Source: Aquipuribacter sp. SD81 (GTDB lineage: Bacteria; Actinomycetota; Actinomycetes; Actinomycetales; JBBAYJ01). From it: 54,688 nucleotides of DNA. The notes below the pieces were generated by a model. It ran no database searches. It was not told where the DNA came from and saw only the letters and a program-made list of their open reading frames with translations. This document shows positions 1-54,688 of this stretch, in pieces; within the stretch, counting starts at the first letter, position 1; every line of letters starts with the position of its first letter. The stretch covers positions 1 through 54,688 of the forward strand of contig NZ_JBBAYJ010000027.1 of NCBI RefSeq assembly GCF_037153975.1. The letters run 5' to 3'. The position numbers and the translations under genes were made by a program.

Positions 1-154
1 CCAGCGCCTCGGCCGCCGCCGGCGCCTCGGCGGCGGCGCCCGTGCCGCCCGCCGACGGCGCCGGGTCCGTCGCGGCCGTGGCGCCCGGCAGCGCCGCCAC
101 GAGGCTGGTGGTGAGGACGGCGACGGCGGTCGCGCCCAGGACGGTCCTTCGCAT
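1..154 (-). CDS. Secreted protein N-terminus (partial)
   Basis: Reading leftwards from an ATG at 154 gives about 51 residues before the window ends, so only the N-terminus is visible. It starts MRRTVLGATAVAVLTTSLVA and continues through a hydrophobic stretch to an Ala-rich cleavage-like site (LPGATAAT). A low-complexity Ala/Pro/Gly segment follows. This is a classical Sec signal peptide with a disordered linker, so the product is exported or wall-associated. The mature domain lies outside the window and no function can be given. The 213 bp on its start side separate it from rmlD, which runs the same way. Confidence 0.6.
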   Translation of the reverse strand, partial: MRRTVLGATAVAVLTTSLVAALPGATAATDPAPSAGGTGAAAEAPAAAEAL

Positions 155-367
155 GGTGTGGCACCCTTCGGGACGGCCTCGCGGCCGAGGTAGGTCGAGG
201 TGGGGTCCGACGGTCCGGTGGCCTCCGGTGTCCGGAGCCGACCGTCGGGCGTCGTGGGCCCAGGGCCCCCGACGGGGCCGTGGCCCTCCCTGATGGGACC
301 ACGACGGACCCGCCCGTGTCCGGCGTTTCGTCACACTGCGTCGGTAACCGGTCACGCACGCGTGTCG
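155..367. other. Intergenic region upstream of the secreted-protein gene
   Basis: This stretch has no convincing gene. It lies downstream of rmlD and upstream of the partial secreted-protein gene. A GC hairpin (GGCCCC-CGAC-GGGGCC, 264-279) could contribute to termination after rmlD but has no T-tract. The sequence GGTAACCGGTCAC near 343-355 is a weak imperfect inverted repeat. No clear -10 for the leftward gene was found. Confidence 0.3.
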
Positions 368-1267
368 CTACTCGAGGAGGCCTCCCGCGACCGCCTCGGC
401 GAACGCCGTCTCCCAGGCCCGCATGGGACCGAGCGGCGTCCCGTGCCACGCGTCGTGGCCCAGCACCGACCACGCCGGGCGGGGGGCCGGGCGGGCCAGC
501 GTGGCCGAGGACACCGGCTCGACCACGACGTCGGGGCGCCCCGCCGCCGCCACGACCGCGAGCGCGAGCCCGTGCCAGCTCACCTGCCCGGTGGCCGTCG
601 CGTGGTACGTCCCGAACGGCACGCCCGCCACCACCGTGTCGACGACGCGCTGCGCGAGGTCGCCGACCCACGTCGGCTGGCCGACCTGGTCGTCGACCAC
701 CTGCAGGACGTCGCGGGACCGCGCGGCACGGGCGATCGACCGCGGGAAGCACGGGTGCCCTGCGCCGTACAGCCAGGCCGTGCGCAGCACCCAGGCCCGG
801 GCGCCCGAGGCGGCGACCGCCCACTCCCCCGCGGCCTTGGTCCGTCCGTACGCCGAGGCCGGGCGGGCGGGGGCGTCCTCCGGGTACGGCACGGTGCCGT
901 CGCCGGCGAAGACGTAGTCCGTCGACACGTGCAGAAGCGGCACGCCGGCGCCGGCGCACGCCCGGGCCAGCAGGTGCGGTCCCGTGGCGTTGACCGCGAA
1001 GGCCGAGGCCTCCTCGGTCTCCGCCGCGTCCACCGCCGTGTGGGCCGCGGCGTTCACCACGACGTCGTGGGCGCCGACGGCCGCCCGCACGGCGGCCTCG
1101 TCGGTGACGTCGAGGTCGGCGCGGGTGGCGGCCGTGACGTCGTGGCCGAGCGCCGTGAGACGCCGGACGACCTCGCTGCCGAGCATCCCGGACGCCCCGG
1201 TCACCAGCCAGCGGCCGGGCGCTGCCGGCGGAGGTGCCGTGGGTCCCGTCTCGTCCGTCACCGGCAT
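368..1267 (-). CDS. rmlD: dTDP-4-dehydrorhamnose reductase
   Basis: This enzyme makes the last step to dTDP-L-rhamnose, an NADPH-dependent reduction of dTDP-4-keto-L-rhamnose in the cytoplasm. The protein (299 aa from the ATG at 1267) has an N-terminal Rossmann fold with GASGMLGSEV, the DVVVNAAAHTAVD segment typical of RmlD, the STDYVFAGDG motif and the catalytic Y-x-x-x-K in SAYGRTKAAGE. The length is normal for the family. An in-frame GTG at 1306 would add 13 residues; the ATG was preferred because those residues look like leader sequence, but the choice is uncertain. It is divergent from rmlC, so the two probably share a control region. rmlB is not in the window. Confidence 0.93.
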   Translation of the reverse strand: MPVTDETGPTAPPPAAPGRWLVTGASGMLGSEVVRRLTALGHDVTAATRADLDVTDEAAVRAAVGAHDVVVNAAAHTAVDAAETEEASAFAVNATGPHLLARACAGAGVPLLHVSTDYVFAGDGTVPYPEDAPARPASAYGRTKAAGEWAVAASGARAWVLRTAWLYGAGHPCFPRSIARAARSRDVLQVVDDQVGQPTWVGDLAQRVVDTVVAGVPFGTYHATATGQVSWHGLALAVVAAAGRPDVVVEPVSSATLARPAPRPAWSVLGHDAWHGTPLGPMRAWETAFAEAVAGGLLE

Positions 1268-1376
1268 GTCCCGACCCCCGACCCGACCGTGCTGCGAGCG
1301 GCCCACCCCGTGTGGCGCCGTGGGCCATTCGTAGCACCTGAGGGCGGACGCCGTCCGCGGAGCACCGGGGCGCCCC

Positions 1377-1382
1377 TAGGCT
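1377..1382 (+). promoter_or_regulatory. -10 hexamer TAGGCT for leaderless rmlC
   Basis: TAGGCT ends exactly six bases before the rmlC GTG, and there is no Shine-Dalgarno sequence. The spacing puts the start codon at or next to +1. The same hexamer and spacing precede the genes at 52018 and 52981. Confidence 0.55.
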
Positions 1383-1388
1383 CCCCCC

Positions 1389-1985
1389 GTGGACGTCGAG
1401 CAGAGCGGTATCGCCGGGCACTGGGTCTTCACCCCGCGCCGCTTCGCCGACGACCGGGGGCACTTCCTCGAGCTGTTCACGCAGACGTCGCTGCAGGAGG
1501 CGACCGGCCGCGACCTGCACCTCGCGCAGACGAACCTGTCGGTGTCGCACCGCGGCGTCCTGCGCGGCGTGCACTACGCCGACGTGCCCCCGGGGCAGGC
1601 CAAGTACGTGACGTGCGTCGCCGGCGCCGTCCTCGACGTGGTCGTCGACCTGCGCGTCGGCTCACCGACCTTCGGCCGCCACGAGGCCGTCCTCCTCGAC
1701 GCGGTCACCCAGCGGGCGGTGTTCGTCGCCGAGGGCCTGGGTCACGCGTTCCTGTCCCTGCAGGACGGCTCGACCGTCGTCTACGCGTGCTCGACGGGCT
1801 ACAGCCCCGGGGCGGAGCACGGCGTGCACCCGCTGGACGCCGACCTCGCGATCGACTGGCCCACGACGGACGAGGCCGGGGAGCCGCTGCGCCCCCTGCT
1901 GTCACCCAAGGACGAGGCGGCCCCGTCGCTATCGGCGGCGCTGGCGGCGGGCGCCCTCCCCGTGTTCGCCCCCGACGGGGCCTGA
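1389..1985 (+). CDS. rmlC: dTDP-4-dehydrorhamnose 3,5-epimerase
   Basis: A cupin enzyme that epimerises C3 and C5 of dTDP-4-keto-6-deoxyglucose before RmlD reduction. The protein has 198 aa, the usual length. Family landmarks are [13 protein letters not shown] near the N-terminus, [13 protein letters not shown] (the catalytic His region, about residues 53-64) and the [20 protein letters not shown] segment around 115-135. The GTG start is supported by a -10 hexamer six bases upstream. rmlA follows after 49 bp and may have its own promoter. Closely related 5-epimerases exist, but the rmlA and rmlD neighbours favour the rhamnose pathway. Confidence 0.93.
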
Positions 1986-2022
1986 CACACCCGACCTCCC
2001 GCGCACCGGGCGCGGTGTTCGG

Positions 2023-2028
2023 CAGGAT
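2023..2028 (+). promoter_or_regulatory. Possible -10 hexamer CAGGAT for rmlA
   Basis: CAGGAT lies six bases before the rmlA ATG, the spacing seen at other putative leaderless starts in this window. The first T of the consensus TAnnnT is replaced by C, so it is weaker. Co-transcription with rmlC remains possible. Confidence 0.35.
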
Positions 2029-2034
2029 CGACCC

Positions 2035-2937
2035 ATGCGCGGCATCATCCTGGCAGGCGGCTCCGGCACACGGCTGCACCCGCTGACCGGCGGCACGTCC
2101 AAGCAGCTGCTCGGGGTCTACGACAAGCCGATGGTCTACTACCCGCTGTCCACCCTCATGCTCGCGGGCATCCGGGACGTGCTCGTCATCACGACCCCGC
2201 AGGACTCCGAGTCGTTCCAGCGCCTGCTCGGGGACGGCGACCGGCTGGGGGTCCGCATCTCCTACGCCGTCCAGCCGCGCCCCGAGGGGCTCGCGCAGGC
2301 CTTCGTCATCGGACGCGAGTTCCTCGCGGGCGAGCCGGCCGCGCTCGCGCTGGGGGACAACATCTTCTACGGCCCCGGGCTCGGCCTGCACCTGCGCCGG
2401 TTCAACCCGCTGCAGCGCAGCACGATCTTCGCCTACCGGGTGAGCGAGCCCCGCGCCTACGGCGTGGTGGAGGTCGGCCCGGACGGCCGGGCGCTGTCGA
2501 TCGAGGAGAAGCCGCAGCGACCGCGCAGCGACCTCGCCGTCCCGGGGCTGTACTTCTACACCGCCGACGTGGTCGACGTGGCCGCGGGCATCACGCCGTC
2601 GGCGAGGGGCGAGCTGGAGATCACCGACGTCAACCGGCACTACATGGACCGCGGCGAGCTGCACGTGGAGGTGCTGCCGCGCGGGACCGCGTGGCTCGAC
2701 ACCGGGACGTTCGACGACATGCTCGACGCCGGCGAGTTCGTGCGGGCGGTGCAGAAGCGCCAGGGGCTCAAGATCGGCTGCCCCGAGGAGGTGGCGTGGC
2801 GCAACGGCTGGCTCAGCGACGACGAGCTGCGTGCCCGCGCCGAGCCGCTGCTCAAGTCGGGCTACGGCGACTACCTCGTCGGGCTGGTGGAGCGGGGTCC
2901 TCGCTGGGGGCCGGGTCACTCCAGCGTGACGGGGTAG
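2035..2937 (+). CDS. rmlA: Glucose-1-phosphate thymidylyltransferase
   Basis: Condenses dTTP and glucose-1-phosphate to dTDP-glucose, the entry step to dTDP-rhamnose. The 300-aa protein begins [18 protein letters not shown], the nucleotide-binding signature. It has [31 protein letters not shown], the GDNIFYG metal-site segment, VSIEEKP-like [11 protein letters not shown], and [14 protein letters not shown] near the C-terminus. All are typical of the short RmlA form. Its last 22 bp overlap the end of the convergent ilvA. Confidence 0.95.
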
Positions 2938-4145
2938 CCCGCCCCGCGCAGCGCGGCGATGACGCCGTCGCGGTGCTCGCCGCCACGGGTCTCCAGCTGC
3001 AGGGCGACCTCGACCTCGTCGACGTGCAGGCGCGCGGAGGTCCGCCGGTGCCCCACCTCGACGAGGTTCGCGTCGCTGCGCCCCACCTCCTCCAGCAGCC
3101 GGCCGAGCTCGCCGGGGCGGTCGGCGATGCGCACCCGCAGCCGCAGGTACCGCCCGGCGGCGACCAGCCCGTGCTGCAGCACCCGGTGCAGCACGAGCGG
3201 GTCGATGTTGCCCCCGGACAGGACCGCGACGACCGGCGGCTCGAAGGCGGTGGGCTCGGCGAGGACGGCCGCCACGGCCGCCGCGCCCGCGGGCTCGACG
3301 ACGAGCTTCGCGCGCTCGAGCAGGAGCACCAGCGCACGGGACAGGTCCTCCTCCGACACGGTGCGCACCTCGTCGACGTGGTCGGCGACGATTCCGAAGG
3401 GCACCTCGCCGGGACGGCCGACGGCGATGCCGTCGGCCATGGTCGACATGCGCTCCAGCGCCAGGGGCCGGCCCGCGTCCAGCGACGGCGGGTAGGCGGC
3501 GGCCGCGGCCGCCTGCACCCCCACGAGGCGGAGGCCCCGCCCGGCGGCGCGCGCCGCGGCCACCTCGAGCGCGACCCCGGCGAGCAGCCCTCCCCCGCCG
3601 GTGCACACGAGCAGGGTCCGGGCGTCCGGCACCTGCTCGAGCACCTCGGCACCGAGCGACGCCTGCCCCGCCACCACGTCGGCGTGGTCGAAGGGGTGCA
3701 CGAGCACCGCGCCGGTGCGCTCGGCGAACCCGCCCGCGGCCACGAGCGCCTCGTCGACGCTGCGGCCGACGTGCTGCACGTCGGCCCCGTACGCCTTCGT
3801 GGCCGCGACCTTGGGCAGCGCCGCGCCGACCGGCATGAAGACCGTCGCGCGGGCACCGAGCAGCGACGCGGCGAGCGCGACGCCCTGCGCGTGGTTGCCC
3901 GCGCTCGCCGCGACGACGCCGCGGGCGCGCTCGGCGGGCGACAGCCGCGAGATGCGCGTGTACGCGCCGCGGATCTTGAAGGAGCCGGCCCGCTGCAGGT
4001 TCTCGCACTTGAGCCAGACGTCGCCGCCGACGAGGTCGGACAGGGCGCGGTTGCGCACGACGGGGGTCCGGCGGACGACGCCGGCGAGCGCCTCGCGGGC
4101 CGCGCGGACGTCGTCGCGGCCGGGCACGGGGGCGGGTGCGCTCAC
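2916..4145 (-). CDS. ilvA: Threonine ammonia-lyase (threonine deaminase)
   Basis: A PLP enzyme converting threonine to 2-oxobutanoate and ammonia, which feeds isoleucine synthesis. It has 409 aa from a GTG start. The PLP-binding lysine sits in GSFKIRGAY (about residue 57), [10 protein letters not shown] is the substrate/PLP loop, and [12 protein letters not shown] is the glycine-rich phosphate loop. The C-terminal ~80 residues form a single ACT-like domain, as in the medium-length, one-ACT actinobacterial enzymes; the two-domain E. coli-type IlvA is longer. The GTG overlaps the TGA of the upstream AI-2E-family gene in a GTGA junction, so translation is probably coupled. Confidence 0.92.
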
Positions 4146-5320
4146 CGGGCGGCCTCCTCGGGCGCCGGGACGGGGCCGGCGGCGGCGTCGGGGGCGGCGG
4201 CGACCGGCGGGTCCTCGACCGGCACGGCCTGCGGCGCGGCCAGCGAGCGCACGAAGGTGACCGTCATCGCGAGCAGCGGCACGGCGAGCACCCCGCCCAC
4301 GATGCCCGCGAGCACGATGCCCGTCGTGATGGCCGTGACCACGGCGAGCGGGTACAGCTCGACGGCGCGGCCGAGCAGGAGCGGCTGCAGGACGTAGGAC
4401 TCCAGCTGCTGCACGGCGATGACGACGCCGAGCAGGATGAGGGCGGTCACCCACCCCTGGGTGACGAGCGCGACGAGCACCGCGAGCGCGCCCGTCACGA
4501 TGGCGCCGACGAGGGGCACGAAGGCCCCGAGGAACGTGAACACGGCGATGGGGATGGCGAACGGCACCCCGAGCAGCGCGGCGCCGAGACCGATCCCGAC
4601 GGCGTCCACCGCGGCCACCACCGGCACCGCCCGCACGTAGCCCGCGAGCGTGCCCCACGAGCGGCGTCCGGCGACGTCGGCGCGCTCGCGGCCCTCGCGC
4701 GGCAGCAGCGAGACGAGGAACGTCCAGATGCGCGGGCCGTCGGCGAGGTAGAAGAAGACGGCGAAGAGCGTGAGCAGCAGGCCGGTGAGCACGCTGATCG
4801 CGCCGCCGGTGGCGACGAGGGCGCCCGAGGCGATGCCGGCGGACTGCTCGGTGAGCGAGGCGACCGCGGCGGTGATCGTCTCCTCCACCGACGACAGCGG
4901 GACGCCGACGAGGTCGGCCACCCACGACAGGGCCTGCTCGAGGCCGTCGGAGGCCGAGGCCCCGAAGTCACCGATCTGGCTCGCGATCTGCTGCGACACG
5001 ACGGTCACGACGAGCACGAGGAGGGTCGCGAAGACGAAGACCGACGCCCCCGCGGCGACGTAGCGCGGCGTGCGGGCCCGGACCAGCCCCCGGTACAGCG
5101 GGCTGAGGAGGGCCGCGACGAGGACGGCCAGCGCGAGCGGCACCGCGACCACGTCGATGCGCCCGAGGACGAGGAAGGCGAAGACGTACACCGCCGCCGC
5201 GACGACCAGCAGCCGCCACCCCCACGCCGTGGCGATCTCCAGCGCCCACGGCACCCGCACGCGGCGGGGCGCCCGGTGCGGCTCGGGCGGCGGGGCGTCC
5301 GCGGTGGGAGGGGTCGCCAT
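4142..5320 (-). CDS. AI-2E family membrane transporter
   Basis: A polytopic membrane protein (392 aa) of the AI-2E/YdiK/TqsA exporter superfamily. It has an N-terminal pair of hydrophobic helices, a soluble amphipathic middle (about 100-190), then a helix-rich C-terminal half including VPFAIPIAVFTFLGAFVPLVGA and a conserved-looking LLLGRAVELYPLAVV segment. The tail is Pro/Ala-rich and cytosolic. The substrate is unknown; members include Na+/H+ antiporters and putative signal exporters. The ATG at 5320 follows a good GGAGG ribosome site, which sets the start. It is the first gene of a two-gene unit with ilvA; no functional link between them is evident. Confidence 0.85.
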   Translation of the reverse strand: MATPPTADAPPPEPHRAPRRVRVPWALEIATAWGWRLLVVAAAVYVFAFLVLGRIDVVAVPLALAVLVAALLSPLYRGLVRARTPRYVAAGASVFVFATLLVLVVTVVSQQIASQIGDFGASASDGLEQALSWVADLVGVPLSSVEETITAAVASLTEQSAGIASGALVATGGAISVLTGLLLTLFAVFFYLADGPRIWTFLVSLLPREGRERADVAGRRSWGTLAGYVRAVPVVAAVDAVGIGLGAALLGVPFAIPIAVFTFLGAFVPLVGAIVTGALAVLVALVTQGWVTALILLGVVIAVQQLESYVLQPLLLGRAVELYPLAVVTAITTGIVLAGIVGGVLAVPLLAMTVTFVRSLAAPQAVPVEDPPVAAAPDAAAGPVPAPEEAAR

Positions 5321-5362
5321 GGGCACATCCTCCACCCCGCGCGCCCCGGCGCCCGGCATGCC

Positions 5363-5368
5363 TACCGT
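5363..5368 (+). promoter_or_regulatory. -10 hexamer TACCGT for leaderless AAA+ gene
   Basis: TACCGT matches TAnnnT and ends six bases before the ATG at 5375. There is no Shine-Dalgarno sequence, so a leaderless transcript is likely. Confidence 0.5.
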
Positions 5369-5374
5369 GGCCCC

Positions 5375-6853
5375 ATGTCCGCTGCCTCCCTGCTGCCGCC
5401 CGCGCCGCCGGCGGGCTCCCCGCGAACCGTGGGCGAGCTCCGCCGGAGCGGGTGGACCTCGCGCACCGTCCGCGAGGAGCTCCGCGCGAACCTGCTCGAC
5501 CGCATGCGCGCCGGAGACCCCGCGGCCGAGCGGTGGCCGGGTGTCGTCGGGTTCGACGACACCGTCCTGCCGGAGCTCGAGCGCGCCCTGCTCGCCGGGC
5601 ACGACGTGGTCCTGCTCGGGGAGCGCGGGCAGGGCAAGACCCGGCTCCTGCGCACGCTGGCCGGGCTGCTCGACGAGTGGAGCCCGCACGTCGCGGGCTC
5701 GCCGCTGTGGGAGGACCCGTTCGCGCCCGTCCTGCCGGCCACCCGGGCGCTCGCGGAGCAGCTCGGCGACGAGCTGGGCGTCGGGTGGCGGCACCGCAGC
5801 GAGCGCTACGGGGAGAAGCTCGCGACCCCCGACACGAGCATCGGCGACCTCATCGGCGACGTCGACCCCGTCCGGGTCGCCGAGGGCCGCTCGCTCGGGG
5901 ACCCCGACACCATCCACTTCGGGCTCCTGCCGCGCACCAACCGGGGCGTCTTCGCCGTCAACGAGCTGCCGGACCTCGCCGAGCGCATCCAGGTCGGCCT
6001 GCTCAACGTGCTGGAGGAGCGCGACCTGCAGGTGCGCGGGTACGCGCTGCGCCTGCCGCTGGACGTGCTGCTCGTCGCGAGCGCCAACCCCGAGGACTAC
6101 ACGAACCGCGGCCGCATCATCACCCCGCTCAAGGACCGCTTCGGCGCGGAGGTCCGCACCCACTACCCCGTCGACGTGCAGGCCGAGGTCGACCTCGTCA
6201 CGCAGGAGGCGGCCGTGGGCCGCGGCGGTGTCGCGCGGGTGCCCGTGCACCTCGTCGAGGTCGTCGCCCGCTGGACCCGTGCCGTGCGCGAGTCCCCCAG
6301 CGTCGACGCCCGCTCGGGGGTGTCGGCCCGCTTCGCCGTCGCCGCGGTCGAGACGGTCGCGGCCGCCGCGGACCGCCGCGCCGCCGTCCTCGGCGAGGAC
6401 GGGCCCGTCGTCGCCCGCGCCGGCGACCTCGAGGCCGCCGTCGCGACGCTGCGCGGGAAGGTCGAGTTCGAGGCGGGCGAGGAGGGCCGCGAGGTCGAGG
6501 TGCTCGCCCACCTGCTCAAGGTGGCGACCGCGGAGACGTACCGCGACCGGCTGGGCGGCGCCGACCTCACCGGCGTCCTCGACCGGGTCGCCGACGGCGA
6601 GCCCGTCGAGGTCGGCGACGACGTGCGGGTCGACGACCTCCTCGCCCGGCTCGGCGCCGTGCCGGGGCTCGGGGCGCTGTGCGCGCGGCTGGGGGTGGAG
6701 GACGCCCCGCAGCCCGCGGAGCTCGCCGCCGTCGTCGAGTTCGTCCTGGAGGGGCTGCACCTCACCCGGCGGCTGGCCAAGGACCCGGTCGGCGACGGCC
6801 GGGCCCGGTTCAGCGCCCGGCAGCGCCCCCGCGCCGTCGGCGAGGACGGCTGA
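5375..6853 (+). CDS. AAA+ ATPase, magnesium-chelatase/MoxR-like
   Basis: A 492-aa AAA+ protein. Walker A is GERGQGKT (about 82-89); GVFAVNELPDLAERIQVGLLNVLEERDLQVRG resembles the ChlI/MoxR Walker B and insert region, and VASANPEDYTNRGRIITPLKDRFG is the sensor-1/arginine-finger segment. The C-terminal ~200 residues are helical and acidic. The next gene encodes a VWA protein 5 bp downstream. Such AAA+/VWA pairs are thought to act as metal-insertion or protein-remodelling machines, by analogy with ChlI/ChlD and MoxR systems. The substrate is not known. The leaderless-type hexamer upstream supports the ATG chosen. Confidence 0.85.
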   Translation: MSAASLLPPAPPAGSPRTVGELRRSGWTSRTVREELRANLLDRMRAGDPAAERWPGVVGFDDTVLPELERALLAGHDVVLLGERGQGKTRLLRTLAGLLDEWSPHVAGSPLWEDPFAPVLPATRALAEQLGDELGVGWRHRSERYGEKLATPDTSIGDLIGDVDPVRVAEGRSLGDPDTIHFGLLPRTNRGVFAVNELPDLAERIQVGLLNVLEERDLQVRGYALRLPLDVLLVASANPEDYTNRGRIITPLKDRFGAEVRTHYPVDVQAEVDLVTQEAAVGRGGVARVPVHLVEVVARWTRAVRESPSVDARSGVSARFAVAAVETVAAAADRRAAVLGEDGPVVARAGDLEAAVATLRGKVEFEAGEEGREVEVLAHLLKVATAETYRDRLGGADLTGVLDRVADGEPVEVGDDVRVDDLLARLGAVPGLGALCARLGVEDAPQPAELAAVVEFVLEGLHLTRRLAKDPVGDGRARFSARQRPRAVGEDG

Positions 6854-6858
6854 GCGCC

Positions 6859-8895
6859 GTGCCCGCGCGCGACCCCCGGCCCGGTCGCGGGTACCGCTAC
6901 GGCGCGTGGCGCGGCGGCGCCGACCCGCTCGCGCCGCCGGTCGACGTGCGGGCGGCGGTCGACGAGCTCGGCGAGCGCATCATGCACGGCGAGGGCGCCG
7001 CGGAGGCGCTGCGCAACCTGCTGCGCGACGGGCCCGGGGACGGGCGCCGTCCCGGGCTGGACCGGCTGCGCGCCGACGCCGCCCGGCGACGGGCCGAGCT
7101 CGCGCGGCGCAGCAACGCCGAGGGCGCGCTCACCCGGGCCCGGGCCCGCCTCGACCAGGCGCTCGCCGCCGAGCGCTCGGAGCTGGGCGCCCGGGACGAC
7201 GACGACGCCCGCTTCGCCGAGGCCCGTCTCGACTCCCTCCCCCGGTCCACCTCGCGCGCCGTCGCCGAGCTGTCCGACTACGCCTGGGCGTCGTCGGAGG
7301 CCGAGCAGCTGTACCGGCAGGTCCTCGACGAGCTGCGCGAGGAGGTCCTCGACCACCAGTTCCGCGGCATGTCCGAGGCCCTGCGGCAGCTGGGCGAGGG
7401 CGGGGGCGACGGCGCCGCGCAGGAGGCGCTGCGCGCGATGCTCCGCGACCTCGACGACCTGCTCGCCGCGCACGCGCGCGGGGAGGACACGACCGAGCAG
7501 TTCGAGCGCTTCATGGCCGAGCACGGCGACCTCGTGCCCGGCGACCCGCGCAGCACCGAGGAGCTCGTCGACGAGCTCGCGCGTCGCGCCGCGGCCTCGC
7601 GTGCGCTGCTCGACCAGCTCTCGCCGGAGCAGCGGGCGGAGCTGTCGTCCCTCATGGACCAGGCCCTCGGTCGCGACCCGGGTCTCGCCGAGGCGATGGC
7701 CTCGCTCGGGCAGCGGCTCAGCGAGCTGCGGCCGGACCTCGCCGGGCCCCGCACACCGCTGCGCGGGCAGGGGCGGTCCGGGTACGGCGAGGCGGCGGGT
7801 GCGCTCGCGGAGATCGCCGACCTCGACGACCTCCTCGACTCCCTCGGCCAGCGCCACCCCGGCGCGACGCTGGACGACGTCGACGTCGACCAGGTCGAGC
7901 GCGCGCTCGGCCGCACCGCCGCGGAGGACGTGCAGGCGCTGCGCGAGCTGGAGCGGGCGCTGCGCGACCAGGGCTGGCTGACGGGTCCCGCGTCCGAGGC
8001 GCGGCTGTCGCCCAAGGCGATGCGGCGGCTCGGTCAGAGCGCGCTGCGCGCGGTGGAGGACCGGCTGAGCGGCGGCGCGGCCGGTGAGCACGCCGACGCG
8101 CGCGCCGGCAGCGCCGGGGAGCCCACGGGGGCCTGGCGGGAGTGGCGCTTCGGCGACGAGCAGCCGCTCGACGTCGTGCGCACCGTGACGAACGCCGTGC
8201 TGCGGACCGCGGCCGAGCCGCCGGGCGAGGACGGCGCCCCCCGCGGCGCCGTCCGGCTCGCGCCGGTCGACATGGCGGTCGTCGAGACCGAGGACCGCAC
8301 GCGCGCCGCGGTCGCGCTGTGCGTCGACCTGTCGTTCTCGATGGTGAGCGAGGGCCGCTGGGCGCCCATGAAGCGCACGGCCCTCGCGCTCGGCCACCTC
8401 GTCGAGACCCGCTACGCCCGTGACGCCCTGCAGGTGATCGGCTTCGACCGGTACGCGCGGGAGATGACGACGACGGAGCTCGCCCACGTCGAGCCGGCGT
8501 TCGTGCAGGGGACGAACCTCGCCCACGCGCTGTCGCTCGCGCGCCGGCACGTCGGGCGCCACCCCGACGCGACCCCCGTCGTCCTCGTCGTCACCGACGG
8601 CGAGCCGACCGCGCACCTGGAGACGTGGGCCGACGGCACGGGCGGCGTGCAGAGCGAGGCGGTGTTCAGCTGGCCGCCGCTGCCGGAGACGGTGGAGGCG
8701 ACCGTCCGCGAGGTCGACGCCCTCACCCGCATGCGCGTGCCGGTCGACACGGTCATGCTCGGCGACGACCCGGGCCTCGTGCGCTTCGTCGACGCGATCG
8801 CCCGGCGCAACGGCGGGCGCGTGCTGTCCGCGGACCCCGACCGGCTCGGCGGGGCGGTCGTCGCGAGCTACGTGCGGGCCCGGCGCCGCCGCTAG
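6859..8895 (+). CDS. VWA domain protein paired with AAA+ ATPase
   Basis: A 678-aa protein starting at a GTG 5 bp after the AAA+ stop. The first ~480 residues are helical, strongly charged and coiled-coil-like, with no recognised fold. The C-terminal ~190 residues form a von Willebrand A domain with an intact MIDAS: DLSFS (about 490), the Thr in GTNLAHALS and the Asp in VVTDGEPT. Metal-dependent ligand binding is therefore expected. Close spacing with the ATPase indicates an operon and a physical complex, as for ChlI/ChlD or MoxR/VWA pairs. There is no signal peptide, so it is cytoplasmic. The target is unknown. Confidence 0.82.
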   Translation: MPARDPRPGRGYRYGAWRGGADPLAPPVDVRAAVDELGERIMHGEGAAEALRNLLRDGPGDGRRPGLDRLRADAARRRAELARRSNAEGALTRARARLDQALAAERSELGARDDDDARFAEARLDSLPRSTSRAVAELSDYAWASSEAEQLYRQVLDELREEVLDHQFRGMSEALRQLGEGGGDGAAQEALRAMLRDLDDLLAAHARGEDTTEQFERFMAEHGDLVPGDPRSTEELVDELARRAAASRALLDQLSPEQRAELSSLMDQALGRDPGLAEAMASLGQRLSELRPDLAGPRTPLRGQGRSGYGEAAGALAEIADLDDLLDSLGQRHPGATLDDVDVDQVERALGRTAAEDVQALRELERALRDQGWLTGPASEARLSPKAMRRLGQSALRAVEDRLSGGAAGEHADARAGSAGEPTGAWREWRFGDEQPLDVVRTVTNAVLRTAAEPPGEDGAPRGAVRLAPVDMAVVETEDRTRAAVALCVDLSFSMVSEGRWAPMKRTALALGHLVETRYARDALQVIGFDRYAREMTTTELAHVEPAFVQGTNLAHALSLARRHVGRHPDATPVVLVVTDGEPTAHLETWADGTGGVQSEAVFSWPPLPETVEATVREVDALTRMRVPVDTVMLGDDPGLVRFVDAIARRNGGRVLSADPDRLGGAVVASYVRARRRR

Positions 8896-8939
8896 GGCCC
8901 CGCTCCCCCGAACCCGCCCCGCGTCCGGAGCAGGCGTCC

Positions 8940-8945
8940 TACCCT
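8940..8945 (+). promoter_or_regulatory. Possible -10 (TACCCT) for the LCP gene
   Basis: TACCCT lies in the 124-bp gap after the VWA gene and would give a leader of about 70 nt. A strong GGAGGGAGG ribosome site sits 7-15 bases before the ATG at 9020. No good -35 is visible. Confidence 0.3.
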
Positions 8946-9019
8946 GGCGGGAGCCGCACGCTCCGGCGCGACGGGCACACCCGCCCCGGTCCCGGTGGCC
9001 GCGCGGGAGGGAGGTCGTC

Positions 9020-10093
9020 ATGCGCACGGGCGACGTCCCCGGGCACGGCGCCGACGCACCGCGCCGTCGCTCGCGGACCGCCCGGCTGCTGCGCCGCACC
9101 GTCGTGGTCCTCGTCGTGCTCGCGGTGCTGCTGGGCGTGGGCGTCGCGGCGGGCGACGTCGCGCTCCGCCAGCGCTACGACCGCAACATCGAGCGCTTCG
9201 AGGACCCCTTCGTCGCCCTCCCGGAGGCGGAGCGCCCGCCCGCGGTCGAGGACCCGGCCGTGCCGGGTGACGCGCGGAACTACCTGCTGCTCGGCAGCGA
9301 CAGCCGCATCTCCGCGGGCGACGCGTCGCAGTGGGAGTACGGCGCGCAGCGCACCGACGCCATCCTGCTCGTGCACGTGCCGGCGGACCGGCACGCGGTG
9401 TACGTCGTGTCGCTGCCGCGCGACACGTGGGTGGCGGTCCCCGGGCACGGCGACGCCAAGATCAACGCCGCGTTCTCCTACGGTGGGCCGGCGCTCATGG
9501 TGCAGACGGTCGAGCAGCTGACCGGCCTGCGGGTCGACCACCTCGGCGTCGTCGACTTCGAGGGCTTCGTCGCCATGACCGACGCGCTCGGCGGTGTCGA
9601 GGTCACGGTGCCCGAGACGACGCGGGACATGCGGGCGGAGTTCCCCGCCGGCACGTACACCATGGACGGCGAGCAGGCGCTGGACTACGTCCGCCAGCGC
9701 TACGGGCTCGACGGCGGCGACTTCGACCGGGTGCGCCGCCAGCAGAACTGGATCCGCGCCGTGCTCGGGGAGGCGCTGAGCCGCGACACCCTCACCAGCC
9801 CTTCGACGCTCGACGCGTTCCTCCTCGCCACGACCCGCTCGGTCGCCCTCGACGAGGGCTTCGGCAGCGGCGAGCTGCGCGAGCTCGCCGTGGAGCTGCG
9901 CGGGCTGCGCCGCGACGACCTGACGTTCCTCACGGTGCCGACCGACGGCACCGCCCGCAGCGCCGACGGGCAGTCGATCGTCGTGCTCGACGAGGCCGGC
10001 GCGGACGGGCTGTGGGCGGCCATGCGCGCGGGCACCGTCGACGAGTGGCTCGCGACGGGCGACGCCGACGTGCTCGGCGACCGCGTCGACTAG
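9020..10093 (+). CDS. LCP family cell-wall polymer ligase
   Basis: A LytR-CpsA-Psr protein (357 aa). It has a basic cytoplasmic N-terminus, one transmembrane helix (about 28-50, RRTVVVLVVLAVLLGVGV), then an extracellular LCP domain. Landmarks are NYLLLGSDSR, QRTDAILLVHV, VVSLPRDTWV, KINAAFSYGG, FEGFVAMTDALGGVEVTV, LDYVRQRYG and DFDRVRRQQNWI. These carry the conserved Arg and Asp residues that bind the lipid pyrophosphate. LCP enzymes move glycopolymers from undecaprenyl carriers to peptidoglycan. Its place beside the glycosyltransferase cluster suggests it attaches the polymer made here. Its stop overlaps the convergent neighbour's stop as CTAG. Confidence 0.92.
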   Translation: MRTGDVPGHGADAPRRRSRTARLLRRTVVVLVVLAVLLGVGVAAGDVALRQRYDRNIERFEDPFVALPEAERPPAVEDPAVPGDARNYLLLGSDSRISAGDASQWEYGAQRTDAILLVHVPADRHAVYVVSLPRDTWVAVPGHGDAKINAAFSYGGPALMVQTVEQLTGLRVDHLGVVDFEGFVAMTDALGGVEVTVPETTRDMRAEFPAGTYTMDGEQALDYVRQRYGLDGGDFDRVRRQQNWIRAVLGEALSRDTLTSPSTLDAFLLATTRSVALDEGFGSGELRELAVELRGLRRDDLTFLTVPTDGTARSADGQSIVVLDEAGADGLWAAMRAGTVDEWLATGDADVLGDRVD

Positions 10094-11181
10094 GAGCGCC
10101 GCCGGCCCACCCGCCCCGGCGCACCCCCGGTCACGGTGCGGTACAGCCGGGCGCGGTGGGAGGCGGGGGTGCCCCGCACCCAGCCCGGGTCGGCGAGCAG
10201 CTGCTCGAGCAGCAGGGCGCGCCCGTCGGCGTGGAAGCCGGAGCGGAACCACGCGTGCGCCCGCGCGGCGAGGTCGCGGGCCGCGCGCGGGTCGGCGTCC
10301 AGGCGCGCCACGGCCGCACCCAGCTCCGCCGGCTCCCGCACGACCACGCACGGGAACGGCGGCACCTCGTCGTCGACCTTCGCGATGATCGGCACGCCGC
10401 TGGCCGCGAGCTGCACGACGCGGGACGGCACGGCGAACACCCCGAGGTCGGCGAGGCCGGGGAAGTCGTACCGGGTGCCCGCGTAGTCGGCGAAGCGCTG
10501 GCTCATCGTCACGCCGTAGCGGGCGCGCGCCAGCACGCGGGCCACCTCCCGGTCGTCGGCGGCCAGGGTGCTGGGCAGCCCCGACTGGTCCTCGGCGGTC
10601 TGCCCCACCACCGTCACCGGCGCGCCGGAGGCGCGCAGCCACTCGTGGCGCCACCGCTTGACGCGGGTGTGCGTGTTGCCGAGGAACACGGTGCCGAGCT
10701 CCGGCCCGGCGCCGCGGTAGCGGCCGGGGGCCAGGCCGACGGGCGGGAAGGCGACCTCGTCGGTGAAGAACGGGAAGCTGACACCGTGCACGCCCGCGCC
10801 GGCGTACAGCTCGAGCTCGGCCTCGCCGCCGGTGTGCAGGGTGACGTCGTACCACGGCGCCCGCCTCCCCGTGCTCGCGCGGAACAGCACCGGGTCGTCG
10901 GGCAACCAGCCGACCGTGACGACGCCCCGCGCGCGCAGCCGGGCGACCTGCGCCTGCGACAGGGTCGCGACGCGCGGGGTGAGGGCGGCGTCCGGGCGCC
11001 ACGCCAGCACGTCCTCCAGCGCCGCGTCGACGCGGGCGACGTCCTCGGGGTCGCTCGGCGCGCGGTCACCGTGCCACAGCGCCCCGGTGGTGAGGACCTC
11101 GTGCCCGCGGGCCCGCAGCGCCCGCTCGAGGCTGGAGAGCACGTGCCGCTCGAGGATGTCGTCGACGAAGGCGATCCTCAC
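10090..11181 (-). CDS. CgeB-like glycosyltransferase
   Basis: A 363-aa protein beginning VRIAFVDDILERHVLSSLER, read from GTG. It resembles the CgeB/DUF3880 group of GT-B glycosyltransferases: an N-terminal Rossmann half with WLPDDPVLF (about 92), then a C-terminal half containing VFLGNTHTRVKRWRHEWL, VTMSQRFADY, and VVQLAASGVPIIAKVDDE where nucleotide-sugar donors bind. No signal peptide or membrane segment is present. It is the last gene of a three-gene leftward unit with GTGA and 8-bp overlaps, so it is co-expressed with the fusion protein upstream. Donor and acceptor sugars cannot be predicted. Confidence 0.65.
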   Translation of the reverse strand: MRIAFVDDILERHVLSSLERALRARGHEVLTTGALWHGDRAPSDPEDVARVDAALEDVLAWRPDAALTPRVATLSQAQVARLRARGVVTVGWLPDDPVLFRASTGRRAPWYDVTLHTGGEAELELYAGAGVHGVSFPFFTDEVAFPPVGLAPGRYRGAGPELGTVFLGNTHTRVKRWRHEWLRASGAPVTVVGQTAEDQSGLPSTLAADDREVARVLARARYGVTMSQRFADYAGTRYDFPGLADLGVFAVPSRVVQLAASGVPIIAKVDDEVPPFPCVVVREPAELGAAVARLDADPRAARDLAARAHAWFRSGFHADGRALLLEQLLADPGWVRGTPASHRARLYRTVTGGAPGRVGRRRS

Positions 11182-14100
11182 CGGACCACCCGTCCCGCGA
11201 CGCGGCGGACGACCCCGAGCGCGCGACGCCCCGCCGTCGGCGACGGCAGCGCCGCCGCGGGACGCGGGGAGGCGGAGACCGGCTCCGGCTCGACGGGACC
11301 CTCGGCGTCGTCCGGTCCGTCCGGCGCGTCCCGGGCCGGGACCCCGCCGCCGACCAGCACACCGTCGCCGGCACCGTGGCCGGCACCCTCGGGCCACGGC
11401 GGCACGCGCAGGGAGTGCACGAGCACCGCCCCGGCGCGCCCCCACCCCCAGTCCTCGCAGTCGCGCAGCGCGGTGCTGCGCACCTCCAGACGGCTGCCGT
11501 CCGCCGGCGGCGTCCACGCGCACCAGACGGTGCACCGCTCGTCCCAGCCGGCCACGTCCTCCTGCCACACGACGGTCCCGTCGACGAGGACCTGCACGGC
11601 CATCCGTCCGCGACGGGCGCGCCGCTCGGCGAAGCGGGACTGCAGGACGACCTCGGCCCGCACCGGGGCGCCCCCGGCGACGTCGAACTCGACACCCGCG
11701 TGGTCGCCGCGACGCGGTGCGCCGTCGGTCAGGTGCACCCGGACGCTGCCCCGGACCTCGCGGAGGTCGCCGCCGGGCGTGCGGTCCGGCGCGCCGCCGC
11801 CCACCACGAGCCGACCCGAGGACACGGGGACCACGGTCGCGAGCTCGGCCGCGGTCATGCCGGCGGGTCCCGTCGGCCCGGTCGGGGCCGTGGGCGCCGG
11901 CGCGCCGCTCGTGGGCGCGCGGCCGGGGAAGCGGATGGTCTCGGCCCGTCGCGGGGCGGCGGGGGCCTCGACGACGCGACGGGCGAGGGCCAGCAGCCCC
12001 TCCGTCGAGCCGGCCTCGAGGAGGGCGACGGCCTGCGCGGCCGGCTCGGGCAGCGTGCCGCCCTCGGCGAGCGCCCGGTCGACGGCGCGGGCGAGCGCGG
12101 CACCGTCGTCCGCGGCGACCGCCTCGAGGTCGACGACGAGGTCGTCGCGACCGAGCTCGGCGAAGTGGCGCCGCACCTTCGGGTCGTAGGACAGCCCGAC
12201 GACGGGGACGCGCCGGCGGTGGGCGAGCAGGCACGCGTGCAGCCGCATGGCGACCACGGCCCGCGACGCGCCGACGTCGGCGACGAAGGCGTCGGTGCCG
12301 CCGCCCAGCGGCACCATCTCCACGTCCTCGGCGCCGGTCACCTCCCGGAGCAGCGCCGCGGTGACGGCGACGTCCTGCGGGGCCATCGGCAGCCCGACGA
12401 GCCGCTCGCCGCGCGCGACGAGGTCGCGCAGCACCCGCACGAGGGCGGGCCGGAACCCCTCGGGCGCCGCGGGCCACGGCCGCGCGTTGACTGCGACCGC
12501 GCCCGGCGCCACGCGCGGGGCGACGTCGGCGACGGGCAGCCCGTACACCGGGTCCGGGTGCGTCCCGACGGCCGGTCGGCGCCCCGGGGCGGCGACGTCG
12601 CGCAGCAGCTGCGCGGACTCCTCGTCCCTCACGTCGACGCTGTCGGCGAGCTGCACGAGGTGGTCGACGAGGTCGCGCGCGCCGGGGTCCGTGAGCGGTC
12701 CGGCGCCGATGCCGTACAGGTGGAACGGCCGGCGCAGGATGCGGGCGGTGAGCGCGAGCGGCAGCAGGGAGCTCGGCGAGCCGTGGGAGGAGGCGAAGGT
12801 GCCGACCACGCCGCCGTTGGCCTGGAACGTGTAGTCGTGCAGCAGGCCGCCGCCGCCGAGCACGAGCGCGTCGCAACGGCCGAGCACCTGCTCGACGCCG
12901 GGCAGGTCGAGCCGCGACACCGCCGGCAGGCCGTGACGGCGCAGTACCGCGGCGGGGTCGTGGCCCACCACCTCGACGGCGGCGCCGGCCCGCTCCAGCG
13001 CCCCGGCCACCGACTCCAGCAGGAGGTCGTCGCCGACGTTCCCGGCGCCGTACCAGCCGGCGACCGCGACCCGCCGGGTGCGCGCGGCGGGGCCGTCGGC
13101 GACGCGCTGCCGCCACTGCTCGATGCGGGCGCTGCGCGGGTCGGCCTGCGGCAGCGGACCGCCCAGCAGCTGCTCGAGCAGCGCCTCCCAGCGCCGTTCG
13201 TACAGGTGATCGCGCACGAGGCGGGCGAAGGCGGCGCGGCGCATGCGCTCCAGGCGGTCGGGGTCGGCGACGAGGTCGCGCACCCGGACCTGCAGGTCGG
13301 CGACGTCGGTGTAGCCGAGGACCTCCTCGTCGTAGGCGAAGTACCGGCGCATCTCCTCGAAGGTCTCGGTCGCCACGACCGCCCCGGCGGCCACGGACTC
13401 GAACACGCCGCACTTCACGTTCACGTAGCCGGCCTTCGTGCCGGGGAAGTTGACGTGGACCGCGCCCTCGCGCATCGCCTGGACGAGACGGCTGCCCGCG
13501 ACGGTGCCGACGCCGGGCAGCTCCCAGCCCTTGCCGTAGACGCCGACGTCGAGGGTCTCGGCCAGCGCGCTCATCGCGGCGTTGCGCTCGGGGCGCCGCA
13601 CCGCGTGACCGACGCAGATGACGTCGTGACGCAGCTCCGGGGCGCGCGGCACGTGCTGGACGGCGAAGGCGCGGTCGATGCCGAAGCCGAACAGCGAGGT
13701 GCGCACGTGCCCGTCGGCGAGGTAGGCCTCCAGCGCGAGCACGGCGTTCGTCGTGTGCCAGTCGAACGCGTCGACGTGGTCGACGACGCTGTCGCGGACG
13801 TCGGGGTCCGACAGCGTCATGCCGAGGCTCAGCACGCCGCGCTCGGCGAGCCGGTCGGACTGCTCCGCGGTGAGCACCACCCCGCCCGCGCACAGCACGA
13901 GCAGGTGCGGGCGGTGACGGGCGAGGACCGGCTCGAGGGTGTCGAGGTCGAGCAGGACCGGGCCGTAGCCGCCGTTGTAGCGCTCGGGGTCCGCCAGGAC
14001 CTGCGGGTGCGCCGAGGGGTCCACGTGGACGACGTCGTGGCCGAGCTCGCGCAGCGAGCGCAGCAGGCCGGCGACGATGTCGGTGGCCCCGTTGTCGAAG

Positions 14101-14204
14101 CGGCCGACGAAGACCACCCGCAGCGGCCGGGCCGTCGTCGTCCCCGCGGCCTCGAGCGCGCGCCGCTGCTCCGCGACGGGGGGCAGGTCGTTCGGCTCAG
14201 ACAT
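11178..14204 (-). CDS. Glycosyltransferase-polysaccharide pyruvyltransferase fusion
   Basis: A 1008-aa, apparently three-part protein. Residues ~30-330 form a CgeB-like glycosyltransferase (VVFVGRFDNGATDIVAGLL at the start; VHVNFPGTKAGYVNVKCGVF and ESVAAGAVVATE in the donor half). Residues ~375-730 are a polysaccharide pyruvyltransferase (CsaB-like) domain: GWYGAGNVGDDLLLES, LVLGGGGLLHDYTF, YGIGAGPLTD, and AMRLHACLLAHRRRVPVVG. After a Pro/Thr-rich linker, residues ~785-940 look like a beta-sandwich (VRVHLTDG, EFDVAGG, CTVWCAWTPPADG), possibly carbohydrate-binding. An enzyme that adds a sugar and caps it with a pyruvate ketal is a plausible reading. Pyruvylation anchors S-layer proteins in some Gram-positives, but the target here is unknown. 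The start overlaps the upstream gene by 8 bp. Confidence 0.8.
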   Translation of the reverse strand: MSEPNDLPPVAEQRRALEAAGTTTARPLRVVFVGRFDNGATDIVAGLLRSLRELGHDVVHVDPSAHPQVLADPERYNGGYGPVLLDLDTLEPVLARHRPHLLVLCAGGVVLTAEQSDRLAERGVLSLGMTLSDPDVRDSVVDHVDAFDWHTTNAVLALEAYLADGHVRTSLFGFGIDRAFAVQHVPRAPELRHDVICVGHAVRRPERNAAMSALAETLDVGVYGKGWELPGVGTVAGSRLVQAMREGAVHVNFPGTKAGYVNVKCGVFESVAAGAVVATETFEEMRRYFAYDEEVLGYTDVADLQVRVRDLVADPDRLERMRRAAFARLVRDHLYERRWEALLEQLLGGPLPQADPRSARIEQWRQRVADGPAARTRRVAVAGWYGAGNVGDDLLLESVAGALERAGAAVEVVGHDPAAVLRRHGLPAVSRLDLPGVEQVLGRCDALVLGGGGLLHDYTFQANGGVVGTFASSHGSPSSLLPLALTARILRRPFHLYGIGAGPLTDPGARDLVDHLVQLADSVDVRDEESAQLLRDVAAPGRRPAVGTHPDPVYGLPVADVAPRVAPGAVAVNARPWPAAPEGFRPALVRVLRDLVARGERLVGLPMAPQDVAVTAALLREVTGAEDVEMVPLGGGTDAFVADVGASRAVVAMRLHACLLAHRRRVPVVGLSYDPKVRRHFAELGRDDLVVDLEAVAADDGAALARAVDRALAEGGTLPEPAAQAVALLEAGSTEGLLALARRVVEAPAAPRRAETIRFPGRAPTSGAPAPTAPTGPTGPAGMTAAELATVVPVSSGRLVVGGGAPDRTPGGDLREVRGSVRVHLTDGAPRRGDHAGVEFDVAGGAPVRAEVVLQSRFAERRARRGRMAVQVLVDGTVVWQEDVAGWDERCTVWCAWTPPADGSRLEVRSTALRDCEDWGWGRAGAVLVHSLRVPPWPEGAGHGAGDGVLVGGGVPARDAPDGPDDAEGPVEPEPVSASPRPAAALPSPTAGRRALGVVRRVAGRVVR

Positions 14205-15987
14205 CGACGTGGGCCTCCGCGGGTCCGTAGAACTGCACGAGCGAGGTCCCCGGCAGCAGCTCGGGGCGCAGCCCGTCGGTCTCCCGCCGCCGCAGGAAGG
14301 AGAAGCGGTCGGTGGCGACGAGGTCGACCCCCGCCGCCCGCGCCCGCCCCACGAGGTCCGCGGCCGGCTCGTCGCGCGTGGTCGCGGCGTCCGCTCCCGG
14401 CTCCGCCGGGGGTGCGACGAGGTCGGCGAGCAGCGCCCGCGGCAGCAGCAGGGTGCCGGGCTCGAGCGCCTCGACCGTGCGGTGCTCCTCGCCGGGGTGG
14501 CGCAGGACGGTCGCGCCGGTCGCCTCCAGGTGCACGTAGTGGGCCCGCTTGCCCAGCACCGCGCCCGGCGCCCACTGCGCGGCCGCCACCTGGTCGGCGA
14601 GGTAGCGCGGCGCGTAGTGCCCGAGCTCGTCGAGCACGGCCACGAGGTCACCGGTGAGGTGGTCCGCGGCCCGGTGCAGCGCGTCGGGCAGCGCCTCGGC
14701 GGTCGAGGACGGCACGAGTGCGGGCGGCGCGAGGCCGGCCCGGCGCGCGCGGGCGACGAGGTCGGCCGGGTCGAGTCCGGCGCCGCGGTCCAGCACGACG
14801 AGCTCGACGTCGCGGTGGGTCTGGGCGCCCACCTGCTGCAGGACGCGGGCCAGGCGGTGGCCGCGGGTCGCGGGGACCACCACGGTGACGCACCGCCGGC
14901 GCTCGGTGACGGGCAGCCCGTGCAGGCGCGCGAGCTGGTCGACCCGGTGGGCCCACGTGTGGTGCGCGAGGACGTGGCGCATGGCCCGGTGCGCGAGCCG
15001 GTCCCGCAGCTCCGGGCTGCCGAGCAGCGCGCGGAGGGCGTCGGCCCCGGCCTCGCCGGCCGGCACGAGCGTGAGGCGGCCCGCGTGCTGGGCCTCCAGC
15101 GCCGCGGCGTCCGGGACCGCGACCGCGACGGACGCGGCGCTGGCCTCGACCGCGGCCCGCAGCGCGAGGTCGGGCAGGCCGGGCCCGCCGCGGGCGAGCA
15201 CGACCTCGTGCGCCCGGTACACACCCGGGAGCCGGTGCGCGGGCACGGACGCGTGCCGCAGGCCGTGCAGCCGCTCGGGCCCGGCGCCGGGGTCCGGCGC
15301 GAGGTCCGCCGCCGGGTCCACCGCCGGCTTCCCGGCGGCCACCGCCGCGTGGAGCACGTCGGGGCCGGGGTCGGCCACCGGACCGGCCGCGTCGTCCTGC
15401 ACGACGCTCACGAGCTGCGGCCGGTTGTCCTTGCGGGCGCCGACGAGCGTCGCGAGCCACTCGTCGGGCCCCTCGACGTCGTCGGCGAGCGCGGCCCCGA
15501 GCAGCACCGCACGGCGCGCCGCCGGCACGGGCGCGACGAGCGGGTTGACGGTCCGGGGCTGCACGGCCATCGCCATGACGTGCACCCGCTCGTGCCCCAG
15601 GCTCTCGGCCAGCTCGGCGGTCGAGGCCGGGTCGACGGTGAGCACCGTGCCGAACAGCCGGGCCGTGGCGAGGTCGTGCCGCCACCCGTCGGGGTCGGTG
15701 AGCCACAGCACCGTCGGGACGCCGTCGGCGGCGTGCCCGCGGACCAGGCGGCGCAGCGCCGGGGCCGGCTCCTGGCTCCCGGCCGGACCGCGCGACCACG
15801 GGGCGCCTCGGACGGCCGTCGCCTGGACGAGGAGCAGGTCCGGGCGCCGCGCGGGCAGGCGCCACCGGCGGGCGGACACGGGCACCTGGCGGCACTCGGG
15901 GTCGATCGCGGCGCGCAGCCAGGGGTCGAGGAGCGTGGCGACGCGCAGCGGTCGCCGCGGCGCGGTCGGGGGACCTGCGTCGTGCAT
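14197..15987 (-). CDS. CgeB-like/GT2 protein, probably degenerate glycosyltransferase
   Basis: A 596-aa paralogue of the protein at 20204-22144. Residues ~15-330 match its CgeB-like half (LRVATLLDPWLRAAIDPECR; VPTVLWLTDPDGW; GTVLTVDPASTAEL). Residues ~360-596 match its GT2 half (CVTVVVPATRGHRLARVLQQ, VGAQTHRDVELVVL, HYVHLEATGATVLRHPG, and the shared ending VQFYGPAEAHVDV). The GT-A metal motif is altered: the sister reads KVDDDNYYGPEYL, this one reads VLDELGHYAPRYL (about 450). Catalysis is therefore doubtful, and a structural or regulatory role is possible. The ATG follows GGGAGAGG, with TACGCT (16025-16030) as a likely -10 for the three-gene operon. Confidence 0.7.
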   Translation of the reverse strand: MHDAGPPTAPRRPLRVATLLDPWLRAAIDPECRQVPVSARRWRLPARRPDLLLVQATAVRGAPWSRGPAGSQEPAPALRRLVRGHAADGVPTVLWLTDPDGWRHDLATARLFGTVLTVDPASTAELAESLGHERVHVMAMAVQPRTVNPLVAPVPAARRAVLLGAALADDVEGPDEWLATLVGARKDNRPQLVSVVQDDAAGPVADPGPDVLHAAVAAGKPAVDPAADLAPDPGAGPERLHGLRHASVPAHRLPGVYRAHEVVLARGGPGLPDLALRAAVEASAASVAVAVPDAAALEAQHAGRLTLVPAGEAGADALRALLGSPELRDRLAHRAMRHVLAHHTWAHRVDQLARLHGLPVTERRRCVTVVVPATRGHRLARVLQQVGAQTHRDVELVVLDRGAGLDPADLVARARRAGLAPPALVPSSTAEALPDALHRAADHLTGDLVAVLDELGHYAPRYLADQVAAAQWAPGAVLGKRAHYVHLEATGATVLRHPGEEHRTVEALEPGTLLLPRALLADLVAPPAEPGADAATTRDEPAADLVGRARAAGVDLVATDRFSFLRRRETDGLRPELLPGTSLVQFYGPAEAHVDV

Positions 15988-16024
15988 GCCGACCTCTCCC
16001 GTCCTCCGCCACCGAGCCGTCCCG

Positions 16025-16030
16025 AGCGTA
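16025..16030 (-). promoter_or_regulatory. -10 hexamer TACGCT for the leftward GT operon
   Basis: On the minus strand TACGCT lies about 37 bases upstream of the ATG at 15987, with GGGAGAGG as ribosome site between them. This is a conventional leadered arrangement, unlike the divergent gene at 16103. Confidence 0.4.
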
Positions 16031-16090
16031 GTGGCGCGCGGCCCCCGCCCGTCACGGCGCGCCCCCGGGCCACCTCCGCCCATGGTGGGG

Positions 16091-16096
16091 CAGGCT
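16091..16096 (+). promoter_or_regulatory. -10 hexamer CAGGCT for the MurL-like gene
   Basis: CAGGCT ends six bases before an in-frame GTG at 16103 and differs from TAGGCT only at its first base. It argues for that GTG rather than the ATG at 16082. Confidence 0.4.
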
Positions 16097-16102
16097 CTGG
16101 GC

Positions 16103-17686
16103 GTGGGGTCGCACGGGGTCGAGGGCGGTGCCGCCCGGCCGGCGCGGGCGGTGGTGCGGCTTCTCCCGCCGGTGGTGCGGGGCGACCGGGTCGACTTCGC
16201 GTGGGACGGCGACCACCCGGACGCGCTGCAGCTGCGGCGGCGGTGGTCGATGCGCCTGGACGGGGTCCCCCTCGACCGCCTGCACCGCGCCGTCCTGCAC
16301 GACGTCCTGCTCACCCTCCAGCTGCCCGTGTGGGCGCGACTCGCCGACCGGGTCGTCGTCCGCCTCGCCGAGCCCGTGCCGTCGGTCGTCCTCGACTGGT
16401 GGCGGGCCTGGCACGGCGCGTCGCACGTCACCTTCGAGGGCCCGCCGGCGCCGGCGGGCGGTCACGAGCCCTTCGTCGGGCGCCGCCCCCCGCTGCGCGC
16501 CGGGGCCGTGGCGGTCAGCTACGGCGGCGGCAAGGACAGCACCCTCGCGGCCCACGCCCTGCTGGCCTCGCGCCCGGCGGAGGACGTGCTGCTGCTGCAC
16601 GTCGTTCAGCACTTCAGCTCGCGCCCCGTCAGCCGCCTCCGCACCGAGGCCCGCAGCCGCCGCACGGTCCTGGCGCCGGCCCGACGGGCCACCGGGTCAC
16701 CGGTCCAGGTGGTGCGCATCGACTTCCTCAGCACGCTCACCCCGGCCGGGCGGGCGGTCCGCCCCCACGTCAACCTCTACACCGCCGCACTGCTGCCGGC
16801 GCTGCTGCACCACGGCGTGGGGGCGGTCACCGTCAGCCGCACCGCGGGCGGCTACACCGTGCGCGACGCCCCGGACGGCACCCGCGTGTGGGCCAACGCG
16901 TCCGGCCGGCCCGAGCGCCTCCTCGCGCTGTCCCGCTACTACGCCTCGGTGCTGGGGGTGCCGCTCGGCGTCGAGAGCACGCACTACGCCGTCACCGAGA
17001 CCGTCTCGTTCCGGGCGCTGCAGCGCCTGCACCCCGAGGCCCACGCGGGCATGGTCATGTGCATGCGGACCAGGGCGCGCCGCCGCTTCTGCGGCGCGTG
17101 CCCGAAGTGCACGGAGTTCGCGCTGCTCGCGCTGTCCTCGGCCGCCGCCGCCGGCCGGCCGGACGCGCTCGTCACCGGGCTCGACCTCGACCGGTTGCTC
17201 GCCCGGTCACCGCACGTCCTCGAGCTGGTCGCGGCCGCCCGCGCGACCGGCGACCGCGTCGCGTGGCACGGCAGCGGGCCCTTCGCGCCGGCCATCGGCA
17301 CGCGCTCGCACTTCGCCGGGTTCTGCCACGCGCTGCACGAGGTGCGCGAGGGCGGCGTCGTGGTCGACCTGGGCCGGGCCGCCCGGGACAACCTCGCGGT
17401 GCTGACCGGTACCTGGGGCCGCCGGGCCTTCCCGGCCGTCACGACGGTCGACGAGCGCGCGCTGCGGGCGTGCGGGCCGCTCGCGCGCGAGGTCGCGCTG
17501 CACGCGGCCGGGGCCACCGGGGTGCGCGCGCTCGGCGAGGACCTCGCCGACGTGCTGCTCGTGGGCAACGCGCGGGCCCGGTTCGACCACGACCTCGGCA
17601 TGCCCGTGCCGGAGCTCGACGCGGTGCTGGCCGGCACCGGCCGGGGCGAGGCGGCGCCGTCCGGCACCGACCCGCTCACGGCGTGA
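16103..17686 (+). CDS. PP-loop ATPase, MurL-like L-Glu epimerase candidate
   Basis: A 527-aa protein (534 aa if started at ATG 16082). Residues ~137-146 are VSYGGGKDST, a PP-loop of the N-type ATP-pyrophosphatase superfamily that binds and adenylates with ATP. A CGACPKC cluster (about 330-336) followed by an FALLAL helix closely resembles, from memory, the WCGVCPKC segment of MurL. MurL epimerises the terminal L-Glu of UDP-MurNAc-L-Ala-L-Glu to D-Glu, an alternative to the MurI/MurD route of making D-Glu peptidoglycan precursors. The companion ligase MurD2 is not in the window. A QueC-like or other adenylating function is the alternative. It sits between two glycosyltransferase blocks and converges on wecB with an 11-bp overlap. 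Confidence 0.6.
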   Translation: MGSHGVEGGAARPARAVVRLLPPVVRGDRVDFAWDGDHPDALQLRRRWSMRLDGVPLDRLHRAVLHDVLLTLQLPVWARLADRVVVRLAEPVPSVVLDWWRAWHGASHVTFEGPPAPAGGHEPFVGRRPPLRAGAVAVSYGGGKDSTLAAHALLASRPAEDVLLLHVVQHFSSRPVSRLRTEARSRRTVLAPARRATGSPVQVVRIDFLSTLTPAGRAVRPHVNLYTAALLPALLHHGVGAVTVSRTAGGYTVRDAPDGTRVWANASGRPERLLALSRYYASVLGVPLGVESTHYAVTETVSFRALQRLHPEAHAGMVMCMRTRARRRFCGACPKCTEFALLALSSAAAAGRPDALVTGLDLDRLLARSPHVLELVAAARATGDRVAWHGSGPFAPAIGTRSHFAGFCHALHEVREGGVVVDLGRAARDNLAVLTGTWGRRAFPAVTTVDERALRACGPLAREVALHAAGATGVRALGEDLADVLLVGNARARFDHDLGMPVPELDAVLAGTGRGEAAPSGTDPLTA

Positions 17687-18827
17687 AGTCGGGCTCCCGC
17701 TCGCCGTCGCCGAGGAAGTGGCGGATGGCCGCGACGCAGCGGGCCGCCGCGCGCCCGTCGCCGTAGGGGTTGACGGCGTTGGCCATCGCGGCGTGGGCCG
17801 CGGGGTCGCGGAAGAGCTCGAGCACCGCCTCGCGGACCCGCGCCCGGTCGGTGCCGACCAGCCGGACCGTGCCCGCCTCGACCGCCTCGGGCCGCTCGGT
17901 GTTCTCGCGGATGACGAGGACGGGCTTGCCGAGGCTCGGCGCCTCCTCCTGCACGCCGCCGGAGTCGGTGAGCACGACGTGGGCGCGGTTCATGAGCCGG
18001 GCGAACTCCGCGTACTCCAGCGGCTCGGTGAGCAGCACGTTGGGCAGGTCCCCCACCGCGGGGAGGACGGCCTCGCGCACCACCGGGTTGCGGTGCAGCG
18101 GCAGGACGACGAGCAGGTCGGGCAGCTCGCGCGCCACGTCCGCGACGGCGCCCGCCACCTCGGCCATCGGCGCGCCCCACGACTCCCGGCGGTGGGTGGT
18201 GACGAGCAGCACCTGCCGGGGGTCGTCGTCGAGGTGCCTCAGCTCCTCGCTGCGCAGGGCGGAGTCGGCGCCCACCACCGACAGCAGCGCGTCGATGACC
18301 GTGTTGCCGGTGACGGCGACGTCGGCGGCCGGGACGCCCTCGCGCAGCAGGTTGGCCCGGCTCGTCGCCGTGGGCGCGAGGTGCACCGACGTCAGCTGCC
18401 CCGTCACCCGGCGGTTGATCTCCTCCGGGAACGGGTTGTACCGCTCGTGGGTGCGCAGCCCTGCCTCCAGGTGCACGACCGGCACCTTCTCGTAGGCCGC
18501 GGCGAGCGCGGCGACCGTGGAGGTGGTGGTGTCGCCCTGCACGACCACGGCGTCCGGCCGCTCCTCCTGCAGGATGCGGGTGACGCCCTCCAGCGACCGC
18601 ACGGTCACGTCGACCAGCGTCTGCCGCGGTTGGATGATGTCGAGGTCGTGGGCGGGGCGGATGCCGAACAGGTCGTTGACCTGGTCGAGCATCTCGCGGT
18701 GCTGGCCGGTGACGGCCACGACGGGGGTGAGGCCCTCGGCCTGCTCCAGGGCCGTCACGAGCGGGGCGACCTTGATCGCCTCGGGCCGGGTGCCGTAGAC
18801 GAGCAGGACCTTGCGCTCCGCGCTCAC
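17676..18827 (-). CDS. wecB: UDP-N-acetylglucosamine 2-epimerase (non-hydrolysing)
   Basis: Interconverts UDP-GlcNAc and UDP-ManNAc in the cytoplasm. The protein has 383 aa from GTG. It shows VYGTRPEAIKVAPLV at the N-terminus, VVQGDTTTSTVAA, VVHLEAGLRTHERYNPFPEE and NRRVTGQLTSVHLAPT, TGNTVIDAL, LVTTHRRESWG, and VLTDSGGVQEEAPSLGKPVL. These residues bind UDP and form the GT-B-like active site of this family. The GTG overlaps the TGA of wecC in GTGA. The pair makes UDP-ManNAcA, a common donor for wall glycopolymers such as teichuronic-type chains. Confidence 0.95.
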   Translation of the reverse strand: MSAERKVLLVYGTRPEAIKVAPLVTALEQAEGLTPVVAVTGQHREMLDQVNDLFGIRPAHDLDIIQPRQTLVDVTVRSLEGVTRILQEERPDAVVVQGDTTTSTVAALAAAYEKVPVVHLEAGLRTHERYNPFPEEINRRVTGQLTSVHLAPTATSRANLLREGVPAADVAVTGNTVIDALLSVVGADSALRSEELRHLDDDPRQVLLVTTHRRESWGAPMAEVAGAVADVARELPDLLVVLPLHRNPVVREAVLPAVGDLPNVLLTEPLEYAEFARLMNRAHVVLTDSGGVQEEAPSLGKPVLVIRENTERPEAVEAGTVRLVGTDRARVREAVLELFRDPAAHAAMANAVNPYGDGRAAARCVAAIRHFLGDGEREPDFTP

Positions 18828-20107
18828 GCAGGCGTCCCCGCGGCGTCGACGAGGTGCCGCCACTGCCCCCGTGTGTCGACGACCGGCCGCTCGCCGAGCC
18901 GGGCGGTGTCGACCGCGGCGAAGGCGCTGTGGTCGACGAGCAGCACGAAGGACTGCGCGTCGGCCAGCGCGGTGTCGAGGTCGACGAGGCGCACGTTGCG
19001 CCGGTTGGCCAGCGAGCGGGGCAGCGCCTCCACGTGCGGCTCGACCGCGAGGACCGTGCCGCGCTCGCCGAGCTCGTCGGCGAGCCGCTCGGCGACGTGC
19101 AGCGCGGGGGACTCCCGCAGGTCGTCGATGTCGGCCTTGAACGCCAGCCCGAGCGCGGCCACGGTGACGGGGCCCTCGGCGGGCAGCGTCGCGAGCGCCT
19201 TCGCGACGACCTGCTCGGGGCGCGCGTCGTTGATCTCGCGCGCCTGCCGGATGAGGTGGCTGCGGTCCGGCGCCGCGGCCACGATGAACCACGGGTCCAC
19301 CGCGATGCAGTGCCCGCCCACGCCCGGTCCGGGCTTGAGGATGTTGACGCGCGGGTGGCGGTTCGCCAGCTCGATGAGGCGCCAGACGTCCACGCCCAGG
19401 TGGTCGCAGATGCCCGCGAGCTCGTTGGCGAAGGCGATGTTGACGTCGCGGAAGGAGTTCTCGACCAGCTTGCACAGCTCGGCCGTCACCGCGTCGGTGA
19501 GGAACAGCTGGCCCTCGCAGAACGTCCGGTAGACGTCGGCGGCCCGCTCGGCGCACGCGGGCGTCAGCCCGCCGATCACGCGGTCGTTCTCGACGAGCTC
19601 GACCATGATGCGTCCGGGCAGCACGCGCTCGGGGCAGTGGGCGAGGCTCACCTCGGGTCGCCCGTCGCCCGCACCCGCGACGGCCAGGTCCGGGCGGGCC
19701 GCGAGCAGCCAGCGCCCCATCTGCTCGGTCGCGCCGGGCGGCGACGTCGACTCGAGGATGACGATCTCCCCGCCGCGGAGGCGGGGGGCGACGGCCTCGG
19801 CGGCCGCCCGCACGTAGGACAGGTCGGCCGTGCGGTCGGCGAGGAAGGGCGTCGGCACCGCGATGATGTAGGCGTCGGCCTCCGGCACCTCGGTCGTCGC
19901 GGACAGGTTGCCGGCGCGCACCGCGCGCTCGAGCACCTCGGCGAGGTCGGGCTCCACGAACGGTGCCTCGCCGGCGTTCACGGCGGCCACGGTCGCCTCG
20001 TTGACGTCGACGCCGACGACGCGCGTGCCCCGGTCGCTGATCGCGACCGCGGTGGGCAGGCCGATGTAGCCGAGCCCCACGACCGCCACGGTCTGAAGAT
20101 CTGTCAC
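18824..20107 (-). CDS. wecC: UDP-N-acetyl-D-mannosamine dehydrogenase
   Basis: Oxidises C6 of UDP-ManNAc twice with NAD+ to UDP-ManNAcA. It is 427 aa, begins at GTG and has the N-terminal VAVVGLGYIGLPTAVAIS NAD-binding motif. The central part carries AELCKLVENSFRDVNIAFANE, and the catalytic cysteine is in PGVGGHCIAVDPWF. The C-terminal UDP-binding domain includes LGLAFKADIDDLRESPALHV. These fit the WecC/WbpA/TuaD superfamily, and the adjacent wecB makes ManNAc the best substrate guess. A 96-bp gap separates it from the glycosyltransferase gene at 20204. No strong promoter was recognised in front of its GTG. Confidence 0.93.
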   Translation of the reverse strand: MTDLQTVAVVGLGYIGLPTAVAISDRGTRVVGVDVNEATVAAVNAGEAPFVEPDLAEVLERAVRAGNLSATTEVPEADAYIIAVPTPFLADRTADLSYVRAAAEAVAPRLRGGEIVILESTSPPGATEQMGRWLLAARPDLAVAGAGDGRPEVSLAHCPERVLPGRIMVELVENDRVIGGLTPACAERAADVYRTFCEGQLFLTDAVTAELCKLVENSFRDVNIAFANELAGICDHLGVDVWRLIELANRHPRVNILKPGPGVGGHCIAVDPWFIVAAAPDRSHLIRQAREINDARPEQVVAKALATLPAEGPVTVAALGLAFKADIDDLRESPALHVAERLADELGERGTVLAVEPHVEALPRSLANRRNVRLVDLDTALADAQSFVLLVDHSAFAAVDTARLGERPVVDTRGQWRHLVDAAGTPA

Positions 20108-20203
20108 GCGAGAGGTCTCACTTCCGTGCTCGGGGTTGTCCCGGGGGTGTCGGCCCCCGGTGCGCGCGACACTGTAGCCGCGCCCGTCGGTGCGACCGGG
20201 AGG

Positions 20204-22144
20204 TCACACCGTGACGTGCAGCTCGCCGTCGCCGTAGAAGAGGACCTGCGAGCTGCGGGCGAGGATCTGGCGGTCGCCGATGGTCCACGTGTGCTCGCTG
20301 GCGTCGCTGGAGCGGTAGCTGAGGAAGTTGTAGCGGTCCGCGGAGTACACGAGGTGCCCCGCGTCCCGCAGCCGGGTGAGGAAGTCGGTGTCGACGGCAC
20401 GGGGGATGTCGGAGAACCCGACCTCCCGCGACACGTCGGTGCGGCCCACGATCGTGCCGCCCTGCACGAGGTCGACGAAGCGGTGCTCGCGCGCCGCGAA
20501 GCGCAGCATGTTGGCCTGGTCGCTGCGCAGGTGCACGTAGTGGGCGAGCTTGCCGACCACGGCGGCGTCGGTGTACTCGAAGGCCGTCATGAGGTCGGCG
20601 AGGTACTCCGGGCCGTAGTAGTTGTCGTCGTCGACCTTGGCGAAGAACGGCATGCGGACGGCGCTGAGGCCGACGCTCATGCAGTGCCCGAGCGTGCGGT
20701 CGGCGGAGACGGGGACGACGCGCACGTCGAGGCCCGACAGCTCGCGCAGCTGCTCGAGGCGCTCGTCGTCGACCTCGAAGCCGTGCGCGACGACCACGAC
20801 CTCCAGCGGGCGGTAGGTCTGCGCGCCCATGAGGCGCAGGATCTGCTCGAGGTTCTGCGGCCGCATGGTGGGGATCACGACGGTGACGCCCTCGGGGGCC
20901 GGCGTCGTGGGGACGCCCACGAGGTCGAGCACCTGCTCGGCGCGGTGGGAGTACGTGTGGTGGCGGTGCACGAAGCGCATCGCCTTGTGCACGGCGCGCT
21001 CGCGGTACTCGGGGCTGGCGAGCAGCAGGCGCAGCAGGTCCCGCGCGGAGTCGGCGTCGTCCGCGGTCGCGATGAGGTCGCCGAAGGTCGCCTCGATGCC
21101 GGCGGACGGCGTCGACAGCACGGCCGTGCCGCACGAGGTCAGCTCGAACACGCGCCGGGCGCACATGGTGCGGGAGCCGGTCACGGAGTTGACGTTGAGG
21201 AACACCTTGTACGCGCGGTACGCCGACAGCATGGAGCGGTACGGCAGCGAGCCGCGCACGTGCTTCTGCCAGCGCGGCGGGAACCAGTAGCGCTGGTCCT
21301 CCCCCTGCATCCGGCTGTAGATGTCGAGGTCGGCGCGGGCGGCCTTCGCCGCCCCCAGCAGCATCTCCAGCTGGCGGCGGCGGTCCTCGTGCTTCTCCGC
21401 GAACCACGTCCCGGCGAAGGCGACGTCGTAGCGGTGCCGCGCCCCGCCGTTGGCGGGGTTGTGCACCGCGAGCTGGGCCGCGAACTGCATGACGGAGACC
21501 CGGTCGTGGCCGAGGTCCTCGCGGTAGCGGGGCACGCAGTCCTCGTCGACGGTGAGCACGTGGTCGAACAGCCTGGCCGTGTCGACGAAGCGCTCGTAGT
21601 TCGGCGGGTCCTCCTTGTTCCAGAACACCGTGGGCACGCCCTTGGCGCGGAACGCCGCGACCATCTCCCGCAGCGGTGCGGACGGGGCGTTCGTGCCCGT
21701 CATCGCGTAGTTCCACGCGCCGCCGTTGCCGCGCCAGGCCGACTCCGCGAACAGCAGGTCGACGCCCTCGTCGAGCACCTGCTGCCACGACTGCGGCGTC
21801 ACGGGGACCCCGTGCCACTCCGGCGCGAACGCCGTCTGCGAGAACTCGTCGAGCAGCGTCGCCACCCGCACGTCGCGCGGGCGGGCCGAGCGCTCCGGCG
21901 CCTCGGGCAGCTCCGGCAGCGACGGACCGCGCGCCACCGACGGCGCGTCGCGGCCCGCGGCGACCACCGGGCGGGGCGTGGCGGACGGGCGCACGGCCCG
22001 CACGACGCCGGCGGGCAGCGAGCGCAGCCGCGACGGGTCGCGGCGGACGTGCCACAGCAGCCGCCGCACCTCCAGAGCCCGGCGTCGCAGCGCCCGGCCC
22101 ACGGACCGGCGGGGTCGGCTGTCGCGGCTCGCGCCACTGCTCAT
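20204..22144 (-). CDS. CgeB-like and GT2 bifunctional glycosyltransferase
   Basis: A 646-aa protein with two glycosyltransferase modules. After a basic N-terminus, residues ~90-410 are CgeB/DUF3880-like (VRVATLLDEFSQTAFAPEW; PTVFWNKEDPPNYERF; VAFAGTWFAEKHEDRRRQ; FLNVNSVTGSRTMCARRVFE; VLSTPSAGIEATFGD). Residues ~415-646 are a GT2 domain: VTVVIPTMRPQNLEQILRLM, then the acidic metal motif KVDDDNYYGPEYL (about 500) and HRFVDLVQGGTIVGRTDV. Both halves look intact, in contrast to the paralogue at 14197-15987. A glycan chain-building role is inferred. It is divergent from the GT4-ABC exporter unit; a TACCAT hexamer at 22187-22192 on its strand may be its -10. Confidence 0.82.
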   Translation of the reverse strand: MSSGASRDSRPRRSVGRALRRRALEVRRLLWHVRRDPSRLRSLPAGVVRAVRPSATPRPVVAAGRDAPSVARGPSLPELPEAPERSARPRDVRVATLLDEFSQTAFAPEWHGVPVTPQSWQQVLDEGVDLLFAESAWRGNGGAWNYAMTGTNAPSAPLREMVAAFRAKGVPTVFWNKEDPPNYERFVDTARLFDHVLTVDEDCVPRYREDLGHDRVSVMQFAAQLAVHNPANGGARHRYDVAFAGTWFAEKHEDRRRQLEMLLGAAKAARADLDIYSRMQGEDQRYWFPPRWQKHVRGSLPYRSMLSAYRAYKVFLNVNSVTGSRTMCARRVFELTSCGTAVLSTPSAGIEATFGDLIATADDADSARDLLRLLLASPEYRERAVHKAMRFVHRHHTYSHRAEQVLDLVGVPTTPAPEGVTVVIPTMRPQNLEQILRLMGAQTYRPLEVVVVAHGFEVDDERLEQLRELSGLDVRVVPVSADRTLGHCMSVGLSAVRMPFFAKVDDDNYYGPEYLADLMTAFEYTDAAVVGKLAHYVHLRSDQANMLRFAAREHRFVDLVQGGTIVGRTDVSREVGFSDIPRAVDTDFLTRLRDAGHLVYSADRYNFLSYRSSDASEHTWTIGDRQILARSSQVLFYGDGELHVTV

Positions 22145-22226
22145 GCGTTCGGTGTCCGTCCGTCGGGGGTTGTCGAGCAGGGGCCGATGGTACTGGGGCG
22201 CCCCGATGCGCCAGACTGCTCGCCCC

Positions 22227-23933
22227 ATGCCTGCGTTGTCCCTGCCGACACGGCTGCTCCTGCTCGTGCGGGCGGCCCTCACGCGCGCCCGGACCGACCC
22301 GTCGCTCGCGGGCCGGTGGCTGCTCACCCGCCGCGGGGCGCAGGGCCGGGTGGTGTCGGTCGCGCTGCGCGCGCTGCGGCCGGTCGCACCCGACGCGGTG
22401 GCGGTCCTGCGCGGCGCCGAGGTGACGTCCGGTCGCGGCGGGCTCGTCGTGTGGGCGGCGCTGGCCGCGGGCCGGGCGGACCTCGCCGACCGGCTCTCCC
22501 GCGGCGGCGGCAGCGACGGCGGCCCGGCCGCCGTCTCCCGGCTGCGCGCGGCGACGCTGTGGCAGCTCGGCCGCTGGGACGAGGCGGTGGCCGCCGCCCC
22601 CGCCGGGTCGTGGCTGCACCGCCGGCTGGCCGCGGAACGGGACGCGCAGCTGCACCCGCTGCCCGGTCCGGTCCCTCCGGCGGCGCCGCGCCCACCCGGC
22701 CTGTCGCGACCGGCCGGGGAGCCGCGCGTGCTGCACCTCGTCACGAACTGCCTGCCGTGGACCCGCAGCGGCTACACCGCCCGCACCCGCGAGGTGCTGC
22801 GCGCGCAGCGGGACGCAGGGGTGCAGGTGGCGGTCGCCGCGGCCTTCGGGTACCCGGCCACCATCCTGCGGCTGCCCCCGCCGGGCACGGTCGTCGTCGA
22901 CGGCGTCCCCCACCACCTGCTGCTCCCCCGGCGCTGGCCGCACGAGGTCGCCGCGGAGCGGGACGCCGCGGTCCGGCTGCTGTCCGACGTCGTGCGCAGG
23001 GAGCGCCCCGACGTGCTCCACGCCCACAGCCACCACCCCAACGCCGCCCTCGCGCTGGAGGTGGGGCGGCGCCTCGGCCTGCCGGTCGTCTACGAGGTGC
23101 GCGGCCTGCTGCACGAGACGTGGGCGCACGGGCGCGGGCCCGGCGCGGAGGACACCGAGCGCTACCGGGTCCACCGCGAGCGCGAGGCGGAGGCGTGGCG
23201 CGCGGCCGACGTCGTCCTCACCCTCGGCGAGGCGATGCGGGCGCGCGTGCTCGCGGCCGCCCCCGGCGTCGACGTCCGGCTCGTGCCGAACGCCGTCGGC
23301 GCCGAGCTGCTCGAGGCCCTCGCCCGGCCGGACCGCGCGGCCGTGCGGGCGCGCACCCGGGAGCGCCTCGGCGTGGCCGAGCACGAGCTGCTCGTCGGGT
23401 CGGTGTCCAGCGTCGTGGGCTACGAGGGCTTCGACGTGCTCGCGGACGCGCTCGCCGCGCCGGGGGCCCCGGCCGGCGTCCGCGGCCTCGTCGTGGGGGA
23501 CGGGGCCGACCTGCCGCGGCTGCGGGAGCGGGCGGCCGCGCTGCCGGCGGGGCGGCTGCTGCTGCCGGGCCGGGTCGCGGCCGAGGACGTGCCGGCGCAC
23601 CTGGCGGCCCTCGACGTCTTCGTCGTGCCGCGGACCGACTCGACCGTCACCCGGGTCGTCACCCCGCTGAAGCCCGCGGAGGCGATGGCCGCCGCGCTGC
23701 CGCTCGTGGTGAGCGACCTGCCGGCGCTGCGCGAGTTCGTCGACGACGGCGTCGAGGGCCTGCTCGTGCCGCCCGGCGACCCGGGCGCCCTCGCGCGGGC
23801 GCTGGCGCGGCTGGTCGACCCGGGCCGCCGGGCCGCCGCGGGCGAGGCGGGGCGGCGGCGCGTGCTGGCCACGCGCACGTGGTCGGCCAACGGGCGGGCC
23901 TATCGTCAGGTGTACGAGGAGGTGCTGGGATGA
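22227..23933 (+). CDS. GT4 family glycosyltransferase
   Basis: A 568-aa GT-B retaining glycosyltransferase. The first ~160 residues are an Arg/Ala-rich helical extension not usual in the core family. The catalytic part starts at VLHLVTNCLPWTRSGYTART and contains DVLHAHSHHPNAALALEV, VYEVRGLLHETW, RLVPNAVGAELL, GSVSSVVGYEGFDVLADAL, LPGRVAAEDVPAHLAALDVF, and the donor site PLKPAEAMAAALPLVVSDLP with the E-x7-E style pattern. It overlaps the ABC permease by ATGA, so it is made together with the exporter and probably builds the exported chain. The extension could bind a partner; its role is unknown. Confidence 0.88.
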   Translation: MPALSLPTRLLLLVRAALTRARTDPSLAGRWLLTRRGAQGRVVSVALRALRPVAPDAVAVLRGAEVTSGRGGLVVWAALAAGRADLADRLSRGGGSDGGPAAVSRLRAATLWQLGRWDEAVAAAPAGSWLHRRLAAERDAQLHPLPGPVPPAAPRPPGLSRPAGEPRVLHLVTNCLPWTRSGYTARTREVLRAQRDAGVQVAVAAAFGYPATILRLPPPGTVVVDGVPHHLLLPRRWPHEVAAERDAAVRLLSDVVRRERPDVLHAHSHHPNAALALEVGRRLGLPVVYEVRGLLHETWAHGRGPGAEDTERYRVHREREAEAWRAADVVLTLGEAMRARVLAAAPGVDVRLVPNAVGAELLEALARPDRAAVRARTRERLGVAEHELLVGSVSSVVGYEGFDVLADALAAPGAPAGVRGLVVGDGADLPRLRERAAALPAGRLLLPGRVAAEDVPAHLAALDVFVVPRTDSTVTRVVTPLKPAEAMAAALPLVVSDLPALREFVDDGVEGLLVPPGDPGALARALARLVDPGRRAAAGEAGRRRVLATRTWSANGRAYRQVYEEVLG

Positions 23934-24808
23934 GTGCACCGGTGCTGGACCGCGACCGGTCCGCGCGGCTGGAGGAGCTCGCGACCGGGGCGCGGCTGTC
24001 CCTGGTCGGGCGCCGCCCCGGCCTCGGCACCTACCTGCAGCGGCTGTGGGGGCGGCGCTCGTTCCTCGCGGCGATGGCCGCGGGCCGGCTGCGCGCGAAG
24101 AACGCCTCGGACCGGCTGGGCGTGCTGTGGCTCGCGCTCACGCCCCTGCTCGCCGGCGCCGCGTACTACCTCGTCTTCGGGGTGGTGCTCGACACCCGGG
24201 ACGGCGTGGAGAACTTCGTCGGGTTCCTCATCATCGGGATCTTCTTCTTCCAGTACACCGCGCGCGGCATCCTCGAGGGCTCCAAGTCGGTGACGAGCAA
24301 CCGCAAGCTCATCCAGGCGCTCGCCTTCCCGCGGGCGGTGCTGCCGATCTCCACGGTGCTGCGGCAGGCGTGGGAGTTCCTCCCCGCCCTGGGGATCATG
24401 CTCGCGATCATCGCCTTCACCGACCCCGTCCTGTCGTGGCGGTGGGCGCTGCTGCCGGTGCTCGTGCTCATGGTGACGGTCTTCAACCTCGGGGCGGTGC
24501 TCCTCACGGCCCGGCTCACCGCGCACGTGAGCGACGTGACCAACGTGCTGCCGTTCCTCACGCGCATCTGGCTGTACACCTCGGGGGTCTTCTTCTCCTT
24601 CGAGGACCGCTTCGACGACCCGACCGCCCTCGCCCTCGTTCAGGCCAACCCGATGCACGTGTACCTCACCCTCGTGCGGGACTCGCTGCTGTACGGCGAG
24701 ACGAGCCCGCCGTCGTACTGGCTGACGGGCGCCGCGTGGGCGCTCGTGCTCCTCGTGGTCGGCTTCGTCGTGTTCTGGGCGGCGGAGGAGAAGTACACCC
24801 GTGACTGA
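23930..24808 (+). CDS. ABC-2 polysaccharide export permease (Wzm/TagG-like)
   Basis: A 292-aa inner-membrane permease of the ABC-2 type. The cytoplasmic N-terminus ends in SFLAAMAAGRLRAKNASDRLGVLWLAL, the amphipathic helix and motif of polysaccharide and teichoic-acid exporters. Six hydrophobic segments follow, including YYLVFGVVLDTRDGVENFV, FLIIGIFFFQYTARGILEGS and the C-terminal VLLVVGFVVFWAAEEKY. It forms a transporter with the ATPase encoded 8 bp into its end. A GAGGAGG ribosome site lies within the upstream GT4 gene and sets the ATG start. Such systems flip lipid-linked glycans for assembly outside the cell. Confidence 0.93.
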   Translation: MSAPVLDRDRSARLEELATGARLSLVGRRPGLGTYLQRLWGRRSFLAAMAAGRLRAKNASDRLGVLWLALTPLLAGAAYYLVFGVVLDTRDGVENFVGFLIIGIFFFQYTARGILEGSKSVTSNRKLIQALAFPRAVLPISTVLRQAWEFLPALGIMLAIIAFTDPVLSWRWALLPVLVLMVTVFNLGAVLLTARLTAHVSDVTNVLPFLTRIWLYTSGVFFSFEDRFDDPTALALVQANPMHVYLTLVRDSLLYGETSPPSYWLTGAAWALVLLVVGFVVFWAAEEKYTRD

Positions 24809-25694
24809 CACGCGCGAGCAGGCGGCGCCCGCCGTCACCCCCGCGACCCCGGACGCCCCGCCCTCGGTCGTCCTCGACGACGTGTCCGTCACGTTCCGCG
24901 TCAACGTCGACGGGCGTCGCAAGGGCGCCGACGGTGCCCGCCCGGACCGGGTGACGACCGTGCAGGCCGTGCGCGGCATGTCGCTGGTCGTGCGCCGCGG
25001 CGAGGCGGTCGGCGTCATCGGCAAGAACGGCTCCGGCAAGAGCACGCTGCTGCGCGCGATCGCCGGGCTCGCGCCCGTCACGGGCGGGCGGGTGTGGGCG
25101 GCGTCGGACCCGACCCTGCTCGGCGTGAACGCCGCGCTCGTGCCCGCGCTGTCCGGCGCGCGCAACATCGTGCTCGGCTGCCTCGCGCTCGGCATGACCC
25201 GGCGCGAGGCGCAGGCGGCCTTCGACGACATCGTCGACTTCGCGGGCATCGGCGACGCGGTGTACCGGCCCATGTCGACCTACTCCTCGGGCATGGGCTC
25301 CCGGCTGCGCTTCGCCATCACGACGGCGCGCGTGCCCGACATCCTCCTCGTCGACGAGGCCCTCAACACCGGTGACGCCGACTTCCGCGAGCGCTCCGAG
25401 ACGCGGATCAACGAGCTGCGCGCCCAGGCGGGGTCGGTGTTCCTCGTGAGCCACAGCATGGCGACGGTCGAGCAGACCTGCTCGCGGGTCGTGTGGATGG
25501 ACAACGGCGTGCTCCGCCTCGACGGGCCGACGGACTACGTCGTCAAGCGCTACCGCAACTACTTCGCGCAGCGGAAGCTCGCCCGCGCGGAGGGCCGGTC
25601 GGACCCGCCGCTGCCGGGCCCCGTGCTCGGCCTGGACGAGCAGCTGCGGGCCGTGCACGCCGACCCGCAGGACGACCGCTGGCAGCGGGGCTGA
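24801..25694 (+). CDS. ABC polysaccharide export ATPase (Wzt/TagH-like)
   Basis: A 297-aa nucleotide-binding subunit starting at GTG, overlapping the permease end by 8 bp. Walker A is GKNGSGKST (about 74-82), the ABC signature is represented by YSSGMGSRLRFAITTA, and Walker B is PDILLVDEALNTGD. SVFLVSHSMATVEQTCSRVVWMDNG is the H-loop region, as in KpsT/TagH/Wzt proteins. The protein ends about 50 residues after this, so the C-terminal carbohydrate-binding domain found in long Wzt proteins is absent. This favours a chain-terminus-independent export mode. Its 3' end is 7 bp from the convergent epimerase gene. Confidence 0.93.
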   Translation: MTDTREQAAPAVTPATPDAPPSVVLDDVSVTFRVNVDGRRKGADGARPDRVTTVQAVRGMSLVVRRGEAVGVIGKNGSGKSTLLRAIAGLAPVTGGRVWAASDPTLLGVNAALVPALSGARNIVLGCLALGMTRREAQAAFDDIVDFAGIGDAVYRPMSTYSSGMGSRLRFAITTARVPDILLVDEALNTGDADFRERSETRINELRAQAGSVFLVSHSMATVEQTCSRVVWMDNGVLRLDGPTDYVVKRYRNYFAQRKLARAEGRSDPPLPGPVLGLDEQLRAVHADPQDDRWQRG

Positions 25695-25701
25695 GCCGTC
25701 G

Positions 25702-26577
25702 TCACGTCCGGGTCGGGCGCTCGGGCTCCTGCCGCTGGCCGAACCACACGAGCTCGACCCGGCGCACCGCGGCGCGCCCGCGCCCGCCGAGCACGCGCGA
25801 GACGCCGTAGCCCGCGCCGACGAGCGCGCGGGCGAGCCCGACCGGCAGGTGCCGCGGCTCGTGGCCGCCGAGGGCGCGCAGCAGCGACGCCGTCGTCCAG
25901 CCCTCCCACGGCTGCAGCGCGACGTCGGGCGGGTCGGGGTCCTCGCCGAGCGCGACGACCCACGCCCCGAGCCCCTCGGCGCTCGTCACGGGCACCGGGT
26001 CCTCCCCCGCGCCGGCCACGCTGGACAGGCGGGAGCGGGCCAGGCGCTCGAGCCGGCGGGTCGTGGCCCGGTCGGGCCCCTGCACGCTCGTCGCGCGGGC
26101 GACGACGACGCGGGGCGCGGTGTGGGGCCGGAGCAGGGCGAGGGTGCGCTCCCCCGCCGCCTTGGCCGCGGCGTAGGGGCTGCGGGGGTCGAGCTCGTCG
26201 GAGGCGTCGAGGACGGCGCGCTCGCCCTGCACGGCGGCCGAGGACACGTGCACGACCCGCGGCGTGCCCGCCCGGCGGGCCGCGAGGACCACGACGACCG
26301 GCAGCAGGGCGTCCGCGCCGGTGAGGCCGGGCGAGGCGGCGGCGCCGGGCGCCGCGAGCCCCGCCGCGTTGACGACCACGTCGCTGCCCGCCAGGGCCGG
26401 GGCGAGGCGCTCCGCGGGCAGCCGGGCGAGGTCGAGCAGCTGCTCGGGCGTGCTCCCCACGGGTGCGCTCAGCCGGGGCGCGGGCAGCGCACGGGCGTCG
26501 TGGCCCGCGGCCGCCGCCGCGGCCAGCACGGCCCGGCCGACGAACCCGCTGCCGCCGAGGACCACCCAGCGGCTCAC
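25702..26577 (-). CDS. NAD-dependent sugar epimerase/reductase (WbpV-like)
   Basis: An extended short-chain dehydrogenase of 291 aa, last gene of the leftward operon from 30750. It has VVLGGSGFVGRAVLAAA (NAD site), DVVVNAAGLAAPG, VVHVSSAAVQGE and the catalytic Y-x-x-x-K in SPYAAAKAAGE. Its position downstream of a WbpM-like dehydratase, a WbpL-like transferase and a WbuB-like GT4 fits the reductase WbpV or a C4 epimerase, which finish UDP-QuiNAc or UDP-FucNAc from the 4-keto product. The exact stereochemistry cannot be read from sequence. The GTG overlaps the TGA of the preceding gene (GTGA). Confidence 0.78.
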   Translation of the reverse strand: MSRWVVLGGSGFVGRAVLAAAAAAGHDARALPAPRLSAPVGSTPEQLLDLARLPAERLAPALAGSDVVVNAAGLAAPGAAASPGLTGADALLPVVVVLAARRAGTPRVVHVSSAAVQGERAVLDASDELDPRSPYAAAKAAGERTLALLRPHTAPRVVVARATSVQGPDRATTRRLERLARSRLSSVAGAGEDPVPVTSAEGLGAWVVALGEDPDPPDVALQPWEGWTTASLLRALGGHEPRHLPVGLARALVGAGYGVSRVLGGRGRAAVRRVELVWFGQRQEPERPTRT

Positions 26578-27758
26578 GCGAGGTCCTCGAGCAGCGCGAG
26601 CCAGCGCCCGGCGAGCACGGCGTCGTCCGCCTCGGCCGCGACCCACGCCCGGGGGGCGCCCCCGACGTCGAGGCGCTCCGGCGCCGCGCGCAGGTCCCGC
26701 CACAGCGCCGCGAGCGCGGCGGGGTCCTCCGGCGGCACGACGTCCCCGCCACCGGCCGCCCGGACGGTGTCGGCGGCCTCCCCGGCCACGGCGGCGCTCA
26801 CGTGCCGGCCCGCCGCGAGGAGCTCGTAGAGCTTCGACGGCACCGTCGCCCGGAACGAGGGCCAGTCCCGCAGCGTGACGAGCGCGGTGTGGTGCTCCAC
26901 GAGCAGGGCCCGCACCCCGGCGGGGTCCGTCGGCGGCAGCACCCGGACGAGGTCCGGCTCGGGCAGCCGCGCGCGCTCGGCACGCACCTGCGGCAGGGCC
27001 GCGCCGTGCCCGACGACGGTGAGCGTGACGGTGCCGGGCGGGCACAGCGCGAGCGCCCGCACCGCCACGTGCACCGCCTGGCTCTCCCCGACCGTCCCGG
27101 CGTACAGCACCCGCAGCGGCTCCTCCGCGCCGGGCGCCGTCACGGGCGGCAGGGGCGGGGTGGCGGCGAGCTCGGTGCCGTTCGCGACGTGGACGACGCG
27201 GCGCGCGCCGCGCCCGCGCAGCGTCCCGGCGAACCGGGCGCTCACGGCCACGACGGCGTCCGCGCCGACCTGCAGCGCGGTGACGGCCCGGGCCAGCACC
27301 GCCCGCACCGGGGCCGGGCCGGCGCCGGCGTCGTGCAGCAGGTCGGGCCAGGCGTCGCGCATCTCCACCACGAGCCGGGCGCGGGCGAGGCTCGCGACGA
27401 GGCGCCCCACGACGAGCGTCGGCAGGCCGGGCACGGTCGCGACGACGACGTCGGGCCGCGAGCGGAGCCCGGCGGGCAGCCCGCCCACCGCGACCCGCAG
27501 CTGGTCGAGCGCGCGGCGCCCGCGCCCGCCGTCGTAGGGCACGTACGGCACGCGCACGACGGTCTCGCCGTGCCGGCCGGTGTGCCGCCCGGGCCGGGGC
27601 GCGCCCGCCGCCGCGCGGCCCACGGGGTAGTGCGGGACGGTCGTCACGACCGTCACCTCGTGCCCGGCGGCGACCAGCCGCGGCACGAAGGCGGTCCAGC
27701 GCCGCTGCGGCGCGCCCACCTCGGGCTCGTAGTAGTGGGTGAGCAGCGTGACGCGCAT
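26574..27758 (-). CDS. GT4 family glycosyltransferase (WbuB-like)
   Basis: A 394-aa GT-B enzyme. It begins MRVTLLTHYYEPEVGAPQRR, the pattern of WbuB/WcaI-type transferases that add an N-acetylated deoxyhexose to a lipid-linked sugar. Further marks are VVATVPGLPTLVVGRLVA, RLVVEMRDAWPDLL, VHVANGTEL, VLYAGTVGESQAVHVAVRAL and SFRATVPSKLYELLAAGRHV (donor binding). There is no membrane helix, and it probably docks to the membrane where its undecaprenyl-linked acceptor lies. Its ATG overlaps the stop of the WbpL-like gene by one base, TGATG. Confidence 0.88.
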   Translation of the reverse strand: MRVTLLTHYYEPEVGAPQRRWTAFVPRLVAAGHEVTVVTTVPHYPVGRAAAGAPRPGRHTGRHGETVVRVPYVPYDGGRGRRALDQLRVAVGGLPAGLRSRPDVVVATVPGLPTLVVGRLVASLARARLVVEMRDAWPDLLHDAGAGPAPVRAVLARAVTALQVGADAVVAVSARFAGTLRGRGARRVVHVANGTELAATPPLPPVTAPGAEEPLRVLYAGTVGESQAVHVAVRALALCPPGTVTLTVVGHGAALPQVRAERARLPEPDLVRVLPPTDPAGVRALLVEHHTALVTLRDWPSFRATVPSKLYELLAAGRHVSAAVAGEAADTVRAAGGGDVVPPEDPAALAALWRDLRAAPERLDVGGAPRAWVAAEADDAVLAGRWLALLEDLA

Positions 27759-28825
27759 CAGGCGCGCCGGGCGCGCGCGACCGCACCCCACGGGGAGGGG
27801 TGGCCGAGCCACGCGGGCAGCTTGACCCACGCCCAGCCGAGCAGGACCAGCAGCACGCCCCCGGCCAGGCGCCACACGAGCGCCTGCTCGGCGACGGCCG
27901 TGGCGAGCGCGACGGCGAGCGCGGTGGCGCCGGCGGCGGCGAGCGACACCTGCCGGTGCGACCAGCCGGCGTCGGTGAGCCGCTGGTAGGCGTGGGTGCG
28001 GTGCGGCAGGTACCAGCGCTCCCCCGCCGCGACCCGCAGCACGAGGGTGTGGGCGGTGTCGGCGAGCCACACGACCAGCGGCGCGAGCGCCATCTCCAGC
28101 GGCAGACCGGTGAGGAACCCCGCGCCGGCGAGGAACGCGACCATCGCCCCGACCCCGTAGGAGCCGACGTCGCCGAGGAACAGCCGCGCGGGCCCGCCCG
28201 AGGCGCCGTTGAACGGCAGGAACGCGGCCCCGGCCGCGGCCACGACGAGGCCCGCGGGCAGGAGCCAGCCCGTGTCCGCCGGGGACCGGTCGACGGTGAC
28301 GACGCCCATCACGGCGAAGCCGGCGCCCGCGACGAGGCAGTGCAGGCCCGTCATGGTGTTGAGCCCGTCCATGAAGTTGACGGCGTTGACGTACGCGGCG
28401 GTCGCGACCGCCGCCACCGGCACCCACACCCAGCTGACGTCGTCCAGGGCGACGACGAGCAGGCCCGCCCCCGCGCCGACGACGAGCTGCAGGACCGCCC
28501 GCACCGCGGGCGGCACGCCCCGTGCGTCGTCGACGAGACCGACGAGCCCCGCGGCCACGGCCACCCCCGCGAGCGACGGCAGCCAGCCGCCGCCGAGGAC
28601 CGGCGCCGCGGGGGCGAGCGCGAGCGCGGCGAGAGCGGCGGCGACGACGCCGAGCAGCACGGCGATGCCACCGCCGCGCGGCGTCGGCACCGTGTGCGAC
28701 GAGCGGTCGCCGGGGGCGTCGAGCAGGTGCGCCCGGCGCAGCAGGTCCGGCAGCGCGAGGGACACCACGGCGGTGACGACGGCGGCGACCGCGGCGACGA
28801 CGAGGGAGGCGCCGAGGTCGCTCAC
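27758..28825 (-). CDS. Undecaprenyl-phosphate sugar-1-P transferase (WbpL/WecA-like)
   Basis: A 355-aa polytopic membrane enzyme of the MraY/WecA superfamily, starting at GTG. It transfers a HexNAc-1-phosphate from a UDP-sugar to undecaprenyl phosphate, which starts chain synthesis. Motifs seen are TPRGGGIAVLLG, the acidic VGLVDDARGVPP, NAVNFMDGLNTMTGLHC, ARLFLGDVGSYGVGAMV and the histidine motif PHRTHAYQRL. About ten transmembrane helices can be counted. The pairing with a WbpM-like dehydratase suggests a WbpL-type specificity for QuiNAc or FucNAc, but GlcNAc is not excluded. It overlaps the dehydratase end as GTGA. Confidence 0.9.
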   Translation of the reverse strand: MSDLGASLVVAAVAAVVTAVVSLALPDLLRRAHLLDAPGDRSSHTVPTPRGGGIAVLLGVVAAALAALALAPAAPVLGGGWLPSLAGVAVAAGLVGLVDDARGVPPAVRAVLQLVVGAGAGLLVVALDDVSWVWVPVAAVATAAYVNAVNFMDGLNTMTGLHCLVAGAGFAVMGVVTVDRSPADTGWLLPAGLVVAAAGAAFLPFNGASGGPARLFLGDVGSYGVGAMVAFLAGAGFLTGLPLEMALAPLVVWLADTAHTLVLRVAAGERWYLPHRTHAYQRLTDAGWSHRQVSLAAAGATALAVALATAVAEQALVWRLAGGVLLVLLGWAWVKLPAWLGHPSPWGAVARARRA

Positions 28826-30750
28826 GTGGCGCCGACCTCGCTCCCCGGGCGCCGCGGCGCGCCGACGAGCCCGGACTCCGAGGCCGCGCGCAGCGCCGCG
28901 ACGACCTCGGTGCGGGGCCGGTGCGGGTCGAGGTGGACGACGGCGTCGGCCGGCAGCGGCGGCACCGGCACGTGGGTGATGAGCGGGTGCGAGCGGCGGG
29001 TGCCGACCTCGGCCGCGCCGATGAGGTCCTCGTGCAGCTTCTCCCCCGGGCGCAGCCCGGTCTCGACGACCTGCACGGTCGCGCCGGCGAGGTCGGCGAT
29101 CCGCGCCGCGATCTCGGCGATGAGGACGGGCTCGCCCATGTCGAGGACGAGGCTCTCGCCCGCCCCGCCGATCGCGCCGCACTGGATGACGAGCTCGACG
29201 GCCTCCGGCACGGTCATGAAGTACCGGGTGACGCGACGGTCGGTGACGGTCACCGGGCCGCCGCGGGCCACCTGGTCGGCGAAGGTGTGGAGCACCGAGC
29301 CGCGGCTGCCGAGCACGTTGCCGAAGCGCACGCTCATGTACAGCGAGCCGTCGCGGGCGAAGTCGGCGGTGAGCCGCTCCGCGACGCGCTTGGACCAGCC
29401 GAGCACGCTCGTGGGGTCGGCGGCCTTGTCGGTGGAGATGTTGATGAACCGCTCGACGCCCGCGTCCTTCGCGGCCCGCAGCACGTTGAGGGTGCCCCAC
29501 ACGTTGCTCTGCAGCGCCTCGCCGGGGTGGGCCTCCACGAGCGGCAGGTGCTTGAGCGCGGCGGCGTGGAACACGACGTCCGGGCGGTGCTCGGCGAACA
29601 CCTCTCGCAGCCGCTCGGGGTCGCGGATGTCGGCGAGCACGAGGTTGCGGTCCTCGAGCAGCGCGTGGCCCTCGATGCTCAGCTGGACCGCGTGCAGCGC
29701 CGACTCGTCGCGCTCGAGCATGACGAGCGCCGCCGGGTGGAACGCGTGGATCTGCCGGCACAGCTCGGACCCGATCGACCCGCCCGCCCCGGTCACGAGC
29801 ACCCGGCGCCCCGTCAGGTACATCGCGATCTCGTGCACGTCGGTGGAGATCTGGTGCCGGCCGAGCAGGTCCTCGACCGTGAGCGCCCGGATGTCGCCGA
29901 GCTCGATCTGGCTGCCGAGCATGCGGCTCGTGCTCGGCACGCTCAGCAGCCGCAGGCCCGCCGCCCGGCTGGTCGCCGTCAGCTGGCGGACGTCCGCCGC
30001 CGACGCGGTGCGGACGGCGAGCACGACCGTGCTCGCCCCCGTGCGCCGCGCGAGGTCGGCGAGCTGCGCGCTCGTGCCGAGGACGCGCACGCCCTCGATG
30101 CGGAGGTTCTTCTTGCCCGGGTCGTCGTCCACGAGCCCGACGGGCCGGTAGGGGCTCGAAGGGTCCTTCAGCATCGCCCGGATCACCTGGTAGCCGCTCT
30201 CGCCCGCCCCGAGGACGAGGACCCGCTCGGTGTCGGACCCGGGGGCGGACTGCGCGTCGATGGCGCGCCGCCCGATCCAGCGCAGCCCGGCCATGCCGAT
30301 GAGCGCGATCGCGGCGGACACGACGGGCACCGACAGCGGCACGACGCGCAGGCCGTCGGAGGCGGTGACGAGGACGGTGAAGGCGAGCCCGGCCACGGCG
30401 GACACGCCCACGACGACCGCCAGGACGCTGATCTCCTCGAACGAGCCGTAGCGGTACTGCCCGCGGTACACGACCGCCGTGCCGACGGCCAGCAGGACCA
30501 CGACCACGACGAGCAGGTACCAGACGAGGCCGACGGGGTCGACGGTGCGGAAGGCGGTGAGGTCGAGGCGGGCCGTGACGGTGAGGAGCGTCGCGCCGAT
30601 GAGGACGACCGCGTCGAGGCCGGCCTTGGTCGGGCCGGTCCACCAGCGCACGAACGTGCTGCCGCGGCGGTGGCCGGGCTCGGACCGCGGGCCGCGCCCC
30701 CCGCCCGCCGCCGCGTCCGCGGGCGCCACGTCGTCGGACCCGCTGTCCAC
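28822..30750 (-). CDS. Nucleotide-sugar 4,6-dehydratase (WbpM/CapD/PglF-like)
   Basis: A 642-aa membrane-anchored dehydratase, first gene of a four-gene operon. It has four N-terminal transmembrane helices (about 40-150), a first Rossmann domain (VLVLGAGESGYQVIRAML) and a catalytic SDR domain from about 310 (VLVTGAGGSIGSELCRQI, FHAAALKHLPLVE). Family members convert UDP-GlcNAc to a 4-keto-6-deoxy sugar. The catalytic segment reads STDKAADPTSVLGWSKR, with Leu where WbpM-type enzymes have Met and classical SDRs have Tyr; the Lys and the Thr-Asp are kept. The GTG start follows GGAGA, with TATGGT at 30786-30791 as likely -10. Confidence 0.9.
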   Translation of the reverse strand: MDSGSDDVAPADAAAGGGRGPRSEPGHRRGSTFVRWWTGPTKAGLDAVVLIGATLLTVTARLDLTAFRTVDPVGLVWYLLVVVVVLLAVGTAVVYRGQYRYGSFEEISVLAVVVGVSAVAGLAFTVLVTASDGLRVVPLSVPVVSAAIALIGMAGLRWIGRRAIDAQSAPGSDTERVLVLGAGESGYQVIRAMLKDPSSPYRPVGLVDDDPGKKNLRIEGVRVLGTSAQLADLARRTGASTVVLAVRTASAADVRQLTATSRAAGLRLLSVPSTSRMLGSQIELGDIRALTVEDLLGRHQISTDVHEIAMYLTGRRVLVTGAGGSIGSELCRQIHAFHPAALVMLERDESALHAVQLSIEGHALLEDRNLVLADIRDPERLREVFAEHRPDVVFHAAALKHLPLVEAHPGEALQSNVWGTLNVLRAAKDAGVERFINISTDKAADPTSVLGWSKRVAERLTADFARDGSLYMSVRFGNVLGSRGSVLHTFADQVARGGPVTVTDRRVTRYFMTVPEAVELVIQCGAIGGAGESLVLDMGEPVLIAEIAARIADLAGATVQVVETGLRPGEKLHEDLIGAAEVGTRRSHPLITHVPVPPLPADAVVHLDPHRPRTEVVAALRAASESGLVGAPRRPGSEVGAT

Positions 30751-30785
30751 GACCGTCTCCGTTCTCCGTCGTCTGGCCGTCCGCC

Positions 30786-30791
30786 ACCATA
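30786..30791 (-). promoter_or_regulatory. -10 hexamer TATGGT for the wbpM-like operon
   Basis: On the minus strand TATGGT lies 35 bases upstream of the GTG at 30750, with GGAGA as ribosome site between. It is the only good TAnnnT match in the 91-bp gap after the MutL-like gene. Confidence 0.4.
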
Positions 30792-30841
30792 GCCGTCGGG
30801 TGCCTCCGGCCCGGTGCAGCCGGTGCCCGCCGCGCGCCGGG

Positions 30842-32254
30842 TCAGCCGGCGGGCTGCTCGGCGGGGCCGGTCCGGTCCCGGGCGGCCTCGAGCGCGAGCA
30901 GCCCGAGCGCGCACAGCACGTACTCCCGGTCCACGACCGGGACCGCCCCGTCCGGCACGTGCCACGCACCCGCGTGGTCGGCGAGCACGGCCCCGAGCAC
31001 GCCGTGCGCGAGGTCGTCGCCGCCGTGGCGCAGCACGCCGCCGGAGCCGACGAGCAGCTCGACGTCGCGCAGCGGGCGGCCGGGTGCCCCCGGGACCTGC
31101 GGGCGCGCGTGCCGGCGCACGGCCGTGAGCGCGGCCGCGGTCGCGAGCGAGGCGTCCAGCCGCCGCGCCCGCGGGTCCTCGGCGAGCGCGTCGGGCCGTC
31201 GGGCGAGCTCGTGGGCGGCGGCCGCGGCCCCGTCGGTGTCGAGCGCGAGCCCGTGCGACGCGGTGAGCCGCTCGGCCCGCGCCGCCTCGACCGCCCCCGG
31301 CGCCGACCACCGCATCCCGAGGTCGCCCTCCACCGTCCGGGAGGCGACCTCCAGCCCGGCGACGTCGTCCTCGGCGGCGTCGGCCGCGGCCTGCGACAGC
31401 ACGGAGTACACGTCGGTCGTCGCACCGCCGACGTCGACGACGAGCACGCCGCCCGGGAAGCCGCGGGCCAGCTGCTCCACGCCGGCGAGGACCGCGTCGG
31501 GCGTGGCGGCGAGGACGAGCCGGGCGAAGCCCCGGCCGCGCGAGAGCCGCTCGCCCCCGATCACGTGGCGCAGGAACGCGCGCCGCACCGCGTCGCGCGC
31601 GGGCCCCGGCCGCAGGTCGCCGATGCGGGGCAGGACGTTGCCCACGCGCGTCACGGCCACGCCCGCGGTCGCGAGGGAGCCCTCCGCGACCTGCGCGACG
31701 TCGGCGTTGCCGGCGAGCACGACGGGCAGGGCGGCCGCCGCGAGCGGCCCCGCGAGCACGGCCGCGTTCGCGAGCAGGACCTCGCCGTCGCCGCCGTCGG
31801 TGCCGCCGGTGAGCACGACGACGTCGGGCCGGGCGCCGAGCAGCCCGTCGACCTCGGCGGCGCCCAGCCGCCCCGCGGCGAGGTGGACGACCCGGCCCCC
31901 CGCCGACACCGCCGCGCGCCGTGCCGCCTCGGCCGTCACGGCGCGCTCGTAGCCCACGACCCCGAGCCGCAGCCCGCCGCCGGCGGAGGAGCACACGAGC
32001 GGCTGCCCGAGCGCGACGGGGTGCACGCCCGCGCGCTCCCCCAGCAGCCCGACGACCCCCGCGACACCGTCCGCGACGTCGGTGTCGAGGGTCGTCCGGT
32101 GCTGGGCCGTCGCGACGACGGCCGGTGCGCGCAGCCACCCGCCCGCCACCTCGAGACCGTCCGTCAGCGCGGCCGGCCCGGCGTCGCCGGCGTCGACGAG
32201 CAGCCCCTTCGTCCACGTCGACCCCACGTCGACGCAGACCCGCAGCGAGGTCAC
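30842..32254 (-). CDS. Glutamate mutase MutL-family ATPase (orphan)
   Basis: A 470-aa ASKHA-fold protein of the MutL/GlmL family, which accompanies B12-dependent glutamate mutase and ornithine or lysine aminomutases and is thought to reactivate them. Phosphate-1 is CVDVGSTWTKGLLVD near the N-terminus, phosphate-2 is LVVDVGGATTDVYSV (about 270) and the adenosine motif is ELLVGSGGVLRHGG (about 405). No mutase gene is in the window. It follows metB after 17 bp in the same direction and is probably co-transcribed, though the functional link is unclear. This MutL is unrelated to the DNA mismatch repair protein of the same name. The start is the only reasonable one, GTG at 32254. Confidence 0.82.
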   Translation of the reverse strand: MTSLRVCVDVGSTWTKGLLVDAGDAGPAALTDGLEVAGGWLRAPAVVATAQHRTTLDTDVADGVAGVVGLLGERAGVHPVALGQPLVCSSAGGGLRLGVVGYERAVTAEAARRAAVSAGGRVVHLAAGRLGAAEVDGLLGARPDVVVLTGGTDGGDGEVLLANAAVLAGPLAAAALPVVLAGNADVAQVAEGSLATAGVAVTRVGNVLPRIGDLRPGPARDAVRRAFLRHVIGGERLSRGRGFARLVLAATPDAVLAGVEQLARGFPGGVLVVDVGGATTDVYSVLSQAAADAAEDDVAGLEVASRTVEGDLGMRWSAPGAVEAARAERLTASHGLALDTDGAAAAAHELARRPDALAEDPRARRLDASLATAAALTAVRRHARPQVPGAPGRPLRDVELLVGSGGVLRHGGDDLAHGVLGAVLADHAGAWHVPDGAVPVVDREYVLCALGLLALEAARDRTGPAEQPAG

Positions 32255-32271
32255 GGCGTGCGCGGGGGCAC

Positions 32272-33501
32272 TCAGGCGGAGGCGGCCGCGAGCGCGGCGT
32301 CGAGGTCGGCGAGCAGGTCCTCGACGTCCTCCAGCCCCACGGACAGCCGCACGAGGTCGTCGGGGACCTCCAGCGGCGAGCCGGCGACCGAGGCGTGCGT
32401 CATGGCGCCCGGGTGCTCGATGAGGGACTCGATGCCGCCGAGGCTCTCGGCGAGGGTGAAGACCGTCGTCCCGGCGCACGCCTTGAGCGCGGCCTCGCGG
32501 CCGCGGCGCAGCCGGAAGCTCACCATGCCGCCGCCGAGGCGCATCTGCCGCGCGGCCACCTCGTGCCCGGGGTGCTCCGGCAGCCCGGGGTAGAGCACCT
32601 CGGAGACGGCGTCGTGCCCGAGGAGGAACTCCGCGACGCGCGCCGCGGAGGCGCTGTGGCGCTCCATGCGCACCGCGAGGGTCTTGAGACCGCGCAGCGT
32701 GAGCCACGCGTCGAAGGGCCCCGCGACCGCCCCCATCGCGTTCTGGTGCCACGCGAGCCGGTCCGCGAGCGGCTCCTCGGAGTACGGGTCGCGCACCGCG
32801 TCGGCGGCCTCCGGGGCCCGGGTGACGAGCGCGCCGCCCACGACGTCGCTGTGCCCGCCCACGTACTTGGTCGTGGAGTGCACGACGACGTCCGCGCCCA
32901 GCTCGAGCGGGTTCTGCAGGTAGGGCGTGGCGAAGGTGTTGTCGACGACGAGCAGGGCGCCCGCCTCGTGCGCGACCTCCGCCACCGCGGCGACGTCGGT
33001 GATGCCGAGCAGCGGGTTCGTGGGCGTCTCCACCCACACCAGACGCGTGCGGCCGGGCTGCAGCGCCGCCCGGACGGCGTCGGGTCCGCCGCCGGCCGCG
33101 GTCGTGGACGCCACCCCCCACGGCTCGGCGACGCGCGCGAAGAGCCGGTACGTGCCGCCGTACGCGTCCCCGGGCAGGACCGCGTGGTCGCCCGGGCGCG
33201 TGAGGGTGCGGATGACGGCGTCCTCCGCGGCGAGGCCCGAGGCGAACGCGAGCGCCCGTGTCGGCTCCCCGCCCGCGGACTCGACCGCGGCGAAGGCCCG
33301 CTCGAACGCGGTCCGGGTCGGGTTGCCGGACCGGCTGTACTCGTAGCCGACGCCCAGCCCGGTGCGCAGCCCGCCGACGCCGTCCTGCGCGAAGGTCGAC
33401 GTCTGGTAGATCGGCGGGATGACGGCCCCGGTCGCCGGGTCCGGCTCGGAGCCGACGTGGATCGCGCGGGTGGAGAAGCCCGGGGCCCGGTCAGACGTCA
33501 C
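32272..33501 (-). CDS. metB: Cystathionine gamma-synthase / gamma-lyase
   Basis: A 409-aa PLP enzyme of the Cys/Met metabolism family. PLP-site segments are YEYSRSGNPTRTAFE, ASGLAAEDAVI, VVDNTFATPY, and the Schiff-base lysine in VVHSTTKYVGGHSD (about residue 212). The C-terminal part has FTLAESLGGIESLIEHPGAMTHA, typical of CGS/CGL. MetB makes cystathionine from acyl-homoserine and cysteine, while the lyase splits it. Sequence alone does not separate them, and the cystathionine beta-synthase at 50529 means reverse transsulfuration is possible. Two GTG codons are adjacent. The second (33501) is chosen because TAGCCT lies exactly six bases upstream of it; the first would be 33504. Confidence 0.88.
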   Translation of the reverse strand: MTSDRAPGFSTRAIHVGSEPDPATGAVIPPIYQTSTFAQDGVGGLRTGLGVGYEYSRSGNPTRTAFERAFAAVESAGGEPTRALAFASGLAAEDAVIRTLTRPGDHAVLPGDAYGGTYRLFARVAEPWGVASTTAAGGGPDAVRAALQPGRTRLVWVETPTNPLLGITDVAAVAEVAHEAGALLVVDNTFATPYLQNPLELGADVVVHSTTKYVGGHSDVVGGALVTRAPEAADAVRDPYSEEPLADRLAWHQNAMGAVAGPFDAWLTLRGLKTLAVRMERHSASAARVAEFLLGHDAVSEVLYPGLPEHPGHEVAARQMRLGGGMVSFRLRRGREAALKACAGTTVFTLAESLGGIESLIEHPGAMTHASVAGSPLEVPDDLVRLSVGLEDVEDLLADLDAALAAASA

Positions 33502-33507
33502 CACCGA

Positions 33508-33513
33508 AGGCTA
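33508..33513 (-). promoter_or_regulatory. -10 hexamer TAGCCT for leaderless metB
   Basis: Minus-strand TAGCCT is six bases from the second of two adjacent GTG codons and three from the first. The leaderless spacing used elsewhere in the window selects the second. Confidence 0.5.
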
Positions 33514-33554
33514 GCCACCCGCGCGGGCCGCCCCGGCACCCGGCCGGGCGGCGC

Positions 33555-35273
33555 TCACGGCGGGCCCGCGGTGCAGAACGGCCGGTCGTGGTAGTACCGG
33601 AACGACCGGTCCGCCCACTCCGCGGTCGCCACCGCGGCCCGGTCGCCGCCGCCGTCGAGCAGGCGCCCGAGCACCTCGCAGCGCCGGGCGTCGGCGGTCG
33701 CGCCGACGTCGCCGAGCACCACCTCCGTGTGCACCTGCTCCGTGGCGAGCACGCTGCCCTGCAGCCGCGTCGCCCGGGTCGCCGCGACGTTGGCCGGCGT
33801 CACGGCCGCGGCGAGCACCGCGACCGCCACGGCGACGACGACCGCACCGACGGAGCCGGCGCCCCGCGCGCGCCGGGGGCCGAGCAGCACGAGGCACGCG
33901 ACGGCCAGCAGGGCGAGCGCGAACGAGGCCGTCGTCCACGTGATCATGGTGTGCCGGTAGGGCCGGCCGAGCGAGCCGATGAGCTCGGCCGCCTGCACCG
34001 ACAGCCCCATGAGCACCGCCTCCCCCACCCCGACGACCGCGAGGACCGTCGCGCCGACGACGAGCGTGCGCGCGTGCACGCGACCGGGCACCGGCTCACC
34101 ACCGGGGCCGGGGCGCGTCCCGGCGGCGCCGCCCGCGGGGCGCACGACCCACGCCCACCACGCGACGAGCAGCCCGGCTCCCACCGCGAGGCCGAGCAGC
34201 ACCGACCACGCGGCGGCGCCCGGCACGGCCGTCGGCAGCCCCGCCCGCTCGAGGTCGAGCTCCAGCTCGCCGGCGCGGCCCACCGGCGCGGCGCCGACGA
34301 GGTTGAGCAGCATCGTCCGCACGGCCGCGGCACCGAGCTGCGGCTGCGTGCCCGCGTAGCAGGCGGCGCCCTCGCACAGCCCCGACAGCCACACCCGGAT
34401 GCCGACGAAGAGGACGGTGAAGGCGCCGAGGAACGACCCCCCGACGACGGCCCGCGCGCGCAGGGCCGCGCGGCGCCCCCCCGGTGCGCCGACCGGCTGC
34501 AGGAGGACCACGAGCAGCGCGGCGGGCGCGGTGACGAGGACGAGCTCGTAGCTGAGGTTGAGGAACGCCGCCACGAGCACGAGGAGCACGACGACCGGCA
34601 CGGTCGCCGCCCGCGGGCGGGCGGCCACGAGCCGCAGCAGGACCAGCAGCAGGGCGAGGACCCCGACGACGACGACGAGGGACCCCCACGTGAGGACCGC
34701 GTAGCTCGTCCAGCCGTTGCGGAACTGGGCCTGGGCCTGCGAGCCCGCAGCGGCCAGCGCGGTCCCGGCGAGGGCGACCCACGCGAGGTGGCGCCGCGGC
34801 AGCGCGTGCAGCGAGCCGTCGGGCCCGCGGCTGCGCAGGGCCGCGAGGAAGGCGACGAGGACGGAGACGACGAGCCCGAGGGTGAGGAGCTTCACCACGC
34901 CCTGCAGGACCACGACCGGCGTGCCGGTGGCGACGCCCACCTCCATGACGGCGAGCTGGGCGAGCCGGCGCGAGGCCGACGACAGCGGCGCGAGGCGGCC
35001 GCTGGCCGCCGCCGTCGGCAGCTCCTGCCAGCCGTAGACGAGCAGGCCGTACCACGTGCCCCCCGACCGCGGCCCGGCCTGCAGGTACCAGTACCGGTCG
35101 TCGGCGTTGACGGGGGCGGCGAGCACCGGCCACAGCAGGACGAGGACGCCGCCGAGGACCACGCCGGTGGCGAGGACGACGGCGGCGCCACGGCCCCGCC
35201 AGGACGACCGGCCGTCGGGGGCGGGTTCGGACGCGGGTCTCGGCGCGGGTCCGGGCACGGGTCCGGGCGGCAT
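33555..35273 (-). CDS. Large polytopic membrane protein, unknown function
   Basis: A 572-aa protein with a Pro-rich cytoplasmic N-terminus and about 11-12 hydrophobic segments. After the first helix a short loop contains NADDRYWYLQAG; an acidic residue early in the first extracytoplasmic loop is common in GT-C glycosyltransferases that use polyprenyl-sugar donors. A loop with LSGLCEGAACYAG has two cysteines, and the last ~90 residues are soluble and end DRSFRYYHDRPFCTAGPP. No family was recognised with certainty. The surrounding sugar genes make a membrane glycan role plausible. TAGACT sits six bases before the ATG, indicating a leaderless single-gene transcript. Confidence 0.6.
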   Translation of the reverse strand: MPPGPVPGPAPRPASEPAPDGRSSWRGRGAAVVLATGVVLGGVLVLLWPVLAAPVNADDRYWYLQAGPRSGGTWYGLLVYGWQELPTAAASGRLAPLSSASRRLAQLAVMEVGVATGTPVVVLQGVVKLLTLGLVVSVLVAFLAALRSRGPDGSLHALPRRHLAWVALAGTALAAAGSQAQAQFRNGWTSYAVLTWGSLVVVVGVLALLLVLLRLVAARPRAATVPVVVLLVLVAAFLNLSYELVLVTAPAALLVVLLQPVGAPGGRRAALRARAVVGGSFLGAFTVLFVGIRVWLSGLCEGAACYAGTQPQLGAAAVRTMLLNLVGAAPVGRAGELELDLERAGLPTAVPGAAAWSVLLGLAVGAGLLVAWWAWVVRPAGGAAGTRPGPGGEPVPGRVHARTLVVGATVLAVVGVGEAVLMGLSVQAAELIGSLGRPYRHTMITWTTASFALALLAVACLVLLGPRRARGAGSVGAVVVAVAVAVLAAAVTPANVAATRATRLQGSVLATEQVHTEVVLGDVGATADARRCEVLGRLLDGGGDRAAVATAEWADRSFRYYHDRPFCTAGPP

Positions 35274-35279
35274 GCCGGG

Positions 35280-35285
35280 AGTCTA
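35280..35285 (-). promoter_or_regulatory. -10 hexamer TAGACT for the membrane protein gene
   Basis: Minus-strand TAGACT ends six bases before the ATG at 35273. No ribosome site is present between them. Confidence 0.45.
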
Positions 35286-35310
35286 TGGACGCCGCTGCGC
35301 CGGCCCCCGC

Positions 35311-36246
35311 TCAGGCGAGCCGGGACTGCTGCTGCAGGCGCAGCAGGTGCTGGTAGACGCGGAGCACGCCGACCGGCAGGGGCGTGGGCGGCGCCAGGTC
35401 GAGCCCGCCGGCCAGCACCGAGCGCAGCCGCAGGTCGCGGGTCTGCCACCGGGCGGCGGGCGACGTCGCGTGCACGACCTGCGGGCGGCGCCCGGCGACC
35501 CGCTCGAGCACGCGCAGCAGCAGGCCGACGGTCGTCGGGCGGTCCGACGACATGACGCGCACGACCGCGCGGCCGGCCGCGCCCGCGTCGGCGTCCAGTG
35601 CCGCGACGACGGTCCGGCCGGCGTCGTCGGCCCACAGGTAGTCCCGCACGGTGTCCAGCGACACGTACAGCGGCACCGGCCGGCGCAGCAGGGTGGCCCG
35701 GCACAGCACCGAGACCAGGCCCTGCGGCTTGTCGAGGTCCTGCCCGGCGCCGTAGAGGTTCGACAGCCGCCCGAGCGTGACGGGGTGCCCGGTGCGCGCG
35801 GCCCACCGCTCCGCCAGCGCCTCCAGGCGCAGCTTGCTGCGGCCGTACGGCGCGAGCGGCCGGGGCTCGGTGCGCTCGGTGAAGGGCGGGCCGCTCGAGC
35901 CCGCGTACACGCCTCCGCCGGAGGAGGCGAGGAACACCGCACCCGCGCCGGGCACGCGCGCGAGGGCCTCGAGCAGGCGGGCGGCGACGGCCTCCTCCTC
36001 GTGCAGCTGCTCCTCCGGCGAGCCGGGGACGGCCGTCCCCGCGCACCACGCGACCCGCCAGGGGGCTCCCGCCGCCGCCCGGGCGAAGGCCGCCGCCTGC
36101 GCCGCGAGCGCGTCGGCGCACCCGGGCGTGCCCCACGGCACCGGCTCGCGCGGCCACCACACCGGCCCCCGGGCCGACGCCGCCGCCAGGACCGACGAGC
36201 CGAGCAGGCCACCCGCCCCCACCACCCAGGTGAGGGGTGCGCTCAC
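35311..36246 (-). CDS. NAD-dependent epimerase/dehydratase
   Basis: A 311-aa extended SDR enzyme. The NAD motif is WVVGAGGLLGSSVLAAA, LASSGGGVYAGSSGPPF precedes the active site, and the catalytic Y-x-x-x-K is in APYGRSKLRLEAL. SNLYGAGQDLDKPQGL and VSLDTVRDYLWADDAGR resemble nucleotide-sugar epimerases of the GalE/WcaG type. The substrate is not determined. It is translationally coupled (GTGA) to the upstream GT2, which suggests that it supplies or edits a sugar used by that enzyme. Confidence 0.78.
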   Translation of the reverse strand: MSAPLTWVVGAGGLLGSSVLAAASARGPVWWPREPVPWGTPGCADALAAQAAAFARAAAGAPWRVAWCAGTAVPGSPEEQLHEEEAVAARLLEALARVPGAGAVFLASSGGGVYAGSSGPPFTERTEPRPLAPYGRSKLRLEALAERWAARTGHPVTLGRLSNLYGAGQDLDKPQGLVSVLCRATLLRRPVPLYVSLDTVRDYLWADDAGRTVVAALDADAGAAGRAVVRVMSSDRPTTVGLLLRVLERVAGRRPQVVHATSPAARWQTRDLRLRSVLAGGLDLAPPTPLPVGVLRVYQHLLRLQQQSRLA

Positions 36247-37259
36247 CGCCCGTCCCGTCCCGCGGGCGCCGCGCCGAGCGGCCCCGCGGCCGGGTCGCCG
36301 ACGAGGAGGAACAGGGGCCGTCCCATCGCCATGCCGACCGCCACACCCACGTACTCCGCCACCACGCCCAGGCACAGCAGGACCGACCCGGTGCCGATGA
36401 GCGTGACGACCATGACCGAGGTCCAGCCCTGGACCGGGACGTCGCCCGCGAGCCTCGCGACGACGAGGACGACGGCCAGGGCGACGCCGAGCACGGCGAG
36501 GAGGACCCCCAGCACGCTCACGACGCGCAGCCCGCGGGTGCCCGAGGACAGCGCGAGGCGCCAGAAGTGCGCGAGCAGGCTGCGCCAGGAGTAGCCGGAG
36601 CGGCGGCCGTGCTCCTCGCGCAGCACCACCGGGCAGTAGGCCGTCCGGTTGGCCACCCAGCCGATGGCCACGTCGAGGTACACCCCCGCCCCGGCGTAGG
36701 CCGCGACGCTGCGACCGACCTCGCCGAGCACGAGGCGGTAGCTCTGGAAGTGGACGGGCGCGTCGGGGCTCAGCACCTTCGAGAACACCCACTTGGCGGC
36801 CCGGCTCGCGCTGTTGCGCAGGCTGCCGTGCGGGGCCGGGTTGGTCGGGCGGGCGTAGACGAGCGCCGCCTGCTCCCGCATCGCGGTGTCGAGGAAGCGG
36901 GCGATGTCGGCCGGGTCGTGCTGGCCGTCCTCGTCCATCGTGACGACCCAGTCCCCGCCGGAGGACGCCATGCCGGCCAGCGTGGCGGCGTGCTGGCCGA
37001 AGTTGCGGCTGAGCCACACCGGGCGGACGACGTCGTGGCGCGCGGCGAGCGCCCGGATGGTGCCGGCCGAGTCGTCCGGGCCGTTGTCGTGGACGAGCAG
37101 CACCTCCGCGACGCGCCACACGTGCCCGTCCGGCGTCGTGGCCGGCTCGACGTGGGACAGCAGCTCCTCGACGACGGGCACGAGGCTCGTCTGCCCCTGG
37201 TAGACCGGGACGGCCACCGAGACCTCGTGGACGAACCCGCCGTCCGGCTCCCTGGCCAT
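36243..37259 (-). CDS. GT2 glycosyltransferase with C-terminal membrane helices (GtrB/ArnC-like)
   Basis: A 338-aa enzyme that resembles polyprenyl-phosphate glycosyltransferases. The GT-A domain has VSVAVPVYQGQTSLVPVVEE, LLVHDNGPDDSAGT, LSRNFGQHAATLAGMA and the metal motif VVTMDEDGQHDPADI (D-x-D near residue 110). Two transmembrane helices follow at about 245-320. These enzymes put a hexose on undecaprenyl phosphate for use outside the membrane by GT-C transferases, and a GtrA-like flippase candidate lies nearby at 38836. A TACCCT hexamer (37268-37273) stands eight bases before the ATG. Confidence 0.88.
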   Translation of the reverse strand: MAREPDGGFVHEVSVAVPVYQGQTSLVPVVEELLSHVEPATTPDGHVWRVAEVLLVHDNGPDDSAGTIRALAARHDVVRPVWLSRNFGQHAATLAGMASSGGDWVVTMDEDGQHDPADIARFLDTAMREQAALVYARPTNPAPHGSLRNSASRAAKWVFSKVLSPDAPVHFQSYRLVLGEVGRSVAAYAGAGVYLDVAIGWVANRTAYCPVVLREEHGRRSGYSWRSLLAHFWRLALSSGTRGLRVVSVLGVLLAVLGVALAVVLVVARLAGDVPVQGWTSVMVVTLIGTGSVLLCLGVVAEYVGVAVGMAMGRPLFLLVGDPAAGPLGAAPAGRDGR

Positions 37260-37317
37260 GGGCTGCGAGGGTACACACGCACCGCGCGCGTCCCGCCCCC
37301 CCGCGGGCGGGGGTGCC

Positions 37318-37323
37318 TAGCAT
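37318..37323 (+). promoter_or_regulatory. -10 hexamer TAGCAT for the methyltransferase gene
   Basis: TAGCAT is 39 bases upstream of the ATG at 37363, and a GGGAGA ribosome site lies between. It is a conventional leadered promoter in the divergent gap with the GT2 gene. Confidence 0.35.
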
Positions 37324-37362
37324 GGGCCGCGGACGCAGCGGCCGACGGGAGACGGGCACGAC

Positions 37363-37980
37363 ATGGAGCAGCCGGGCCAGGACGGGGCGGACACGCGGGG
37401 CGCGGCGTACACCGAGCGGCTGGTGGCCCTGCAGACGGTGTGGTGGAAGCGGGTCCTGCCGGTCCAGGCGCCGTACCGGTGGAACGTGCGACGTCTGCGC
37501 CTGGGGCGCGTCCTCGACGTGGGCTGCGGCCTGGGCCGCAACCTCACCCACCTCGACGGCAACGGGGTGGGCGTCGACCACAACCCCGCCTTCGTCGCCC
37601 ACTGCCGCTCGCTGGGCCTGCGGGCGTGGACGACCGAGGAGTTCGCGGGCTCGCCGGACGCGGTGCGCGGCGGCTTCGACAGCCTGCTCCTCGCCCACGT
37701 CGTCGAGCACGTCGACGCCGCCACCGCCGACGAGATCCTCCGCACGTACCTGCCGTACGTGCGCCCGGGCGGCGCGGTCCACGTCGTCACCCCGCAGGAG
37801 CGCGGCCAGGCCTTCGACCCCACGCACGTGCGCTTCTGCGACTTCGACGTCGTGGAGGCGCTGCTGCGCGACCACGGGCTCGCGGTCGAGCGGCGCTACT
37901 CCTTCCCCTTCCCGCGGTGGGCGGGGTCGCTGTTCGTCTACAACGAGTTCAACGTCACCGGCCGCCTGGCAGGTCCGTGA
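37363..37980 (+). CDS. SAM-dependent methyltransferase (class I)
   Basis: A 205-aa methyltransferase. The SAM site is RVLDVGCGLGRNLTHLDG (motif I, about 48-65), with VGVDHNPAFV as the acidic motif II, SLLLAHVVEHVDAATADEIL and VRPGGAVHVVTP as later motifs. The small size and the location among glycosyltransferases suggest methylation of a sugar or a lipid-linked glycan, but small-molecule or quinone substrates are not excluded. Its last 26 bp overlap the end of the convergent GT2 gene. Confidence 0.85.
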   Translation: MEQPGQDGADTRGAAYTERLVALQTVWWKRVLPVQAPYRWNVRRLRLGRVLDVGCGLGRNLTHLDGNGVGVDHNPAFVAHCRSLGLRAWTTEEFAGSPDAVRGGFDSLLLAHVVEHVDAATADEILRTYLPYVRPGGAVHVVTPQERGQAFDPTHVRFCDFDVVEALLRDHGLAVERRYSFPFPRWAGSLFVYNEFNVTGRLAGP

Positions 37981-38839
37981 CCCCGCCGCCGGACCCGGGG
38001 GCCGCGCGCATCCGCCGGGACCACACGAGGTAGGCCGCCCGGCGCAGGCCGGCCGTGCCGACGGCGCGCAGGGACCCGAGCCGGGCGTCGGCGGCCGAGA
38101 CGGCCTCCGGCCAGTCCGCGTGCACGCGGGCGTGCAGGCGGGCCGCCTGCCGGGCCTGCTCGCCGGCCAGGGCGACGCTCCACTGCGTCGCGCTCACGCG
38201 GAAGGCGGCGAGGACCTCGTCGAGGGCGACGAGGTCGCCGTGGCGCAGCGCGCGCACGTACAGGTCCTGGTCGATGAGGTAGGGGTCGCGGGCCGACCAG
38301 CCCCCCACGGCCCGCACGACGTCGGTGCGCAGCAGGACGCACGCGGGCTCGCCGAGCAGGTTCGTGCCGGCCCGGACCGTCGCGCGGACGGCCTGCGCGC
38401 CGGGCACCCGCCCGCGCAGCGGGCCGAGCCCGCGACCACGCACGAGCACCCGGTCCGCGGGGTCCACGAGGTCGCGCCGGCACGCGGCGAGGACGGCGCC
38501 GGGCTCGGCCCGCAGCGCCGCCACCTGGCGCTCCAGGCACGTCGGGGCGAGCAGGTCGTCGCCGCAGACGAGCTTGACGAGCTCCCCCCGCGCCTCGTCG
38601 GTCACCCGGTTCCAGTTCCGCTCCGCGCCGCCGCCGGCCTCGGTCCGCAGCAGCCTGACCCGCGGGTCGTCGGCGTACGGCTGCAGCCGCTCCCACGTGC
38701 CGTCGTCGGAGGAGTGGTCGGCGACGACGACGTCGAGGTGGCGGTAGGTCTGCCGGAGCACGGAGTCGAGGGTCCGGGCGACGTAGCGGGCGTTCCGGTA
38801 CGCGGGGACGACGACGGAGACGAGCGGGTCGGTGCTCAC
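37955..38839 (-). CDS. GT2 family glycosyltransferase
   Basis: A 294-aa single-domain GT-A enzyme. It shows VSVVVPAYRNARYVARTLDS, VLRQTYRHLDVVVADHSSDD, GAERNWNRV and a metal motif in LVKLVCGDDLLAPTCLERQV, with ACRRDLVDPADRVL and the ED-like DPYLIDQDLYVRALRHG region towards the catalytic base. No membrane helices are present. The acceptor is unknown. It is coupled by GTGA to the upstream GtrA gene. Confidence 0.85.
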   Translation of the reverse strand: MSTDPLVSVVVPAYRNARYVARTLDSVLRQTYRHLDVVVADHSSDDGTWERLQPYADDPRVRLLRTEAGGGAERNWNRVTDEARGELVKLVCGDDLLAPTCLERQVAALRAEPGAVLAACRRDLVDPADRVLVRGRGLGPLRGRVPGAQAVRATVRAGTNLLGEPACVLLRTDVVRAVGGWSARDPYLIDQDLYVRALRHGDLVALDEVLAAFRVSATQWSVALAGEQARQAARLHARVHADWPEAVSAADARLGSLRAVGTAGLRRAAYLVWSRRMRAAPGSGGGVTDLPGGR

Positions 38840-39276
38840 GCGGCCTGCTTCCTGCGGAAGGAGAAGTACTTGTGCCCCACGTAGCTCATGAGCGCGGTGA
38901 CGAAGACGACGAGCAGCTGGCTGGGGATCACCGGCAGCCCCGCGACCTCGACGAGCAGCGGCAGGGCGAGGAGGTTGACCCCGAGCGCCCCGAGGTAGAC
39001 GGTCTCGAAGCGCAGCAGGTCGAGGAGCACGTTGCCCCGCACCCGGAACACGAGGCGCCGGTGCAGCACGAAGGCGCACAGCACGCTGACGACGTGCGCG
39101 GCGAGGAGCACGACGAGGTAGTGGGCGACCCGCCCGAGCGTGAGCTGCAGGCCGACGAAGGCGACGGTCCCGATGAGCGTGTTGACGGCGCCGACGCCGA
39201 CGAAGAGGACGCGCTCGTCCCCGGCGAGCCGGCGGGCGCGCGCGAGCCGGCTCGGTGGGGGCGGGGCGTCCGGCAC
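38836..39276 (-). CDS. GtrA family membrane protein
   Basis: A 146-aa protein with four transmembrane helices and the GtrA hallmarks VLFVGVGAVNTLIGTVAFVG at the start, a basic loop LHRRLVFRV in the middle and SYVGHKYFSFRR at the end. GtrA-like proteins are proposed to flip undecaprenyl-phosphate-linked sugars. The GtrB-like enzyme at 36243 would be a fitting partner. The gene begins at GTG; a TACCGT hexamer (39285-39290) lies eight bases before it. Confidence 0.88.
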   Translation of the reverse strand: MPDAPPPPSRLARARRLAGDERVLFVGVGAVNTLIGTVAFVGLQLTLGRVAHYLVVLLAAHVVSVLCAFVLHRRLVFRVRGNVLLDLLRFETVYLGALGVNLLALPLLVEVAGLPVIPSQLLVVFVTALMSYVGHKYFSFRRKQAA

Positions 39277-39313
39277 GTGGCGAGACGGTAGTTCATGTGC
39301 GGTCGGGCGGCCC

Positions 39314-39745
39314 TCACCCGACCGCGGCGCCGACGAGCAGCACGCCCTGGCCGACCGCCTGCACGAGCACGGACCGGCGCCACGTCGCCCGCACGGCGGC
39401 GACCTCCAGCCGCGCCCCGCGCGGGAGCACCGCCGACAGCGACGCGGCGAGGTGCGTGGCGTGCACGGCGAGCAGGCTGAGCGCGTCGCGGGCGTCGAGA
39501 CCGCCGCCCGCGAGGACGGCGAGCAGGCCGAGCCCGAGCACGACCGGGGTCGCGAGCGGCAGCGACGGGCGCCACGCCACCGCCAGCGCGAGCAGCACGG
39601 GCAGGAGGGCGGGCAGCGGCGAGCCGCCGGGCCAGTCGCGGCCCGCCACCTGCGCCGCCGCGCCCAGCGCGGCCGCGAGCACGAGGACGAGGCGCGGCAC
39701 GAGGCCGGAGACCGTCCGCCCGGTGCCGGCGGGTGCGGGGCTCAC
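39314..39745 (-). CDS. Small hydrophobic protein of the DUF58/MoxR operon
   Basis: A 143-aa protein starting at GTG with about four hydrophobic segments (LVPRLVLVLAAALGAAAQVA, LPALLPVLLALAVAW, TPVVLGLGLLAVLAGGG and a C-terminal helix). I do not recognise a family. It is the last gene of the leftward DUF4129-MoxR-DUF58 operon and is coupled to DUF58 by GTGA. It is likely a membrane component of that system. Confidence 0.6.
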   Translation of the reverse strand: MSPAPAGTGRTVSGLVPRLVLVLAAALGAAAQVAGRDWPGGSPLPALLPVLLALAVAWRPSLPLATPVVLGLGLLAVLAGGGLDARDALSLLAVHATHLAASLSAVLPRGARLEVAAVRATWRRSVLVQAVGQGVLLVGAAVG

Positions 39746-41064
39746 CCGGCCCCCGCCCGGACGCGCTCGCGCACCAGGCGACGCGTGGCGAGCGGCAGGT
39801 CCGCGCCCGCCGGCAGCACCGGGACGCCGGCCCGGGCGAGCGCGGCCAGCCGCGCACGCCGCTCGGCGAGGACGAGCGCGAGGGCCGCCGCACCGGCGGG
39901 GCCCCGCCGGTCGGCCACGAGGTCCTCCGGCATGCAGTCGACGCCGACGGTCGTGCGCCCGTGCCGGCGCAGCGCGAGCGCGAGGTCGCCGACCCGGTCG
40001 TCGAGGAACGGCGACAGGACGACCACGAGCGCGCGTCCCGGCACCTGCTCGAGCAGCCGGCGGGGCAGCGTCGTGGCCGCGTACCCGGCCCGCCCGCCGA
40101 CGGCCGTCCCGCTCGCGGTGGTGCCCGCGAGCGCGACGCGGAGCCGGCGCAGGTGGCGGCGACCGGCGCCGGCTCGGACGGACGCGGCGGGCACGGTGAG
40201 GTCGACGGTCGCGACCCGGTCCCCGGCGTGCAGGTGCGCGGCCGCGAGCGCCGCCGCCGTGGTCACCGTGAGGTCGAGGCTGCTGCCGGGCTCCACCGCC
40301 CCACCGGCGAGGACGACGGGCACGGACCACGAGGCGACGTCGCGACCGAGGTCGCCGCGGGTGTCGAGCAGGAGCACGACGTCGCCGTCGGCGTCCACGG
40401 ACGTGCGCCGCACGTGAAGGCGCAGGCCGTCAGGGCGCTGCCCGCGCCGGGCGGTGGCCCGCCAGTCGACCGCCCGCAGCCGGTCGCCGGGCCGGAACTC
40501 GTCGACGGCGTGCAGGTCGCTGCCGTCCCCCGCGCGCCGCGTCCGGTGCGGGCCGACGACCGTCGTGCCGCGGGGCGGCAGCGGCCCCGCGGCGGCGGGC
40601 GGCACGGCGGGCACGACGAGCACGTCGCGGACGGCGCCGGCGCTCGGACCGACGGCGAGGTGGCCGTCGGCGGCCACGAGCAGCGTGTCCGGCCGCGTGA
40701 CGGCGTGCCGGCCCCACGTGCCCGGGTCGAGCCGGCCCGTGAGGGTGCGCGGGCGGCGGCCGACGGCGAGCGCGACCGGACCGTCCGGCGCGACGACGAC
40801 GGCGAGGTCGCCCCCCGGCACCGCGGGCACCTCGAGCCGCACGTCGACGCCCTCGCCCACGGCCCCCGTCCGCGGCACCCGGACGTCCGCCACCACCGTG
40901 GCCGGCGCCTCGCGCGGGCGCAGGGCGAGCGCGGCCGTCAGCGCGAGGGGGACGGCGAGCGCGGCCGCCTCCGGGGAGCCGAGCACGGCCCCCGCACCGA
41001 GGCCGCCCAGCCCGAGGGCGACCGCGCGGCGCAGGGCCGCGGTGGGGCGCCAGCGGGCCGTCAC
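39742..41064 (-). CDS. DUF58 domain protein
   Basis: A 440-aa protein from GTG. Two N-terminal hydrophobic segments are followed by a domain with the DUF58 core motif DEFRPGDRLRAVDWRATAR (about 188-206), then a VWA-like C-terminal fold with DVVLLLDTRGD. DUF58 proteins are nearly always next to MoxR ATPases, as here with a 4-bp gap. They are thought to act at the membrane in envelope or stress functions, but the molecular role is not known. Confidence 0.85.
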   Translation of the reverse strand: MTARWRPTAALRRAVALGLGGLGAGAVLGSPEAAALAVPLALTAALALRPREAPATVVADVRVPRTGAVGEGVDVRLEVPAVPGGDLAVVVAPDGPVALAVGRRPRTLTGRLDPGTWGRHAVTRPDTLLVAADGHLAVGPSAGAVRDVLVVPAVPPAAAGPLPPRGTTVVGPHRTRRAGDGSDLHAVDEFRPGDRLRAVDWRATARRGQRPDGLRLHVRRTSVDADGDVVLLLDTRGDLGRDVASWSVPVVLAGGAVEPGSSLDLTVTTAAALAAAHLHAGDRVATVDLTVPAASVRAGAGRRHLRRLRVALAGTTASGTAVGGRAGYAATTLPRRLLEQVPGRALVVVLSPFLDDRVGDLALALRRHGRTTVGVDCMPEDLVADRRGPAGAAALALVLAERRARLAALARAGVPVLPAGADLPLATRRLVRERVRAGAG

Positions 41065-41068
41065 GCCG

Positions 41069-42052
41069 TCACCGGGTCGGCACCGTCGCGGGCGTCCGGA
41101 CGGAGCCGAGCACCTCCTCGACGACCGCGGCGGAGGTCACGCCGCCGGACCACGTCTGCACCCCGAGCACGAGGCGGTGCCCCAGGACCGCGGGCGCCGC
41201 GGCCTTGACGTCCTCCGGCAGCACGACGGTGCGGCCGTCGAGGACCGCGAGACCCCGGGCCACGAGCAGCAGCGCGAGGCTCCCGCGCGGCGACGCGCCG
41301 ACCTCGACCGCGGAGTGGGCCCGGGTCGCCGCGGCGAGGGCGACGCAGTACGCGGCGAGGTCCGCCTCGACGTCGACCTGCTCGACGCCGGCCTGCATCC
41401 GGCGCAGCGTGCCGGCGTCCACGACGCGGGGGACCTCGACCGCCTCCTGCCGGCGGCCGACCCGCCGCAGCAGCACGTCGCCCTCCTGCGCCGCGTCGGG
41501 GTAGCCGACGGCGAGGCGGACGAGGAACCGGTCGAGCTGCGCCTCGGGCAGCGGGTACGTGCCCTCGTACTCGACGGGGTTGGCGGTGGCGAGGACGTGG
41601 AACGGCCGGGGCAGGGGCGTGGTGCGCCCCTCGACGGTGACCTGTCCCTCCTGCATCGCCTCCAGCAGCGCGGCCTGCGTCTTCGGGCTCGTCCGGTTGA
41701 TCTCGTCGGCCAGCAGCAGCCCGGTGAACACCGGGCCGGGACGGAACGCGAAGTCGCGGGTGGCCGGGTCCCAGACGAACGAGCCGGTGACGTCCGACGG
41801 AAGCAGGTCCGGCGTGCACTGCAGGCGGGCGAACTGCAGCCCGAGCGCGGCCGCGAGGCTGCGGGCGGCGAGGGTCTTGCCGAGCCCGGGCACGTCCTCG
41901 AACAGCACGTGGCCCCCGGCCAGCACGGCGGCGAGCGCGACGCGCAGCGGCTCGCGCATGCCGACGACGGCGGTGCCGACGGCGTCGAGCACGCCGGTCG
42001 CGAGCCGGGTGACCTCTCCGGCGGGCAGGGGCTGCGGGGCGGGGTCGGTCAC
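41069..42052 (-). CDS. MoxR family AAA+ ATPase
   Basis: A 327-aa AAA+ ATPase. Walker A is EDVPGLGKT (about 50), the MoxR-specific stretch is FARLQCTPDLLPSDVTG, Walker B is LLLADEINRTSPKTQAALLE, and sensor 1 lies in FHVLATANPVEYEGTYPLPE, followed by the AQLDRFL arginine-finger region. MoxR ATPases act as chaperones for VWA or DUF58 partners. The GTG start has an AGGAG ribosome site ten bases upstream. It also overlaps the preceding gene as GTGA. Confidence 0.93.
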   Translation of the reverse strand: MTDPAPQPLPAGEVTRLATGVLDAVGTAVVGMREPLRVALAAVLAGGHVLFEDVPGLGKTLAARSLAAALGLQFARLQCTPDLLPSDVTGSFVWDPATRDFAFRPGPVFTGLLLADEINRTSPKTQAALLEAMQEGQVTVEGRTTPLPRPFHVLATANPVEYEGTYPLPEAQLDRFLVRLAVGYPDAAQEGDVLLRRVGRRQEAVEVPRVVDAGTLRRMQAGVEQVDVEADLAAYCVALAAATRAHSAVEVGASPRGSLALLLVARGLAVLDGRTVVLPEDVKAAAPAVLGHRLVLGVQTWSGGVTSAAVVEEVLGSVRTPATVPTR

Positions 42053-42459
42053 GGGCTGCTCCTCGGGGTGCCGGTCGTGCCGCGGCGGGCGAGCCCGGCC
42101 GCGCGCCGGACGTCGTCGAGGGCGGAGGGAGCCCCGGCCCGCGCGTCGAGGCGGCGCAGCCGCTCGGCGAGCAGGGCGCGGTCCCCCGCGTCGGTCCGGG
42201 CGCCCTCGACCTGCCGTGCGGTGAGGGCGACCTCCTGCCGGCCCGGGCGCGTGCGCGGGGCGGGCCGGTCGGGCCAGCGCTGCTCGAGCGGCTCCTCGAA
42301 CCGGACGGCGAGGGCGAGCACCGCCACGAGCACGCACAGCCCGACCGCGCGGCCGGCACCTATCCCGACGAACCAGCAGAGCCCGCCCGTCGCCGCCGCC
42401 AGCGCGAGGGCGCCGAGCCGTCGCCGCAGGCTCGGCACGGGCCACGCGACGGGGCTCAC
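42049..42459 (-). CDS. Small membrane protein between DUF4129 and MoxR genes
   Basis: A 136-aa protein from GTG with two adjacent hydrophobic segments (about 12-50, [19 protein letters not shown] then [17 protein letters not shown]) and a charged, helical C-terminal half. I recognise no family. Its coupling by GTGA at both ends puts it in the DUF4129-MoxR-DUF58 operon as a probable membrane partner. Confidence 0.65.
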
Positions 42460-43232
42460 GCGCCGACCTCGACGGCTCGCAGCAGCGAGGCGAGCGCGGC
42501 ACGGGCCGCGTCGGCCTCCGCCGGCGTCACCTCGCGCGCCGGCGTGCCCGGGGCGGCGAAGCGCACCCGCGAGTACGTGCGCCGCAGCCCCTCCAGGGCG
42601 GCGCGGTCGAGCCCGGGCGCGCTGCGGGCCAGCCGCGCGGCGAACTCGGTGGGGGTGTCGGTCCAGCGGCGGGCCGCGCCGGTGCCGGTGGCGGCGCGCT
42701 CGAGCTCCGCCCAGCACGCGACGACGACGTCCGCGAGGTGCCCGGGCGGGACGTCGGCCAGCCGCAGCAGGCCGCTGCGGGCCGCGGCGGCGAGGGCGGC
42801 GGCGTCCGGGTCGGCCGTCACGGCCTCGTCGGGCGGGCCGCCCCCGTCGTCCTCGCCGTCCGCGCTGTCGGCCGGCGCGTCCCGGCGGGCGCTCAGCAGC
42901 GAGCGCACGAGCAGCGCGAGCGCGAGGCTCGTCGCCACGACGGCGGCGGCGACCTCCAGCGGCACACCCGCGACGGCGTCGCCGTAGCGGGGCGGGTCGA
43001 CGTCGACGACGCGCTCGCCCGCGGGGTCCGCCGTCGGCTGCGCGACCTCGAGCGGGCGGATTCGGTCGGCGGGGCTGTCGCCGGACAGCGGGACGGGCCC
43101 GAGCCCGACCGCGAGCAGGACGGCGGCGAGGCCGAGGAGCGCGGGCACGGCCACCCACGCGGCCGGCGGGCCACCGCCCGCCGGGCCGCGCGCCGTCCCA
43201 CCCCCGCCGGTCACCGCCCTCGCCCCGGTCAC
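42456..43232 (-). CDS. DUF4129 domain protein
   Basis: A 258-aa protein with two transmembrane helices (about 28-45 and 97-115) around an extracytoplasmic loop. The C-terminal domain has the DUF4129 pattern [20 protein letters not shown] followed by [14 protein letters not shown]4129 domains accompany MoxR/DUF58 systems and transglutaminase-like proteins. It is the first gene of the operon. The start is uncertain: GTG codons at 43250, 43232 and 43214 are all in frame, and 43232 is chosen for the GGGATGAG sequence upstream. It is divergent from msrA. Confidence 0.72.
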
Positions 43233-43251
43233 CGTCTCATCCCACCACACG

Positions 43252-43277
43252 GGAACGACACGGCCCGCGCGCCTGTT
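43252..43277 (+). promoter_or_regulatory. Sigma-R-type promoter upstream of msrA
   Basis: GGAAC at 43252-43256 and GTT at 43275-43277 are separated by exactly 18 bases. This matches the -35/-10 pattern GGAAT/C-N18-GTT of actinobacterial sigma-R (SigH) promoters, which respond to thiol oxidation. msrA is a known member of that regulon in Streptomyces. The start codon is about 48 bases further on. Confidence 0.6.
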
Positions 43278-43325
43278 GAGCCTGGTGACACCGACGCGCG
43301 GCCCACGCGCGACCGAGGAGGACGC

Positions 43326-44012
43326 ATGCTGTTCGGCTCCCGCACCGCCACCCCCGTGACCCGCGACCAGGCCCTGCCCGGCCGCCCGACGCCCGTCACC
43401 GTGCCCGGCCGGCACGTGGTCAAGGGCACGTCGCTCACACCGCCGTGGCCGGAGGGCCACGAGGTGCTGTACGTGGCGATGGGCTGCTTCTGGGGCGCCG
43501 AGCGCATCTTCTGGCGCCTCGACGGCGTCCACACCACCGCCGTCGGCTACATGGGCGGCTACACGCCCAACTCCACCTACGAGGAGACGTGCACCGGGCG
43601 CACCGGGCACACCGAGACGGCGATGGTGGTGTACGACCCGGCCGTGGTGTCGCTCGAGCGGCTGTTCAAGGAGTTCTGGGAGAACCACGACCCGACGACG
43701 CCGAACCGGCAGGGCAACGACGTCGGCACGCAGTACCGCTCGGCCGTCTTCACGACGACCGACGCACAGCTGGCGGCCGCGCGGGAGTCCCGCGAGCGCT
43801 ACCAGCGGGCGCTGAGCGCCGAGGGCTACGGCCAGGTCGTCACCGAGATCCGTCCCGCCGCCGAGGCCGGCGAGTTCTTCTACGCCGAGGACTACCACCA
43901 GCAGTACCTGCAGCGGAACCCGAACGGGTACTGCAACCACGGCTTCTGCCAGGTCGGCTACGACATGGCCGCGCACGGCCAGGTCGCGAGGGCGCAGCTG
44001 CCCGAGGCCTGA
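43326..44012 (+). CDS. msrA: Peptide-methionine (S)-S-oxide reductase
   Basis: A 228-aa enzyme that reduces methionine-S-sulfoxide in proteins. The catalytic cysteine is C54 in [13 protein letters not shown]; the family segments [31 protein letters not shown] and [12 protein letters not shown] follow. Two recycling cysteines lie at about 203 and 208 (NGYCNHGFC), so regeneration by thioredoxin is expected. The ATG follows a strong GAGGAGGA ribosome site. The upstream sigma-R-type promoter indicates induction by disulfide stress. Confidence 0.96.
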
Positions 44013-44016
44013 CCCG

Positions 44017-47000
44017 TCAGGTCCAGCGGACGGTGCGGACGGCGCTCGTGCCGGTCGCGTGGTCGGCGTCGCCCGGCGCCACCACGCGGTAGGCCTCGCT
44101 GCCGGCGGTCGTGCGACGCACCTGGAAGCGGTAGCCGCTCGTGCCCGACAGGGTCTGGGAGGTCACCCGGCGCCAGCCGTCGGCGACCCGGCGCTCCAGG
44201 TGCACCGTGCTCCCGGCGTGCGCGGGCGACACGGTGCCGGCGACCTCGACGGTGCCGCCCCGGGGAGCCGTCGCGCGGCTGAGCGCGCTCGACACCGCCG
44301 TCGCGACGTCGACCCGGTGCGCGGGCCCGCCGGAGCCGAGGACGGAGCCCCGGCCGGGCACCCGCACCTGGTAGTCGGCGTGCCACGACGGGCGGTGCTG
44401 CAGCCGCGCGGTGCCCGACGCCGACGTCGTCGCCGTCGCGACCCTCGTCCAGCCGGTCGCGCCCCGCTTCCGCACGTGCAGCTCGACGGGGACCCCGGCC
44501 AGGGCCGTGCCGTCGGTCCGCCGCGCGACGGCGTCGACGGCGACGGTCTGCCCGTACACCGCGGACCGGCGCGTGGCGGTGCTGGTGACGCTGCTGCCGT
44601 GCCACACCCCGACCGCCCGGCGACCGGTGTTCCCGACCGCGTCGCGGGGGAAGACCGCCACCGCGTGGTAGCCGCCCTGCGCAAGACCGGTGACCGTCAC
44701 CTGCGTCGCGCTGCCGCGGTAGACGACCCGCCCGTCGCTCGGCGACGACGGCGCCGTCCGGCCCGGGCGCGTCACGACCGTCACCCCGGCGAAGTCGGGG
44801 TCCGCCGGCGGTGACCAGCGCAGCGCGACGCTGCCCCAGCCCGGCGTGCTCGACAGCCCGCGCACGGGGCCGGGTGGCGTCGTGTCGACCGGGGTGACCG
44901 CGGGCGACGGCGCCGACGGCGCCCCGGGCCCGGCGGCGTTGGTCGCGGTGACGACGAAGCGGTACGCGGTGCCGTTCGTCAGCCCGGTGACGACGGCGGA
45001 CCGGGCGGTGGGCCCGGTCTGCAGGCTCCGCCCTCCCGGCTCGACCGTGACGGTGTAGCCGGTCACGCTCAGGCCCTCGCCGTCGGCCTCCTGCCAGCTC
45101 ACCGTCGCCCGCTCGTCGCCCGCCACGGCGGTGACGCCCGGCGGGGCGAGCGGCGGCAGGGGCGACACGTCGACGAGGTGCACGGCCCCTGGGACCTGCT
45201 GACCGGCGACGAGCACACCGTCGGGCACCGGGAGCAGGGCGCCGTCGGCGCGGGCACCGCCACGCTGCAGCACGTCGGCGCTCGCTCCCCCGGCTCCCCG
45301 GCCGGTGCCGACGACGTAGCGGTCCAGCGCCGCGGCGCGACCGGACCACGTCGGCTGCCCCGACCACAGCGTCCCGTCGTCGGCCTCCGCGACCGAGGCC
45401 CCGCCGACGAGGAAGGTGGCGGACTCGGTCAGCAGCCCCCGCTGCGTGTCGACGGTGCGCAGCCGCTGCGCGGACGACGGCGCGCTCAGCTGCACGAGCC
45501 CGGCGGGCGACACCGCGAGCGGACCGGTCTGCAGCCACGCGTCGACGTCCGGCACGTCGCCGGAGCCGGGCAGCACGGGGGTCCGCAGCGGCGTACCGTC
45601 GAGGGGGACGACCACGACGGCGTGCCGGGCCCCCTGTCCGCCGCGGACCCGGGTGACGAGGACGACCTCGCCCCGCTCCCGGTCGACGACCATGGGCTGC
45701 CGGCGGGTCGTGCTGAGGAACTCCACGGGCTGCAGCCGGGTGGCGGCTCCCGCGGCGCCCGCGACGGGCAGCTCCGCCCCGCCCCCGGCGAGCGTCCGCC
45801 AGGTGCCGTCCGGCTGCTGGGCCCGCAGCCAGCACTCCTGCGGCCCGCAGAGCACCGCGACGACCCGACCGTCGGGGGCGAGGTCGGCCGTCCACTGCAC
45901 CCGGTCCCGCAGGTAGGTGGCCTCGATCCCGAGGCCGCGGGCCGCGTCCCGGACGTCGGCGACGACCTCGACGACCGGGCCTGAGGGCGTGGGCACCTCG
46001 CGACGGACGTCCACGGCGCTCACGACCGCGAGGTCGCCGTCGAGCGGGTGGTGCACGAGCCGGTGGACGCCCTCCGGCAGCCCGACCCGGGCCGAGGGGG
46101 TGCCGTCCGGCGAGCCGAAGCGGTGCAGGTCGTGACGGCCGAGAAGGACCCGGCCGCCCGTCCCGAGGTCGGACCCGTCGACCGCGAAGGCCCGCAGCGC
46201 GTGGTCGCACGCGACGACGACGTCGTCCCCGCGCACGGCCAGGGCGGCGGTGCCGCAGTCGCTGTCGGACCGGTCGCCGGTCAGGTCGGCGTGGTCCGCG
46301 ACGGTGCGCACGGAACCGCCGTCGACCACCCGGACGGAGAGCTCCCTGGGGGCGAGGGCGGTCTCGTCCAGGTAGGCGAGCACGCCGTCACCGGCCGTGA
46401 GCGCCGCCGCGTGCATCGGGGCACCGAGCGCGGGACCGTCCGTCGCCTCGCCGGGCTCCGGGTACCGACCACCGCCGGGACCGCTGCCGGCCACCAGGAC
46501 GGGGGGGAGCCCGGCCGTCCGGTCGTGGCGGTAGATGCCGAAGATGCGCGCCTCGTACAGCGCGCCGTCGGGTCCTTCCGCGAACGTGCCGGCGGACGTG
46601 CCGGACAGCGGGGCCGGCACGGTCCCGTCGACCCACCCCGGCGGCAGCAGGCCGGTCGTCCCGCTGCGGCCGTCGGGGCCGCGCCGGATGTCCACCACCA
46701 TGGAGCCGTCGCGCAGGACGAGCCTCGGGTCGACCCACCAGGCCGCACCGACCTGCGGCGGGCGGCGGACGCTCAGCCGGTGCCGGGAGTCGATCGTGGC
46801 GACGTACTGGTTGCCGCGCAGCAGCCACAGGACGCCGTCGTCCGCACGCGTCAGCTGCGAGGCAGCCGGCAGTCCCACGTCCCGGGCGTCCCACGTGGGG
46901 GGTACCGGCACGTCCCACGTGGTGCCCGACGCCGCCACGTCGGGCCCGGGCGTGCCGTAGCGGACGTCGACGGTCCCTGCGCGCGGGTCCAGCGCGCGCA

Positions 47001-47283
47001 GCTGGCGGGTCGACTGCTCCTGCACGAGGAGCGTGCCGTCGGGCTCCACGGCGAGCGCGCGTGGGGCGGGTGTGACCAGCGCCTCGGTCGCCGGCCCGCC
47101 GTCGCCGAGCCGCCCCCCGAGCACGTGCGAGACGCGGGGGCGCGGCTGCTCGCGGTCGCCGTCGGTGGCGAGCGCGGCGCCGACGTCGGCCGTCGCCGGT
47201 CCCACCAGGCCGACCAGGCCCACCGCGACGGCAGCCGGCAGCAGCAGCGCAGCGACGAGCGCGCGCACCACGAGACCACGCAT
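44017..47283 (-). CDS. Secreted beta-propeller / FN3 / Ig-like protein
   Basis: A 1088-aa exported protein. Residues 1-30 are a Sec signal peptide (GLVVRALVAALLLPAAVAVG). Residues ~35-660 carry repeated short segments such as LAVEPDGTLLVQE, LTRADDGVLWLL, AEGPDGALYEAR and AEADDGTLWSG, typical of NHL-like beta-propellers. Two fibronectin type III domains follow at ~714-800 and ~801-885 (VTAVAGDERATVSWQEADG, GLTNGTAYRFVVTATNAAGP). The last ~190 residues are two Ig-like repeats (VTSTATRRSAVYGQTV; VSSALSRATAPRGGTVEV). It is likely extracellular or wall-bound; no catalytic site was seen. ATG 47283 is chosen because AGGAGG lies ten bases upstream, and TACGGT at 47304-47309 is a probable -10. Confidence 0.78.
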   Translation of the reverse strand: MRGLVVRALVAALLLPAAVAVGLVGLVGPATADVGAALATDGDREQPRPRVSHVLGGRLGDGGPATEALVTPAPRALAVEPDGTLLVQEQSTRQLRALDPRAGTVDVRYGTPGPDVAASGTTWDVPVPPTWDARDVGLPAASQLTRADDGVLWLLRGNQYVATIDSRHRLSVRRPPQVGAAWWVDPRLVLRDGSMVVDIRRGPDGRSGTTGLLPPGWVDGTVPAPLSGTSAGTFAEGPDGALYEARIFGIYRHDRTAGLPPVLVAGSGPGGGRYPEPGEATDGPALGAPMHAAALTAGDGVLAYLDETALAPRELSVRVVDGGSVRTVADHADLTGDRSDSDCGTAALAVRGDDVVVACDHALRAFAVDGSDLGTGGRVLLGRHDLHRFGSPDGTPSARVGLPEGVHRLVHHPLDGDLAVVSAVDVRREVPTPSGPVVEVVADVRDAARGLGIEATYLRDRVQWTADLAPDGRVVAVLCGPQECWLRAQQPDGTWRTLAGGGAELPVAGAAGAATRLQPVEFLSTTRRQPMVVDRERGEVVLVTRVRGGQGARHAVVVVPLDGTPLRTPVLPGSGDVPDVDAWLQTGPLAVSPAGLVQLSAPSSAQRLRTVDTQRGLLTESATFLVGGASVAEADDGTLWSGQPTWSGRAAALDRYVVGTGRGAGGASADVLQRGGARADGALLPVPDGVLVAGQQVPGAVHLVDVSPLPPLAPPGVTAVAGDERATVSWQEADGEGLSVTGYTVTVEPGGRSLQTGPTARSAVVTGLTNGTAYRFVVTATNAAGPGAPSAPSPAVTPVDTTPPGPVRGLSSTPGWGSVALRWSPPADPDFAGVTVVTRPGRTAPSSPSDGRVVYRGSATQVTVTGLAQGGYHAVAVFPRDAVGNTGRRAVGVWHGSSVTSTATRRSAVYGQTVAVDAVARRTDGTALAGVPVELHVRKRGATGWTRVATATTSASGTARLQHRPSWHADYQVRVPGRGSVLGSGGPAHRVDVATAVSSALSRATAPRGGTVEVAGTVSPAHAGSTVHLERRVADGWRRVTSQTLSGTSGYRFQVRRTTAGSEAYRVVAPGDADHATGTSAVRTVRWT

Positions 47284-48341
47284 GTCCCCCACCTCCTCGC
47301 GGACCGTAGTCGAGGCGCGCCGCGCCCGAAGGGCGTTCCCTCACCTCCGCCCCGGACGGCGTCGGGCCGGTCCCCCGTCCCCGCCGACGACCGCGCGACG
47401 AGCGCGAGCACCACCCCGCCGAGCACGAGGCAGAAACCGACGACCTGCAGGGCGGTGAGCGCCTCGCCGAACCACCACCACGCGAGCACGGCGGCCCCGA
47501 CGGGCTCGAGGGTGGCGACGACGGTCACGAGGGTCGCCGGGATCCACCGCAGCGCGGCCGTCTCGGCCGCGAAGGGCGAGAGCGTGCCGAGGACGACGAC
47601 CCACGCGACCACGAGGACGAGCGCCACCTCACCTGCGCCGAGCGCGTCGGGCAGCGCGACCGGCTGCCCCGTCCAGCCGCCGAGCGAGCGCCACGGCACG
47701 AAGGCGAGCGAGAGCAGCCCCGGCACGGCGAAGCCCCAGAACGTCGTCGACAGCGCGTCGCGGGTGCGGACGATGCGCTCCCCGAGCAGGAAGTACGTCG
47801 CGAAGGACCCGGCCGCGACGAGCCCGGCCACCACCCCTACGGTGTCGAGCTCGACGTCGCCGCCGAGCCCGAGGGCGAGGGCGAGGCCGCCGAGGCTGAG
47901 GGCGAGGGCGGGCCACAGCAGGGCGCTGACCCGCTCGCGCAGCACGAAGCGGGCGACGAGCGCCACGAGCAGCGGCGCGAGGTACTCCAGCAGCAGGGCG
48001 AGACCGATCGGCAGCCGCTGGATGGCGACGAAGTAGCTCACCTGCACGAGTCCCACCCCGCCGAGGCCGTAGGCGAGCAGCAGCGGCACCTCCCGGGCGC
48101 GCAGCCGGAGCCGGGAGGCGCGCCCGGTGGCCAGCAGCACGAGCAGGAGCACCAGGGCCGTGCCCGCGATCCGGACGGCCGCCAGCGGGACGGGGTCGAC
48201 GCCGTTGGTCAGCGCGAGCCGCGACACCCCGGCGTTGACGACGAACAGCGCGATGCCGAGCAGGACGAGCGTCCACCCGCGGCCGAGGTGCGCCCCGGGC
48301 GCTTCGGGACGGACGGGCGCCTGGACGCCGGGTTCGGTCAC
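46851..48341 (-). CDS. EamA/DMT-family transporter, frame runs past its natural end
   Basis: An inner-membrane transporter of the drug/metabolite superfamily with ten helices in two EamA repeats. Helices begin at LVLLGIALFVVNAGVSRLAL and end near VVGFCLVLGGVVLALVARSS (about residue 318). Such proteins export amino acids or metabolites; the substrate is unknown. The open frame continues for ~175 further residues of arginine-rich, non-membrane sequence into the secreted-protein gene, overlapping it by 433 bp. A stop in the next frame at 47341-47343 would give ~332 aa. A single-base shift near the C runs at 47372-47382 (sequencing error or real mutation) is therefore likely. The GTG start has CACACT six bases upstream. 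Confidence 0.75.
   Translation of the reverse strand: MTEPGVQAPVRPEAPGAHLGRGWTLVLLGIALFVVNAGVSRLALTNGVDPVPLAAVRIAGTALVLLLVLLATGRASRLRLRAREVPLLLAYGLGGVGLVQVSYFVAIQRLPIGLALLLEYLAPLLVALVARFVLRERVSALLWPALALSLGGLALALGLGGDVELDTVGVVAGLVAAGSFATYFLLGERIVRTRDALSTTFWGFAVPGLLSLAFVPWRSLGGWTGQPVALPDALGAGEVALVLVVAWVVVLGTLSPFAAETAALRWIPATLVTVVATLEPVGAAVLAWWWFGEALTALQVVGFCLVLGGVVLALVARSSAGTGDRPDAVRGGGEGTPFGRGAPRLRSARRWGTCVVSWCARSSLRCCCRLPSRWAWSAWWDRRRPTSAPRSPPTATASSRAPASRTCSGGGSATAGRRPRRWSHPPHARSPWSPTARSSCRSSRPASCARWTRAQGPSTSATARPGPTWRRRAPRGTCRYPPRGTPGTWDCRLPRS
47304..47309 (-). promoter_or_regulatory. -10 hexamer TACGGT for the secreted protein gene
   Basis: Minus-strand TACGGT lies 20 bases before ATG 47283, and AGGAGG overlaps the expected transcript start region. 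The promoter sits inside the apparent 3' extension of the EamA gene, so the two genes are probably separate units. Confidence 0.4.
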
Positions 48342-48347
48342 CGGCGC

Positions 48348-48353
48348 AGTGTG
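48348..48353 (-). promoter_or_regulatory. Possible -10 hexamer CACACT for the EamA gene
   Basis: Minus-strand CACACT ends six bases before GTG 48341, inside the 27-bp gap after the heliorhodopsin stop. It is a CAnnnT variant, so read-through from the heliorhodopsin gene is also possible. Confidence 0.3.
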
Positions 48354-48368
48354 CCCGGGGCGGGCCGC

Positions 48369-49199
48369 TCAGCCGGCGAGCGTCCCGCCGAACACCTGCC
48401 ACGCGAGCGCGGACTTCGCCGTGAGGCTCAGCAGGATGTACGTCCGCTCCCCCACCACGTAGCGCCGCCACGGGCCGACGCGGGCGTACTGCAGCCCCTG
48501 CACGACGGCGAAGGAGTTGAAGAAGAGGAAGAGCGAGATGATGATCGCGAAGACGAAGGTCGGCGGCTCGGCGCCGGACGTCGCCCCTGGCGCGACGACG
48601 TAGAGCAGGATCGCGAGCCACGGCACGGCCCCGGCCACGCAGCCCATGACGAAGGGCAGCCACCGGCCGCTGCCGGGCTCCTCGTAGCGCTCCTGCAGCC
48701 AGCCGAAGAGGATCATCGACGCGTTGACGCCGAACAGGCCGATGAGGGCGGCGGCGTCGGCGATGCCGGTCAGCTGCGCGATGAGCACGACCATGACCGA
48801 CGACGACAGCGCGTACTCCACCCAGCGATAGAAGTTGTGGTGGTCGGCGAGGCCGCGCAGGTAGCGCTCGTGCACCCGCGGCAGCGACACGAGCACGTGG
48901 AAGGACGCCGACAGCGCGAGGAACAGCGCGACGCCCAGCGCGAGCGGGGAGTCGAACAGCGTGACGGTCTCGTACCGTCCGGCCCCCGGCGGGCCCGCGA
49001 GGTACGACGCCGTGACCGGCAGGGTGAAGTCGGTGGCGAGCGCGAGCACGACGACCGCCTGCACGGCGTGCAGGACGGCGGCGACGACGTTGTCCCGCCG
49101 CAGGTGCGCGAGGGACCCCGTCGTGTCGTGCGCCGGGTCGACCTCCGGCTCGTGCGGCGTGCCGACGACGTGGGCGGCGGCGGGCGTGCGGTCCGTCAT
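48369..49199 (-). CDS. Heliorhodopsin
   Basis: A 276-aa, seven-helix membrane protein of the heliorhodopsin family. These are retinal-binding light sensors with inverted topology and no known ion pumping. Helix 3 contains DHHNFYRWVEYALSSS, with the counterion glutamate at about E128. Helix 7 contains ERTYILLSLTAKSALAWQVF, with the retinal Schiff-base lysine at about K262. Both segments are diagnostic, and their spacing fits the family. The soluble ~35-residue N-terminus is expected to face the cytoplasm. ATG 49199 is preferred; a TTG at 49205 is the only other start, because an in-frame TGA precedes it. A perfect 14-bp palindrome lies 8 bases upstream. No retinal-synthesis gene is present in the window. 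Confidence 0.9.
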   Translation of the reverse strand: MTDRTPAAAHVVGTPHEPEVDPAHDTTGSLAHLRRDNVVAAVLHAVQAVVVLALATDFTLPVTASYLAGPPGAGRYETVTLFDSPLALGVALFLALSASFHVLVSLPRVHERYLRGLADHHNFYRWVEYALSSSVMVVLIAQLTGIADAAALIGLFGVNASMILFGWLQERYEEPGSGRWLPFVMGCVAGAVPWLAILLYVVAPGATSGAEPPTFVFAIIISLFLFFNSFAVVQGLQYARVGPWRRYVVGERTYILLSLTAKSALAWQVFGGTLAG

Positions 49200-49207
49200 C
49201 TCCAATT

Positions 49208-49221
49208 CTCAGCATGCTGAG
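49208..49221. promoter_or_regulatory. Perfect 14-bp palindrome upstream of heliorhodopsin
   Basis: CTCAGCATGCTGAG is self-complementary over all 14 bases and lies 8 bases before the heliorhodopsin ATG, in a small AT-richer island. CAGCAT within it is placed like a -10 element, so a bound repressor would block transcription. The regulator is unknown. Confidence 0.5.
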
Positions 49222-49251
49222 GGAATCGGCGCGACCCGGGACGGCGTGACC

Positions 49252-50532
49252 TCAGGGCGTGACGAGCCGGACGGGGCTGGCGTAGGCGAGCGCCCGGTTG
49301 TTGCTCGGGTGACCGGACGGTCCCGGCTGCAGGTTGCGGAGGGTCGGGTCCGCGACCCGCACGACGAGCCACGGCACCTCCTCGGCGTCCCAGCCGCCCT
49401 GCAGGTCGACAGCGACCTCCGCCACCTGACCGGAGCGGGCGGGCGCGACGGCGAGGACGGTCGGCACCGTGAGGCCCCGGGTGAGGACCTGGACCTCGAG
49501 CTCGCGGCCGGTGTGCTCGGGTCCGGTCTCGACGTCGACCGACACGGTCAGCGACGTCGTGCCGCCGGGCACGTCGAGGGCGCCGCCCATCCGGACGGCG
49601 CCCGCGCCGGGCGCGGAGCCGTCGCCGGCCTCCACGACGCAGTCCAGCCGCAGGCCGGGCTCGCGCGTGGCGAAGAAGCGCCGCGCGAGCAGCGCCTCGC
49701 GCACGCCCGCGCGGTCCCAGGAGCGCACCCACAGCCCGGAGCGGCCGCGCCCGGGCTCGAAGCCCCAGCGCCGCCCGTGCTCGTCGGAGACCCCGAGCAG
49801 CCCGGGCCGCCAGCCCGCGTCCAGGCACTCCAGCAGGGGGCTGGCCTGGCCGAGCCGGTAGCCCTCGAACAGGTAGTCGTCGTCGCGGTTGAAGACCTCG
49901 AGGCTCACCATGCGCTCGGTGAGGCGCGGCTCGTGGCGGAAGGCGTCGAAGCGCAGCGGCTCCCGACCGGGGTGGTTGTAGCCGAACAGGGCGTCGTCGC
50001 CGGAGCGAGAGGCCACGAGCCACTCGTGCAGCCCGGCGACGCCGAGCCGGTCGTCCGGCGGCAGCCACTCCTCGCTGAACCACACGTTGACGTGGCCGAG
50101 GTGCGGGGTCGTCCACTCGAAGCCGCGCACGGCCGTGAAGCCGCCCGGGTCGTCGAAGCGCTCGGCGATCTCCGTCGCCCGCAGGAAGTCCGCCTGCTCG
50201 ATCGTCTTGACCGGCATGCCCGCCCACGGCACCACCTCGCGGACCCGCTCGAGCGCGTCGGGGTCGGCGAAGCCCGCGTGGTCGGTGAGGGCCGCGGCGT
50301 CGAGGCCGGACGCGCGCATGCACGCGAAGGCGTCGTCGGCGTGGCCCGCCCCGTCGGACAGGTCGCTGTGGTTGTGCAGGTCGGCGTGCAGCACCTGCGT
50401 GCCCGCCACGAGGTCGGCGTGGCGCGTCGCGGCGAGCCCGCTCGTGCGCGACGGCCCGGGTCGCGGCTCCTCGCCCCGCGAGTGCGGCCGCAGGAGCAGG
50501 GCGCCCGCGCGGCCCTCGACGCCGGCCGTCAC
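49252..50532 (-). CDS. CehA/McbA-type PHP metallohydrolase
   Basis: A 426-aa protein with an N-terminal PHP domain: VLHADLHNHSDLSDGAG (about 47-63) holds the first metal-binding His/Asp set, ALTDHAGFADPDAL the next, and VRGFEWTTPHLGHVN and LFGYNHPGREPLRF add conserved His residues. A C-terminal beta-rich part follows (~290-426). This matches the CehA/McbA branch, which includes carbaryl hydrolase and many uncharacterised phosphoesterase-like enzymes. No signal peptide is evident. The GTG overlaps the end of the cystathionine beta-synthase gene (GTGA). The substrate cannot be predicted. Confidence 0.8.
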   Translation of the reverse strand: MTAGVEGRAGALLLRPHSRGEEPRPGPSRTSGLAATRHADLVAGTQVLHADLHNHSDLSDGAGHADDAFACMRASGLDAAALTDHAGFADPDALERVREVVPWAGMPVKTIEQADFLRATEIAERFDDPGGFTAVRGFEWTTPHLGHVNVWFSEEWLPPDDRLGVAGLHEWLVASRSGDDALFGYNHPGREPLRFDAFRHEPRLTERMVSLEVFNRDDDYLFEGYRLGQASPLLECLDAGWRPGLLGVSDEHGRRWGFEPGRGRSGLWVRSWDRAGVREALLARRFFATREPGLRLDCVVEAGDGSAPGAGAVRMGGALDVPGGTTSLTVSVDVETGPEHTGRELEVQVLTRGLTVPTVLAVAPARSGQVAEVAVDLQGGWDAEEVPWLVVRVADPTLRNLQPGPSGHPSNNRALAYASPVRLVTP

Positions 50533-51941
50533 CGCGCGAGGAAGCCGAGCAGGTCCAGGCGCGTGAGCACGCCGACGGGCTTGCCGTCGTCGACCACGAG
50601 CACCGCGTCGCCGAGGGTGAGGGCCTCGCGCAGCGCGTCGACGGACTCCCCGGCCCCGATGAGCGGCAGCGGGGAGTCCATGTGCGCCTCGACGGGGTCG
50701 GCCAGGCTCGCCCGGCCGGTGAAGACCAGCTCGAGCAGGTGCTCCTCGGTCACCGCCCCCGCGACCTCGCCGCTGGTGACGGGCGGCTCGGCCTTGACGA
50801 CGGGCATCTGGGAGACGCCGTACTCGCGCAGGATTCCGATCGCGTCGCGGATCGTCTCGTTCGGGTGGGTGTGGACGAGCGCCGGCAGGTCGCCCGCCTT
50901 GGCGCGCAGCACGTCGCCCGCGGTGCGGCCGCCCTCGGCGGGCAGGAACCCGTACGACGACATCCAGCGGTCGTCGAAGATCTTCGACAGGTAGCCACGG
51001 CCGGAGTCCGGCAGCAGCACGACGACCACCGCGTCGTCGCGGCCCTCGCGCGCCAGGCGCTGCGCGACGCGGAGCGCGCCGACCGCGGCCATGCCGCACG
51101 AGCCGCCCACGAGCAGGCCCTCCTCGCGGGCGAGGCGGCGGGTCATGTGGAAGGAGTCCGCGTCGGACACCGCGACGATCTCGTCGGGCACCTCGGGGTC
51201 GTACGCGCTCGGCCAGAAGTCCTCGCCCACGCCCTCGACGAGGTACGGCCGACCGGTGCCGCCGGAGTACACGCTGCCCTCCGGGTCGACGCCAACCACC
51301 TGCACGGGCCCGCCCTCACGGTCCGCGCTCTGCTCCTTGAGGTAGCGGCCGGTGCCGGTGATGGTGCCGCCCGTGCCGACGCCGCAGACGAAGTGGGTGA
51401 CGCGGCCCTCGGTGTCGTCCCACACCTCGGGGCCCGTGCTCTCGTAGTGGCTGGCCGGGCCGGCGGGGTTGGAGTACTGGTCGGGCTTCCAGCCGCCGGG
51501 CAGCTCGCGGGCGAGCCGGTCGGAGACGGAGTAGTACGAGTCCGGGTGGCTCGGCTCGACGGCCGTGGGGCACACGACGACCTCCGCGCCGTACGCGCGC
51601 AGCACGTTGCGCTTGTCCTCGCTCACCTTGTCCGGGCACACGAACACGCAGCGGTAGCCCCGCTGCTGCGCGACGAGCGCGAGCCCGACCCCGGTGTTGC
51701 CGCTCGTCGGCTCGACGATCGTGCCGCCCGGGCGCAGCGCGCCGGACTCCTCGGCCGCCTGGACCATCTTGAGCGCGATGCGGTCCTTCACGCTGCCGCC
51801 GGGGTTGAGGTACTCGACCTTGGCGAGCACGAGCGGGCCGCGCCCGGAACCGGCGCCCTCCCACAGGCCCGCGGTCACCGAGTTCAGCCGGACGAGCGGG
51901 GTGCCGCCGACGAGGTCGACGACGGAGCTGGCGTAGCGCAC
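50529..51941 (-). CDS. cbs: Cystathionine beta-synthase
   Basis: Condenses serine (or an activated serine) with homocysteine to cystathionine, using PLP. It is 470 aa: a catalytic domain of about 330 residues with the PLP lysine in NPGGSVKDRIALKM (about K52), EPTSGNTGVGLALVA, VCGVGTGGTITGTGRYLKEQ and LVGGSCGMAAVGAL, then a pair of CBS motifs at about 340-470 (PNETIRDAIGILREYGVSQM; GDAVLVVDDGKPVGVLTRLD). The length and CBS pair separate it from CysK. With the gamma-synthase/lyase at 32272 it could complete transsulfuration. The start is GTG with CACGAT six bases upstream. Confidence 0.93.
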   Translation of the reverse strand: MRYASSVVDLVGGTPLVRLNSVTAGLWEGAGSGRGPLVLAKVEYLNPGGSVKDRIALKMVQAAEESGALRPGGTIVEPTSGNTGVGLALVAQQRGYRCVFVCPDKVSEDKRNVLRAYGAEVVVCPTAVEPSHPDSYYSVSDRLARELPGGWKPDQYSNPAGPASHYESTGPEVWDDTEGRVTHFVCGVGTGGTITGTGRYLKEQSADREGGPVQVVGVDPEGSVYSGGTGRPYLVEGVGEDFWPSAYDPEVPDEIVAVSDADSFHMTRRLAREEGLLVGGSCGMAAVGALRVAQRLAREGRDDAVVVVLLPDSGRGYLSKIFDDRWMSSYGFLPAEGGRTAGDVLRAKAGDLPALVHTHPNETIRDAIGILREYGVSQMPVVKAEPPVTSGEVAGAVTEEHLLELVFTGRASLADPVEAHMDSPLPLIGAGESVDALREALTLGDAVLVVDDGKPVGVLTRLDLLGFLAR

Positions 51942-51947
51942 GGGCCC

Positions 51948-51953
51948 ATCGTG
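51948..51953 (-). promoter_or_regulatory. Possible -10 hexamer CACGAT for cbs
   Basis: Minus-strand CACGAT ends six bases before the GTG at 51941. The spacing agrees with other putative leaderless starts in the window; the first base differs from TAnnnT. Confidence 0.35.
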
Positions 51954-52005
51954 GCAGAGCCCTGCGAGGGCCCAGACCCGGTGGGCGCCCCACCGTGGCC
52001 GTTCC

Positions 52006-52011
52006 TAGGCT
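52006..52011 (+). promoter_or_regulatory. -10 hexamer TAGGCT for the SGNH hydrolase gene
   Basis: TAGGCT ends six bases before GTG 52018. This supports that codon rather than the internal ATGs at 52099 and 52111. Confidence 0.5.
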
Positions 52012-52017
52012 GGGGAC

Positions 52018-52959
52018 GTGACCCGGGGAGACGTGAGGTGGCTGCTCTCCCGGAGCGATCCTGAGCGGTCGGGCTCACGTCACGGTCCCGCCGTGCCGAT
52101 GGAGACCGGCATGGGCAGCGTGCGCCCGGGGCTCCGACGCCTCACGCAGGCCGTCGCGATCGGCGGCGGCGGCCTCACGCTGCTCGGCGTGACCGGCGTG
52201 GGGGTCCTCGTCGCGGAGGCGCACCTGGCCAAGCGGTGGATCGAGCCGCGCATGCCCGCGCCGCACGCGTTGGACGGTCGGTACGACGCCGCCGGTCCCG
52301 TGCCGGACGACGGCCTGCTCGAGACCGACCCCGTCCAGGTGGGGGTGCTCGGCGACTCCGCGGCCGCCGGCGTCGGCGCCGACTCCCCCGCCGGGACACC
52401 GGGCGTCCTGCTCGCGACCGGGGTCGCCCGGGCGCTCGGTCGGCAGGTGCAGCTGACGGTGTCCACCCGCCCGGGCGGCATCTCCGCCGAGCTCGAGGGC
52501 CAGGCCGACGTGCTCCTCGCGCGGGCGCCGCGGCCCGACGTCGTCCTCGTCATCGTCGGCGGCAACGACGTGCAGCGGCGGGTGCCGGCGCCGACCGCGG
52601 CCCGGCTCCTGCGCGAGACGGTCGCCCGGCTCACCGCGCTCGGCACCCACGTCGTGGTCGGCACCACGCCCGACCTCGGCACCATCGCCCAGGTCGCGCA
52701 GCCGCTGCGGGCGCTCGGCGGGCGCTGGTCGCGACAGCTCGCCGCCGCGCAGACGGCATCCGTGCTGCTCGCGGGCGGTCACCCCGTCGACCTGCGCGCG
52801 CTGCTCGCCGACGACCTGCGCCGGGACCCGGCGCCGCTGTTCGCCGAGGACCGGTTCCACCCCTCGGCCGAGGGGTACCGGCGGGTCATGGCGCACGTCG
52901 TCCCGGTCGCCGTCGCGCTCCTCACGGGCACGCACCAGCCGCTGGTTACCGGTCGGTAA
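52018..52959 (+). CDS. SGNH/GDSL family hydrolase
   Basis: A 313-aa protein. A 27-residue basic N-terminus precedes one hydrophobic segment (VAIGGGGLTLLGVTGVGVLV, about 43-62) that acts as an anchor or signal. The SGNH blocks follow: VQVGVLGDSAAAGVGAD (nucleophile Ser in GDS, about 114), the Gly block around STRPGG, VLVIVGGNDVQRR (Asn block) and DRFHPSAEGYRR (catalytic Asp/His). Members are esterases or lipases acting on acyl or acetyl groups. An extracytoplasmic location is inferred. The leaderless -10 at 52006 favours the GTG; ATG 52099 would remove only the N-terminal extension. Confidence 0.82.
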   Translation: MTRGDVRWLLSRSDPERSGSRHGPAVPMETGMGSVRPGLRRLTQAVAIGGGGLTLLGVTGVGVLVAEAHLAKRWIEPRMPAPHALDGRYDAAGPVPDDGLLETDPVQVGVLGDSAAAGVGADSPAGTPGVLLATGVARALGRQVQLTVSTRPGGISAELEGQADVLLARAPRPDVVLVIVGGNDVQRRVPAPTAARLLRETVARLTALGTHVVVGTTPDLGTIAQVAQPLRALGGRWSRQLAAAQTASVLLAGGHPVDLRALLADDLRRDPAPLFAEDRFHPSAEGYRRVMAHVVPVAVALLTGTHQPLVTGR

Positions 52960-52961
52960 CC
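52944..52961. promoter_or_regulatory. Inverted repeat upstream of the thiolase gene
   Basis: GGTTACC-GGTC-GGTAACC has perfect 7-bp arms around a 4-bp centre. It overlaps the end of the SGNH gene and sits where the -35 of the thiolase promoter should be. It looks like an operator for a dimeric regulator. Confidence 0.4.
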
Positions 52962-52968
52962 CCGCGGG

Positions 52969-52974
52969 TAGGCT
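52969..52974 (+). promoter_or_regulatory. -10 hexamer TAGGCT for leaderless thiolase gene
   Basis: TAGGCT ends six bases before the ATG at 52981, the same hexamer and distance as at 1377 and 52006. No ribosome site is present. Confidence 0.5.
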
Positions 52975-52980
52975 CGCGGC

Positions 52981-54204
52981 ATGACCGACGCCGTCGTCGT
53001 CTCCGCGACCCGCTCACCGATCGGACGCGCCCGCAAGGGCTCGCTCGTCGACGTCCGTCCCGACGACCTCGCCGCGCAGGTCGTCGGCGCCGCGCTCGAG
53101 GCGGTCCCCGGCATGTCGGCCGACGACCTCGACGACCTGCTCCTCGGCTGCGCCGAGCCGTCCGGCGAGCACGGCACCAACCTCGCGCGCGTCGTCGCCG
53201 TGCTGCTCGGTCACGACGGGCTGCCGGGCACGACGGTCAACCGGTTCTGCTCCTCCTCGGTGCAGACCACGCGCATGGCGATGCACGCGATCCGGGCGGG
53301 TGAGGGGCACGCGTTCGTGTCGGCCGGGGTCGAGTGCGTCTCGCGCTACCGGGGCGTGGCCGGGTCGGACCTGTTCGGCGACGACACGATGAACCCGCGC
53401 TTCACGCCGGCCCGGGACCGCACCGCGCGCACCGCCGAGATGGACGCGGACTGGCACGACCCGCGCGAGGACGGCGAGCTGCCGGACGTCTACATCGCCA
53501 TGGGGCAGACCGCGGAGAACGTCGCCCACCTGCGCGGGGTCTCGCGCGAGCGGCAGGACCACTGGGGCGTCACGAGCCAGAACCGCGCGGAGGCGGCCAT
53601 CGCGGCCGGCCACGTCGCCCGCGAGATCACACCGGTGACGACACCGGAGGGGTCGGTCGTCACGACCGACGACGGCCCACGACCCGGCGTCACGTACGAG
53701 AAGGTCGCCTCGCTGCAGCCGGTGTTCCGCGCGACGGGCACCGTGACGGCGGGCAACTGCTGCGCCCTCAACGACGGCGCCGCCGCGCTGGTCGTCGTCT
53801 CCTCCGACTTCGCGCACGCGCACGGGCTCACCCCGCTCGCGCGCGTGGTGTCCACCGGCGTGTCGGCGCTCAGCCCGGAGATCATGGGGCTCGGCCCGGT
53901 CGAGGCGTCGCGGCAGGCGCTGCAGCGCGCCGGCCTCACGATGGCCGACGTCGACCTCGTGGAGATCAACGAGGCGTTCGCCTCCCAGGTCCTCGCGAGC
54001 GCCGACGAGCTCGGCGTGGACGAGGAGAGGCTCAACGTGCACGGCGGGGCCATCGCCTACGGCCACCCGTTCGGCGCGACCGGCGCCCGCATCACGACGA
54101 CGCTGCTCAACGCGCTGCGGGTGACCGACGGCTCGATCGGCCTGGAGACGATGTGCGTGGGCGGCGGCCAGGGCATGGCCGTCGTGTACGAGCGGCTGTC
54201 GTAG
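52981..54204 (+). CDS. Acetyl-CoA C-acyltransferase (thiolase)
   Basis: A 407-aa thiolase. The acyl-accepting cysteine is C90 in VNRFCSSSVQTTRMAMHAIR, the His motif is HGGAIAYGHPFGATGARI, and the second catalytic cysteine lies in ETMCVGGGQGMAVVYE. LVEINEAFASQVLASADELG is the conserved NEAF block. It cleaves 3-ketoacyl-CoA in beta-oxidation or condenses acetyl-CoA; chain-length preference cannot be read here, and no other fatty-acid gene is adjacent. The loop usually reading GGMESMS is GVECVSRY. It is probably followed on the same transcript by the VOC protein 21 bp downstream. Confidence 0.92.
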   Translation: MTDAVVVSATRSPIGRARKGSLVDVRPDDLAAQVVGAALEAVPGMSADDLDDLLLGCAEPSGEHGTNLARVVAVLLGHDGLPGTTVNRFCSSSVQTTRMAMHAIRAGEGHAFVSAGVECVSRYRGVAGSDLFGDDTMNPRFTPARDRTARTAEMDADWHDPREDGELPDVYIAMGQTAENVAHLRGVSRERQDHWGVTSQNRAEAAIAAGHVAREITPVTTPEGSVVTTDDGPRPGVTYEKVASLQPVFRATGTVTAGNCCALNDGAAALVVVSSDFAHAHGLTPLARVVSTGVSALSPEIMGLGPVEASRQALQRAGLTMADVDLVEINEAFASQVLASADELGVDEERLNVHGGAIAYGHPFGATGARITTTLLNALRVTDGSIGLETMCVGGGQGMAVVYERLS

Positions 54205-54225
54205 GCCCGTGGTGCCATCGGCGCC

Positions 54226-54615
54226 ATGACGAGCCGGATCGCCGTGGTGGCCATCGACGCGACCGACCCCGGGCGGGTCGCCGACTTCTGGTGCGAGGTG
54301 CTCGGCTGGCGCGTGGTCGAGGTGGACGAGGAGGGCGTCGGCATCGCCCCGCCGGACCGGTCGTGGCCCCGGATCGACGTGCTCGCCGTGCCGGAGGCCA
54401 AGACGGTCAAGAACCGGCTCCACCTCGACCTGCGCGCCGACGGCACGAGCACCGAGGTCGAGCTGGCCCGGCTCGAGGCGCTCGGCGCCCGGCGCGTCGA
54501 CGTCGGCCAGTCGGCGGACTCGACGTGGGTAGTGCTCGCCGACCCGGAGGGCAACGAGTTCTGCCTGCTCTCCCGGTCGGTCCAGGACCTGCCCGCCGAC
54601 GAGCGGCCGGCCTGA
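54226..54615 (+). CDS. VOC-fold glyoxalase-like protein
   Basis: A 129-aa single-domain protein of the vicinal-oxygen-chelate superfamily, glyoxalase-6 type. It has the paired beta-alpha-beta pattern (IAVVAIDATDPGRVADFWCE; LHLDLRADG; TWVVLADPEGNEFCLL). The last segment carries the usual DPEGNEFC motif. These small proteins often bind metals or bleomycin-like compounds, and most have no known substrate. The start is the ATG at 54226, without a clear ribosome site. Confidence 0.8.
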   Translation: MTSRIAVVAIDATDPGRVADFWCEVLGWRVVEVDEEGVGIAPPDRSWPRIDVLAVPEAKTVKNRLHLDLRADGTSTEVELARLEALGARRVDVGQSADSTWVVLADPEGNEFCLLSRSVQDLPADERPA

Positions 54616-54625
54616 CCGCACCCGG

Positions 54626-54688
54626 TCACGCCGCGAGGCGGTGGTGCAGCCACTCCTCCACCGGCCCGCACGGCAGCACCACCCGGGC
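54626..54688 (-). CDS. Possible C-terminus of a convergent gene (partial)
   Basis: Read leftwards from the window edge, 20 codons end in TGA at 54628-54626 with the C-terminus VEEWLHHRLAA. It is open to the window edge and has actinobacterial codon use, so it may be the end of a gene converging on the VOC gene. Nothing can be said of its function. Confidence 0.35.
   Translation of the reverse strand, partial: ARVVLPCGPVEEWLHHRLAA

Follow-up and report, generated by a model that had tools for sequence, protein, structure and literature searches.

Sequence and genomic context of a heliorhodopsin with an altered cytoplasmic loop in Aquipuribacter sp. SD81

Results

The gene at 48369 to 49199 encodes, by sequence, a true and canonical heliorhodopsin, an ordinary-looking new member of a known family. 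It probably works as a typical heliorhodopsin, with retinal made by Blh and a light-induced change that acts on a partner protein and does not pump ions. Support for this reading comes from the family, the predicted fold and the retinal-site residues, from purifying selection on the gene, and from a Blh gene with a partial carotenoid route in the genome; retinal binding, the lack of pumping and signalling by protein contact we infer by analogy. K262 would carry retinal, probably from the cell's own Blh, in a protonated Schiff base whose counterion is E128. Isomerisation of the retinal by light would cause a change that reaches the cytoplasmic loops and there modifies the activity of a partner protein or its binding. 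Two papers describe AbHeR and OcHeR as acting through their cytoplasmic loops on partners (PMC9529153, PMC11109279), and everything said of these two proteins below comes from these papers.

The heliorhodopsin gene and its retinal site

The window, i.e., the whole stretch of 54,688 nucleotides that was analyzed, is contig 27 of the genome of strain SD81 (here G000; 3.86 Mb, 69 contigs, 96.7% complete).

48369 to 49199, minus strand: heliorhodopsin gene, 276 amino acids, ATG at 49199, stop codon ending at 48369, no internal stop

The protein matched the Pfam heliorhodopsin profile PF18761 over its entire length with E = 7.4e-97 and 323.9 bits (cut-off 26.7), and NF038020, the HeR equivalog of NCBIfam, with 319.9 bits (cut-off 100), which bears out the identification made in an earlier note on this DNA. 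It fell below the Pfam cut-off for type-1 rhodopsins (PF01036; 19.1 against 24.6 bits), the family of the KR2-type sodium-pumping rhodopsins with an NDQ motif. A phmmer search of the PDB returned the 48C12 chains (E about 3e-90), followed by TaHeR (5e-53). The closest solved relative, 48C12 (6su3, 6su4, 6uh3, 9ljj), is alike in fold and 57% identical, and aligns without gaps over 249 residues at an offset of 21, the N-terminus of the window protein being about 21 residues longer. E128 and K262 of the window protein correspond to E107 and K241 of 48C12, which we take to be the counterion and the retinal lysine, respectively. The Schiff-base lysine and counterion, which the earlier note had located in the helix-7 string SLTAKSALAWQ and the helix-3 string YRWVEYALSSS, are intact, and both strings were found in the protein.

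For comparison we used public heliorhodopsin loci (the best 80 of 83 places from one genome scan), 20 loci from the same order and the locus of the congener G002. Removal of three duplicates (L168, L171, and L172) gave a translated set of 98 loci, 93 of which were full-length; the partial ones (L005, L036, L066, L077, and L080) were left out. With the window protein the alignment had 94 rows, and 93 is the useful number, as L076, admitted through its tblastn match, has a translation of only 23 amino acids. Position 128 was a glutamate and position 262 a lysine in 93 of 94 rows, the remaining row being the uninformative L076. The window protein has H44, H101, R125, W126, E128, Y129, E170, S258, K262, and W267, and these ten retinal-site positions were kept in 91 to 93 of the 94 rows. 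The retinal-site residues of the G002 protein, read directly, were kept as well. A tree of the 93 usable rows, L076 being left out, showed the window and G002 proteins as sisters with a support of 100/100, and the pair neighboured two heliorhodopsins from other families of the order (support 95/84).

An AlphaFold2 model made from an alignment of 20 heliorhodopsins had a mean pLDDT of 86.4, with about 57–61 over the first 30 residues. Its best match in the PDB was 48C12 (6su3; TM 0.86/0.92, rmsd 1.5), and its ten best PDB chains were all heliorhodopsins, so that a seven-helix fold is predicted. The inverted topology with the N-terminus inside is assumed from the homology to 48C12.

Gene cluster around the heliorhodopsin gene

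Four further features of the region are:

47376 to 48341, minus strand: EamA (DMT superfamily) transporter gene, conserved part, beginning 27 bp past the heliorhodopsin gene
49208 to 49221, no strand: 14-bp perfect palindrome CTCAGCATGCTGAG directly upstream of the heliorhodopsin start
49252 to 50532, minus strand: PHP-domain/CehA-McbA family metallohydrolase gene, 52 bp upstream of the heliorhodopsin gene
50529 to 51941, minus strand: cystathionine beta-synthase gene cbs, with a 4-bp overlap with the PHP gene

The order on the minus strand is cbs, PHP, heliorhodopsin, EamA. Pfam and NCBIfam matches agree with the position between an EamA transporter and a PHP metallohydrolase that had been proposed before; the PHP profile was just short of its Pfam cut-off (25.0 against 26.4) and CehA_McbA above its own cut-off (90.3 against 80). 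The spacing suggests that the four genes form one operon. From 50529 to 54204, cbs adjoins a GDSL-lipase-family gene and a thiolase gene, with PHP, heliorhodopsin and EamA on its other side, and this cbs/GDSL/thiolase order presumably resembles that of the mycobacterial cbs region. Past its conserved part, which is about 320 amino acids long, the EamA frame stays open without a stop as far as 46851 (46851 to 48341, minus strand). It thereby enters, by about 430 bp, the gene of a 1,088-amino-acid fibronectin-III protein (44017 to 47283, minus strand), the start of which looks like a signal peptide by eye and which was not found at the corresponding position in G002 or G001. Insertion of the fibronectin-III gene may have taken away the original EamA stop.

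In the congener G002 the cbs-PHP-heliorhodopsin-EamA order is the same, and the gaps measure 71 and 42 bp. In G001, cbs, PHP, and EamA lie on one contig without a heliorhodopsin gene, the gap between PHP and EamA being 73 bp. No heliorhodopsin match was found in the whole G001 genome, which is in 550 contigs, so that the absence is surer at the cluster site than overall. Heliorhodopsin is thus present in two of the three congeneric genomes (G000 and G002), and gain in these two cannot be told apart from loss in G001. The arms of the palindrome, TCAGC-NN-GCTGA, were also found upstream of the heliorhodopsin gene in G002 and were absent from the 73-bp gap in G001; this conservation is that of two related genomes. 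Allowing one mismatch, the window has five matches to the palindrome where 0.54 would be expected; two of the five are the palindrome itself, read on either strand. A scan of 47000 to 52300 for promoters and terminators found nothing.

A tblastn search for orthologues of PHP, cbs, or EamA found none beside the 80 public loci (best 80 of 83) and none beside the other heliorhodopsin loci of the order, 20 in number. Three of the 20 duplicate public loci, and the searches together cover 97 distinct loci with flanks of at most 8–10 kb, often shorter, some contigs beginning or ending at the heliorhodopsin gene. A profile of the three orthologues added one weak EamA match, two genes from the heliorhodopsin gene in L021. 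It did not detect an EamA-family gene of L005 that is three genes distant, and distant EamA genes are therefore under-counted. Genes at most four places from the heliorhodopsin gene were clustered for 96 of 99 loci, the other three having no heliorhodopsin called. The largest group was ABC-ATPase-like (16 loci), at scattered positions and on both strands, and the remaining groups comprised six loci at most. MsrA was near the heliorhodopsin gene in 3/96 loci, two of them from this genus, and among the named public loci (best 80 of 83) thiolase relatives were near it in 3/80 and MsrA in 1/80; these numbers are too few for use. Among the loci compared, the cluster context is restricted to the genus.

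None of the ten neighbour genes listed by Cho et al. (2024) is in the cluster, their list lacking cbs, PHP, and EamA. In the literature searched, supplementary tables of two gene-context papers excluded, no report of a heliorhodopsin next to a PHP domain or EamA was found. The match for heliorhodopsin and EamA was an Asgard transporter survey. The earlier note had suggested that a partner may be encoded by one of the adjoining genes. Conservation of the cluster in G002 speaks for this, while the G001 cluster without heliorhodopsin and the 0/97 other loci speak against it, so that a partner encoded next door is weakly supported.

Full-length PHP relatives of 50–54% identity were found in four genomes outside the genus, three of them with heliorhodopsin (Fisher p = 2.7e-5, 297 genomes of the order; the Fisher tests here and below ignore kinship). 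PHP was rejected as a partner suggested by this co-occurrence, as the two genes lie on different contigs outside the genus, with PHP among other genes. The co-occurrence is seen in only two families, so shared ancestry can explain it, and it was not counted as a link.

The cytoplasmic FG loop

48462 to 48485, minus strand: codons 239 to 246 (ARVGPWRR), FG loop (ICL3 by homology) with A239, P243, and R246

The FG loop reads QYKGKGKWSNY in 48C12 and QYARVGPWRRY in the window protein. Of the 94 rows, 91 have R or K at position 239; the window and G002 proteins have A, and L076 is unreadable there. Loss of the otherwise universal K/R239 is confined to this genus among the 94 rows. Position 246 was D in 67 of 94 rows and R in four (the window, L092, L032, and L169). 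The ICL3 net charge of +2 is common, being that of 39 of the 94 rows, and the change is therefore one of pattern. As the window and G002 proteins descend from one ancestor, it counts as a single event.

The positions studied in AbHeR and OcHeR were mapped by spacing alone (+23 and +10, respectively). The residues mutated in AbHeR, E147, K148, E150, E151, K216, K217, K220, D223, and E228, then correspond to E170, R171, E173, E174, A239, R240, P243, R246, and E251. E170 and E251 are invariant across the rows (L076 aside), which supports this mapping. The ICL2 charges (E147, K148, E150, and E151) are alike in the two proteins, whereas the basic equivalent of K216 is missing from the window protein. 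In AbHeR, K216Q raised the Kd for glutamine synthetase about 37-fold, each single change of K216, K217, or K220 to Q was scored as no binding, and D223N bound about twice as tightly (PMC9529153). The OcHeR residues W225, R229, R233, R235, and D236 map to positions 235, 239, 243, 245, and 246; only R235 (R245) is kept and the others are G, A, P, and R, respectively. Single changes of W225, R229, R233, and R235 gave tighter binding to the membrane ABC transporter that is the partner of OcHeR, R229Q lowering the Kd 18-fold, and binding also needs R102, R104, and R105 of ICL1 and D167 and W170 of ICL2 (PMC11109279). These five correspond to R112, L114, R115, S177, and W180, i.e., two of five are lost, in a part of the mapping made less sure by gaps in ICL1 and ICL2. 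The natural substitutions thus lie at positions that set partner affinity in AbHeR and OcHeR, and this makes a direct prediction of binding testable: docking to glutamine synthetase would be weak, and a partner located in the membrane would meet no repulsion at position 239.

The EamA transporter would be the first partner candidate, at a low prior. It is unlikely that the heliorhodopsin controls a protein encoded in its own cluster, EamA being the likeliest, through an FG loop altered for this contact. The idea draws on the tight same-strand cluster in G000 and G002 with heliorhodopsin immediately ahead of EamA, on the joint loss of W235, K/R239, and K/R243, unique to these two genomes among the 94 rows, and on the tighter transporter binding of OcHeR changed at the equivalent positions; the OcHeR context is alike in that the window cluster too has a transporter gene. 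Against it, G001 keeps PHP and EamA without heliorhodopsin, orthologous neighbours are found at none of the 97 other loci, and the nearest EamA genes elsewhere are those of L005 and L021. The lost equivalents of R104 and D167 also speak against an OcHeR-like contact, the OcHeR partner is an ABC transporter and thus of another fold than EamA/DMT, the ICL3 charge is ordinary, and G000 and G002 represent one event. A narrower version holds that the genus FG loop (W235 and the basic residues at 239 and 243 gone, R246 in place of D) was rewired from enzymes like glutamine synthetase to contact with the EamA exporter, which would give light-dependent amino-acid export or sulfur-amino-acid flux; we regard it as decidedly unlikely.

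Retinal supply and a second rhodopsin

Matches to PF15461, PF01036, and PF00494 (E ≤ 0.001) were found in the genome solely on contigs 6, 7, and 14. The window is therefore without a retinal-synthesis gene or another rhodopsin, as had been stated. The hint of a retinal shortage did not hold, as the full-genome search that the earlier note had proposed found Blh on contig 6 and crt genes on contig 14. The Brp/Blh carotene dioxygenase is the sole PF15461 match and passes both the NCBIfam (119.2 against 95.25) and the Pfam cut-off, yet is weak within the order (106 bits, rank 15/17). Aligned with relatives it has the stretches HGALDH, VHF, WHSLRH, and PH, which we take to bind metal. On contig 14 a squalene/phytoene-synthase-family gene lies beside genes for a polyprenyl synthetase, two CrtI-family enzymes, a glycosyltransferase, and a PF04240 carotenoid protein. 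Formation of beta-carotene needs lycopene cyclase, and none was seen in the crt region read. The cell probably makes its own retinal through Blh. Retinal auxotrophy or scavenging is unlikely in this genome, since Blh and the crt genes argue against it unless lycopene cyclase is truly absent.

A second rhodopsin, of type 1, is encoded on contig 7 (L091:9866-10702) and has N, D, and Q at the three helix-C positions, YRYMNWSIDVPVLLTQ. Its PDB matches were a chain named xanthorhodopsin (3e-67), chains named sodium pumping rhodopsin (7e-63), and chloride pumps (2e-57). The NDQ motif marks sodium pumps, and this protein represents the KR2 type in the genome. In the congeners G001 and G002 the type-1 rhodopsins are DTE-type, as opposed to NDQ in G000. 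All three congeneric genomes have a Blh match and a type-1 rhodopsin. It is not unusual for a heliorhodopsin genome to encode a second rhodopsin; actinorhodopsin and heliorhodopsin occur together in 74 Luna-1 actinobacterial genomes (57%; PMC12422013).

Among the 297 sampled genomes of the order, 22 had heliorhodopsin, 17 Blh, and 19 a type-1 rhodopsin above cut-off. Blh was present in 6/22 heliorhodopsin genomes against 11/275 others (Fisher p 6e-4) and type-1 rhodopsin in 6/22 against 13/275 (Fisher p 1e-3). Blh and type-1 rhodopsin occurred together in 15 genomes (p 8e-20), a far tighter pairing than that of either with heliorhodopsin. The carotenoid oxygenase PF03055 was matched in none of 23 genomes (the 22 heliorhodopsin genomes and G001) and in 2/14 controls. 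Neither PF15461 nor PF03055 was matched in 16/22 heliorhodopsin genomes, which places the window genome in the minority having a retinal-forming family. In one genome, G168, type-1 rhodopsin and heliorhodopsin occur together without a Blh match.

Selection and alternative functions

The G000 and G002 heliorhodopsins are 85% identical, with a dN of 0.093, a dS of 0.359, and a ratio of about 0.26 (NG86). This is similar to PHP (0.24) and EamA (0.25) and above cbs (0.16), GDSL (0.16), MsrA (0.14), and thiolase (0.12). Purifying selection acts on the heliorhodopsin gene, at no more than ordinary strength. Such a ratio at this identity, together with the kept retinal-site residues, makes it improbable that the gene is a passenger, newly acquired or being lost, with no strong physiological role, even though it is present in two of three congeners and only 22/297 genomes of the order, has no conserved neighbour, and is altered at loop residues conserved elsewhere.

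Regulation of glutamine synthetase, demonstrated for AbHeR of the same family (PMC9529153), is very unlikely here. No glutamine synthetase gene adjoins the heliorhodopsin gene, the neighbours being cbs, PHP, and EamA. With A239, R240, and P243 at the positions of K216, K217, and K220, two of the three charges needed by AbHeR are gone, although R246 replacing D223 could partly offset the loss. Light-driven transport, as of protons by the viral V2HeR3 (PMC9448325), is extremely unlikely, given that the closest solved relative is 48C12 in a comparison confined to non-viral heliorhodopsins, that AbHeR showed no pumping (PMC9529153), and that a pump-type rhodopsin is already in the genome.

Discussion

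The roles of heliorhodopsins in general are largely unsettled. The reading we consider probable is that of a typical heliorhodopsin acting on a partner protein. Retinal auxotrophy may apply to those heliorhodopsin genomes of the order, 16/22, in which PF15461 was not matched. What is new here is the empty site in the congener G001 and the altered docking loop, which can be used for testing partner binding: three congeneric genomes share the cluster, and one differs at that site solely by the missing heliorhodopsin. Should the loop prove to have been rewired to the transporter, the EamA-family exporter would be a new class of partner for heliorhodopsins.
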